Of a stretch of 36,586 nucleotides of DNA, positions 1-36,586 are shown in pieces. The first letter of the stretch is position 1. Every line of letters starts with the position of its first letter. The notes below the pieces were generated by a model. The model was not told the origin of the DNA. It did no database searches and saw nothing but the letters and a program-made list of their open reading frames with translations. The stretch is from a virus: the IMG/VR virus record IMGVR_UViG_3300042453_004843, positions 1 to 36,586 of that record; one strand, 5' to 3'. Made by a program: the position numbers and the translations under genes.

Positions 1-93
1 GTGCGAGTGGTGTTTGGCGCGGACCTGCAGTCACAGCGAGAGTCTGGCCATTGACAAGTGGAACCGCCGACCCGGCGAGGACGCCCTGCGCGC
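1..93 (+). repeat. 93-bp exact terminal repeat, left copy
   Basis: Bases 1-93 match 33995-34087 base for base; the first mismatch is T94 against C34088. The match begins exactly at the window edge, as expected if the sequence closes on itself through a conserved part of a variable locus. Homology continues in patches to about 2347. Confidence 0.85.
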
Positions 94-553
94 TCGCGCC
101 GAGGCCACCGAGGCCGAGCGCGACGCCCTGCGCGCCCGTGCCCTCATCGCAGACCAGTGGCGCGCCTTCGCCCTTGAAGTGGCACTGCAGGTCGCCCCAC
201 TCGGCGAGGAGCAGCGCGCCGCCCAGACCACCGTCCGCGACCTGCCCGCAGTGGCCGAGGCGCTGCGCGAAGTGGTCGCCGAGCGCGACCGCGCTGACCA
301 GCGCGCTGACCGTGCGCATGCATACAAGGTCGTCGCCGAGAACGAGGCTGCCGCCCTGCGCGCCCGCGCCGAGGCTGCCGAGGCCGCGCTGGCCACCGCG
401 CGGGCGGAGGGGGCGGCGGCTGAGCGGGCGGCGGTGGTGGCGTGGGTGCGCGGCCAGATTTCGACGGCCGCAATTGCTGGTGACTTCGACCTGCTCTGGG
501 CGGCCGGCGCTGTCGAAGCCGGCGCCCACGTCGGCCCCGTGGAGGGCGCATGA
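1..553 (+). CDS. Zinc-finger/coiled-coil accessory protein, 5'-truncated (left allele)
   Basis: The gene is open at the left edge and is read from base 2. Its visible part starts CEWCLARTCSHS, the second half of a Cys-rich zinc cluster whose first half (PCPFCGKP) is seen in the full-length copy at 33909. Lar-like and Ea22-like phage restriction-alleviation proteins have this kind of N-terminal cluster, but no activity can be claimed. A long Ala/Arg/Glu-rich coiled coil follows, about 80 residues longer than in the right copy, and the tail ends HVGPVEGA. Its TGA overlaps the ATG of the next gene (ATGA). Function unknown; a real gene is very likely. Confidence 0.75.
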   Translation, partial: CEWCLARTCSHSESLAIDKWNRRPGEDALRARAEATEAERDALRARALIADQWRAFALEVALQVAPLGEEQRAAQTTVRDLPAVAEALREVVAERDRADQRADRAHAYKVVAENEAAALRARAEAAEAALATARAEGAAAERAAVVAWVRGQISTAAIAGDFDLLWAAGAVEAGAHVGPVEGA

Positions 554-933
554 GCACCACCCGTTACCGCGCCGCCTGCCACGCCCTCGGGCTGCCTGTG
601 TGGCGGCCGGGGATGCGCGCCGTCGCCGCGCGCCCCGAGCCGCTGGAGCCCGTGTGCAGCCGCGCGCCCGACGACCTGCGCGGCTGGACCCCCTACCCGG
701 GCGCCGAGCCGGACCTCTGCGACCCCGCGACGGTCGGGTGCTTGCTCGCCGCCGTGCGTGAGGTGTGGGGGGCACTGAGTTCTGCGCTGCCAAATCCATA
801 CGAGGCGCCCGGGGAACGGTGGCGCGTGTTCAGCGGCGATGAGAGCGGCGATGAGGTTGCTTGCGGCCCCACCGAAGCCGACGCCCTCATCGCCGCCCTT
901 GAAGCCGCCGCGCGCCGAGGGGGCCAGCCATGA
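550..933 (+). CDS. Hypothetical accessory protein (left allele of 34280-34663)
   Basis: A 127-residue protein starting at the ATG inside the ATGA overlap with the upstream gene. It is clearly homologous to the gene at 34280. Both begin with a YxAACHAL-type segment and share DPATVGxLLAAVREVW-like and TEADALIAALEAAA segments, and both end ARRGGQP, while the middle differs. I do not recognise a domain. The shared C-terminal pattern resembles small phage proteins that carry a substrate-like repeat, but no function is assigned. It is the second gene of the accessory string and is followed by another 4-bp overlap. Confidence 0.75.
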   Translation: MSTTRYRAACHALGLPVWRPGMRAVAARPEPLEPVCSRAPDDLRGWTPYPGAEPDLCDPATVGCLLAAVREVWGALSSALPNPYEAPGERWRVFSGDESGDEVACGPTEADALIAALEAAARRGGQP

Positions 934-1295
934 GCAGCCTCACCATCGACGCGCAGGACACCCTCCTGCATATGACCGGGTGCCGCGCCGAAGACCCCGA
1001 GCCCCGCCGCAACCGCTACGTCGGGCCGGCGGACTCGCCGGGCCTGCCGGAGTTGGTGGCCGCCGGCTTGGCGGAATGCCTCGGCGTCTGGCGGCTCGCT
1101 CGCGAGCACGCATGGCGCGCCACACCGGCGGGGCTGGCCGAGGCCGAGCGCCTCGCGTCGTCGCGGGCGCCGAAGCTCACGCGGGCACAGCGTCGCTACC
1201 GGCGCTGGCTGTCGCTGAGCGACGTGTACGACGTCAGTTTCCGCGAGTTTCTGGTGTCGCCGAAGTTTGCCGACCACCGGAGGGTCCGGCCATGA
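930..1295 (+). CDS. Hypothetical protein present only in the left allele
   Basis: A 121-residue basic protein coupled to its neighbours by ATGA overlaps at both ends. An Ala-Gly-Leu-rich middle with a winged-helix-like stretch (GLPELVAAGLAECLG, then WRATPAGLAEAERL) suggests a small DNA-binding fold, as in phage proteins where ATPAG-type turns follow a recognition helix. This is inference only. The corresponding position in the right copy (between 34663 and 34660) has no such gene, so it is an insertion or deletion difference between the two alleles. Confidence 0.7.
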   Translation: MSSLTIDAQDTLLHMTGCRAEDPEPRRNRYVGPADSPGLPELVAAGLAECLGVWRLAREHAWRATPAGLAEAERLASSRAPKLTRAQRRYRRWLSLSDVYDVSFREFLVSPKFADHRRVRP

Positions 1296-1627
1296 CCGCC
1301 CGCCCCTGGCACCACCGCCGCCTGCGGGTCCGCCCCGGCGGGCGGCGCACGTCGGCGGCCGCGCGGCTGCGTGCGCACGTGCTTGCGCTCGGGGCGTGGG
1401 AGGCTGCGCTGGCCGCTGCCTCGGGGTGGCGCGGGGCTGTGGCCGCCGGCCCGCTGGCACTGCGGGCCTACATCTTCCGTCGGCCGAGGGGTGAGCACCC
1501 GCCCTCCGCGGTCCAGATGTGCTGGGGCCCCGCCGGGGTGCGGTGGCGAGACGCGGCGCTGGAGTGGGCCCGGCGCGCCGAGGTGGCCGCCGACGGCTGG
1601 GCCGCGGCGGCGCGGAGGTGGGCATGA
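1292..1627 (+). CDS. Hypothetical basic protein (left allele of 34660-34893)
   Basis: A 111-residue protein beginning MTARPWHHRRLRVRPGG. About the first 36 residues are almost identical to the protein at 34660, and both end AAAARRWA, while the middle is unrelated and longer here. It is rich in Arg, Trp and Ala, with no signal peptide or membrane segment. The ATG lies in the overlap with the previous stop. Function unknown; the pattern of fixed ends around a replaced core recurs in this locus. Confidence 0.7.
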   Translation: MTARPWHHRRLRVRPGGRRTSAAARLRAHVLALGAWEAALAAASGWRGAVAAGPLALRAYIFRRPRGEHPPSAVQMCWGPAGVRWRDAALEWARRAEVAADGWAAAARRWA

Positions 1628-1674
1628 TTGGTGAGAACAACGCGAGGGCCGCTGTCGGCGGCGAAGGAGACGTG

Positions 1675-1947
1675 ATGAGCGACAGTGACAAGACGACGTG
1701 GCGCAAGGAAATCACCGCGGTCATGCAGGACCACGGCGAGTCGTGGGCGGACGTGGAGGGGTGCACGCTGGACGATGCTGCGCTCGAAGTGGCGTTCGAC
1801 GCTGGCTATGGCGGGACCGCGGGGCAGCCGTTCACGTTGTGGACCGCCGGCCGCGTGTACTTCCCGGGTTGCTACGACGGCGCCGAGTGGGTGGCGTCGG
1901 TGCCGCGGCACCCGTGCGATGAGGCCACCGAGCACGTCGGTGGGTGA
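1675..1947 (+). CDS. Conserved phage hypothetical protein with FTLWTxxRVYFP motif
   Basis: A 90-residue acidic protein. The start at 1675 is chosen because AAGGAG lies 5 bases upstream; an ATG at 1624 overlapping the previous stop would add 17 residues. The segment FTLWTAGRVYFPGCYDGAEW and then VPRHPCDEAT...VGG matches a type of small hypothetical protein I recall from several tailed phages. No function is known to me. It occupies the position of the unrelated gene at 34965 in the right copy. Confidence 0.75.
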   Translation: MSDSDKTTWRKEITAVMQDHGESWADVEGCTLDDAALEVAFDAGYGGTAGQPFTLWTAGRVYFPGCYDGAEWVASVPRHPCDEATEHVGG

Positions 1948-2032
1948 GCCTGTCACCGCGTGAAATCCCGTAGCCGCTCCCCGCGCGGTAGACTCCGGGC
2001 AGGCTCGCGGCACCCCTCCCGGCGGTCGCGGC
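1948..2032 (+). promoter_or_regulatory. Conserved leader with TAGACT box (left copy)
   Basis: This non-coding stretch is nearly identical to 36114-36199, although the genes before it differ, so it is probably functional. It has the shared stretch CACCGCGTGAAATCCC, then GCGCGGTAGACTCCGGGCAG. TAGACT (1989-1994) fits the TAnnnT form of a sigma70 -10 box, but I see no convincing -35 box 16-18 bases upstream. It may be a weak promoter or an upstream translational element for the following gene. Confidence 0.4.
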
Positions 2033-2347
2033 GTGCCCGGGGGGAGCGTGACCGACACCCGCAGGCAGGCCCTCCTCCTCGCCCTGGCCGCCGCGCGCGG
2101 CTACCTGCGGGGGCTGCTCAGGGGCCCCGAGGCTGCGCAGCCCGGCGCGCGGGTGCTGCCGGTCGACGAGGTGCACCGCCGGGCCAGCGCCGCGCACGAA
2201 GCCGTGGGCGTGCTGCTGACGGTGGGGGCGGCCGGCGACGGGGTGACCGGGGCGCTGCTGTGGGCGGCGGTGCGGGCGGTGTGGGCGGCGGGGCGGCTCT
2301 ACCAAGCCGCATGCGCCCACCGACACGAAGGCCCGCCCCATCGCTGA
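2033..2347 (+). CDS. Hypothetical protein, GTG start (left allele of 36200-36475)
   Basis: A 104-residue protein. Two in-frame GTG codons are possible starts (2033 and 2048). The first 28 residues (MPGGSVTDTRRQALLLALAA...) are identical to the right copy, while the central 20-30 residues differ and the C-terminal WAAGRLY segment is shared. Hydrophobic Ala/Leu helices could associate with each other or with a membrane, but there is no clear transmembrane segment. It is the last plus-strand gene before the convergent structural operon. Confidence 0.65.
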   Translation: MPGGSVTDTRRQALLLALAAARGYLRGLLRGPEAAQPGARVLPVDEVHRRASAAHEAVGVLLTVGAAGDGVTGALLWAAVRAVWAAGRLYQAACAHRHEGPPHR

Positions 2348-2355
2348 GGCGGGCC
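2330..2355. terminator. GC hairpin between convergent operons
   Basis: GGCCCGCC and GGCGGGCC form a perfect 8-bp stem around a 10-base loop, spanning the stop codon of the gene ending at 2347 and lying 16 bases from the stop of the convergent gene. There is no T-tract, so it is a candidate bidirectional terminator by position and structure only. Confidence 0.5.
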
Positions 2356-2370
2356 GGTCGTCACTGAGGG

Positions 2371-2721
2371 TCAGCCCGCGACCCAGACGCTGGCCAGCGG
2401 GGCCCCGTGCCGCGCGGCGTAGTGCGCCTGCGTGATGGTCAGCAGGTTGTTCTGGCCGGCGGCCTGCGCGCGGTCCTTGGCCTTGCTCCACGCCCGGCTG
2501 GCCGGGGTGGCGAGGATGGCGAGGTCCAGCGCGGCGGCGCTGACCTGCGCGGCGGCGGTGATGGCGGCCCACTGCGCGGCGGTGACGTGCTCGCCGTCCT
2601 CGGTCGCGCTGTGCCAGCCGTTGCCCGTGCCCGGGTCGCTGCCCCAGGAGAGTTCGTAGACGGGGGCGGCGAGGGTGCCGCGGCGGCTCGGGTTGCCGGC
2701 GTTGGGGTCGGGTCTGCCCAT
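2371..2721 (-). CDS. Hypothetical protein at the end of the structural operon
   Basis: A 116-residue protein with ATG at 2721 and AGGAG 8 bases upstream. It has a Gly/Pro/Asn-rich start (MGRPDPNAGNPSRRG), then a possible surface strand (YELSWGSDPGTGNGW) and an Ala-rich helical half ending with HYAARHGAPLASVW. No domain recognised. It is the last gene of the leftward operon. The truncated gene at 36479-36586 occupies the same place in the other allele and also has an Ala-rich basic C-terminus, but the two are not clearly homologous. Confidence 0.6.
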   Translation of the reverse strand: MGRPDPNAGNPSRRGTLAAPVYELSWGSDPGTGNGWHSATEDGEHVTAAQWAAITAAAQVSAAALDLAILATPASRAWSKAKDRAQAAGQNNLLTITQAHYAARHGAPLASVWVAG

Positions 2722-2734
2722 CGTGAGACTCCTG

Positions 2735-2962
2735 TCAGGTCTGCCCGCGCGGCTCAGGCACAGCCACGCGCCGCACCTCCGCCGGGGGCGTGGGGGTGGT
2801 CTCAGGCCCGCGCAGGGCTGCCTCGGCTGCGATGAGGAGGGCCAGCCGCAGGGCCCAGAGCGCGTCGCCCGGACGCGGGGCGGCGACGGTGGGCTGGGGG
2901 TGCCGGCCGTGGCTGTTGGCGGGGAGCTCGCAGCGGTCGGGGTCGAGGGCAAGGGCGGTCAT
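2735..2962 (-). CDS. Small hypothetical protein
   Basis: A 75-residue protein starting with ATG at 2962 inside an ATGA overlap with the XF1762-family gene upstream. Its middle is an Ala/Leu-rich helix (ALWALRLALLIAAEAAL) long enough to be one membrane-spanning segment, followed by a Pro-rich tail. It could be a small membrane protein of the lysis or late module. Evidence is limited to the coupled start and G/C-biased third codon positions. Confidence 0.55.
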   Translation of the reverse strand: MTALALDPDRCELPANSHGRHPQPTVAAPRPGDALWALRLALLIAAEAALRGPETTPTPPAEVRRVAVPEPRGQT

Positions 2963-3522
2963 GCGGCGCGCTCCATCGGGGTCCAGCCCCGGGCGATGGC
3001 GATGTCGAGGACGTGCGGCGGCACCCACCGGCGCTTGGGCGCAGCGATGGCGGCCGGGCGCAGCTGCCGCGGGCGCGACGGCCGGTCAGCCTGCCCGCCC
3101 CGCGTGGTGCCGACCTGCACCCACCCAGCACCCCGCAGGCTGCCCCCGGGCTCGTGCTCAAGCGTGTAGGTGACCACGGGCTGGCCCGACACCCGCGACC
3201 ACCGGGCGACCGCGCCGAGGAGCGCCGACGCGCACCCGGGCGGCGCGCCTTCGGGGCACACGGAGCGGGTAAGCTCGGCCCAGCCGTCCGCGTCGAGCAG
3301 GCGGGCCACGGGGCGCCCGACGATAGCCCACGCGCACGGCTCGCCCAGTGTGGCGCCGAAGAGCCCCAGCTGCGGCGCGGCCCGGTCGAGGCGGAGGACC
3401 TGCCACGCGCAGAGCCCGCCGACGACGTGCGGCAGGTGGCGGTGGTGCCGGGCGCACGCGCGCATCGCCACGGCGAGGTCGGCCGGTTCGACGCGGAGGC
3501 GGACGGCACCCGGCGGCTTCAT
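2959..3522 (-). CDS. XF1762-family (GNAT-like) phage protein
   Basis: A 187-residue protein that matches the XF1762 family pattern in order: an early HHRHLPHVVGG segment; AIVGRPVARLLD near the middle, matching the family's AxVGRPVAR signature; a TRSVCPEG...CASALLGA helix; VVTYTLEHEPGGSLRGAGW; and a basic PSRPRQ...KRRW end. These proteins are usually described as acetyltransferase-like and are common in phages and prophages, but the substrate is not established. It overlaps both neighbours by 4 bases. The family assignment is firm from the motif order; the enzymatic role is not. Confidence 0.85.
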   Translation of the reverse strand: MKPPGAVRLRVEPADLAVAMRACARHHRHLPHVVGGLCAWQVLRLDRAAPQLGLFGATLGEPCAWAIVGRPVARLLDADGWAELTRSVCPEGAPPGCASALLGAVARWSRVSGQPVVTYTLEHEPGGSLRGAGWVQVGTTRGGQADRPSRPRQLRPAAIAAPKRRWVPPHVLDIAIARGWTPMERAA

Positions 3523-3896
3523 CGGCTCTCCATCGAGGCACGGACAGCCGCGACGGCGTCGGCGGCGCGCTCGAGGCGGTGGGTGGTCTCGAGGCGGTGG
3601 TGGTCGAGGGCCGTCTGCAGGGCGGCCAGCTCCTTGCGCATCTCGGCCCGCTCCTCAGCGTGGCGCTGCGCCTCGGCCCGCCACTCGCGCCAGACGCCGA
3701 CCAGCACCGCGACGACGACGCCAGCGGGGCCCGCGCCGTCCAACAGGGGCGCCAGCGCGCCGAGGCCGGGGTCCGCCACGGGGGGCAGGCCCTCCGCCTG
3801 CGCCAGCGCGTCGGTCGCCCACGCGGCCAGCGCGAGGAGGGCGAGGCCAACGACGGCGTAGAGGGCGGGGCCGCGGAGGTGGGCGGGGAGGGTCAT
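3519..3896 (-). CDS. Holin-like membrane protein with coiled coil
   Basis: A 125-residue protein from ATG 3896 (GTG 3905 would add 3 residues; neither has a strong ribosome site). The first hydrophobic segment, ALYAVVGLALLALAAWATDA, and a second, PAGVVVAVLVGVWREW, are followed by a charged coiled coil (EERAEMRKELAALQTAL...). Two membrane helices plus a charged cytoplasmic tail at the end of a tail operon fit a phage holin, although the endolysin gene is 10 kb away in the same operon. Another small membrane protein role is possible. Confidence 0.6.
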   Translation of the reverse strand: MTLPAHLRGPALYAVVGLALLALAAWATDALAQAEGLPPVADPGLGALAPLLDGAGPAGVVVAVLVGVWREWRAEAQRHAEERAEMRKELAALQTALDHHRLETTHRLERAADAVAAVRASMESR

Positions 3897-3915
3897 AGGG
3901 GCCACCGTAGCACGC

Positions 3916-5499
3916 TCACGACGCGCCGAGGAAGTACAACGTCCCCGCCACCGTGCGCGCGGTCCAGTCCCACTCGCTCGGCACCCACAGGGCGCGGCGC
4001 CCGACGGCTACGCCCCCGTCTGCCGCGGGCCCGGGGATGGCTGCGCTGGTCACCGCGACCAGGTCGCCCGCGGCCCAGGCCAGGCAGTCGCCGGTAAGGG
4101 TGACCTCCACCGCCTCGCAGAGCCGCGCGGCCCACGGTGCGAGGCGGCGCTCAACATCGTCAAAGTGCGCGCTGAACGCCGCCGACGACCCACCGACGTA
4201 GGACAGCGTGGTCAGCGGCGGCACGTCGCCCCCGCCCGGCCAGCCCCCATCGAGGCCCCTGTCAGCGCCGGCCGGCTGGGCGCGCGGCCCCGTGCGGGAC
4301 GTCAGCAGCTGCGGGTCGAGCGCCGGGATGGGCGTGAGCAGGCCGTAGCTGAGCACGCCGAGCAGCACGACGCCGCTGTACTCGGGGATGCAGTCCGGCG
4401 CCCGCGTGGTGTGCGCCCCGACCGCGACCAGCTGCGCGTCGGTGACGTCGCCGACCTGCAGGGCCGACCACGTCGCCGCGTCGTGCGGGTCGACCGCCGC
4501 GCGCACGGTGAGCGAGCCCTGCCGCTGCGTCAGCCACAGGCCGAGCGCGGAGGCCCAGCCGAGGATCGCCGCCCCCTCGGGCGCCACGGTGTCGAGCAGG
4601 CCCCAGGTCCACGCATCCGAGTAGCCGCGGGCCCCGACCGCGCTGGATAGGGCGCCGATGTCGCCCGCGTCGAGCAGCCACGCGGGCTGCCACAGGCCGG
4701 TCCCGGCCGGCAGCAGGTCGTAGGCGCCCCCACCGCCACCGCTGGCGAGCACGCGGGCGATGACGTCCTGCGGGCTGCCGACCACGAGCGGGCCCCAGCG
4801 GAGGTCGGCGCCGGCCGGGGTGTAGGTGGGGGTGGTCGTCGCGGGGTAGCTGAGGAGTTGAAGCCCGGTCAGCGTGTAGTTCAGGCCGGTCACGCTGACG
4901 CCCGTCGCGCTGAAAAGCGCCGGGCCGCCCGCGGTGTCAAGCTCCATCAGCAGGTACGACGTGCCCGACGGCGTGGGGCAGAGCGCCACCGACGGGTTGT
5001 AGACCACGCTGGTGATTTCAAGCGAGGTGTCGCCCGGTGTCCACGCCCCGACGTTGGAGCCGCGCCCAGTCACCCCCTCGCCCAGCCCGGTGCGCCAGTT
5101 GGTCGCGCGGTGCCGCGCCTGCGCCCACACCTCCGCCCCGTCGACGACGAGCGTGGCGGCGCCCGGGCGCTGCGTGAGCACCTCGCGGAGCCGGCCGCAC
5201 CACACACGCTCTCGGCCCGCGGCGGTCTCGAGGTAGACCGCGACGGTCCCGCCCGGGTAGACCGCGCGCACCTGCGCCAGCCGGAGGGGCGAGCCGAGCA
5301 CCGTCACCCGGAGCTGCGCCGCCGAGGTCGACCAGCTGCGCAGCCGCAGCGAGCCGCCAGAGGCGACGACGGGGCCGCTGAGCTCCGCCTCATCGAGCAC
5401 GATGGCAGGAAAGCCGACCGGCCCGATCTCCACGGTGAGCCGCGCCCAGCCGCCGCGGAGCGACGACGCCCAGCCCGGCGCCCAGCTCACGAGGTCCAC
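3916..5499 (-). CDS. Putative tail-tip / receptor-end structural protein
   Basis: A 527-residue Gly/Ser/Thr-rich protein, second after the tape measure in transcription order, where siphoviruses place tail-tip or tail-associated proteins. The N-terminal part is beta-rich (LTVEIGPVGFPAIVLDEAEL). The C-terminal part, with RRLAPWAARLCEAVEVTL followed by LVAVTSAAIPG and RALWVPSEWDW, resembles the hub-type closing domain of tail proteins, where a beta-barrel returns after an insert. GTG start; overlaps the upstream gene by 13 bases. Structural role likely by context; exact class uncertain. Confidence 0.6.
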   Translation of the reverse strand: MDLVSWAPGWASSLRGGWARLTVEIGPVGFPAIVLDEAELSGPVVASGGSLRLRSWSTSAAQLRVTVLGSPLRLAQVRAVYPGGTVAVYLETAAGRERVWCGRLREVLTQRPGAATLVVDGAEVWAQARHRATNWRTGLGEGVTGRGSNVGAWTPGDTSLEITSVVYNPSVALCPTPSGTSYLLMELDTAGGPALFSATGVSVTGLNYTLTGLQLLSYPATTTPTYTPAGADLRWGPLVVGSPQDVIARVLASGGGGGAYDLLPAGTGLWQPAWLLDAGDIGALSSAVGARGYSDAWTWGLLDTVAPEGAAILGWASALGLWLTQRQGSLTVRAAVDPHDAATWSALQVGDVTDAQLVAVGAHTTRAPDCIPEYSGVVLLGVLSYGLLTPIPALDPQLLTSRTGPRAQPAGADRGLDGGWPGGGDVPPLTTLSYVGGSSAAFSAHFDDVERRLAPWAARLCEAVEVTLTGDCLAWAAGDLVAVTSAAIPGPAADGGVAVGRRALWVPSEWDWTARTVAGTLYFLGAS

Positions 5500-6260
5500 C
5501 GCTGCGGGTAGCCGGTCGTGGCCCGGCTCACCTGCGTTCCGCGCGTACGCAGCGCGTCGACGAGCAGCGCGCCTGCGCCCACCTGCTGCAGCAGAGTGGC
5601 CTCCAGTTCCGTGTCCTGCACAAGCTCCGCCCGCAGGCTGTAGGTCACCCCGCGCCGCGACGGCACGAGGTCGGAGGCCCGCGACTCCGCCAGCCGCAGC
5701 GCCGGGTAGGTGTAGCGCTCCCGCACCACCGCGCCGCCGGTCAGGCCGGTCAGGGTGCCGCGCTGCAGTGTGTGCACGCTGAAGGCCCGGCTGGCGACGA
5801 AGTCCTCCTCGCGCTGCCGGGCCCCGCCCAGCGCGCGCAGCACGAGCCTGTCACCCGCGGCGAGCGAGACGGAGCCGGTGGCCGCGGTCAGCGCCGAGGT
5901 CGCGGTGAAGACGTCATCGCCCGGCGAGCCGAGCACGCCAGCGCCGAGCCGCGCCGCCCACGCCGTCGTCGCGCGGCCCGCGAGGCCGATGGGCTCGCCG
6001 CGCAGCAGGTGGTCGGCCAGTGAGCCGACGAGGTCGCGCACCTCGCGCTCACTGGTGACGCTGGTCGTCTCCAGCGCTGCCGAGAGCTCGACCACGACGC
6101 GGTCGGCCTGCCCGAGCGTGGCGTGGACCACGCTCCCGGCGAGGGTCTGCGCGGCGTAGCCCTGCCGCTCGGGGCGCACCTGCAGGTCGGCCACGCGCAC
6201 GGACAGCGTGACCAGCGAGGCCCCGGCACCCGGCGTCCACCAAACGAGGCCGGCGCTCAT
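5487..6260 (-). CDS. Putative distal tail (Dit-like) or minor tail protein
   Basis: A 257-residue beta-rich protein immediately after the tape measure gene (ATGA overlap), the usual place of a distal tail protein. It starts with LVWWTPGAGASLVTLSVRVA, has a long middle without hydrophobic helices, and ends with a region rich in Arg and Thr. No catalytic motif seen. The assignment rests on gene order and composition; it could instead be another minor tail component. Confidence 0.55.
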   Translation of the reverse strand: MSAGLVWWTPGAGASLVTLSVRVADLQVRPERQGYAAQTLAGSVVHATLGQADRVVVELSAALETTSVTSEREVRDLVGSLADHLLRGEPIGLAGRATTAWAARLGAGVLGSPGDDVFTATSALTAATGSVSLAAGDRLVLRALGGARQREEDFVASRAFSVHTLQRGTLTGLTGGAVVRERYTYPALRLAESRASDLVPSRRGVTYSLRAELVQDTELEATLLQQVGAGALLVDALRTRGTQVSRATTGYPQRWTS

Positions 6261-8890
6261 CGCTCCCCCAGCACGCGGCCGTAGGGGCCGGTGTCGACGT
6301 CTATCGCCTGCGCCAGCCCGACGCCGGAGCCGCGCAGGGACAGCACCACGGGCCCGCCGCGACCGGTGCGGCCGCCGGTCACCGGGGGCAGGGTGAGCCC
6401 GGAGCCGAGGTCGGTGGCCACGCGGGACATGTCGCGCACGTCGTCGCGGATGAGGCCCGCCGCCCCGCCGACCGCGGCGCCGACACCTGCGCCGATGGCG
6501 GTCCCGAGCCCCGGCACGATGCTGCCGATGAGCGCGCCCGCGCCGGCCCCCGCGACTGCGCCGCGGGAGAGGGCCTGCGCCTTGGTGACGTCGCTCTTGT
6601 CCGACCCGCGCCCAGTGATGGCGTCGTACACCGCCTGCCCGATGGCCTCGGGCAGCGTCAGCAGCGCGTCGCCGATGGCCTCGGTGAGCGCCACCACGAG
6701 GTCGGGGAGCACGTCGATGATGAGGCTGGGCAGCACCTCCAAGCCGGCGGCCACGGCGCGAGCGAAGTCCTCGCCACGCTTCCGCAACTCCTCGGCCCCA
6801 AGCTCCCCCAGCGTGGCCAGCGCGTCGAGCGCGGCGCCGACCACCTGCACCTGCGGGATGCCGGTCGCCGCGCCCAGCGCCCCAACCACGTTCCCGCGCT
6901 CCAGCGCGCCCACCGACGCGCCGAAGCGGTCGACAGCTACAGCCGGAGCGGCGGCGCGGGCCTCCAGCCGGGCGCGGCGCTCAGCGTCGGCCGCGGCGAT
7001 CTCGCGGTTCGCAGCATCGACACCAGCGCCGACCAGCTCAGCCGTGCGCCGGGCCTCCGCTGCGTCGATGGCACGGCCGGCCGCGCCCGCGAGGGCGGCG
7101 CCTGCGGGGCCCGCGGCGGTGGTGAGGCCGGCGAGCTCGAGGCGGGCCTCAGCGAAGGTCGACCGGAGCTCATCCCAGGGGCTGCGGAGTTCCTCGCCGC
7201 GGTCGGCGATGATGGCCCGCAACCGCTCGATGGCGTTGGCTGCGTCCTCGGCGGAGCTCTCCACCTCGGCGACCGACGTGCTGAGCTCATCAGTCAGCGA
7301 GACGGAGCCGCCCCCGCCGTCGCCCTGAGCGAGCCGCCGCTGCAGCGCGACCGCCCCGACCAGCGCCTCGGCGTCGGCGCGGGCCTCGGCGGTCAGCGCG
7401 GTCAGGCCCACGCGGTAGCCGTCGCGGGCCCCCTCGGCGATGCCCCGGGCCGCGCGGCCGGCTCCGGCGGCCAGCCGGGCGGCCAGCGCGTCGAGGCCCT
7501 GCCCGAGCCCGGAGGCTGCGCTGGCGAGGCTGCGGGGGATGGCGGCCGCGGCCTCGCCACCGACGGCGGCCAGCGCGTCGGCGGCCAGCGTCTGGATGGC
7601 CTCGATGGCGGTCAGCACGGTGCGCAGCGGCAGCAGCAGGCCGTTGACGTAGGCTTGGCCGAGCGACTCCACCAATGCGCCAGCGCTCAGCTCTGTATCC
7701 GCCAGCGCGCGCTGGATGGTCAATGCACCAGCGACGGCCACGACGGCCATCTCCTGCAGCGTGGGCGCCACCTCGCCAGCGATGACCCCAGCGATGGCCG
7801 ATAGGGCGGGCCGGATGGCCTGAATCGCCGCCGCAGCCGCCTCCGCCTCGGCCACCGTCTCGGGCGGGATGAGCTCGGGCGCCCCGAGGGCCTCCAGCTC
7901 CCGCAGCGCGTCAGCCACCTCGGCGACGTGCAGCGTGGCCGCGACCGCAGCCGCGCCTGCGGCGCCGAGGCCGACCGCCACGGCAGCCATCGCCCCGACG
8001 GTCGCGCCCGCGGGGGTGAGCAGCACCTCGAGCGAGCCGACGAGGTCGCCCGCGGCGGTGGCTGCGGCCTCTGCGCCGGGGGAGACGACCCCGAGGGCGC
8101 CCGCGAGGGTCTTGAGGCTGGTGTCGGCGCGGCCCGCGCTGTCGCGGATGTCGTCGAGGGTCTTGGAGGCGTTGGCCCCACCTGCGAACAGGTTGTCGAA
8201 AAACCCGCTCAGCACGCCGCTGCCGATTGTCGTCGAGCGCGTGCCGCGGGCCCCGAAGGCCGCCGCGGGGTCCACGCCCCGGCGCGCGAGGCTGGCCTGC
8301 TGCGCCGCCGCGTCCGCAGCGACGGCGGCCCGGCGGCGGTTGAGCAGGTCCTGCTCGGTCTGCCCCAGTTTGCCGGCGGCCTTGAGCTGCTGCTCGAGCG
8401 TGTCGAGCACCTCTCGCTCAAGCTGAGCGCGCCCGGCGATGTTGCCGAGCGACTGCCGGACGTCCGCCTGCCGCTGCTTCTCGAGGTCGCGCTCGAGTCG
8501 CGCGAGGTCGCGGGCCGCCTTCGCCTGCGCCGCCTTCGCTGCGGCGGCCTGCTGCGCCGCGGTCGGGCCTGCAGGGGCGGCCGGAGCCGGAGGGGCAGGC
8601 GCGGGGGCAGGCGCGGGGGCAGGCGCCGCACCCGCTGGGGTCGCCGCAGGGGCGGCCGCAGAGCCGGAGACGGCCCGCTGCACCCGTGAGCGGCCAGCGC
8701 CAGCCAGGGAGCCCGCGGCGGCCGTCTGCGCCGCGCTCAGCTTGAGCAGCGCCGCCTCGGCCGCCTGCGCGTCGGCGGTCAGCTTGCCGAGGTTGGTCGA
8801 CGCGCCCGCCGCACTCTTGGCGACCTTGTCGAGCCCCGGGCTGGCCTTGTCGGTCAGCGCGAGCAGGTATGTGACGCGCCGGTCAGCCAT
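6257..8890 (-). CDS. Tail tape measure protein
   Basis: At 877 residues this is the longest gene in the window, Ala-rich throughout with long helices, as expected of a tape measure that sets tail length. The N-terminus (MADRRVTYLLALTDKASPGL) and following KxxxxA heptads are typical, then a Pro/Ala linker (APAPAPAPAPPAP), coiled coil, a hydrophobic stretch near residues 285-320, and a glycine-zipper membrane-like segment near the end (GAVAGAGAGALIGSIVPGLG). The size predicts a tail of roughly 130 nm at 1.5 Å per residue. Sits between a tail assembly candidate and tail-tip genes. Confidence 0.88.
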   Translation of the reverse strand: MADRRVTYLLALTDKASPGLDKVAKSAAGASTNLGKLTADAQAAEAALLKLSAAQTAAAGSLAGAGRSRVQRAVSGSAAAPAATPAGAAPAPAPAPAPAPPAPAAPAGPTAAQQAAAAKAAQAKAARDLARLERDLEKQRQADVRQSLGNIAGRAQLEREVLDTLEQQLKAAGKLGQTEQDLLNRRRAAVAADAAAQQASLARRGVDPAAAFGARGTRSTTIGSGVLSGFFDNLFAGGANASKTLDDIRDSAGRADTSLKTLAGALGVVSPGAEAAATAAGDLVGSLEVLLTPAGATVGAMAAVAVGLGAAGAAAVAATLHVAEVADALRELEALGAPELIPPETVAEAEAAAAAIQAIRPALSAIAGVIAGEVAPTLQEMAVVAVAGALTIQRALADTELSAGALVESLGQAYVNGLLLPLRTVLTAIEAIQTLAADALAAVGGEAAAAIPRSLASAASGLGQGLDALAARLAAGAGRAARGIAEGARDGYRVGLTALTAEARADAEALVGAVALQRRLAQGDGGGGSVSLTDELSTSVAEVESSAEDAANAIERLRAIIADRGEELRSPWDELRSTFAEARLELAGLTTAAGPAGAALAGAAGRAIDAAEARRTAELVGAGVDAANREIAAADAERRARLEARAAAPAVAVDRFGASVGALERGNVVGALGAATGIPQVQVVGAALDALATLGELGAEELRKRGEDFARAVAAGLEVLPSLIIDVLPDLVVALTEAIGDALLTLPEAIGQAVYDAITGRGSDKSDVTKAQALSRGAVAGAGAGALIGSIVPGLGTAIGAGVGAAVGGAAGLIRDDVRDMSRVATDLGSGLTLPPVTGGRTGRGGPVVLSLRGSGVGLAQAIDVDTGPYGRVLGER

Positions 8891-8908
8891 GCGCGCAGCC
8901 TACCACGC

Positions 8909-9883
8909 TCACAAGCCCACCGTGCGCGCCTGCTGCGCCCGCCACGCCCACGCCCACGCCACGCTCGCCCAGCGCCGCGCGGCCGGACTGAGCGCGTCGT
9001 GCTCGGGCTCGTCGAGCCACGGCTCCTCGCCGGTCGCGCTCGGCAGCGGGCGCCAGCGGTCGCCGTCGGCCGCCGGCAGGTAGCGGCGCACCACCTCGGC
9101 CGCCTCGAGCGCGGGCGCCATCCCCGCGCGCCACAGGGCCACGAGGTCGCCCCAGCGCAGCGAGCCCACCCACAGGTCGCCGGGGTGGTGCGGCAGGGCC
9201 GCGGCCGTCACGGGGCGCCACTCCTCGCCATCCCAGCGCGCCGCGAGCAGGGCGGCCACGTCGCCCGCAACCACGAGCGGGTCAGCCTCGCGCGTCAGCT
9301 CGCCCTCGGCCTGCCCGGTCCACCCGGCGAGGGCGGCGGCAAGGCAGCGGTCCCGCGTGGCCTCGTGCCCCGAGAGCGCGCCGTAGGTGGCGAGGCGCAC
9401 CGCGAGCACGCCGAGCACGGTGGGCACCGCGACGCAGCCGGGCGGGGGCTCCGCGGGGGTGGTCGCCTGCGCTCGCAGCAGGGCCGCGGCGCGGTGCGCC
9501 AGCGACTCCGCCACAGCGAAGGCCAGCATGGCCTCGTGTCCCGCGAGCACCGCCGGGGGCAGGTAGGGCACGGCCTGGTCGGGCGCCAGCACCGCCCGGT
9601 GGATGCGGCAGGGGATGGGGTCGAGGGCCTCCTCGAGCGGCGCGTCGGGCCCGGAGGGGGCGCCGACGGCGATGACGAGGCTGTGCAGCAGGTCCTCGAC
9701 GGCCTCGCGCTGGTCGTCGCTGAGCCCCGCCGGCTGCAGCAGCCACGGCAGGGCCTCGGCGTGGCGCCGCTCGTCCTCCCAGCCGACCGCGCGCCACCAG
9801 ACGCAGGTGTGCCCCGGCAGGAGGCCGCCCGTGAGGGGCGGCTCTGCCAGGGCGCGGGAGAGCAGGGAGGGCCCGGAAGTCAC
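8909..9883 (-). CDS. Hypothetical protein in the tail-assembly chaperone position
   Basis: A 324-residue protein with GTG start overlapping the tail tube stop (GTGA). It lies between tail tube and tape measure, where tail-assembly chaperone genes are found, but it is longer than usual and is a single frame with no second overlapping frame long enough for a gpG/gpGT-type frameshift product. Trp- and Ala-rich helical segments (WLLQPAGLSDDQREAVEDLL; ESLAHRAAALLRAQ) support a mostly helical soluble protein. Chaperone role is inferred from position only. Confidence 0.55.
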   Translation of the reverse strand: MTSGPSLLSRALAEPPLTGGLLPGHTCVWWRAVGWEDERRHAEALPWLLQPAGLSDDQREAVEDLLHSLVIAVGAPSGPDAPLEEALDPIPCRIHRAVLAPDQAVPYLPPAVLAGHEAMLAFAVAESLAHRAAALLRAQATTPAEPPPGCVAVPTVLGVLAVRLATYGALSGHEATRDRCLAAALAGWTGQAEGELTREADPLVVAGDVAALLAARWDGEEWRPVTAAALPHHPGDLWVGSLRWGDLVALWRAGMAPALEAAEVVRRYLPAADGDRWRPLPSATGEEPWLDEPEHDALSPAARRWASVAWAWAWRAQQARTVGL

Positions 9884-10920
9884 GCCCAGGTGCCCTGGGA
9901 GGGCGCCGCCGAGCTGGCCTGGTTGGTGAGCTCAACCTTGCAGCCATAGTCCGAGCCGGTCAGCGACTGCGCCGCAAACTCGACGGTCTCCACCAAGGCG
10001 CCGCCTGCGGTGAACGGCGCGCTGATGCTAGCGATGCTCGCTTGCGACAGGTACGGCTTGAACACGTACGAGCCGCTCGTGAACGTGATGGACGTCGCCC
10101 CGCGGGTTCCGGCCATGTAGTTGGCCCGCAGCGTGGCGCTGTCGGCCTCATCGGCGGCGCGGGTGATGGTCATCCGGGCCACGATGGGGCCGCTCAGCAC
10201 ACCCTCGCCGAGCCCGTCGGTGCCGAAGTCGCCCGCGCGGTCGAGCGGCCGGGTGAGGCTCAGCGACAGGGTGCGGGCTGCGACGGAGTTCCCGCCGAAG
10301 CTGAGCACCGCGCCGTGTTTCCCGAGCACGGGGATGTCGGTGACCAGCGAGTTGGCCGCGGGCGTCTCCGTGGCGGCGACCATGAGCTGGTAGGTCGAGG
10401 ACCGCGACGCCACGTTGGCCGAGAGCGTGAGGGTGAGGTAACCCACGCCCTGCGCGTCAATGGCCAGCTCGGCGCTCTCGACCTGAGCGCCCCAGAACTC
10501 ATCCTGCAAGCTGGTGCCATCGGCCGCCTGGTACACGAAGACCAGCGAGAGCGCGAAGCTACCCATCCCCATCGCGTAGGTGTGGGTGTAGTAGCCGCCG
10601 GAGGGGGAGCCGGTAGTGCCGGCCGCGCCGAGCGCCCACTGGAGCCACGGGCCCACGCTGGCGTAGGTGACCGGGATGCGCACCGTGCCCGAGGCCCGCT
10701 GGCCGGTCACAAAGCGCGCCGACTCGCCGCCGCTGCCAGGTCCGGAGAGGTCCTCGACAGTCACCGCGACAGCCTCGGGGGTGAGGGTCACCTCGGCAGC
10801 GTGCGCCCAGGCGACGGCATCGCCCGTCGTGGGGAGGGTGCCGTAGGTCGACGTGGAGCCGCCGTCGATGACGAGGCCGATGCTGCCGGCCTTGGTGGAG
10901 CGAGAGAGGACAGCAGACAT
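9880..10920 (-). CDS. Major tail tube protein
   Basis: A 346-residue beta-rich protein with ATG and AGGAG 7 bases upstream. The N-terminal part (TYGTLPTTGDAVAWAHAAE..) and the segment GYYTHTYAMGMGSFALSLVF match the phage tail tube type in which a His-Thr-Tyr strand is followed by a strand ending in a conserved hydrophobic turn. Two similar halves are suggested by the repeated AxLT/TLSLSLTR strands. It precedes the chaperone-position gene and the tape measure. A decorative C-terminal domain is possible given the length. Confidence 0.75.
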   Translation of the reverse strand: MSAVLSRSTKAGSIGLVIDGGSTSTYGTLPTTGDAVAWAHAAEVTLTPEAVAVTVEDLSGPGSGGESARFVTGQRASGTVRIPVTYASVGPWLQWALGAAGTTGSPSGGYYTHTYAMGMGSFALSLVFVYQAADGTSLQDEFWGAQVESAELAIDAQGVGYLTLTLSANVASRSSTYQLMVAATETPAANSLVTDIPVLGKHGAVLSFGGNSVAARTLSLSLTRPLDRAGDFGTDGLGEGVLSGPIVARMTITRAADEADSATLRANYMAGTRGATSITFTSGSYVFKPYLSQASIASISAPFTAGGALVETVEFAAQSLTGSDYGCKVELTNQASSAAPSQGTWA

Positions 10921-10923
10921 GCG

Positions 10924-11712
10924 CTACTCCTGGGGGGTGATGCCCCGCACGGTCGCGTAGACCGCCAGGGTGCGGGAGGGGAGGGAGCCGGACGCGGGGC
11001 CCTTGAGGTAGGCGCGGACGCGCAGGGTCGCGGGCTGCGCCTCGTCGGGCGTGACCAGCACGAGCGCCACGGTGCCGCGGCTCGGGGCCCAGGCGCACCG
11101 CACGTTGCTGTCACTCCACCAGTTGGCCGGCGTGGTCGGCTCGCTGTCGCCGTTGCCGTCGGCGACAACGGCCGTCAGCCCGGCGACGTCCTCAAGCTCA
11201 GCGCCGCCCTGGCCCGGCGTGTCAGCCCGGCTCACCGGCAGCGGCAGGGCCACGAGCCGGCCGCTGCCGACCGGGATGGTCACGACGATGCCCGAGGTGT
11301 ACCCGTTGCCCGAGGCGACCGGCGGCACGTCCACCTCGGCGGCCGGCAGCGTCGCCGGGGGCAGCGCGTAGCCGGGCGTGGTGGTGCCGCTGACGGTGGT
11401 GGAGGGGTCGGCCGCGACCGTCGCGGAGGGGCCCCAGTAGAGGTAGACCACGCCCACCGTGGCCCCCGAGGGCGGGGTCGGGGCGGTGATGGTGATGGCG
11501 CCGGTCCGCGAGGCGTAGGTCCACGAGGTGCGCTGGTGGGCGAGAGTCACGCCCTGCGCGTCACAGGCGAGCAGGTCGTAGCCGTCGCTCTGCACGGTCG
11601 CCCAGAGCTCAGCGAGCTCCGGGTCGAGCTTGACCGCGGCGGGCTTGCCCGCGTCGATGGCGTAGCTGACGGCCATCCGGTAGCGGCGGGCGCTCGATTG
11701 GGGCCACGGCAT
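10924..11712 (-). CDS. Putative tail or virion protein with DUF2341-like N-terminus
   Basis: A 262-residue secreted-type beta protein without a signal peptide. Residues 5-75 (RRYRMAVSYAIDAGKPAAVK ... DLLACDAQGVTLAHQR) resemble DUF2341-type domains, which bind surfaces in several extracellular proteins. The rest is Thr/Ser/Gly-rich, with strands typical of virion proteins. It stands between the tail terminator candidate and the tail tube gene. It may be a minor virion component or adhesin; the resemblance is moderate. Confidence 0.5.
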   Translation of the reverse strand: MPWPQSSARRYRMAVSYAIDAGKPAAVKLDPELAELWATVQSDGYDLLACDAQGVTLAHQRTSWTYASRTGAITITAPTPPSGATVGVVYLYWGPSATVAADPSTTVSGTTTPGYALPPATLPAAEVDVPPVASGNGYTSGIVVTIPVGSGRLVALPLPVSRADTPGQGGAELEDVAGLTAVVADGNGDSEPTTPANWWSDSNVRCAWAPSRGTVALVLVTPDEAQPATLRVRAYLKGPASGSLPSRTLAVYATVRGITPQE

Positions 11713-11714
11713 GG

Positions 11715-12143
11715 TCAGCCTCGCAGGGTGCTGAGGGACAGCGTAGCATAGACCTGCAGGCGCCGCCCATCGGTGTCCAGCCGCACGGCAGAGCCGAGCA
11801 GCTGCACCTCGTGCGCCACGGTGCCGGACGCGCTCAGCGCAGCGTCGGCCACCTGGTCGAGCACCTCAGCGGCCGCGAGCAGCGCCTGCGCGTCCTCGGT
11901 GTAGCCGAGGATGAGCAGCACCTCGTAGACCGCCGTCGCCGCGCCGAGGATACCCTCCCGCTGCGTGCTCAGGGTGGGCCCGACGAGGTAGCAGCAGGGC
12001 GCCGCCACCTGCACGCTGGCGTCCTTGGCAGTCACGAGCCGGACCTTGCCAGACAGCGACACCGGAGAGCCGGAGAGCCCGGTGTCGGTCAGCGTCAGGC
12101 CCGAGAGCAGGTCGATGAGTGCCTGTGCGGATGCTCGGCTCAA
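11715..12143 (-). CDS. Putative tail terminator / minor tail protein (TTG start)
   Basis: A 142-residue protein. No ATG or GTG fits the coupled position, but TTG at 12143 overlaps the upstream stop (TTGA), giving MSRASAQALIDLLSGL. The N-terminal helix followed by a beta-rich part (VYEVLLILGYTEDAQALL, then VQLLGSAVRLDTDGRRLQVY, ending SLSTLRG) fits tail terminator proteins, which follow the gp10-like gene in siphovirus operons. The rare start may lower translation relative to its neighbours. Position and fold pattern support the assignment. Confidence 0.6.
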   Translation of the reverse strand: MSRASAQALIDLLSGLTLTDTGLSGSPVSLSGKVRLVTAKDASVQVAAPCCYLVGPTLSTQREGILGAATAVYEVLLILGYTEDAQALLAAAEVLDQVADAALSASGTVAHEVQLLGSAVRLDTDGRRLQVYATLSLSTLRG

Positions 12144-12697
12144 GCGGCCTCCAGGCCCATCAGGACAGCGAGGGGGAGCCGCTGCGGCACCACGCGCACC
12201 ACCTCGGCGACGGCGTCGCGCAGGTAGTGCTTGGCAGGCAGGACCACGGGCCCCGGCGTCAGCACGAAGAGCAGCCCAGCCGGCCCGAAGAGCAGCCACC
12301 CGCCGCCGCGCCGCGGCGCCCACCGGGGCGCCGCCACGTCGCGGGGCGAGGTCAGCCCGCCCGCGGTCGCCAGCGACGTCGGGATGGCAAGAAAGCGCGC
12401 CCGGCGGGGCCGGATGGTCGCCCCGAGCTCCTGCGCCCGCGCGTAGTCGGCTGCGGGGGTGCCGGCCTCGCCAGCCGTCCACTCCACCTCGACCACGGAG
12501 GGGCCCGCCGTCGCCCGGCCGCGGATCGACCGCCCCAGCGTGCCCCGGCCGGAGCGCCCGGTGTAGACGCGCTCAGCGGCGAGCAGCGCGCCCAGCCCGC
12601 GGCCCTCCTCGGCCAGCCCGGCGCCCAGCGCGAGCAGCCGGTCAGGCCAGCCGAGGGCGGCCGCCTGCAGCTCCTGCAGCATCTCCTCGGGCGTCAC
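12140..12697 (-). CDS. HK97 gp10-like head-tail protein
   Basis: A 185-residue protein from GTG 12697, coupled to the connector upstream by GTGA. The start, MTPEEMLQELQAAALGWPDR, is followed by the pattern of head-completion proteins: a long helix, then FLAIPTSLATAGG, a short basic loop, GWLLFGPAGLLFVL and PAKHYLRDAV. This order (IP...lF...g...fvL...v.iP.R.y) is seen in HK97 gp10-like proteins, which join capsid and tail. Followed by the tail terminator candidate, as expected. Confidence 0.68.
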   Translation of the reverse strand: MTPEEMLQELQAAALGWPDRLLALGAGLAEEGRGLGALLAAERVYTGRSGRGTLGRSIRGRATAGPSVVEVEWTAGEAGTPAADYARAQELGATIRPRRARFLAIPTSLATAGGLTSPRDVAAPRWAPRRGGGWLLFGPAGLLFVLTPGPVVLPAKHYLRDAVAEVVRVVPQRLPLAVLMGLEAA

Positions 12698-13323
12698 CGC
12701 CGCACCACGCGGGCCGGCGGGCAGACGTAGGGAGCCAGCCGCGCGAGCAGGTCGGGCGGCCACTCCTCGGGGCGGTAGCCAGTGCTGGCGGTCTGGCCGT
12801 CGCTGGCGCTGGTTTTGCCACGGCGCGCCTCCGTCTTGAGGCTCCACGAGGTCAACTCGCCCACGATGCCCTGCAGGTCCTCGGGCACGGTCGACCACCC
12901 GGCGGTCAGCGTCACCCGCACCTCTTCGCTCGCAGGCTCCCCGCCGAGCCAGCGCAGAGCCGGCGAGCGCGGGTCGCTCAGGTCGAGCCGGTAGTCGGTG
13001 CCCGACACGAGCGCGGCGTAGTCGACGCCGGAGGTCCCGCCGACGTCGTCGCCCGCCCGCACGTCGGTGACAGCGGTCACCGGGGCGAGGGGCAGCGTCA
13101 GCCGGGTCGAGTCCCGCAGGCCGTAGAGGCTCGGGATGATGACGGTGTGGGCCGACGAGGTCAGCGTGCGCACACCCGCGTCGTTCTCGCGCCAGCCGAT
13201 GTAGGCGAGCACCGCGCCAGTCACCGCGCGCAGCCGGGCCGTCGCGATGGTCTCGGTGGTGCTGACGTCGCGGGCGTAAAGCGCGAGCCAGTCAGCATAG
13301 CTGACAGCCGGAGTCGTCGTCAT
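12694..13323 (-). CDS. Head-tail connector / adaptor (gp6-like)
   Basis: A 209-residue protein. An N-terminal helical part (SYADWLALYARDVSTTETIA) precedes a middle with TRLTLPLAPVTAVTDV, then a D-Y-R-L-D strand, RWLGG and VRVTLTAGWSTVPEDLQGIV. The TxxxGW...vP.dl..i pattern is typical of phage adaptor proteins, in which the C-terminal helices pack under the portal. It precedes the gp10-like gene. Role at the neck is well supported by motif and order. Confidence 0.75.
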   Translation of the reverse strand: MTTTPAVSYADWLALYARDVSTTETIATARLRAVTGAVLAYIGWRENDAGVRTLTSSAHTVIIPSLYGLRDSTRLTLPLAPVTAVTDVRAGDDVGGTSGVDYAALVSGTDYRLDLSDPRSPALRWLGGEPASEEVRVTLTAGWSTVPEDLQGIVGELTSWSLKTEARRGKTSASDGQTASTGYRPEEWPPDLLARLAPYVCPPARVVRR

Positions 13324-13547
13324 GCGTCATCCCCGAGCACGTCGCGCAGGACGTGCGCCAGCCCCTCCACTTCCTTGAGCAGCCGCCGCGCCTCGCGCCG
13401 CGTGATGCGGGCGCCGCCGGGGCCCGCGGGCCGGAGCGCGGTGGCGAGGCTGCGCAGGGTGCCGAGCACGGGCCCGGCGAGCTCGACGAGGGGGCCGTCG
13501 TCGGGCGGAACGAAGCTGCCATCAGGGGGGCGGGTGCGGGTGCTCAC
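13320..13547 (-). CDS. Small hypothetical protein between endolysin and connector genes
   Basis: A 75-residue protein, GTG start in a GTGA overlap with the amidase stop and ATGA coupling to the connector. The start is polar and Pro-rich, followed by two amphipathic helices (VLGTLRSLATAL; RREARRLLKEVEGLAHVL). No cysteines, signal or membrane segment. No function recognised. Confidence 0.55.
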   Translation of the reverse strand: MSTRTRPPDGSFVPPDDGPLVELAGPVLGTLRSLATALRPAGPGGARITRREARRLLKEVEGLAHVLRDVLGDDA

Positions 13548-14200
13548 GAGGTCCTCCCAGCGGCGAGGGCGAGGCCCCGGGCGATGGCGGCGCCGAGCGA
13601 CTCAAGGCCGGCGCCGACGAAGAGCCCGTGATGCAGCGGCTGGTTGACGAAAGCCGCCTCCAGCACGATGGCGTGCGTCGTGACGCCGGGGGCGAAGGGG
13701 CGCCCACCCGCCCACGCGGCTTGGATGAGGTTGTGCGAGCCGGTCGACCCGAGCGCCTGCCACGTCGAGCCGTTCGCAGGCTTGCCGAGGCCCGCCAGCC
13801 GCCGCAGCTCCGCCTCGACGGCAGCAGCCATCGCCGGGGTGCCGGGCTCGCCCGCGTCGTGGATGGCGGCGCAGTAGCTGCCGGGCTCGCCCTTGTTGCT
13901 GTTCAGGTGCAGGTGCACCACGACGGCCCGGCTGCACTTGCGGGCCGCAGCCGAGCGCACGCCCTCGGCACAGCGCGCGGTGTAGCCGCGGAGGGGGTGC
14001 CGGCCCGGCGCGCCCGCGGGGGCGTCGTGGATGCCGATGGGCAGGCCGAGCGCCTGCGCGTGCCGCACGATGACCGGGGCCAGCTGCCGCACGATGACGG
14101 CCTCCTGCAGTTCCCCGCAGGTGGCGCCGGGGTCGTACAGGTCGCGCCCCTCTTTGGTGCGGTCGCCGTGCCCGGGGATGATCGCGACGTAGGTGCTCAC
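13544..14200 (-). CDS. N-acetylmuramoyl-L-alanine amidase endolysin (Amidase_3 type)
   Basis: A 218-residue protein from GTG 14200 (GTGA overlap). It has the zinc-amidase signature: His11 in IIPGHGD, Glu30 following DPGATCGE, His98 in VHLHLNSN (the HxN position) and the catalytic Glu181 in IVLEAAFVNQP. Such enzymes cut the bond between N-acetylmuramate and L-alanine in peptidoglycan. There is no signal peptide and no separate binding domain, so it needs a holin or other export route. Its place in the head operon, far from the holin-like gene at 3519, is unusual. Confidence 0.9.
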   Translation of the reverse strand: MSTYVAIIPGHGDRTKEGRDLYDPGATCGELQEAVIVRQLAPVIVRHAQALGLPIGIHDAPAGAPGRHPLRGYTARCAEGVRSAAARKCSRAVVVHLHLNSNKGEPGSYCAAIHDAGEPGTPAMAAAVEAELRRLAGLGKPANGSTWQALGSTGSHNLIQAAWAGGRPFAPGVTTHAIVLEAAFVNQPLHHGLFVGAGLESLGAAIARGLALAAGRTS

Positions 14201-14583
14201 GGGGCCTCCGGGGGCGCGTTGGTGGCGTCGGCCAGCTCCGCCAGCGTGGCTGGGCCGTCGAGGGCGGCCACGCGGGTGGTCAGCGCCTCGGCGAGCGCCA
14301 CCGCGAGGTCGCGCTCGAGGTCGGTCAGGCCGGGCAGCCCGGCGAGGTAGCCGACGAGGTCGACCGACTCCTGCCACGCGCCGACGACGGCGAAGCGGAA
14401 CGACGTGGTGAGCGGGCGCTGGTACTTGGCCACACCCACCTCAGCGCGAGCCTCCAGCGCCGCCCGGAGCCCCTCGGAGCGCGCCCACGACTGCGCCACC
14501 GGCAGGGCGAGGGGAGCGCCGGGGGGCGCGGTGTCGGGGCCCAGGGCGGCGGTCGCGCGGGCGCGCAGGTGGTCGAGGCTCAC
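14197..14583 (-). CDS. Phage protein with KYQxPLT...QESxDLxxYL pattern
   Basis: A 128-residue protein, GTG start coupled to the preceding stop. The central segment AKYQRPLTTSFRF followed by WQESVDLVGYLAGL recalls a type of small phage protein with a KYGxPL ... EExxDLxxYL pattern, in which a conserved acidic pair lies on a helix as in MazG-like and related NTP hydrolase folds. Here the helix has QES-D, so activity cannot be assumed. The C-terminal part is a leucine/alanine helix. Located beside the amidase. Confidence 0.55.
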   Translation of the reverse strand: MSLDHLRARATAALGPDTAPPGAPLALPVAQSWARSEGLRAALEARAEVGVAKYQRPLTTSFRFAVVGAWQESVDLVGYLAGLPGLTDLERDLAVALAEALTTRVAALDGPATLAELADATNAPPEAP

Positions 14584-14783
14584 GGCGTCTCCGCTTGGAT
14601 GCGCTCGGCCAGCGGCCGGGCCACCGCGCGCGAGTCGGTCGCGCTGGGCTGCGTCGGGCTGGACAGGTCGGCGGCGCGCAGGGCGGCCAGTTCGTCGCCC
14701 TCGATCTGGCCCTCGAAGGCGACTGCCTCGCGCTCGCCAGCTTCGTCAGCGATGGTGATGACGCGCAGGTTCGTGACTTGCAT
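14580..14783 (-). CDS. Small hypothetical protein
   Basis: A 67-residue protein, ATG at 14783 preceded by GAGGAG 7 bases upstream. It begins with a beta strand pair (MQVTNLRVITIADEAGERE) and ends in a polar helix. No recognised domain. It follows the FN3-containing appendage protein with 9 bases between them and could be its companion. Confidence 0.6.
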   Translation of the reverse strand: MQVTNLRVITIADEAGEREAVAFEGQIEGDELAALRAADLSSPTQPSATDSRAVARPLAERIQAETP

Positions 14784-14792
14784 ACTGGCTCC

Positions 14793-15893
14793 TCAAGGGA
14801 CGCGCGAGGTGGTGCGCTCGAAGACTTGGATGCGCTCGATGGCTGTTGCGCACGAGCCGCCCGATGCGGCGCCGTTCCAGCTGTAGAGTTGGACGTAGAT
14901 GGTCGACCCGCTGAAGAGCGGTGCCTCAAGGCCGACGTTCGGCCCGCTGCTGTCGCCACCAATGTCAGCGAGATAGTCAGCCGTCCCGCTGTCCGGGTTG
15001 CGACTCCCAGCGGTCGCAAACAGTGTCCGAGCCTTGCCCACGACGCGCACGTCGGTCTGCACCATCGTCGTTCCGTCGCGCCACCCGGTGGGCACGCTCG
15101 CGGCAACGTCAGCCACGGAGGTAGACTTGCGGCTTTGCAGCTTCACGAGGTTGCCGGCGGTGTTTTGCCACACTGCACCCGAGAACTCAGCCGACGCCTC
15201 ACTGCCACTGGCCACAGTCACACCAACAAGCGCGCGCTGCGCTGTGCCGGTGCCCATATTCACGCGCCAGCGCACCAACACGAGCAGGTCGTCGGTCGCA
15301 CCGACGGACGGGCTGACAGGGACGGCGGTCCGCAGGCGGTAGGCGGTGGAGCCGACCGCTCCGGGCACGTCAGCGATGAGGCCGCGGGCCGCGTCGGCGC
15401 CAGCCGTGCCGGTGGTGATGGTGCCGACGGACATCGTTGCGTTGACGGTGACGGTCGACCCGCCCGCAAGGGTGACGGTCTTGTCGCCGGTCGTCGTGAA
15501 AGTTTGGGTGGTGGACCCGACGAAGTTGACATCGCCGATCTTCGTCCATGCGCCCGCAATCGCGGTGGACGGGGCGACCGCGACCAGCGCGCTGCTCTGC
15601 GAAGTCTGCCCGCCCGACGACGCGGTCAGGGTCGCGGCGTAGGCGGTGCCGTCAGCGACGGTCCACGTCCACGCGCCGAGGCCGGAGCCGCTGGCGGTCG
15701 GCGCGCTGTTGTCGCTGCCGCGGACGGCGCAGGTGTAGGTGGTGCCGTCGGGCGCGCCGGGGTGGGTCCACGTCGCTGACGCGGACGTTGTGCCGCTGGC
15801 GAGGGACTGCACCGCCGGGGGCGTCGGGGCGGTGAGGTCAGCCGGGGCAGCACCGCCCGCCGGGTAGACCGGCCAGATGGGCGCGCAGCTCAC
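14793..15893 (-). CDS. FN3-domain virion appendage / putative receptor-binding protein
   Basis: A 366-residue protein from GTG 15893 (GTGA overlap). Residues about 20-110 form one fibronectin III-like repeat: PPAVQSLASGTTSASATWTH, then the TTYTCAV strand, TWTVADGTAYAATLTASSGG. Next comes a Thr/Gly-rich beta region (TVTLAGGSTVTVNATM), and the last half looks like a lectin-type jelly roll (TAYRLRTAVPVSP ... VLVRWRVNMG ... STIYVQLYSWNG). One cysteine pair near the C-terminus may bridge. It probably decorates the capsid or neck and binds the host surface, because it is encoded between capsid and connector genes. Confidence 0.6.
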   Translation of the reverse strand: MSCAPIWPVYPAGGAAPADLTAPTPPAVQSLASGTTSASATWTHPGAPDGTTYTCAVRGSDNSAPTASGSGLGAWTWTVADGTAYAATLTASSGGQTSQSSALVAVAPSTAIAGAWTKIGDVNFVGSTTQTFTTTGDKTVTLAGGSTVTVNATMSVGTITTGTAGADAARGLIADVPGAVGSTAYRLRTAVPVSPSVGATDDLLVLVRWRVNMGTGTAQRALVGVTVASGSEASAEFSGAVWQNTAGNLVKLQSRKSTSVADVAASVPTGWRDGTTMVQTDVRVVGKARTLFATAGSRNPDSGTADYLADIGGDSSGPNVGLEAPLFSGSTIYVQLYSWNGAASGGSCATAIERIQVFERTTSRVP

Positions 15894-16186
15894 GACACCG
15901 CCACGTAGACCGTGGCCGCGCTGCTGTCCGCGCGCACCTCCAGCCGGGTAGAGGCAGGCAGGCCGCCAGCGGCTGGGCCGGGCAGCGACATCCAGGTGTT
16001 CGCGTCGAGAGGCACGAGGTCGTCGCTCGCCCCCCACCGCAGCGAGCAGGCATGAGTGGCGCGCACCACTACGATGGCGGTGCCAGGGGCGAGGGTGACC
16101 ACGAGGCCGTCGGTGCTGTCGACGGAGGTCACAGCCTTGGTCGCCGCCCTGTTTGTGGCTGAGAGGTCAAGGGTCTGCAGCGCCAC
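15890..16186 (-). CDS. Small beta-rich virion protein candidate
   Basis: A 98-residue protein from GTG 16186 with AGGAGG just upstream. It alternates short strands (LVVTLAPGTAIVVVRAT, TRLEVRADSSAATVYVAVS) with polar turns and has one cysteine. That type is found among phage structural accessory proteins. It is the first gene after the intra-operon hairpin and is coupled to the FN3 protein, so a shared appendage is plausible. Confidence 0.6.
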   Translation of the reverse strand: MALQTLDLSATNRAATKAVTSVDSTDGLVVTLAPGTAIVVVRATHACSLRWGASDDLVPLDANTWMSLPGPAAGGLPASTRLEVRADSSAATVYVAVS

Positions 16187-16204
16187 GGGGGCCTCCTGCG
16201 CGAA

Positions 16205-16230
16205 AGGGCGGGGGTGGTGGCCCCCGCCCT
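16205..16230 (-). terminator. Intra-operon hairpin after capsid genes
   Basis: A perfect 10-bp stem (AGGGCGGGGG / CCCCCGCCCT) with a 6-base loop lies 28 bases after the stop of the decoration-protein candidate. In the transcribed minus strand it is followed by TTTCG. It could be a partial terminator that keeps capsid transcripts abundant, or a 3'-end stabiliser. Confidence 0.6.
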
Positions 16231-16257
16231 CAGCTTAGCACGTCGGTGACGCGCGGC

Positions 16258-16614
16258 TCAGTTGGCCGGCTCGAGCAGCCAGGTGACGCCGGCCTCCGTG
16301 GCCTTGCCGCTGCCGCCCTTGGCCACGGTGACCTTGAGCTGGCTGCCGGCGGCCAGCACCACAGCACCCGGGCTGAGGGTGAGCGCGAGCGGGGTGTCGG
16401 CGGTGAGCGCGCCCTGGTTCGCGGCGCGGCTGTCGTAGCCGGTGGTCCCGGTGATGTCGCTGTCGACGTAGTCGGTGTTGTCGGCGGCGATGCCGTCGGT
16501 GTCGGTGATGGAGACCGCCACGATGCGGCAGGCCATCGGGACAGGCACGGCGTACTCGCCGCCGGTGCCGGCCGCGGTGATGATGCCCGAGATGCTCATG
16601 GGGAAGCGGGACAT
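16258..16614 (-). CDS. Putative capsid decoration (head) protein
   Basis: A 118-residue protein directly after the major capsid gene. The order PISGIITAAGTGGEYAVP-like strands, ACRIVAVSITDTDG, TPLALTLSPGAVVLAAGSQL and VTVAKGG resembles small beta-sandwich head proteins whose synthesis is linked to the capsid protein. It starts with ATG 16614, preceded by GAGAGG. A hairpin follows, separating it from later genes. Position and composition make a capsid decoration role likely but not proven. Confidence 0.6.
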   Translation of the reverse strand: MSRFPMSISGIITAAGTGGEYAVPVPMACRIVAVSITDTDGIAADNTDYVDSDITGTTGYDSRAANQGALTADTPLALTLSPGAVVLAAGSQLKVTVAKGGSGKATEAGVTWLLEPAN

Positions 16615-16624
16615 GGTGAACCTC

Positions 16625-18211
16625 TCAGACGCTGAAGTTGAAGCCGAAGGCCACGGGAACCTTGGCGGTGGGGAGGGCCAGCCACGGCTTCCGCTGGAAG
16701 AACGTGGTCACGAGCCGCGCGTCGCCGTCGACCACGTCGGCCGCCACGAAGCGGCCGTGGTCGGGGCCTTGCACGTCGACCAGGGTCGAGGCGTTGACGA
16801 GGAAGGCGCCGCAGAGCGAGGCCCCGCTCGCGACCACGCCGGAGCTGTTGAACAGGGTGCTGACGCCGAAGTGGGTGAGGACCGGCGTCCCGTCGAACAG
16901 GGTGCCGACGAGGAACGGGTTCCCCGCCGCGGTCGCCGGGGTGAAGAACGGCAGGCCCTGCACACCGACGCTCAGGCGGGCGAACTGGTCGGCCACCTCC
17001 TGCGTCACGATGAGCGCGGCGCCGCGCTTGTACTGACTGCCCAACTTGTTCCGCAGCAGCTTCATCGCCGCGAGGCCGTTGGCTTGCGACGAGAACACCG
17101 CGCTGGCGGCCACGGACAGGCCGGTGGCGAGGTCCACGGTCGCGCTGCGGTCCGCGGCCATCTTGCGGAGGCCGTCGGCGAGCAGCAGCGGGTCGGTCCC
17201 AGAGCCCGCGCTCACCGCGTCGCGGTGGTCGAGCACGAGCGCCTGCAGGCCGGCGACCCCGTAGGGGTGCGAGGCCGGGGCGGTCTCTTCGTCGCCGTGC
17301 AGCAGCACGTAGTCGGCGGTCGCGGCGAGGCTCAAGGCCCCGGCCCGGCGGTGCAGGGCGAGCCAGTCGACGGCCTCGCGCGGGTCGCGCAGGCTGGCGC
17401 CGTCGATGAGCGAGGCGTGGACCGCGCGCTTGCCGGTCAGCTCCAAAACGCTGGTGGCCACATCGGTCTTGGGGAAGGCCCCGACCGTATTCGTGGTTTG
17501 GCGCCCCATGATGTTCATCCCACCCGTTCCGGTCAGGACGCGAACCTTGAGCGCGGCGGTCTGGTGCAGACCGGGCCCGCCGGCGCTGCGCAGCACGAGG
17601 TCGTAGAGGCCGACCGCCTGGTCGGTGATGTCGACGGCGTCGGGGAGATAGTCGTCGGCCACCCACTGGTAGCCCGGCACGCTGGCGCCGCCGGCCGAGC
17701 TCGAGGCGAGGCTGCCGTGCCGGCGGATGGACGCCGAGCTCGCCGCCGCGACGGTGCGGGAGTGGCTGGTCAGCTCGCCGCGCAGGGTCGCGGGCGCGCC
17801 GTCGGCGATGTGCATCAGGCGGCCGAGCATCTCGCTCGGCAGCACGCGCACGCCGAGGGCCTTGCAGGCGTTGATCTCGGCGAGCGTCTCGCGGTAGGCG
17901 TTGACGGTGGCCGCCTCGTCGGCGGACAGGTGGGCGGTGGCGCCCTTGTCGAGCAGGCCGGGCACGGTCGACTCGACCACGTAGGTCTCGCCGCCGTGCT
18001 CAACGGTGTCGCGTCGCTGCGCCGCGGTGAGCCGCAGCTTGCCGTCCTTCGCGCGGAAGGCGGCCACGCCACTCCCCTCAAGGGCGGTCTCAGCGGTCAG
18101 GCCGGGGCCGGCCAGCTTGGCGAGCGCGGTGTCGGTGTTGTCCTGGCGGGCGAGGATGCCCTCCAAGGTGTTCTTGAGCCCCTCGGGGCTGCCAAGGTCA
18201 ATGACGGTCAC
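16625..18211 (-). CDS. Major capsid protein (HK97-type)
   Basis: A 528-residue protein following the prohead protease, with GTG at 18211 and GAGGAGG 7 bases upstream, one of the strongest ribosome sites here. The N-terminal ~160 residues are charged and helical, as in the delta domain or scaffold removed by the protease. The rest carries the features of HK97-fold capsid proteins: a long spine helix region, VGLYDLVLRSAGG, KLRNKLGS-like loop and the closing PAKVPVAFGFNFSV-like strand. A good guess is cleavage near residues 150-170. Confidence 0.82.
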   Translation of the reverse strand: MTVIDLGSPEGLKNTLEGILARQDNTDTALAKLAGPGLTAETALEGSGVAAFRAKDGKLRLTAAQRRDTVEHGGETYVVESTVPGLLDKGATAHLSADEAATVNAYRETLAEINACKALGVRVLPSEMLGRLMHIADGAPATLRGELTSHSRTVAAASSASIRRHGSLASSSAGGASVPGYQWVADDYLPDAVDITDQAVGLYDLVLRSAGGPGLHQTAALKVRVLTGTGGMNIMGRQTTNTVGAFPKTDVATSVLELTGKRAVHASLIDGASLRDPREAVDWLALHRRAGALSLAATADYVLLHGDEETAPASHPYGVAGLQALVLDHRDAVSAGSGTDPLLLADGLRKMAADRSATVDLATGLSVAASAVFSSQANGLAAMKLLRNKLGSQYKRGAALIVTQEVADQFARLSVGVQGLPFFTPATAAGNPFLVGTLFDGTPVLTHFGVSTLFNSSGVVASGASLCGAFLVNASTLVDVQGPDHGRFVAADVVDGDARLVTTFFQRKPWLALPTAKVPVAFGFNFSV

Positions 18212-18221
18212 GCGGACCTCC

Positions 18222-19361
18222 TCAGCGCCGAGCCGCAGGGCTCAGCAGGTGGGTGATGCCGGACGCGGCCGGCTTGGCGGGGGAGAGCAGGGAGAGCACA
18301 GCGGGGGAGACGGAGGGCGCCGCCGCAGCGGACAGGGCGGCCTCGCCCTCCACCTCAGCGCGCGCGTCGTCGGCGAGGCCGTCGGCCCAGCCGCGGGCGG
18401 TGTCGCCGCCCCAGAGGGCGCGGGCAATGGCGAGGGCGGTCGGCGTGCCGTCCTCCTCCTCCATCGGGCCGTCGACCTGCGAAAAGCGCGCCCACCACGC
18501 GGCGATGGTGAGCAGCAGCTCCGGCGTCACACGCCCGGAGACCAGCGCCCGGGCGGTCCGGACCCCGGAGGCGGTGCCGCCCCGGCCGTACTCCTCGCGC
18601 CAGTCGAGGCCCTGCTGCGCCGCAGCGCGGACCTCGCTCGGCACGTCGTAGAGCGCGCCGTCGTCGGACTCGGCGGGGGCGTCGTCGGCCGCGGCCTCGT
18701 CGGGCTCAGCGGGCGGGTCCTCGGTGTCGAGCACGGGGCCGAGGACCTCGACCACAGCGTCGGCCTCGGTCATGTCGTGATGCGCGGTCAGGTGGCGGAT
18801 CATCAGGCGCTGAGCCTCGGTCAGCCCGCCGTCCTCGCCCTCGTCGGCTTCGCCGTCCATCGCCCACCGCGCGCCCTCGTCGGCGCCGACCGCCACGAGG
18901 CTGGCCTCGTAGACCTCGACGTCGTCGATGACGTACTGCAGCCGCGTCAGGTCGGCGCCCTCGGCCTGCATGGCGGCGAGGTCGTCGGGCTTCATCTCGT
19001 CGCGGTAGCGCCAGCGGCCGCTGAAGCCGATGCTGGCGGCGCTCAGGAAGCCCCCATCAACCAGCGCGCGGGCCTCCTGCGCGTCCGGCGTCTCCGCCCA
19101 GCGCAGGCCCGAGGCGACCACGCGCCGGCCGTCGACGCGGGCCCCGGTCCACGCCCCGACGATGCGCGTCCGGTCGTGCTCGCGGAGCATCACGAGCTCG
19201 TCGGTGCCGCGGCGGGTGCGGAGCCGGATGGCCCCGGTCAGGTGGTACTCGCCCCCGTAGGCGCCGCCAGTGTTGAGCACGTACTCCGCGCCGTCGCGCT
19301 CGACGGCGAGGGCAAGCGAGCCGGTGCGGCGGGTCGGGCGGGCGGAGAGGGGGCGGACCAT
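18222..19361 (-). CDS. HK97-type prohead protease with C-terminal extension
   Basis: A 379-residue protein, longer than the usual ~200 for the family. The protease region has the HDRTRIVGAW segment (His62) and SAASIGFSG (Ser110), matching the serine protease dyad, then EVYEASLVAVGAD. After an acidic linker (residues ~170-235) comes a second part with VPSEVRAAAQQGLDW, RVTPELLLTIAAWWARF and ALWGGDTARGW, a helical domain I recognise from phage head morphogenesis genes. It may act as internal scaffold before self-cleavage. It overlaps the portal stop by one base. Confidence 0.8.
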   Translation of the reverse strand: MVRPLSARPTRRTGSLALAVERDGAEYVLNTGGAYGGEYHLTGAIRLRTRRGTDELVMLREHDRTRIVGAWTGARVDGRRVVASGLRWAETPDAQEARALVDGGFLSAASIGFSGRWRYRDEMKPDDLAAMQAEGADLTRLQYVIDDVEVYEASLVAVGADEGARWAMDGEADEGEDGGLTEAQRLMIRHLTAHHDMTEADAVVEVLGPVLDTEDPPAEPDEAAADDAPAESDDGALYDVPSEVRAAAQQGLDWREEYGRGGTASGVRTARALVSGRVTPELLLTIAAWWARFSQVDGPMEEEDGTPTALAIARALWGGDTARGWADGLADDARAEVEGEAALSAAAAPSVSPAVLSLLSPAKPAASGITHLLSPAARR

Positions 19362-20623
19362 CAGGACCTCACGAGCCGCAGGCCAGCGGCGGCCTCGGCG
19401 GCGGGGGAGACTTCAGCGGGGCCGGGCCAGCGCAGGCCCTGCACCTCGTAGGCGGCGGCCGGGTCGGCGCCGACGTCGATGGCGGCGCGCGCGAGCCGGG
19501 CGCGCTGCTCCTCAGCCGCAAGAGCCTCAAGCGCGAGGTCGCTCGACCAGTCGCAGACCACGCGGCAGCCCGCGCGGCGCTGAGCCGGCGTCAGCACCGC
19601 GTCAACCAGCGGCTGCAGCGCCCGGGTGAGCGTCGCGGCGAGGTCGCGGCGGGCCTCGGCTGCGTCCTGCACCTGCCGGGTCGCGGCGCTGTCGTTGGTG
19701 ACGGAGAAGCCGTAGAGGATGGGCGGCTGGAACAGCGCGAGGATGACCGCCTTGCGCGTATCCTCGCGCAGCGGAAGCTCATCGCGCGGGGCACCAACGC
19801 CCTGCCCAAGCGCCGACACCTCAAAGCCCTCGGTCGCCACCCACAGCCCGGTCCTCTGCCGGGTGCGCTGCAGGAGCTGCACCTGCCCGGCGAGGTCCTG
19901 CGCGGAGGCGGCGCGAGAGCGCAGCAGCACGCCGTCCTCGACCCCGTGCGGCCGGCTGGCGAGGTAGGCGCTCAGCCCGCGGTCGCCCTCGAGTTCCCCG
20001 AGCAGGCCGTAGAGCGGCGGCACGCCGAGCAGGTGGTCGGGCCTCAGCCTCACCGGCAGGTGCCGGGCGTGCGCCATGCGCTCCGGCGGCACCGTGTACT
20101 GGCGCGAGGCCGTGGTCACCCGGTAGCCGACGACGGTCAGACCCTCGGCGTCCGCCACCGGCGTCACGTCGCCCGGGTCGTGCCGCAGCAGCAGGCCGAG
20201 CTTCGGCGACGTCTCAGACGGGTCGCCCCGAAGCTCGCAAAACGCGTTCCCATCAGCCAAAAGGTCGAGCGCGAGCTGGTACATCAGCCCGTGCTCCCCG
20301 CCAGCTGCGGTCCCGAGCAGCGTCAGCACCGCGGGCGCCTCGACGGCCTGCCCGGTGCGGTCCTGCACCGTGAGCGGCGTGTCGGCGATGGCGCTGGCGG
20401 TGCGCGCCATGCACGTTTGCGCGTAGGAGCTGCCCAGCACCGCAGTCACGAGCGCCGTGCGGCTGGCCGCCCGCGTGCTGTCCTGCGCCCCGACCACGAC
20501 GTCGCGCTCCAGCGGCAGGCCCGGCAGCGCGGTGCCAAGCAGGCGCGCGCGCGTCTCCGCCTCGGCAGCAGGGCCGAGCAGGGTGCGGAGGGCGAGGAGG
20601 GCGCGCTGCCACAGGGAGGCCAT
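19361..20623 (-). CDS. Portal protein (HK97 family)
   Basis: A 420-residue protein from ATG 20623. It has the family's parts: N-terminal MASLWQRALLALRTLLGPAAEAE, SSYAQTCMARTASAIADTPL early, LADGNAFCEL (the stem strand), a GVPPLYGLL helix, and the long C-terminal helix with LFQPPILYGFS and AATRQVQDAAE. It forms the dodecameric vertex through which DNA enters. The ATG follows a -10-like box by six bases and has no ribosome site, suggesting a leaderless first gene of the structural operon. Confidence 0.9.
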   Translation of the reverse strand: MASLWQRALLALRTLLGPAAEAETRARLLGTALPGLPLERDVVVGAQDSTRAASRTALVTAVLGSSYAQTCMARTASAIADTPLTVQDRTGQAVEAPAVLTLLGTAAGGEHGLMYQLALDLLADGNAFCELRGDPSETSPKLGLLLRHDPGDVTPVADAEGLTVVGYRVTTASRQYTVPPERMAHARHLPVRLRPDHLLGVPPLYGLLGELEGDRGLSAYLASRPHGVEDGVLLRSRAASAQDLAGQVQLLQRTRQRTGLWVATEGFEVSALGQGVGAPRDELPLREDTRKAVILALFQPPILYGFSVTNDSAATRQVQDAAEARRDLAATLTRALQPLVDAVLTPAQRRAGCRVVCDWSSDLALEALAAEEQRARLARAAIDVGADPAAAYEVQGLRWPGPAEVSPAAEAAAGLRLVRS

Positions 20624-20629
20624 GCCCGC

Positions 20630-20658
20630 AGCGTACACCAAATACGCAGGCCCCGCAA
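20630..20658 (-). promoter_or_regulatory. Candidate late promoter for the structural operon
   Basis: On the minus strand TTGCGG (20653-20658) and TACGCT (20630-20635) are separated by exactly 17 bases. The expected start of transcription, about 7 bases past the -10 box, falls on the A of the portal ATG, so the mRNA would be leaderless. It lies just past the 20664-20692 hairpin. The TTGCGG box matches the one at 33142. Confidence 0.5.
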
Positions 20659-20663
20659 ACAAG

Positions 20664-20692
20664 CGCCCCGCCGGGTGGTGTCCGGCGGGGCG
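20664..20692 (-). terminator. Hairpin ending the early leftward transcript
   Basis: CGCCCCGCCGG and CCGGCGGGGCG pair over 11 bases around a 7-base loop. On the minus strand the stem is followed by CTTGTTTG, a modest T-rich tail. It lies between the early operon (20736 onward) and the portal gene and is the most convincing terminator-like structure in the window. Confidence 0.65.
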
Positions 20693-20735
20693 TGGAGCGA
20701 CACAGGAGGCACCGGCGACCAACCGGCCCGCTCCC

Positions 20736-21125
20736 CTACCCCGTGCGCAGCGGGAGCGCCACCTGGCCCGGCAGAGGGGGCGCCGCGTCGTCGGCCGGGC
20801 GGGGCCGCCGCTCCGGCGGTGGGCGGTGGCGGTCGAGGGGCGCGGCCCGCAGCGATGGCAGGAGCGCCAGCTGCTCGCGGCCGTCCTCCACCTCGCGCGG
20901 CGGGGGCGGCGGGTCGTGCTCGAGGCGGGCCCGGCCGGCGCCCCAGCGGGCCTCCCACCGGGCGGCCATGGAGCGCGCCACGGGCTCGCGCTGGCGGCCG
21001 TAGTCGTACCAGTCGCCGCCCGGCTGCTGCAGGTGCAGGCGCCACTCCGCCGGCTCCGGGTGCCGCGGGTCGGGCGCCGCCTCTGCGTCGCCGTCGCCGC
21101 CGTACCACGCGCCGGGGCGTCTCAC
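20736..21125 (-). CDS. Hypothetical Pro/Arg-rich protein
   Basis: A 129-residue protein with GTG start coupled to the ERF gene stop. It has a Trp/Tyr-rich part (WRLHLQQPGGDWYDYGRQ) and then a Pro-rich acidic/basic tail. No known domain. It lies last in the early operon, just before the hairpin, so it may accompany recombination or replication. The low-complexity C-terminus suggests a disordered tail. Confidence 0.6.
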   Translation of the reverse strand: MRRPGAWYGGDGDAEAAPDPRHPEPAEWRLHLQQPGGDWYDYGRQREPVARSMAARWEARWGAGRARLEHDPPPPPREVEDGREQLALLPSLRAAPLDRHRPPPERRPRPADDAAPPLPGQVALPLRTG

Positions 21126-21787
21126 CGCGCGTCCTCGGGCCCGCGGACCTGCTCAGCGAGCCACGCCAGCGCCTTGGCCCGGCGGTCGGCGGGCATGGTC
21201 GACAGGCGCGGGCCGCCGCGCGCGGTCAGGCGCGCGTTGGCCTCGTCGTAGCTCAGGCCGAGCTCCTTGAGCCTCATCATCACGCCCCCCTTGGCCCCCT
21301 CCCAGCTGGGGTCGTGCTCCGCCTGCCGGTGCTCGCGCTCCACCGGGTGCTCGTCGCGCCCGCGCCGGGGCGGGGCCCGCTCCGCCTCGCCATCGTCCTC
21401 GTCGCGCTCCTCTGCGCCGAGCCCGCAGATGGCGGCCAGCGTGTAGCGGCGGCCGTAGGTGATGGTCGAGCCGAGCGCCTGCACCGCGGTCAGCGCCTTG
21501 TTCTCGGGCACCGGCAGGGAGAGGCTCGTGCTCATCCACTCCCCGCTGGCGTGGGCGAGCCTAGTCGTGACGGTCACGCGCCCGGCGTCGGCGCTCACAC
21601 CCTGCACCACCGCCACACCCTGCGCGGCGAGGGGCTCGCGCACCGCCTCGAAGTAGCTCTCCAGCGTGGCGTAGCGGCTTTTCAGGTGGCTGTTTGCGCG
21701 GTCCTTGCGCGCGTCGCGCAGCGCGGGGGCCGCGGCGGCGAGGGCTGCGGCGAGGTGGCCGATGGTCTGGCTCTGGTCGATGCTCAT
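21122..21787 (-). CDS. erf: ERF-family single-strand annealing recombinase
   Basis: A 221-residue protein from ATG 21787 with AGGAG 7 bases upstream. Residues ~35-130 form the ERF core: KSRYATLESYFEAVREPLAA, VTVTTRLAHASGEWMS and QALGSTITYGRRYTL (103-117), ending in AEERDEDD. Such proteins anneal complementary single strands during phage recombination and repair and help circularise genomes. The acidic linker and the C-terminal half (SWEGAKGGVMMRLKELG) are common in the family, although no exonuclease partner is recognised nearby. Confidence 0.88.
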   Translation of the reverse strand: MSIDQSQTIGHLAAALAAAAPALRDARKDRANSHLKSRYATLESYFEAVREPLAAQGVAVVQGVSADAGRVTVTTRLAHASGEWMSTSLSLPVPENKALTAVQALGSTITYGRRYTLAAICGLGAEERDEDDGEAERAPPRRGRDEHPVEREHRQAEHDPSWEGAKGGVMMRLKELGLSYDEANARLTARGGPRLSTMPADRRAKALAWLAEQVRGPEDAR

Positions 21788-21812
21788 GGTCGCTCCTGTC
21801 GTCGTTGAGCCC

Positions 21813-21992
21813 TCAGAAGGGCAGGTCATCCGTCATCGGCACGGGCCACCACGACCCGCTCCGCCACGCGCTCCGGCCGCGCACCACACGCAGCCGCAGC
21901 ACTCGCGCGCCCACCCGGCGCCACACGCGGGCCGGGGGCGTGGTGCCGCACCGCCCGCCGCACCCCATCACGTCGCAGCCGAGGCAGGTCAT
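21813..21992 (-). CDS. Small zinc-cluster protein ending in DDLPF
   Basis: A 59-residue protein whose ATG (21992) overlaps the previous stop (ATGA). The N-terminus MTCLGCDVMGCGGRCG has four cysteines that could bind one zinc ion, the middle is Arg-rich (likely nucleic-acid binding), and the end DDLPF resembles the acidic/Phe tail by which SSB-type proteins dock partners. It sits directly upstream of the ERF gene. A role with single-strand DNA is a guess. Too short for many gene finders. Confidence 0.6.
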   Translation of the reverse strand: MTCLGCDVMGCGGRCGTTPPARVWRRVGARVLRLRVVRGRSAWRSGSWWPVPMTDDLPF

Positions 21993-22216
21993 CGCCGCCC
22001 CACAAGCTGCGCGTAGGGCGAGGGCCGCCGGTCGCCATCAAAGGCCAGGCGGTGCCAGTCGGCGGCGGTGCCGCGCATGGCCGCCACCTCCGGGCCGGTC
22101 ATCGGCCCAGGCGCCGCGCCGCAGGCGGGGCCGCGCAGGCTCGCCACGAGGGCGGCCCGGCGGCGCAGCTCGGCGGGGTCGGCGCCGAGCGGGGGCAGGT
22201 CAAGCAGGGTTCGCAT
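21989..22216 (-). CDS. Small hypothetical protein, first gene of promoter-22234 unit
   Basis: A 75-residue protein with a near-perfect ribosome site (AGGAGGTGA) before ATG 22216. The N-terminus is MRTLLDLPPLGADPAE and the rest is polar/Ala-rich with a HRLAFDGDRRPSPYAQL end. No domain is recognised. It is the first gene after a strong sigma70-like promoter, and the ERF gene lies two genes downstream, so it probably belongs to a recombination unit. Confidence 0.65.
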   Translation of the reverse strand: MRTLLDLPPLGADPAELRRRAALVASLRGPACGAAPGPMTGPEVAAMRGTAADWHRLAFDGDRRPSPYAQLVGRR

Positions 22217-22233
22217 TGGTCACCTCCTGCCAC

Positions 22234-22262
22234 ACTATAGCGCACGCTCCGATAGCGCGCAA
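22234..22262 (-). promoter_or_regulatory. Sigma70-like promoter for the recombination genes
   Basis: On the minus strand TTGCGC (22257-22262) and TATAGT (22234-22239) are 17 bases apart, close to the consensus. The spacer contains CTATCGGA, which also occurs in the spacer of the promoter at 27426, and GTGCGCTATA, shared with the promoter at 33142. The 16 bases from -10 to the ATG hold the AGGAGGTGA site, so the leader is very short. Confidence 0.75.
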
Positions 22263-22281
22263 GCCTCTATCTCCCACCCGC

Positions 22282-22656
22282 CTAAATCTCCGCCAAGACC
22301 AGCAGCAGGTCGCCACTCTCACCCCGCACCGCCGCGTCGGTGGCGTGCGCCAGCCGGTGCGGCAGCACCCCGCGGCGCCGCGCCGACAGGGGCCGCAGCA
22401 CCTGCCAGGCGCGCTCCACCGCCGCGCCCAGCTCCGGCCCGAGCCGGTGCCGGCGCCACTCGGCGCGCCATGTCTCCGCGGGCCAGTCGGTGGCGGGGTC
22501 GAGGGCGGCGCCCGCGGCCTCTGCGGCGGCGCGCGCGGCGGCGAGTTCGGCCGTGCGCAGGGCGTCGAGGGCGCGCTCGGCGGCGGGGTCGGCGGCCCGG
22601 ATGGCGGCGCGCTGGTCGGCGGCGGCGCGGGCCTGGTCGGGGGTGATGGGGGTCAT
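22282..22656 (-). CDS. Hypothetical Ala/Arg-rich helical protein
   Basis: A 124-residue protein from ATG 22656, which overlaps the stop of the zinc-cluster gene upstream. The first half is a continuous Ala/Arg helix (DQARAAADQRAAIRAADPAA...). The second half has WRAEWRRHRLGPELGAAVERA and ends with VRGESGDLLLVLAEI. It is likely soluble and helical. No known family. Its stop lies just before the promoter at 22234. Confidence 0.6.
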   Translation of the reverse strand: MTPITPDQARAAADQRAAIRAADPAAERALDALRTAELAAARAAAEAAGAALDPATDWPAETWRAEWRRHRLGPELGAAVERAWQVLRPLSARRRGVLPHRLAHATDAAVRGESGDLLLVLAEI

Positions 22657-23012
22657 GCGCCCTCCATGGGGCGGACGTGTCGCCCGGCTGCGATTTCCTC
22701 AATCAGCTCGCGAACGTAGTCCTCGGTGCGCTCCGGGAGAACCTCGCAGCCCAGCAGGTCGTCTCGCAGCTCGGCAAGTACCGCCGCCCGCTCAGCAGCC
22801 GCGCCCTCGTCCCGCAGCGCCTGGCGCTCGGCCTCAAGCTTGGCCGCGCGGGCCCGCTGCACCAACGGCTCGGCGTGGACATCGCGCGTCAGCGTAAAGT
22901 GGCCCATCGAGCACCTGCTCGAGCCGGACGGGTCGCGGTCGCGCTGGATGATGGCGCAGCCGCAGCTCGACGCCGGGCAGTAGCCGTAGGGGTTCAGGTC
23001 GTCGGTGGTCAT
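22653..23012 (-). CDS. Zinc-cluster/coiled-coil protein, third member of the accessory family
   Basis: A 119-residue protein. Cysteines at 12, 17, 19 and 34 near the N-terminus (YGYCPASSCGCAI) could bind zinc. An Ala/Glu/Arg helix contains EGAAAERAAVLAELR, and the protein ends GRHVRPMEGA. Both the helix motif and the tail occur in the proteins at 1 and 33909 (EGAAAERAAVVAW and GRHVRPVEGA), so all three share a C-terminal module joined to different zinc-binding N-termini. Function unknown. Confidence 0.72.
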   Translation of the reverse strand: MTTDDLNPYGYCPASSCGCAIIQRDRDPSGSSRCSMGHFTLTRDVHAEPLVQRARAAKLEAERQALRDEGAAAERAAVLAELRDDLLGCEVLPERTEDYVRELIEEIAAGRHVRPMEGA

Positions 23013-23015
23013 GCT

Positions 23016-23348
23016 CTACTCCTGAAGGCGGCGGTCGCCGCGGATGATGCGCGCGGCCACAGCGGCGTGCGCGGGGGTGGGAGCGGGGATGCCGGGCGCC
23101 GCGGGCGGGGCCCACGGGCGGCGGGGCTCGGCAGGCTCTGGCGGTGGCGGGGCAGGCAGCGGGGCCGGCCGGCGCGCGGCCGGGTCGAGCCAGGGGCAGA
23201 CCTCGCGAGCGTAGCGGAGGGCGGCCTCCCGGTCGCCAGCCCGCTGCAGCGCCGCGATGCGGGCCTGCATGTCCTCGGCGGCCTCGGTGTCGGTGAAGAG
23301 CAGCTGTCTCCAGCGGTCCCACAGCGCGTCGTAGACGTCCCGTGCCAT
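23016..23348 (-). CDS. Hypothetical protein downstream of the replication gene
   Basis: A 110-residue protein from ATG 23348, overlapping the stop of the replication protein by one base. The N-terminal half is a helical domain (MARDVYDALWDRWRQLLFTD, AALQRAGDREAALRYAREVC), and the rest is Pro-rich with an Arg-rich end. By analogy with lambda P, which follows O, it might be a helicase loader, but no AAA+ motif is visible and it is short. A replication accessory role is only inferred from its place. Confidence 0.6.
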   Translation of the reverse strand: MARDVYDALWDRWRQLLFTDTEAAEDMQARIAALQRAGDREAALRYAREVCPWLDPAARRPAPLPAPPPPEPAEPRRPWAPPAAPGIPAPTPAHAAVAARIIRGDRRLQE

Positions 23349-24787
23349 CAGGTCACCTCCGCAGCGAGCCGGGCCTCGAGGTGCACAAGGGCCAGCGCGA
23401 TGGCGTCGAGCTGCTGCTGCGCGACCACGCGGCGGTTCTGCGCCGCTGCCACCTCGCGGGCCGCGGGCCCGAAGGGCGGGCCGCCCGCGCGCCGCTCGGC
23501 AGCTTGCGCCGCCTTGGCCTGCTCGTGCGCCGCGTTGGCAGCCTCGAGCTCGGCCAGCCACCCGTCCCGGGCCTCCGCAGCAGCGGCGCGGTCCTCGAGC
23601 AGCCGCTCACGCAGCGGCCGGACCGGCGCAGCAGGGGGCGGCGGCGGTGGTGCGGGCGGCGGCTCCGGCTCGGCGACCTCCTCCCACAGCAGCACGGCGG
23701 GCGCGGCAGCCTGCTCGGCGATCCACGCTTGCCGCTCGGCCTCCTCCTGCCGCTCCCGCTGCTCGCGGGCGGCCATCAGCGGGGTCACCACCTGCACCAC
23801 CGGGGCCTCGCCCCGCGGCTCAAGGTCGTGCTCGTGCGCGCCCTCCAGCCCGCGCCAGCTGCGGCGCTCGGCGTACTCCGGGTGCGCGAGCAGGGTGCTC
23901 AGGTCCCGCGTGTAGTCGGAGCCCGGCCGCCGCGCGTCCTCGGCGCGCAGCCACGCCGCTTCGGGCGAGCGCAGCATCCACGTCCAGCCGTCGACCACCT
24001 CCTGTGGGCTCTGCCGGGCCAGCGCGCGGCGCACGCGTGGGAGCCACGTGGTCGGCGACAGGGCGCGACCGCCGCGGTGGCGGTCGAGCCGCATGGCGTC
24101 GAGCCGGCGCAGCAGGTCCTCGGCGGCCTCCACCTCGCGGGCCGCCTTGGATGGGCGGGCAGGCTTGACCGGCTCCATCCCGCCACCGATGAGCGAGAGC
24201 TGGCCCGCGCCAGCGGGCTGGTTGCTCTCCGTGTCGGTGCCTGTGTCGGTGCCTGTGTCGGTGTCCTGTGTTCTTTGCGCGTGGGGAGGTCGGCTGGAGG
24301 TCGGCTGGAGGTCGGCTGGAGAACCGCTGGCGGAGCGCTGGAGATTGGCTGGAGGTCCGCTGGCGGACGGCTGGCGACCGGGGTGCATCACCACGCCGCT
24401 TTCGTCGCGAAAGCTGGAGGTCCGCTGGAGGTCCGCTGGAGATTGGCTGGCGGCCGGCTGGAGATTGGCTGGCGGAGCGCTGGAGGTTCGCTGGCGGTCG
24501 GCTGGCGGCCGCTGGTCAGGCTTGGCCGGGTCCGCCCACGCGGGCCGGTCGGCCATCGTCGAGCGCGCCGCGTGCTCGGTCCACGCCCAGCGGCGGCACA
24601 GCGCCGGGCGACCGGGGCGCATGTCGCGGCCGTTCATGCGGCTCAGGTCATCCCACCAGCGCAGGTCCATCAGTACCGCAGCTTCGGGCCACGGTGCGCC
24701 CGTGCTGGCGAGCGTGTCGGCGATGGATGGCCACCACGCGGCCTCCATCGGCACCCATCCAACGATGACGGGGGGGACGCGGGCCAT
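23348..24787 (-). CDS. Replication initiation protein (lambda O-like organiser)
   Basis: A 479-residue protein from ATG 24787. The N-terminal domain (VGWVPMEAAWWPSIADTL, MDLRWWDDLSRMNGRDMRPG, LCRRWAWTEHAA) looks like the winged-helix origin-binding part of phage O and DnaT-like proteins. A Ser/Gln/Pro-rich linker encoded by tandem 11-bp DNA repeats follows (residues ~90-165), then a C-terminal region with WLPRVRRALARQSPQEVV, a PEPPPAPPPPPP linker and a coiled coil that may load host helicase. No helicase or primase motif is present, so host factors are required. The repeats place the origin in the gene. Confidence 0.8.
   Translation of the reverse strand: MARVPPVIVGWVPMEAAWWPSIADTLASTGAPWPEAAVLMDLRWWDDLSRMNGRDMRPGRPALCRRWAWTEHAARSTMADRPAWADPAKPDQRPPADRQRTSSAPPANLQPAASQSPADLQRTSSFRDESGVVMHPGRQPSASGPPANLQRSASGSPADLQPTSSRPPHAQRTQDTDTGTDTGTDTESNQPAGAGQLSLIGGGMEPVKPARPSKAAREVEAAEDLLRRLDAMRLDRHRGGRALSPTTWLPRVRRALARQSPQEVVDGWTWMLRSPEAAWLRAEDARRPGSDYTRDLSTLLAHPEYAERRSWRGLEGAHEHDLEPRGEAPVVQVVTPLMAAREQRERQEEAERQAWIAEQAAAPAVLLWEEVAEPEPPPAPPPPPPAAPVRPLRERLLEDRAAAAEARDGWLAELEAANAAHEQAKAAQAAERRAGGPPFGPAAREVAAAQNRRVVAQQQLDAIALALVHLEARLAAEVT
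24231..24266. repeat. Three 12-bp direct repeats in the replication gene
   Basis: GTGTCGGTGCCT occurs at 24231 and 24243, with a close third copy at 24255. In the protein it gives a Thr-Asp-Thr-Gly repeat (TDTGTDTGTDTE). It lies about 30 bases from the 11-bp array and may be part of the origin, or simple slippage in a linker. Confidence 0.8.
24294..24522. repeat. Iteron array: 18 copies of an 11-bp repeat, probable replication origin
   Basis: CTGG recurs every 11 bases at 24294, 24305, 24316, 24327, 24338, 24349, 24360 and 24371, then at 24414, 24425, 24436, 24447, 24458, 24469, 24480, 24491, 24502, and 24512. Units read CTGGAGGTCCG or CTGGCGGACGG and variants. Eleven bases is about one helical turn, so every copy faces the same side of the DNA. 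A 33-base gap holds a palindrome. Lambdoid phages also keep origin iterons inside the initiator gene, supporting an origin function. Confidence 0.75.
24398..24414. repeat. Palindrome between iteron blocks
   Basis: GCTTTCG and CGAAAGC are perfect 7-base arms around a TCG spacer, placed between the 8-copy and 10-copy iteron blocks. It is locally less G+C-rich and could be a binding site or an unwinding start, but this is inference. Confidence 0.6.
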
Positions 24788-24852
24788 CAGGGCACCGCGG
24801 GGCGCGCCTGTGGCGCAGCCATGCCCCTGCTCGGGGCGGAGGTCGTAAGCAT
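24787..24852 (-). CDS. Possible 21-residue leader peptide coupled to the replication gene
   Basis: ATG at 24852, preceded by GGAG 6 bases upstream, opens 21 codons (MLTTSAPSRGMAAPQARPAVP) whose stop overlaps the replication gene ATG (TGATG). The arrangement matches coupling elsewhere in this phage, but the peptide is very short and Pro-rich. It may set the translation level of the initiator rather than act itself. Confidence 0.35.
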   Translation of the reverse strand: MLTTSAPSRGMAAPQARPAVP

Positions 24853-24858
24853 TGCGGA

Positions 24859-24958
24859 CTCCGTTCGGGTTCCGGCTGCGCCGCCCGACCGCCCGCCGCT
24901 GACCGGTGGCCAAACCGGGGCGGCGGGCGGGGTGCGCTGGCGAGGCGCGTGAACGGAG
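24859..24958. repeat. Nested inverted repeats in the leader of the replication gene
   Basis: The 164-base gap 24853-25016 holds an outer inverted repeat, CTCCGTTC (24859-24866) with GAACGGAG (24951-24958), and an inner 11-base pair, CCGCCCGCCGC (24889-24899) with GCGGCGGGCGG (24920-24930). The inner loop itself contains two CCGG tetramers that can pair. On the minus-strand RNA this would form a long stem-loop before the initiator gene. No gene is seen here. Confidence 0.55.
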
Positions 24959-25016
24959 CGACAGCCGTGGGCTCTTCGTGGCCCGCCCGCAGCCTACCAC
25001 GGGCGGAGCCGGGGCG

Positions 25017-25253
25017 CTACAGCGCCGCCGCCGTGGCGACGACGTGGACCTCGAGCTCCGGCCGCCACGACTCCCACACCACGAGCCGCGCCGCCCGGTC
25101 GAGCTGGCGGAGCGCCGGGGTGCTGCGCTCGCGCGCGGCGAGGGCCAGGTCGACGACGTCGGCGAGCTCCTCCGGCGACACGCGGCGGCGCAGGGCGCCC
25201 AGCCGAGGCCGGGCGTAGGCAAGCAGGTGCGCGCGGAGGGCGGGCGGGCTCAC
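25017..25253 (-). CDS. Small hypothetical helical protein
   Basis: A 78-residue protein, GTG start coupled to the methyltransferase-like gene stop. It has an Arg/Ala/Leu helix (LRAHLLAYARPRLGALRRR), a VSPEELADVVDLALAARER segment and an end with VVWESWRPELEVHVV. The pattern is soluble and helical, with no known domain. It is the last gene before the leader of the replication gene. Confidence 0.6.
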   Translation of the reverse strand: MSPPALRAHLLAYARPRLGALRRRVSPEELADVVDLALAARERSTPALRQLDRAARLVVWESWRPELEVHVVATAAAL

Positions 25254-25822
25254 GGGGTGCTCCGGGCGGCGCGGGCCATGCCGAGCAGCAGGTCGGCGAA
25301 GGCTGGCGGGGTTTGCCGTCGCCGCGGGTCGGAGCTGGACAGCAGCTCGATGCGGCCCGCGGCGCCCGAGGGGCCCCAGCGCAGCGGGGGAGGCGGGGCC
25401 TCGCCGACGTAGTAGAGCAGGGTCGGCTTGGGGCAGCCGTGCCCATAGTGGCCCTGCTCAACCTGGCAGGCCCAGCCGGGGCGGTAGAGCGTGCGTGCCC
25501 AGCCGCGGGCCGGGGCAGGGGGCAGCCCGAAGGCGGGCCAAGCGGCAGACCCCACGGGGTGCTCCAGCACGCCGCCCCAGCGCTCGACTGCGGCGAGGGC
25601 AGCGGCGAAACAGCCGCCGTCCTCGCCGATGCCGGGACGCCCGGGGACCGCCGCCCAGATGTGGGCGAGCCGCGACCACCGCTCGCACGGCGGGTGCGCC
25701 ACGACGGGCAGCGGGCCAGCGTAGAGGCGGGCGTCGCGGTCCTCGGGCCACAGGTCGACGCCGGGGCGGTCGTAGATGCCGCCCCGGTCGACGTAGAGGG
25801 CGGCGACGGTCGGCGCGCTCAC
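25250..25822 (-). CDS. DNA cytosine methyltransferase-like phage protein (PPC motif)
   Basis: A 190-residue protein from GTG 25822. The segment VAHPPCERWSRLA has the PC dipeptide of C5-methyltransferases, then GGCFAAALAAVERWGGVLEH with P-V-G-S, a GHGCPKPTLLYYVG segment, and RQTPPAFADLLLG near the end. The order hPPCxxW ... GGvLEHP ... kpTlLY ... TPxxFA is one I know from unnamed phage proteins related to Dcm-like enzymes. It lacks a clear AdoMet-binding FxGxG loop at its N-terminus, so activity is uncertain. Confidence 0.6.
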   Translation of the reverse strand: MSAPTVAALYVDRGGIYDRPGVDLWPEDRDARLYAGPLPVVAHPPCERWSRLAHIWAAVPGRPGIGEDGGCFAAALAAVERWGGVLEHPVGSAAWPAFGLPPAPARGWARTLYRPGWACQVEQGHYGHGCPKPTLLYYVGEAPPPPLRWGPSGAAGRIELLSSSDPRRRQTPPAFADLLLGMARAARSTP

Positions 25823-26133
25823 GGGGTGAGCAGCACGACGCGCACGAGGGTCGCGGGCGTGCCGTAGAGAGCGAGGTCGCCCTCGGGGGTGAGCGCCCAG
25901 GCGCGCGGCTCGCACCCGCCGCCGCCGGGCTCGCCGGGGCCGGTGCAGGCGTGGACGCTGACCACGTCGCCGGGGGGCAGCGGGAGGGTGGGCGCCGGCA
26001 GGGTGGGGTCGACGACGACGGAGATCTCCACCACCTCGAGGGTGGAGCCGCTGGCGACCACCTCGGCGGCGGTGTCGGAGGCTGCGGCGGCGCAGGCGGA
26101 GAGGAGGAGGGCGAGCAGGTGCGAGCGGGTCAT
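25819..26133 (-). CDS. Putative lipoprotein of the early region
   Basis: A 104-residue protein beginning MTRSHLLALLLSACAAA. A basic N-region, a short hydrophobic core and the lipobox LSAC fit lipoprotein processing at Cys14. The rest has a Pro-rich strand (DPTLPAPTLPLPPGDVV) and a second Cys pair. Phage lipoproteins include Rz1-type spanins and superinfection-exclusion proteins. Its position among early genes, away from the amidase, favours the second, but this is inference. Confidence 0.55.
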   Translation of the reverse strand: MTRSHLLALLLSACAAAASDTAAEVVASGSTLEVVEISVVVDPTLPAPTLPLPPGDVVSVHACTGPGEPGGGGCEPRAWALTPEGDLALYGTPATLVRVVLLTP

Positions 26134-26164
26134 CGGGGCTCAGTGGTGGTGGGGGTGGTGAGCA

Positions 26165-26674
26165 TCACGCGGGGGACCACGTGCGCTCCATCTCGTCGAG
26201 CTCGGCGAGCAGCGTGTCGAGCTTGGCGATCTGCTGCTCGCGAGCGTCGATGACCTGGCGCGCCGCGTCGATGCGCTCCTGCGCTTCGGCTCGGCAGGCT
26301 ACCGCAGCGGCGCGGGCCTCGCCCAGCCGGCCGAAATGGCTCATGCCGGCGCGCGCGAGAGCGGCGGCCAATTGCGTCCGCTGAGCATCGGAGCGGGCGA
26401 TATCGAACTTGACGGCCTCCCATCGGGCGATGGCGGTGGTGCGCTCGGCGTGGGGCAGCTCAGGCAGCTCCGCCACACCGGCGACGGTGGCGATGAGCCG
26501 GGTGCTGAGCGGCCACGACGCGCCAGACGGGGCGATGAGGCCCATCCGGCGGAGGCTGTCGAGGGTGGGCTGCGTCACGTCGGTGCGGGTGAGCAGGTCG
26601 TGGCCGCGGGTGACACCGGCGGGCCGGGCGGCGAGGGTCAGGGCGGCGCGCTGGGGCGCGGAGAGGCGGGTCAT
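26165..26674 (-). CDS. Putative winged-helix DNA-binding protein with coiled coil
   Basis: A 169-residue protein from ATG 26674 with AGGAG 7 bases upstream. The first 65 residues (SAPQRAALTLAARPAGVTRG, TDVTQPTLDSLRRMGLIA, LSTRLIATVAGVAEL) have a helix-turn-helix-and-wing pattern as in MarR-like folds, then a long coiled coil (RRA...EAQERIDAARQVIDARE QQIAKL). It may be an early regulator of the leftward operon. The fold is inferred by pattern. Confidence 0.6.
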   Translation of the reverse strand: MTRLSAPQRAALTLAARPAGVTRGHDLLTRTDVTQPTLDSLRRMGLIAPSGASWPLSTRLIATVAGVAELPELPHAERTTAIARWEAVKFDIARSDAQRTQLAAALARAGMSHFGRLGEARAAAVACRAEAQERIDAARQVIDAREQQIAKLDTLLAELDEMERTWSPA

Positions 26675-26713
26675 CGGGGCTCCTGTGGGGTGAGGGTCGT
26701 GCGGCGGCGCATG

Positions 26714-26965
26714 TCAGCCCTTGACCGGCCGCTTGACCGACTCGCGGAGCCGCTCAAGCTCGGCGACCGCGCGGCGCTCGTCTTGGTACGCCTTGACCGC
26801 CCACACGCGGGCTTCGGCCTCGCCGATGAGGAGGCCCTCGATGTGCTGGAGGTTGTCGGCGAGGTGCACCGCGGCCTCCGCGGGGGTCGCGCCTGCGGCG
26901 ACCGCGTCGCGGTAGAGTTGGAGGGCGCGGCCCACCATCCAGGGGTGGTTCGGTAGGGTGCTCAT
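26714..26965 (-). CDS. Small hypothetical early protein
   Basis: An 83-residue protein with ATG 26965 and AGGAG 7 bases upstream; the same 12 bases before the start as for the ERF gene (ACAGGAGCGACC). It is mostly helical: WMVGRALQLYRDAVAAG, EAAVHLADNLQHIEGLL, then a charged helix and a Lys/Arg end (KRPVKG). No domain is recognised. Confidence 0.65.
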   Translation of the reverse strand: MSTLPNHPWMVGRALQLYRDAVAAGATPAEAAVHLADNLQHIEGLLIGEAEARVWAVKAYQDERRAVAELERLRESVKRPVKG

Positions 26966-26985
26966 GGTCGCTCCTGTGCGGGTGC

Positions 26986-27008
26986 GCACCCCGGGCGCCT
27001 CGGGGTGC
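26986..27008 (-). terminator. Hairpin between the first leftward genes
   Basis: GCACCCCG and CGGGGTGC pair over 8 bases around a 7-base loop, in the 70-base gap between the genes at 27036 and 26714. There is no T-tract. It may attenuate transcription from the promoter at 27409. Confidence 0.4.
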
Positions 27009-27035
27009 TGGTGGTAGGCCAGGGCCGGCCGGGGG

Positions 27036-27293
27036 CTACTCGCCGAGGCCGAGCAGCATGTCGTCGGTGCGGTCTTGGATGTCCTCTTGGCGCGCCTTGC
27101 GCTGCATGACGCCGTTGAGGGCGGCGGTGAGCAGGTCGCTGGTGGGGGTGATGCCGGCGCACTTGAGGCCGATGGCCAGCACCTCAAGCGTGTCGACCAC
27201 CTCGACAATGGGGCCAACCCAGGCACGGCCTTCGCCGTTGTTGAGGGCCGCGATGCGGCGGTCGAACGCGGTCGTCGTGTCGTTGGTGGACAT
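27036..27293 (-). CDS. Small early protein of the leftward operon
   Basis: An 85-residue acidic protein whose ATG (27293) overlaps the stop of the 24-residue ORF upstream (TGATG). The middle, VGPIVEVVDTLEVLAIGLKC and DLLTAALNGVMQRKA, is helical, ending DIQDRTDDMLLGLGE. Being the second reading frame after the divergent promoter it may regulate early expression or take over the host, but nothing in it shows which. Confidence 0.65.
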   Translation of the reverse strand: MSTNDTTTAFDRRIAALNNGEGRAWVGPIVEVVDTLEVLAIGLKCAGITPTSDLLTAALNGVMQRKARQEDIQDRTDDMLLGLGE

Positions 27294-27367
27294 CAGCAGT
27301 TGTCCATGAGCCCGCCGTTGCAGGCGGCGAAAAGGCGGGCGAGCATCGTGTACAGGTCGTCGAACAT
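27293..27367 (-). CDS. 24-residue first ORF of the leftward operon
   Basis: ATG 27367 with GGAG about 6 bases upstream encodes MFDDLYTMLARLFAACNGGL plus MDNC. It lies some 35 bases from the predicted start of transcription and overlaps the next gene by TGATG. The peptide is amphipathic with two Cys, so it could be a tiny functional early peptide or a translational leader. Below the length limit of most gene finders. Confidence 0.45.
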   Translation of the reverse strand: MFDDLYTMLARLFAACNGGLMDNC

Positions 27368-27408
27368 GGGAGCTCCAGGGTGAGGCCGGCAGAAGCGCCG
27401 GCATGGAA

Positions 27409-27437
27409 AGTGTAGCGCACTCCGCTTGCGCGCGCAA
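27409..27437 (-). promoter_or_regulatory. Leftward early promoter of the divergent pair
   Basis: On the minus strand TTGCGC (27432-27437) and TACACT (27409-27414) are 17 bases apart. The -35 box is half of the 14-bp palindrome and directly abuts the -35 box of the rightward promoter. The stretch GTGCGCTA at the -10 end is shared with the promoters at 22234 and 33142. Confidence 0.75.
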
Positions 27438-27438
27438 G
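27425..27438. promoter_or_regulatory. 14-bp palindrome holding both -35 boxes (putative operator)
   Basis: CTTGCGCGCGCAAG is a perfect palindrome. Each half supplies one TTGCGC -35 box of the two divergent promoters, so one bound protein would block both. No repressor gene can be named, but the early genes on either side are candidates. Confidence 0.65.
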
Positions 27439-27454
27439 CCCTATCGGATATGCT
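27426..27454 (+). promoter_or_regulatory. Rightward promoter of the divergent pair
   Basis: TTGCGC (27426-27431) and TATGCT (27449-27454) are 17 bases apart. The spacer has CTATCGGA (27441-27448), also in the promoter at 22234. It is followed 26 bases later by the first rightward gene and its GAGGAGGG site. Confidence 0.78.
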
Positions 27455-27480
27455 CCGGGGGCGCCGAGGAGGGCGCACCG

Positions 27481-27804
27481 ATGATGCGTGACACCAACCG
27501 GTTCCTGTCTCTTGTGACCGCGCTCGACTTCATGGTGCATGAGCCGGACGGCCCTGCTGTTGGGGTGGTGCTCGACCACTTCTCCTGGCTGGTTGACCGC
27601 AAGCACCTGCGCCACGCGGTGCATATGTGCACAAACTCTGCGGTCTACAAGCCGCAAAGCGACGACGCTGTGCGACTTCTCGCCGCCATCTTGCGGGACG
27701 ACGACACCGCGGCGGCCGAGCACCTCGGGGGCGTGCTCAACGCGTGGCGCGGCGACCTGGTCACCCGGTGGGACCGGCTGGAGGCCCTGTGCCCCGCCGA
27801 GTGA
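27481..27804 (+). CDS. First rightward protein, possible regulator
   Basis: A 107-residue protein; ATG 27481 or 27484 with GAGGAGGG 7 bases upstream. Helical segments RFLSLVTALDFMVHE, LVDRKHLRHAVHMC and DDAVRLLAAILRDDD, with two Cys and several His, give an acidic soluble protein. No known family. As the first gene after the divergent promoters it may act in gene control; the promoter palindrome is its nearest possible target. Confidence 0.65.
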   Translation: MMRDTNRFLSLVTALDFMVHEPDGPAVGVVLDHFSWLVDRKHLRHAVHMCTNSAVYKPQSDDAVRLLAAILRDDDTAAAEHLGGVLNAWRGDLVTRWDRLEALCPAE

Positions 27805-28247
27805 GCAGCCGCCCGGTGGGCGAACTCGTGGCCGCCCGGCTGGCCCGCGAGCTCGCCGCGTTGGCTGCGGAGGGGCTCGCCCCGACGCGCACGGAGGCCG
27901 GGCTGCGGCTCGGCTGGTCGATGGGCTTGAGCAGCCAGCACCTCGGCACGATGCTCCGGCAGCAGGTCATCGCCCCGGGCGAGCGACTGCCGCACGTGCG
28001 CGGCGGCGCGAGCCGGCTCCTGTGGCCGGGCCCGCGGGCGGCCGAGGTGCTGATCCCCGAGGAGGTCGCCGCGTGGGAGGCGGCCCGGCAGGTGCCCCCG
28101 GAGCGGGGCGTGGTGACGGTCGCTGGTGAGCAGCGGCCGGTGGTGGATGGCGTCGCCCTCGGCACGGTGCCGGGTGGGGACTGGCGGTTGCGCCGCGGTG
28201 GTGTCGCGGTGCGTGAGGACGGCAAGACTGGCCGGTGGGAGGCGTGA
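27801..28247 (+). CDS. Putative helix-turn-helix protein
   Basis: A 148-residue protein, GTG 27801 coupled to the previous stop. Residues ~22-50 (APTRTEAGLRLGWSMGLSSQ, HLGTMLRQQ) look like a helix-turn-helix in which TEAGLRLGWS is the first helix and SSQHLGTML the recognition helix. The rest is Arg/Val-rich with several strands, possibly a ligand or dimer region. It may be a transcription regulator; evidence is pattern only. Confidence 0.55.
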   Translation: MSSRPVGELVAARLARELAALAAEGLAPTRTEAGLRLGWSMGLSSQHLGTMLRQQVIAPGERLPHVRGGASRLLWPGPRAAEVLIPEEVAAWEAARQVPPERGVVTVAGEQRPVVDGVALGTVPGGDWRLRRGGVAVREDGKTGRWEA

Positions 28248-28591
28248 TGATGAAGGTGGAGCGATACGGGCTTTTGGTGCAGACGACGAGCGTGGACCGC
28301 GCTCTTGACCGGGTGGCGATGGCGCTGGTTGTGCTCCCCGAGCGGGTGCGCTCGGTGGCGATGCCGGCGCTCGGTGTCGTCGCCGAGGCGGTGGACGCCG
28401 GGCGCCGCGCGCAGGGGGCGGCCGCGACGGCGCGGGCTGAGGCAGCGGAGCTGCGGGGGCGGCTGGCCCTCGCCATCGAGGAGGCCGACGGCTGGCGGGC
28501 CCGACTGGAGCGCGCCGAGGACGAGCTCGCCGCCACCCGCCGCTGCCTCGAGGCGGCAGAGGAGGCGCTCGGCGCCCGGGTGGGCGCATGA
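28247..28591 (+). CDS. Coiled-coil hypothetical protein
   Basis: A 114-residue protein from ATG 28247 overlapping the previous stop (TGATG; another ATG follows at once). The first third (KVERYGLLVQTTSVDRALDR) is mixed, then a continuous coiled coil runs from TARAEAAELRGRLALA to RCLEAAEEALGA. Such short coiled-coil proteins occur beside RusA and terminase genes in many phages without known role. Confidence 0.68.
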   Translation: MMKVERYGLLVQTTSVDRALDRVAMALVVLPERVRSVAMPALGVVAEAVDAGRRAQGAAATARAEAAELRGRLALAIEEADGWRARLERAEDELAATRRCLEAAEEALGARVGA

Positions 28592-29157
28592 CCCGCTTCG
28601 TGCTGCCGGGCGACGTGCCGGACACCCGGCCCCGCGCCCGGGCCATCACCGTGGACGGCCGGGCCACCGCCCGGGCCTACACCGCCAGCCCTTACCGGGC
28701 ATGGCAGGCTGCGGCGCGCGCCGCCATCGCTGACGTGTGGGGCTCGCGGCCGCCGCTGACCGGGCCTGTCGAAGTGCGGTTGCTGGTCATCCGCCAGACG
28801 CCGGTCAGCATCGTGACGCTGGCTGCCGAGCCCCGCCGCTGGGCGGTGGCGGGCGGCTGCGACGTTGACAACGCGGCGAAGGCAGTGCTCGACGCGCTGC
28901 AGGCCAGCGAGGTCAAGGGCGCCCTCTGTGCCGCTGGGGTGATGCTCGACGACGCGCAGGTGGTGCGTCTCGTCGTGGAGCGCGTGTGGGGCTCGGTGAT
29001 GGAGGGGGAGCGGATGCGGCACGCGCCGGGGGCGACGGCGAAGGAGAAATACGCTGCGGTCCGCGCTGCAGCCTACGCTCGGTGCGAGCGTAGCGCGTGC
29101 GTTGTCAATGTGTTTCCTGTCGAGCACCAATGGGGCGCGGCTGGGGGTGACCTGTGA
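28588..29157 (+). CDS. rusA: RusA-family Holliday junction resolvase
   Basis: A 189-residue protein in ATGA overlap. The family's catalytic acidic pattern is complete: GGCDVDNAAKAVLDAL (Asp92, Asp94, Asn95, Lys98, Asp102) and GVMLDDAQVVRL (Asp121, Asp122). RusA dimers cut four-way junctions; here it would resolve recombination and packaging intermediates made with the ERF protein. The C-terminal 50 residues (HAPGATAKEKYAAVRAAAYA) are extra compared with the ~120-residue family norm. Confidence 0.9.
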   Translation: MTRFVLPGDVPDTRPRARAITVDGRATARAYTASPYRAWQAAARAAIADVWGSRPPLTGPVEVRLLVIRQTPVSIVTLAAEPRRWAVAGGCDVDNAAKAVLDALQASEVKGALCAAGVMLDDAQVVRLVVERVWGSVMEGERMRHAPGATAKEKYAAVRAAAYARCERSACVVNVFPVEHQWGAAGGDL

Positions 29158-29813
29158 CCGCGAGCGCGAAGGTGCGCGAGTTCCGGGCGCTGCAGGCCCG
29201 CCGCGCTGAGGAGGAGGCCGACCTGGCCGCCGCTCTGCAGCAGGCCGAGGGGGCCAGCACCGTGCAGGGGCTGGCCGTCACCCTGTGGCATCAGGCCGAG
29301 GAGTGCCGGCAGGAGCTGGCCGCCGCCCACGACCGGGAGGCCGCGCTGCGGGCCGCTCTGCAGGACACGCAGCGCCGCACCGCCGTGCTCGGGGCGCAGG
29401 TGGCCAGGCTGCAGGGCGAGGCGGAGAGCCACGAGGTCGCGGTGCGCGCCGCGCTGGCTGAGCGCGACCGGGCGATGGCCGGCGAGGACGCGGCCTGCCG
29501 TCGCGAGGCTGCGACCCTGCGGCGCCTGCAGGCCGTGGAGGCCCGGCTGGCGCAGGCGGGGACCGCGCCCCCGCCGCTGCCGGCGCAGGTCGAGACGGTG
29601 GGACAGGCCGAGCCCGTGGCGGTCCGCCAGTGGGTGCGGACGTCCCGCAGCCTGAAGGCGTGGCACAACCTGCCGGCCGAGCGCTACGCCGCTGACGACG
29701 CGGCGGCGCTGCGCCGGCAGGTGTGGCGCCTGCTGCGGCAGGAGTCCGGCGCCGCCCGCGCGTCGATGGCTGAGCGGGCCCACGAGCTGCTGCGCGCCCT
29801 CGGGGGTGAGTGA
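29154..29813 (+). CDS. Coiled-coil protein upstream of the terminase genes
   Basis: A 219-residue protein, GTG in a GTGA overlap. Residues 1-130 are one long coiled coil with regular Ala/Leu/Arg heptads (REFRALQARRAEEEADLA). The last 60 (VRQWVRTSRSLKAWHNLP and AALRRQVWRLLRQESGAA) are a compact helical domain with several Trp. Possibly a packaging or scaffold accessory because the next genes are packaging genes, but no known family. Confidence 0.62.
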   Translation: MTASAKVREFRALQARRAEEEADLAAALQQAEGASTVQGLAVTLWHQAEECRQELAAAHDREAALRAALQDTQRRTAVLGAQVARLQGEAESHEVAVRAALAERDRAMAGEDAACRREAATLRRLQAVEARLAQAGTAPPPLPAQVETVGQAEPVAVRQWVRTSRSLKAWHNLPAERYAADDAAALRRQVWRLLRQESGAARASMAERAHELLRALGGE

Positions 29814-30316
29814 TGGCCCGCACGACTGATGCGCCCCCCGAGGCGGTCCCGCTCCCCGAGCTCTGCGCCGGCTGGGAGGCGCAGCTGCTGAGCGCCCCGC
29901 CGCTCACCCGCGCGGTGGCCCGCCAGGGGCTGCGTGCGGCCGCGTGGCGGGCGCTGGGCGCGGCGCTGGCCGCAGACCCGGCCAAGGCCCCGGCCGCGGC
30001 CCAGGCGGCTTGGGAGGCGCTGGAGGCGAGCGAGACCCCGGAGCCCGTGGAGGTGAGCGACGCCCCGGTGACCTGCGACGAGGTGGCCGCGGCCACGCGC
30101 CGGGCGGTGCGGGCCGGGCTGGCCTCGCCGGACCCGAAGGTGGTCGCCGCGGCGGTGGCCCTGTGGCGCGCCGAGGCGGACCTCGTCGACCCCGACCGGG
30201 TGGCCGGCGAGGGCGCCGCGGCCGACGCCGAGACGGAGGCGCTGCTGCGGGAGGCGGCAGCGCGGGCGCTGGGGCAGGCGCGCGAGATGGCAAGCGCGGG
30301 CGAGGTGGGGCGATGA
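29813..30316 (+). CDS. Candidate small terminase subunit
   Basis: A 167-residue protein from ATG 29813 (TGATG overlap). Helical throughout: an N-terminal WEAQLLSAPPLTRAVARQG that may be a DNA-binding helix pair, a coiled middle (AAWRALGAALAADPAKAP), and an acidic C-terminus with EALLREAAARALGQ. Small terminases have a DNA-binding N-terminus, coiled middle and flexible end, and lie before the large subunit; here a methylase gene is between them. The assignment is by position and composition. Confidence 0.4.
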   Translation: MARTTDAPPEAVPLPELCAGWEAQLLSAPPLTRAVARQGLRAAAWRALGAALAADPAKAPAAAQAAWEALEASETPEPVEVSDAPVTCDEVAAATRRAVRAGLASPDPKVVAAAVALWRAEADLVDPDRVAGEGAAADAETEALLREAAARALGQAREMASAGEVGR

Positions 30317-31395
30317 CCTGCCCCCTCTTCGTCGAACTCTGCGCCGGGACCGCCGCCGTCTCCCTCCGCCTCCACCGCGACGGCGCCCGGCCGCCCGTGT
30401 CCCGCATGGGCGCGAAGACCGGCTATGCCGACACCATCCTCCGCGTGCTCGGCCTCGTCCCCGGCCAGCGCGCCGCGGCGTACCTGTGGTGCGAGCCCGA
30501 CCCCGGCGTGCGGCTGCTGTTGGAGGCGTACCGCGACGGGGCGCTGGCCCGCGCCGCCGCGGCCATCATCCGGTCGTGGGCCGGCGAAGACCCGCGCGCG
30601 CTGTGGGAGCGGCTGCGGGCGGAGGGGCCGCCGCGGTGCCCGGATGGGGGTGTGGAGGCGGGGGAGGTGGCGCGGTGGGTCTGGACATGGGGCCGGTCCT
30701 ACAACACCAAGGGCCCCGACGCAGGCTTCTTGCCGTCGGAGTCGAGCACGGGGACGCCGGTCTGGAACGCGCACCCGCCCGAGTACTTCGCCGATGCCGT
30801 GCACCGCGTGCCCACCCTCCCCGCCGCCATCGCTCCCGACGCCCGGCAGGTCGACCCGCGGGAGGTGGCGCGCGTGCTCCAAATCATCGCCAGCAACGAG
30901 CTAATCAACGTGGCATGGTCGGACGCCCACAACGCATGGCGAAACACCGGCATCGGTGGGACCACGTTCGGCGGACCCATCGGGTACGGCGGCGACCGCG
31001 TGCCCGGGAAGCTTGAAGCCTTGCCCGTGCCGCTCCCCGCCCTCATCCACCCCGACGCCCGCGCCGTCGACCCGGGCCCCGCCCTGCCGCCCGGCACGGT
31101 GGTTTATGCAGACCCACCCTACCTCAACACCACCGGCTACGCCGCAGACCTGCCGCGCGCCGATGTGGTCGCCCTCGCCCGGCGCTGGGCCGCCGCGGGC
31201 GCCACGGTCTGCGTCAGCGAGGCCGAGGCCATCCCCGAGCTTGTGGCTGAGGGGTGGTGGCAGGTGCGGATCGACGGGGAGAGGGTGGGGCAGAAGCGCA
31301 CGTTCAGCCGGCAGCAGGCGGAGTGGCTGACGTTGAACCGGGCGCCCGCGTGGGTGCCGAGCGTGCAAGGCGCGCTGTTTGGGGGTGCCCGATGA
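30313..31395 (+). CDS. DNA adenine N6-methylase (D12 / Dam-like)
   Basis: A 360-residue protein in ATGA overlap. The AdoMet-binding motif FVELCAGTAAVSL (residues 6-18) comes first, then SRMGAKTGYADTIL (30-43), the Dam-type substrate-channel motif, and the catalytic DPPY at 267-270 in VVYADPPYLNTTGY. The order I...IV is that of D12-class adenine methylases. An inserted region between them is rich in loops. It likely protects phage DNA from host restriction. The gene sits directly before terL. Confidence 0.88.
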   Translation: MTCPLFVELCAGTAAVSLRLHRDGARPPVSRMGAKTGYADTILRVLGLVPGQRAAAYLWCEPDPGVRLLLEAYRDGALARAAAAIIRSWAGEDPRALWERLRAEGPPRCPDGGVEAGEVARWVWTWGRSYNTKGPDAGFLPSESSTGTPVWNAHPPEYFADAVHRVPTLPAAIAPDARQVDPREVARVLQIIASNELINVAWSDAHNAWRNTGIGGTTFGGPIGYGGDRVPGKLEALPVPLPALIHPDARAVDPGPALPPGTVVYADPPYLNTTGYAADLPRADVVALARRWAAAGATVCVSEAEAIPELVAEGWWQVRIDGERVGQKRTFSRQQAEWLTLNRAPAWVPSVQGALFGGAR

Positions 31396-33137
31396 CCGGC
31401 CCCCTCATCGGCGCCAGCGGCCACACCACCGCGGCGTGGCTCGCCGCCGTCGCCGCCGAGCCGGCCCGCCTGCGCCTGCCGCTGCTGCGGGACGGGTGCT
31501 GGCGCGACCCGCTGCTGTGGGCGCGGCTGGTCTACCCGGAGGTGGTGCGGGCGGAGTTCTCGCCGCTGCACCACGAGATCGGCGGGTGGTTCGCCGGCCT
31601 GCCCGAGCCGGCCGAGCGGGCGGGGCAGAGCCCGCGGCGGCGCGTCGTGACCGGGCCCAGAGGCGGGGCGAAGACGTCGCTGCTGCGGGCCGGGCTGCTG
31701 CACCGGCTGCTGCACCGGCTGGAGCCCTACGCCGTGGTGATCGGCCCCGAGGCGACGCACGTCGACGCCGAGGTAGGCACGCTGCGGGGCCTCGCCGATG
31801 CGACGGAGCGGCCGCTGCTGCGCTTGCTCCACGGGGCGCGCGAGTGGCGGGGCAATCTCAGCGAGGTGCAGCTGGTCGGCGGCGGGGGCGTCGTGCACCT
31901 GTCTGCGCGCGCGCTCAGCGGCACCATCCGGGGGCTCAACCGGGATGGCCGCCGGCCGACGTTGGTCATCCTCGACGACGTGGAGAAGCCCGAGCACCTC
32001 GACTCGCCGAGCACGCGGGCCCGGATGCGCGCCCGCTTGAGCGACGACATCGGCAACCTCGGGCCGCCGGAGGGCGGGCTGGCCTGCATCTACGGCGCGA
32101 CGGACCTCGGGGAGGGCTCGCTGCCCTCGCACGCCGAGCAGGAGCTGGGCTGGGACCGCACAACGCTCCCGGCCGTGCTGGCGTGGCCGGAGGGGCTGGG
32201 GGAGGGCGTGGACCGGCCCGGCAGCCGATGGGAGGAGTGCCGGCGGCTCTACCTCGACCGGACGGACCCGCGGCGGCGGGCGACGGCGAGGGCCTTCTAC
32301 GACGACCACCGGGGCGAGATGGACCGCGGGGCCCGCGTGCTGCACCCGGTCTACCAGCCGCTGTGGTCGCTGGTGGAGCGGCTGTGGGACTCGGGGCGGG
32401 TCGGCTTCTTCCGCGACTACCAGCAGAAGCCTCTCAGCGGCGACGCCGGGGTTTTCGCGACGCACCACATCCGGCGGGCCCACCGCCGCGAGGATGAGGC
32501 AGGGCTGCCGGTCGGGTGGCGCTCGCACGACGGGCTCGAGGTGTCGCTGGCGGACTGCGACGTCGGGCTATGGCTGGACCCCAGGAACAGCCACAACGTC
32601 GACCGCAACGACTTCTCCGGCCTCGCCGTGGTCGCGGTCCACCGCCGGACGCAGCTCGCCGCGGTCCTCGAGCACTGCGCCGTCCGCGAGGCCCCGGCGC
32701 AGTCGGTGGCGCGGTTGTGGGGGTTGTGGGAGCGCTACTCGCGCTGGGCGCCGCGCGTGGGCGCCGAGGCGAACCAGGGCGGGGCGCTGCTGCAGGACGA
32801 ATGGAGCCGCCTGCAGCGGGAGGCGACCAAGGCCCGCCGGCCCAGCGCGCCGCCGCTCGGGCTGGCGCACACGACCGGCGCCAAGGCCCCGCGCCTGGCG
32901 AGCCTCGGGCTGCCGCTGGAGACGGGGCAGCTGCAGCTCTGCGACGTCGACGCTGGCGTGCTGCCGGGGGAGGTGTCGCGCTTGCGCCTCGACGCGCAGC
33001 TCGCAGGCTTCCCGCGGGCATCGGTGCACGACGACGGGCTCGACGCGGTGGAGCGGGCCTATGCGCTGGCGCGGGAGGCGGGCGAGGTGGGTGTCAGCGG
33101 CGCGGTTTTGGCGGGGCTCGCAGATTTGTTGCGGTAG
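31392..33137 (+). CDS. terL: Terminase large subunit
   Basis: A 581-residue protein, the ATP-driven packaging motor. Walker A is TGPRGGAKTS (residues 87-96), Walker B LVILDD (191-196), and the nuclease part shows WLDPRNSHNVDRNDFSG (Asp396, Asp407) and, near residue 545, VHDDGLDAVERAY, the closing acidic pair of the RNase H-like fold. The length and order fit phage terminases. It is on the opposite strand from the portal and some 11 kb from it, an unusual split of packaging genes. Confidence 0.92.
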   Translation: MTGPLIGASGHTTAAWLAAVAAEPARLRLPLLRDGCWRDPLLWARLVYPEVVRAEFSPLHHEIGGWFAGLPEPAERAGQSPRRRVVTGPRGGAKTSLLRAGLLHRLLHRLEPYAVVIGPEATHVDAEVGTLRGLADATERPLLRLLHGAREWRGNLSEVQLVGGGGVVHLSARALSGTIRGLNRDGRRPTLVILDDVEKPEHLDSPSTRARMRARLSDDIGNLGPPEGGLACIYGATDLGEGSLPSHAEQELGWDRTTLPAVLAWPEGLGEGVDRPGSRWEECRRLYLDRTDPRRRATARAFYDDHRGEMDRGARVLHPVYQPLWSLVERLWDSGRVGFFRDYQQKPLSGDAGVFATHHIRRAHRREDEAGLPVGWRSHDGLEVSLADCDVGLWLDPRNSHNVDRNDFSGLAVVAVHRRTQLAAVLEHCAVREAPAQSVARLWGLWERYSRWAPRVGAEANQGGALLQDEWSRLQREATKARRPSAPPLGLAHTTGAKAPRLASLGLPLETGQLQLCDVDAGVLPGEVSRLRLDAQLAGFPRASVHDDGLDAVERAYALAREAGEVGVSGAVLAGLADLLR

Positions 33138-33141
33138 GGTA

Positions 33142-33170
33142 TTGCGGGCGCGCGGCGCGTGCGCTATACC
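33142..33170 (+). promoter_or_regulatory. Promoter of the right accessory operon
   Basis: TTGCGG (33142-33147) and TATACC (33165-33170), with a 17-base spacer ending GTGCGC, as in the promoter at 22234. It lies 5 bases past the terL stop. A GTG at 33159 would start inside this promoter, so ATG 33219 is the better start for the next gene. Confidence 0.7.
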
Positions 33171-33218
33171 TATGTGGTCAGCGGGGAGCGCAACCAACCC
33201 CGCCGCACCGGAGCCGAC

Positions 33219-33431
33219 ATGACCGCCGCCTACCACATCGTCCGCGTCCCCTCTGCTGCACCCCGCTACGTCGTCGCCCGGCAGGACCCGACCGACCCGC
33301 GCCGCTGGTTCGCCCCGGCGGGCTCGCTCGGCACCGCGACCGGGCGCCTGGAGGACCTGCCGACCCTCGCTGGCGTGCGCGTCTTCCGCGGCCCCAAGGC
33401 CGCCCAGGCGTGGCTCGACGGCCAGGCGTAG
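33219..33431 (+). CDS. Small hypothetical protein, first of the right accessory operon
   Basis: A 70-residue protein with ATG 33219 and GGAG 6 bases upstream. Compact mixed pattern: AAYHIVRVPSAAPRYVVARQ, DPTDPRRWFAPAGSLGTATG, then VRVFRGPKAAQAWLDGQA. The RVPSAxPRYVV and RVFRGPKAAQAWL parts look like a small beta-alpha fold that could pair with DNA or protein. No family known. Likely expressed strongly from the promoter just upstream. Confidence 0.65.
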   Translation: MTAAYHIVRVPSAAPRYVVARQDPTDPRRWFAPAGSLGTATGRLEDLPTLAGVRVFRGPKAAQAWLDGQA

Positions 33432-33445
33432 GCCGCACCCGGCCA

Positions 33446-33466
33446 CGGGGCCGCCGCAAGGCCCCG
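33446..33466 (+). terminator. Hairpin in the gap after the first accessory gene
   Basis: CGGGGCC and GGCCCCG form a 7-bp stem with a 7-base loop in the 113-base gap 33432-33544. No T-tract. It may attenuate transcription or protect RNA; the rest of the gap is G+C-rich without a gene. Confidence 0.4.
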
Positions 33467-33544
33467 GCACCGCCGCGCACACCGCGCGCCGGCCCGCCCG
33501 CTGCCGATGCGGGGTGCCCCTGGGGATGGGGCGTGGAGGCGACC

Positions 33545-33706
33545 ATGACCGACCACAGCGACTACGACGGGCCGCCCGCGTGGTGGACCGCCCGACTGGC
33601 CCGCGCCGAGGCGCGCCGGCCGCTCTGCGACGAGTACGGCACGCCCCGCGACGAGGGCGAGGACGAGGACGAGGACGAGGACACCGAAGAGGAGGGCGAG
33701 GAATGA
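33545..33706 (+). CDS. Small acidic protein
   Basis: A 53-residue protein from ATG 33545 with GGAGG 6 bases upstream. A WWTARLARAEARRP segment is followed by an almost pure acidic tail (GEDEDEDEDTEEEGEE), as in DNA-mimic or host-inhibitory phage peptides. The tail's low-complexity codons (GAG/GAC runs) may vary in length by slippage. It overlaps the next gene by ATGA. Confidence 0.65.
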   Translation: MTDHSDYDGPPAWWTARLARAEARRPLCDEYGTPRDEGEDEDEDEDTEEEGEE

Positions 33707-33912
33707 CCGCCCCCGACTGGCCCGCCCTCTGGGCCGCCGAGAACGCCGCGCGCAAAGCCGCCGAGGCCCGCCTGCGCGGCCTCCACGCCGTGCTGTGGCT
33801 GGCCCTCGCCGGAGTCCTCGCCATCGCCGCCCTGTGCGGCACCCTCACCGGAGCCGAGGCCGCGTCGCACGCGGTGGCTCGGCACAACACCCGACAGGAG
33901 ACGAACCGATGA
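33703..33912 (+). CDS. Small single-pass membrane protein
   Basis: A 69-residue protein. A charged N-terminal helix (WAAENAARKAAEARLRG) precedes one membrane segment, HAVLWLALAGVLAIAALCG, and a polar tail. The layout suits a phage membrane protein such as an accessory holin or superinfection exclusion factor. It is coupled to its neighbours by ATGA at both ends. Confidence 0.62.
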   Translation: MTAPDWPALWAAENAARKAAEARLRGLHAVLWLALAGVLAIAALCGTLTGAEAASHAVARHNTRQETNR

Positions 33913-34283
33913 GCGCGCTTGACCTGAAGCCCTGCCCGTTCTGCGGCAAGCCGGCGGAACTGACCGAAAACGAGTACAGCGCGCCGATGGTTGCGTGCGA
34001 GTGGTGTTTGGCGCGGACCTGCAGTCACAGCGAGAGTCTGGCCATTGACAAGTGGAACCGCCGACCCGGCGAGGACGCCCTGCGCGCCCGCGCCGAGGCC
34101 GCCGAGGCCGCGCTGGCCACCGCGCGGGCGGAGGGGGCGGCGGCTGAGCGGGCGGCGGTGGTGGCGTGGCTGCGCCGCACCGCAGTGGACATCTCACCGA
34201 TCGGACTCCCGGACGGCGAGCTGACATGCATCACCGACGACATCGAGGAAGGGCGGCACGTCCGCCCCGTGGAGGGCGCATGA
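33909..34283 (+). CDS. Lar/Ea22-like zinc-finger and coiled-coil protein (right allele)
   Basis: A complete 124-residue protein. LKPCPFCGKPAEL and the later CEWCLARTC form a CPFCG...CxxC zinc ribbon like that of Lar and related phage proteins that lessen restriction. An Ala/Glu coiled coil follows (EGAAAERAAVVAW), and the end is GRHVRPVEGA. The left copy, opened at the window edge, has the same zinc half and a longer coiled coil. Lar-like function is suggested by the ribbon only. Confidence 0.72.
   Translation: MSALDLKPCPFCGKPAELTENEYSAPMVACEWCLARTCSHSESLAIDKWNRRPGEDALRARAEAAEAALATARAEGAAAERAAVVAWLRRTAVDISPIGLPDGELTCITDDIEEGRHVRPVEGA
33995..34087 (+). repeat. 93-bp exact terminal repeat, right copy
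   Basis: Identical to bases 1-93. If the sequence is closed here, the genome unit is 33,994 bases. After it the two copies differ, first by one base and then by a large insertion in the left allele. Confidence 0.85.
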
Positions 34284-34663
34284 CCGCCGCCGACCGCTAC
34301 TTTGCCGCCTGCCATGCCCTCAACCGCGACGAATGGGCGCCCGGGATGCGGTGGCTCCGCTGGGCGCCCGGCACGGCACGGCACCTGCAGATCGCCGGGC
34401 GCGTGCCCGACGGGCCGGACATGCACGACTATGACCGTGAGCACGTCGTGCCCGACTTCGCCGACCCCGCGACCGTCGGTGTGTTGCTCGCCGCCGTGCG
34501 CGAGGCGTGGGCGTCACCGACGCTGTTCGCCCGGCCGACCGCCTCGGGGTGGACCGTCATGCGCGGGCGCGGCATGGGCAAGCTGAGCGACGGCCTCACC
34601 GAAGCCGACGCCCTCATCGCCGCCCTCGAAGCCGCCGCCGCGCGCCGAGGGGGCCAGCCATGA
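34280..34663 (+). CDS. Hypothetical accessory protein (right allele of 550-933)
   Basis: A 127-residue protein, the same length as its left counterpart. It starts MTAADRYFAACHALNRDEWA and contains DPATVGVLLAAVREAW and LTEADALIAALEAAAARRGG. The middle (HLQIAGRVPDGPDMHDYD) differs from the left copy. No domain is recognised. ATGA overlaps at both ends. Confidence 0.75.
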   Translation: MTAADRYFAACHALNRDEWAPGMRWLRWAPGTARHLQIAGRVPDGPDMHDYDREHVVPDFADPATVGVLLAAVREAWASPTLFARPTASGWTVMRGRGMGKLSDGLTEADALIAALEAAAARRGGQP

Positions 34664-34893
34664 GCTGCCCCTGGCACCACCGCCGCCTGCGGGTCCGCCC
34701 CGGCGGGCGGCGCACGTCGGCGGCCGCGCGGCTGCGGGCGCACGTGCTCGCGCTCGGGGCGTGGGGGGCCGACTGGGACTGCGGCGTGGCGCTGCACCCG
34801 ACGGCGCTGCTGAGCCCCCTCATGGCCACCGTGCTGCGGACGCGGCTGGCGAAGCGGCTCGGCTGGGCCGCGGCTGCGCGGAGGTGGGCGTGA
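34660..34893 (+). CDS. Hypothetical basic protein (right allele of 1292-1627)
   Basis: A 77-residue protein beginning MSCPWHHRRLRVRPGGR. The first 36 residues nearly match the left protein, the tail AAAARRWA is shared, and the middle is shorter (VALHPTALLSPLMATVLRTR). Arg/Trp-rich; function unknown. A conserved N-terminus may be a targeting or RNA-binding element, but this is only an inference from the conservation pattern. Confidence 0.7.
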   Translation: MSCPWHHRRLRVRPGGRRTSAAARLRAHVLALGAWGADWDCGVALHPTALLSPLMATVLRTRLAKRLGWAAAARRWA

Positions 34894-34964
34894 GGGTTGA
34901 GGCGCCCGGCCGTGGTGGCTGGGCGCAGGTTGCGATGGCGCCGAGGGGCGCGAGGGAGGGTGTG

Positions 34965-35267
34965 ATGTGCAGCGAGGAAGGCAGCTACGTTTCTCTGAAG
35001 TTCGGCACGCTGAAAAGTTGGGACGTCAAGACTGGCAAAGGGCGCGACCTGCTCGCTAAATGGGCCGCGCTCGGGTACGCCATGAGCACCTTTGACCAGA
35101 AGGACACGCCAGAGCAGGTTGACCTGATGTGCGCCCTCATCGATGAGGTGGACGCGGTCTGGCTCGATTGGGACGGCGCTGCGCCAACAAAGGAGGATGC
35201 CAAGAAGTATCTGCGCGAGTACCCGCGGCCGTGGTGGCCTGACACCGCCCGAAACTCGCCGCGGTAG
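34965..35267 (+). CDS. Hypothetical protein of the right allele
   Basis: A 100-residue protein; ATG 34965 with GGGAGG 5 bases upstream (GTG 34890 overlaps the previous stop and would add 25 residues). The core SYVSLKFGTLKSWDVKTGKG, WAALGYAMSTFDQ and LMCALIDEVDAVWLDWDG resembles small hypothetical phage proteins with a conserved KFGTLKSWD start. It takes the place of the unrelated 1675 gene in the left allele. Confidence 0.72.
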   Translation: MCSEEGSYVSLKFGTLKSWDVKTGKGRDLLAKWAALGYAMSTFDQKDTPEQVDLMCALIDEVDAVWLDWDGAAPTKEDAKKYLREYPRPWWPDTARNSPR

Positions 35268-35403
35268 GATGTCCATGACCGCCACCTGCCCCGTCTGCGG
35301 CCGCTGCTTCCGCAGCCCCGGGGACGCCCGTGGTGCCCGACGTTGGGCGCGGGCGGGCGGCGAGGACACACAGGAGCGCCGGCAGGACCGGCAAGGAGGA
35401 CCG

Positions 35404-35730
35404 ATGACCAAAGCGCAAACCCTCCCGGGGCTGACCCTACCCCCGGCGACACAGCGCAAGACCGCCCGCGACCGTCTGCAAGCCGCGCTTGGGGCCCGGT
35501 GGGACGTCGCCACCGACCCGTCGGAGGCGTCCGGCCGGGGGCTGCTGTTCAGCTACGACGAAGGCGAGTTCATCTTCAACGCCATCGCCTACGGCAGCCC
35601 GCGGGCGTGGACCCTGTGGGATGGGCGCGGCGACACCATCGGGGTGGGGCTGGGCGAGGCCGGCATGGTGCCGGTTCTGCGCGGGTTCGTGGGTGAGGAA
35701 GGGGCCGCGGTTGCGGCGGAGGAGACGTGA
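35404..35730 (+). CDS. Hypothetical protein; upstream Cys-motif extension possible
   Basis: A 108-residue protein from ATG 35404, chosen for its strong site AAGGAGG 5 bases upstream. The same frame is open back to ATG 35269/35275 and would add MSMTATCPVCGRCFRSPGD, a CPVCxxC zinc-like motif, so a longer form or a fused leader peptide is possible. The core has LFSYDEGEFIFNAIAYGS and WDGRGDTIGVGLGEAG. No known family. Confidence 0.6.
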   Translation: MTKAQTLPGLTLPPATQRKTARDRLQAALGARWDVATDPSEASGRGLLFSYDEGEFIFNAIAYGSPRAWTLWDGRGDTIGVGLGEAGMVPVLRGFVGEEGAAVAAEET

Positions 35731-36113
35731 TGGGAACGCGAGCGGACTTCTGGATCGACGACGATGGGCGCATGGAATGGCTCGGGTCGGTGTGCTTCGA
35801 CGGCTACGAGTGGCAGGAGTCGCCGGACTGCGCCCTGATGCGCGCGGATGACGCGCCGAGCTTCCGCCGGGCGGTCACTGCGGCGCTCGAAGGGCGCTCC
35901 CGGCGGTCGGTCGCCATGCCCGAGGACGGCTGGCCGTGGCCGTGGCCCGACTCCAACACCACCGACTACGCCTATGTGCTGCGTGCCGACATTGTCGAGG
36001 TGTACGGCTTCGGCCGGCTGGTCACCGGCGTCGACGATGACGGCGAAGAGCAGCGGGAGGCGCAGAAGGACAACCGCTGGCCGACGATGGCCTTGGGGCA
36101 GCGCCAGACGTAG
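35730..36113 (+). CDS. MGTRADFW-type conserved phage protein
   Basis: A 127-residue protein from ATG 35730 (TGATG with the previous stop; GTG 35727 is an alternative). It starts MGTRADFWIDDDGRMEWLGS, matching a hypothetical protein type I recall from phages and bacteria with a MGTRADFYxGRG...EWLGSxxxDGY start. Then come DAPSFRRAVTAALEG, WPWPWPDSNTTDYAYVL and a basic polar end. Conserved but of unknown function. Confidence 0.7.
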   Translation: MGTRADFWIDDDGRMEWLGSVCFDGYEWQESPDCALMRADDAPSFRRAVTAALEGRSRRSVAMPEDGWPWPWPDSNTTDYAYVLRADIVEVYGFGRLVTGVDDDGEEQREAQKDNRWPTMALGQRQT

Positions 36114-36199
36114 ACCCCTGTCACCGCGTGAAATCCCGGCCACCCCGCCGCGCGGTAGACTCCGGGCAGGCTCCCGTCACCCCTCCCGGCGGTCGCGGC
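36114..36199 (+). promoter_or_regulatory. Conserved leader with TAGACT box (right copy)
   Basis: Nearly identical to 1948-2032, with the same CACCGCGTGAAATCCC and GGTAGACTCCGGGCAG parts, although the genes before it differ. It most likely controls the next gene's expression. Confidence 0.4.
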
Positions 36200-36475
36200 G
36201 TGCCCGGGGGGAGCGTGACCGACACCCGCAGGCAGGCCCTCCTCCTCGCGCTGGCCGCCGCGCGCGGCTACCTGCGGGGGCTGACCTTCCCGCCGCCGCT
36301 GGCACCGCCCGTGCCGCCGCTGGTCGGGGCTCGGGCGGTGGCGGTCCACGAAGCCCTCGGCCTGCTACTGGCGGCCGGGGCGGTGCGGGACGGCTGGGCG
36401 TGGTGGGCGCTGGTCAGGGTTGTGTGGGCGGCGGGGCGGCTGTATGAGCGGGCCCACGGGCCGGGCCAGCCCTGA
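36200..36475 (+). CDS. Hypothetical protein, GTG start (right allele of 2033-2347)
   Basis: A 91-residue protein from GTG 36200 (GTG 36215 possible). The first 28 residues equal those of the left copy; the centre (LTFPPPLAPPVPPLVGA) is Pro-rich and different; WAAGRLYER closes as in the left. The stop lies inside a palindrome shared with the convergent gene. Confidence 0.65.
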   Translation: MPGGSVTDTRRQALLLALAAARGYLRGLTFPPPLAPPVPPLVGARAVAVHEALGLLLAAGAVRDGWAWWALVRVVWAAGRLYERAHGPGQP

Positions 36476-36483
36476 GGCTCAGG
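36471..36483. terminator. Palindrome at the right convergent junction
   Basis: CCTGAG and CTCAGG flank one G. The stop codons of the plus-strand gene (36473-36475) and the minus-strand gene (36479-36481) lie within it. It is short for a terminator, but sits exactly at the convergence point. Confidence 0.35.
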
Positions 36484-36586
36484 CCGCGAAGGCGTCCCGG
36501 GCCATCTGGCGCCACTGGCCCTGCGTGAAGCCGGCCGCGGCCGCCTTGGTGGCGACACGGGCGGGCCACGTCGCATTGGCGGCGGT
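36479..36586 (-). CDS. C-terminal fragment of a minus-strand gene (cut by window edge)
   Basis: 35 codons are visible before the stop, ending RQMARDAFAA, Ala-rich and basic (TKAAAAGFTQGQWRQ). The gene is open to the right edge. It holds the same place as 2371-2721 in the left copy, but the residues are not clearly homologous, so the alleles may carry different genes here. Function unknown. Confidence 0.5.
   Translation of the reverse strand, partial: TAANATWPARVATKAAAAGFTQGQWRQMARDAFAA

Follow-up and report, generated by a model that had tools for sequence, protein, structure and literature searches.

An array of 18 short direct repeats, set in the coding region of a phage replication initiator gene, is very probably the site at which replication of this phage starts. 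The array lies in a viral record (IMG/VR record IMGVR_UViG_3300042453_004843) whose full 36,586 bases, referred to here as the window, hold a phage gene set with a large terminase, a portal protein, a head protease, an Erf-like annealing protein and a RusA-like resolvase. The array itself, its conservation at the DNA level, the fixed spacing of its parts, a motif at its end, an adjacent tract of unusual composition and the placement of the array between two conserved protein domains can all be read directly from the DNA and its relatives. On these grounds, we put at roughly 0.85 the probability that the array is an origin located in the linker of its own initiator gene, at which binding of a helix-turn-helix (HTH) domain, assembly in two blocks, opening of the tract and recruitment of the helicase would occur.

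On the plus strand, CTGG occurs 18 times between 24294 and 24515, in a block of 8 (starts at 24294, 24305 ... 24371) and a block of 10 (starts at 24414, 24425 ... 24512) with 11-bp steps. An earlier note on this DNA had given these copy and block numbers correctly, together with exact 11-base steps throughout; one step, the final one (24502 to 24512), is 10 bp, and all others within the blocks are 11. Runs of CTGG at 11-bp steps reach a length of 9 in the array versus 1 elsewhere in the window, and did not exceed 3 in first-order Markov simulations of the window (n=200). Tandem Repeats Finder returns both arrays as well, and scanning the whole 36,586-base record for four CTGG at 11-bp steps revealed no second array outside this one. 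Read in the sense of the initiator gene, which is encoded on the minus strand, the repeat is CCAGC. The gene-proximal block A (24407..24516, minus strand) contains 10 CCAGC copies at 11 bp, with the single step of 10, and the gene-distal block B (24287..24374, minus strand) contains 8 copies at 11 bp. Past the last full 11-bp unit, the two are separated by a 32-bp spacer (24375..24406, minus strand), rather than by the 33 bases first reported, such that the distance from CCAG to CCAG across it is exactly 43 bp. The palindrome noticed at this location, GCTTTCG-TCG-CGAAAGC (24398..24414, without strand), does exist and overlaps the last block-A unit and the spacer; it is missing from the spacers of relatives and was rejected as a conserved element. 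No Rfam elements were found.

Block B is followed in register by a terminal unit, CCCCACGCGCA (24276..24286, minus strand), for which the end contexts of 15 family members give the consensus CCMCACGCGCG. Directly beyond it lies an A/C-rich tract without any T on the sense strand (24226..24275, minus strand), a candidate unwinding element, which is 40% A+T in a 75% GC genome and holds a 12-bp tandem repeat. Compared with all sampled 45-bp stretches, its excess of A over T is at the extreme (fraction 0.0000), and its A+T content is in the top 3%. GC skew has no minimum at the array and gives the origin reading no support.

The gene that harbors the array (23348..24787, minus strand, ATG at 24787) encodes 479 amino acids, as established by its open reading frame and translation and by 14 distinct homologues of its N-terminal domain. 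This domain (residues 1-85, 24533..24787, minus strand) is all-helical in an AlphaFold2 model with a pLDDT of 88, in which helices 60-67 and 71-79 form a helix-turn-helix at about residues 58-82. Beyond the array, a helical C-terminal domain that is conserved in the clade (residues ~214-317, 23837..24148, minus strand) was delimited by AlphaFold2 and alignment, with a mean pLDDT of 79 over a 151-residue construct and higher values across most of the helical core. The array is thus flanked by an HTH-like N-terminal and a helical C-terminal domain. For the window protein itself, there is no match to any Pfam or PHROG family, and Foldseek found nothing significant for either domain. Using hhalign, the HTH region aligns with DnaD-like phage initiators over 25 columns only (probability 84%, E 7.9e-6). 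One clade member matches phrog_678 ("replication initiation O-like") at 1.5e-6, relatives also match phrog_19658 (1.4e-4), the matched PHROGs include "replication initiation protein", and a DnaD-like match occurs in one relative only and is weak (0.0082). No helicase loader was identified in the subset of window ORFs that was scanned. The ORF next upstream of the initiator gene (25250-25915, minus strand) matches phrog_12600, a family of unknown function, at 5e-47. At the ends of the window, positions 1-2116 and 33995-36283 have several segments in common that are 81-98% identical and in the same order with variable spacing, which reflects either duplication of a gene cassette or an assembly in which divergent strains contributed overlapping ends.

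Single-protein searches of viral contigs, genome contigs and INPHARED phages yielded no relatives of the window protein. When viral contigs were scanned for six CTGG spaced at 11 bp, 71 loci were returned, four of which (L015, L063, L061 and L021) encode homologues of the N-terminal domain, and an alignment of these four used as the query added ten more distinct relatives, detected solely through protein similarity. A genome-contig search with the larger alignment found no relatives, and consequently, no host can be named. Relatives that kept the initiator and lacked the repeats would speak against an origin; instead, an array with an 11-bp period directly follows the N-terminal domain in 14/14 relatives, the weakest being that of L083 with three CCAGC copies. 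In L086/L087, the core of block A has become CCAACCG with retention of the period. The features that characterize the clade, all present in the window, are an N-terminal DLRWW...RPGRPAL..RWGWTD, an 11-bp CCAGC-type array, a gap of 43/44 bp and a CACGCGCG end unit. Comparing copy number between related phages, as the earlier note had proposed, revealed a range of 7 to 18 among scored members (18 in the window, 8 in L093, 7 in L080).

The distance between the blocks is kept, although the sequence of the spacer and the peptide it encodes diverge. Allowing the first boundary copy to be CCAA or CCAT in place of CCAG, and leaving out L086 because of its different core, the inter-block distance is 43 bp in the window, L082, L063, L084, L089, L090, L091, L093 and L021 and 44 bp in L080, L081, L085 and L088; L083 also reads 43 (spacings 11, 33 and 10). 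Positional conservation within the spacer is weak (information of 16.2 versus 7.8 bits in shuffles) and may stem from shared ancestry. Most members have the CCMCACGCGCG end unit, of which L083, L088, L089, L091 and L021 carry variants, and an A-rich, T-poor tract follows it on the sense strand in most, being weak or absent in 3/15 (L083, L093 and L089). The proposal of an intragenic iteron origin in an initiator gene is thus strongly supported by homologues that all keep the array and nearly all keep the gap and end motif, and the synonymous shuffles and PHROG matches described below agree with it.

In other replicons, long ordered arrays are also found as sites for repression, partition and copy control, and it is conceivable, if improbable, that the array is an autoregulatory or other site (operator, silencer, partition, copy-control) for the initiator or another phage protein and not an origin. 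Against this, multiple direct repeats sit inside the initiator's own reading frame and adjoin an A-rich, presumably easily melted tract, as in the lambda and SPP1 origins (PMC7466680, PMC6316719), and the record has no second such array. Furthermore, the association of such arrays is specifically with initiator genes, and it holds across families. Searching for five CCAAC at 11-bp steps yielded 53 loci, and in many of these the array falls within the linker of a winged-helix initiator that has NQPT-type repeats. The 88 distinct ORFs that span a CTGG- or CCAAC-type array had as their top PHROGs DnaD-like loaders, O-like and other replication initiators, primosomal proteins and families of unknown function, those matching a family being overwhelmingly replication initiators; for size-matched ORFs from the same loci, initiator and primosomal families were not among the top matches. 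At some array loci, the spanning ORF is missing or unrecognised, indicating that not every 11-bp array is of the initiator type. In 72/88 spanning ORFs, it is the sense strand that carries the CCA-type core, and coding constraint may fix the orientation of the array, as the opposite one would encode Trp/Leu-rich linkers.

The same period is found in initiators of named phages. In the DnaD-like and DUF1376 groups, among them P22-type gp18 and staphylococcal DnaD-like proteins, a lag of 11 is the best in 14/20 initiators, a sample selected by similarity to array-bearing proteins and in which related phages are not independent, versus 0/25 neighbouring genes (Fisher P = 2e-7). The cores of these arrays are several and unrelated. 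A 43-bp gap as a general trait of 11-bp arrays was rejected, as the array ORFs examined showed it in the window's clade only; L109 and L138, array ORFs of another type, have two blocks 66 bp apart. The best period is 7 bp in L163 and L167 (DUF1376-type initiators of Vibrio phages) and 12 bp in L172 (Listeria phage A006 gp43), and other unit lengths may therefore exist in related genes.

It is very unlikely that the array is mainly a protein feature, that is, a disordered repetitive linker grown by replication slippage, with the DNA repeat as its by-product. The array does encode an 11-residue Pro/Ala/Ser/Gln-rich repeat, the translation agreeing with the earlier suggestion that the repeats shift codon frame, and repeat number differs between relatives as slippage predicts. 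An 11-bp step, however, is not divisible by three and therefore places the core in each of the three codon phases, and CCAGC is about equally conserved in each, even though it specifies three different peptides. In 126 units picked by CCA, such that only the next G and C test conservation, these two bases are each conserved in 116/126 (92%), and the C is kept in 38/40, 35/41 and 43/45 units when at codon positions 1, 2 and 3, respectively. In each of the 15 clade genes, the top lag is 11, and permuting synonymous codons while keeping the protein weakens this signal in all of them, with P = 0.0033, the floor of 300 shuffles, in 11/15 and at most 0.02 in the rest. The shuffles show that the protein repeat does not account for the 11-bp period of the DNA and, together with the conservation in three phases, support selection on the DNA. 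Recent slippage would also not produce a near-invariant core beside freely varying positions within one unit, nor does it fit an inter-block distance that is constant in DNA and not in peptide. A single stretch of DNA appears to be both a protein linker and a candidate origin, with DNA spacing held while the peptide drifts.

A step unrelated to initiation, such as packaging or recombination, would suit a strongly ordered repeat in a phage with an Erf-like annealing protein and a RusA-like resolvase and is nevertheless most improbable, given that the array is within the initiator gene and away from the large terminase gene (31254-33137) and that its conservation tracks initiator families.

For an origin, binding, stoichiometry, melting and helicase recruitment can be pictured as follows. 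The HTH-containing N-terminal domain would bind the 11-bp units, most simply with one protomer per CCAGC core, and the protomers would line up head to tail in two cooperative blocks that make up one nucleoprotein complex. The blocks would be fixed 43 bp apart, or about four helical turns, across a spacer that is perhaps bent or bound. Assembly would stop at the CCMCACGCGCG/CACGCGCG unit, where the adjacent A-rich, T-poor tract could open, and the C-terminal domain might then bring in the replicative helicase or its loader. The idea that the period keeps all copies on one face of the helix is an approximation: at 10.5 bp/turn, 11-bp units rotate by ~17 degrees per copy, drifting ~154 degrees over ten copies, and consequently, the sites share one face only if the complex holds the DNA near 11 bp/turn. 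We speculate that DNA held in this way would itself favour unwinding.

Iterons of the lambda type are ~19 bp long and have an internal dyad. The window has no such iterons and, unlike lambda, carries 18 head-to-tail 11-bp units with an asymmetric CCAGC core and no dyad, split into two blocks that keep a fixed distance of 43 bp and finished by a distinct end unit; its protein has no detectable homology to O. In lambda and Stx phages, tandem sites occupy the middle of the initiator gene (O) and are flanked by an AT-rich tract, with a copy number that varies between phages, lambda having 4 iterons and Stx phages 6 (PMC7466680). The window resembles this lambdoid origin in having repeats inside the initiator gene beside an AT- or A-rich tract and a variable copy number. 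The contrast with lambda of more and shorter repeats holds, although short 11-bp repeats are common among phage initiators and the window is not exceptional in this respect. At SPP1 oriL in gene 38, the origin-binding protein gp38 binds direct repeats in its own gene, adjoined by an AT-rich unwinding element (PMC6316719), a similar placement of direct repeats next to a known or, in the window, candidate unwinding tract. SPP1 differs in having a second origin, oriR, whereas no second array was found in the window record. As described in PMC8965321, the replisome organizers of lactococcal P335 phages (TP901-1 ORF13, Tuc2009 Rep2009) bind direct repeats in their own gene that constitute the phage origin, a likeness to the window that concerns this description and not repeat length or spacing. 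A further likeness is to DnaD-like, O-like and DUF1376 initiators, such as those of Staphylococcus HSA84, Bacillus Pookie, Lactobacillus phiAT3 and Salmonella ST64T (gp18), in which the best linker period is 11 bp after the N-terminal domain. Most of the named-phage 11-bp linker arrays are significant against synonymous shuffles, and their cores, for instance GACAGAGAAAA and CAACAAATCAA, differ from that of the window.

Origins inside initiator genes are thus already known, and what differs in the window is the large number of short asymmetric 11-bp units, the fixed two-block layout and the end unit. The literature consulted on 11-bp intragenic phage iterons, a scope that did not extend to key older papers, contains precedents for intragenic origins and states no 11-bp rule, and the generality of this period across phage initiators is apparently unreported. 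As a tentative and rather doubtful extension, head-to-tail 11-bp linker arrays might serve winged-helix/HTH phage initiators from several families as a general code for the origin, in which one protomer per helical turn would form a polymer holding 11 bp/turn, so that its assembly underwinds the DNA toward the tract; the 43-bp gap in the window's clade would then divide the polymer and make room for a bend or a second factor. An 11-bp period in the linker of an initiator gene offers a sequence rule for locating candidate origins in uncultivated phage genomes that have no recognised replication protein. If its generality were true, a shared polymer-type mechanism would lie behind initiators that are now filed under separate family names.
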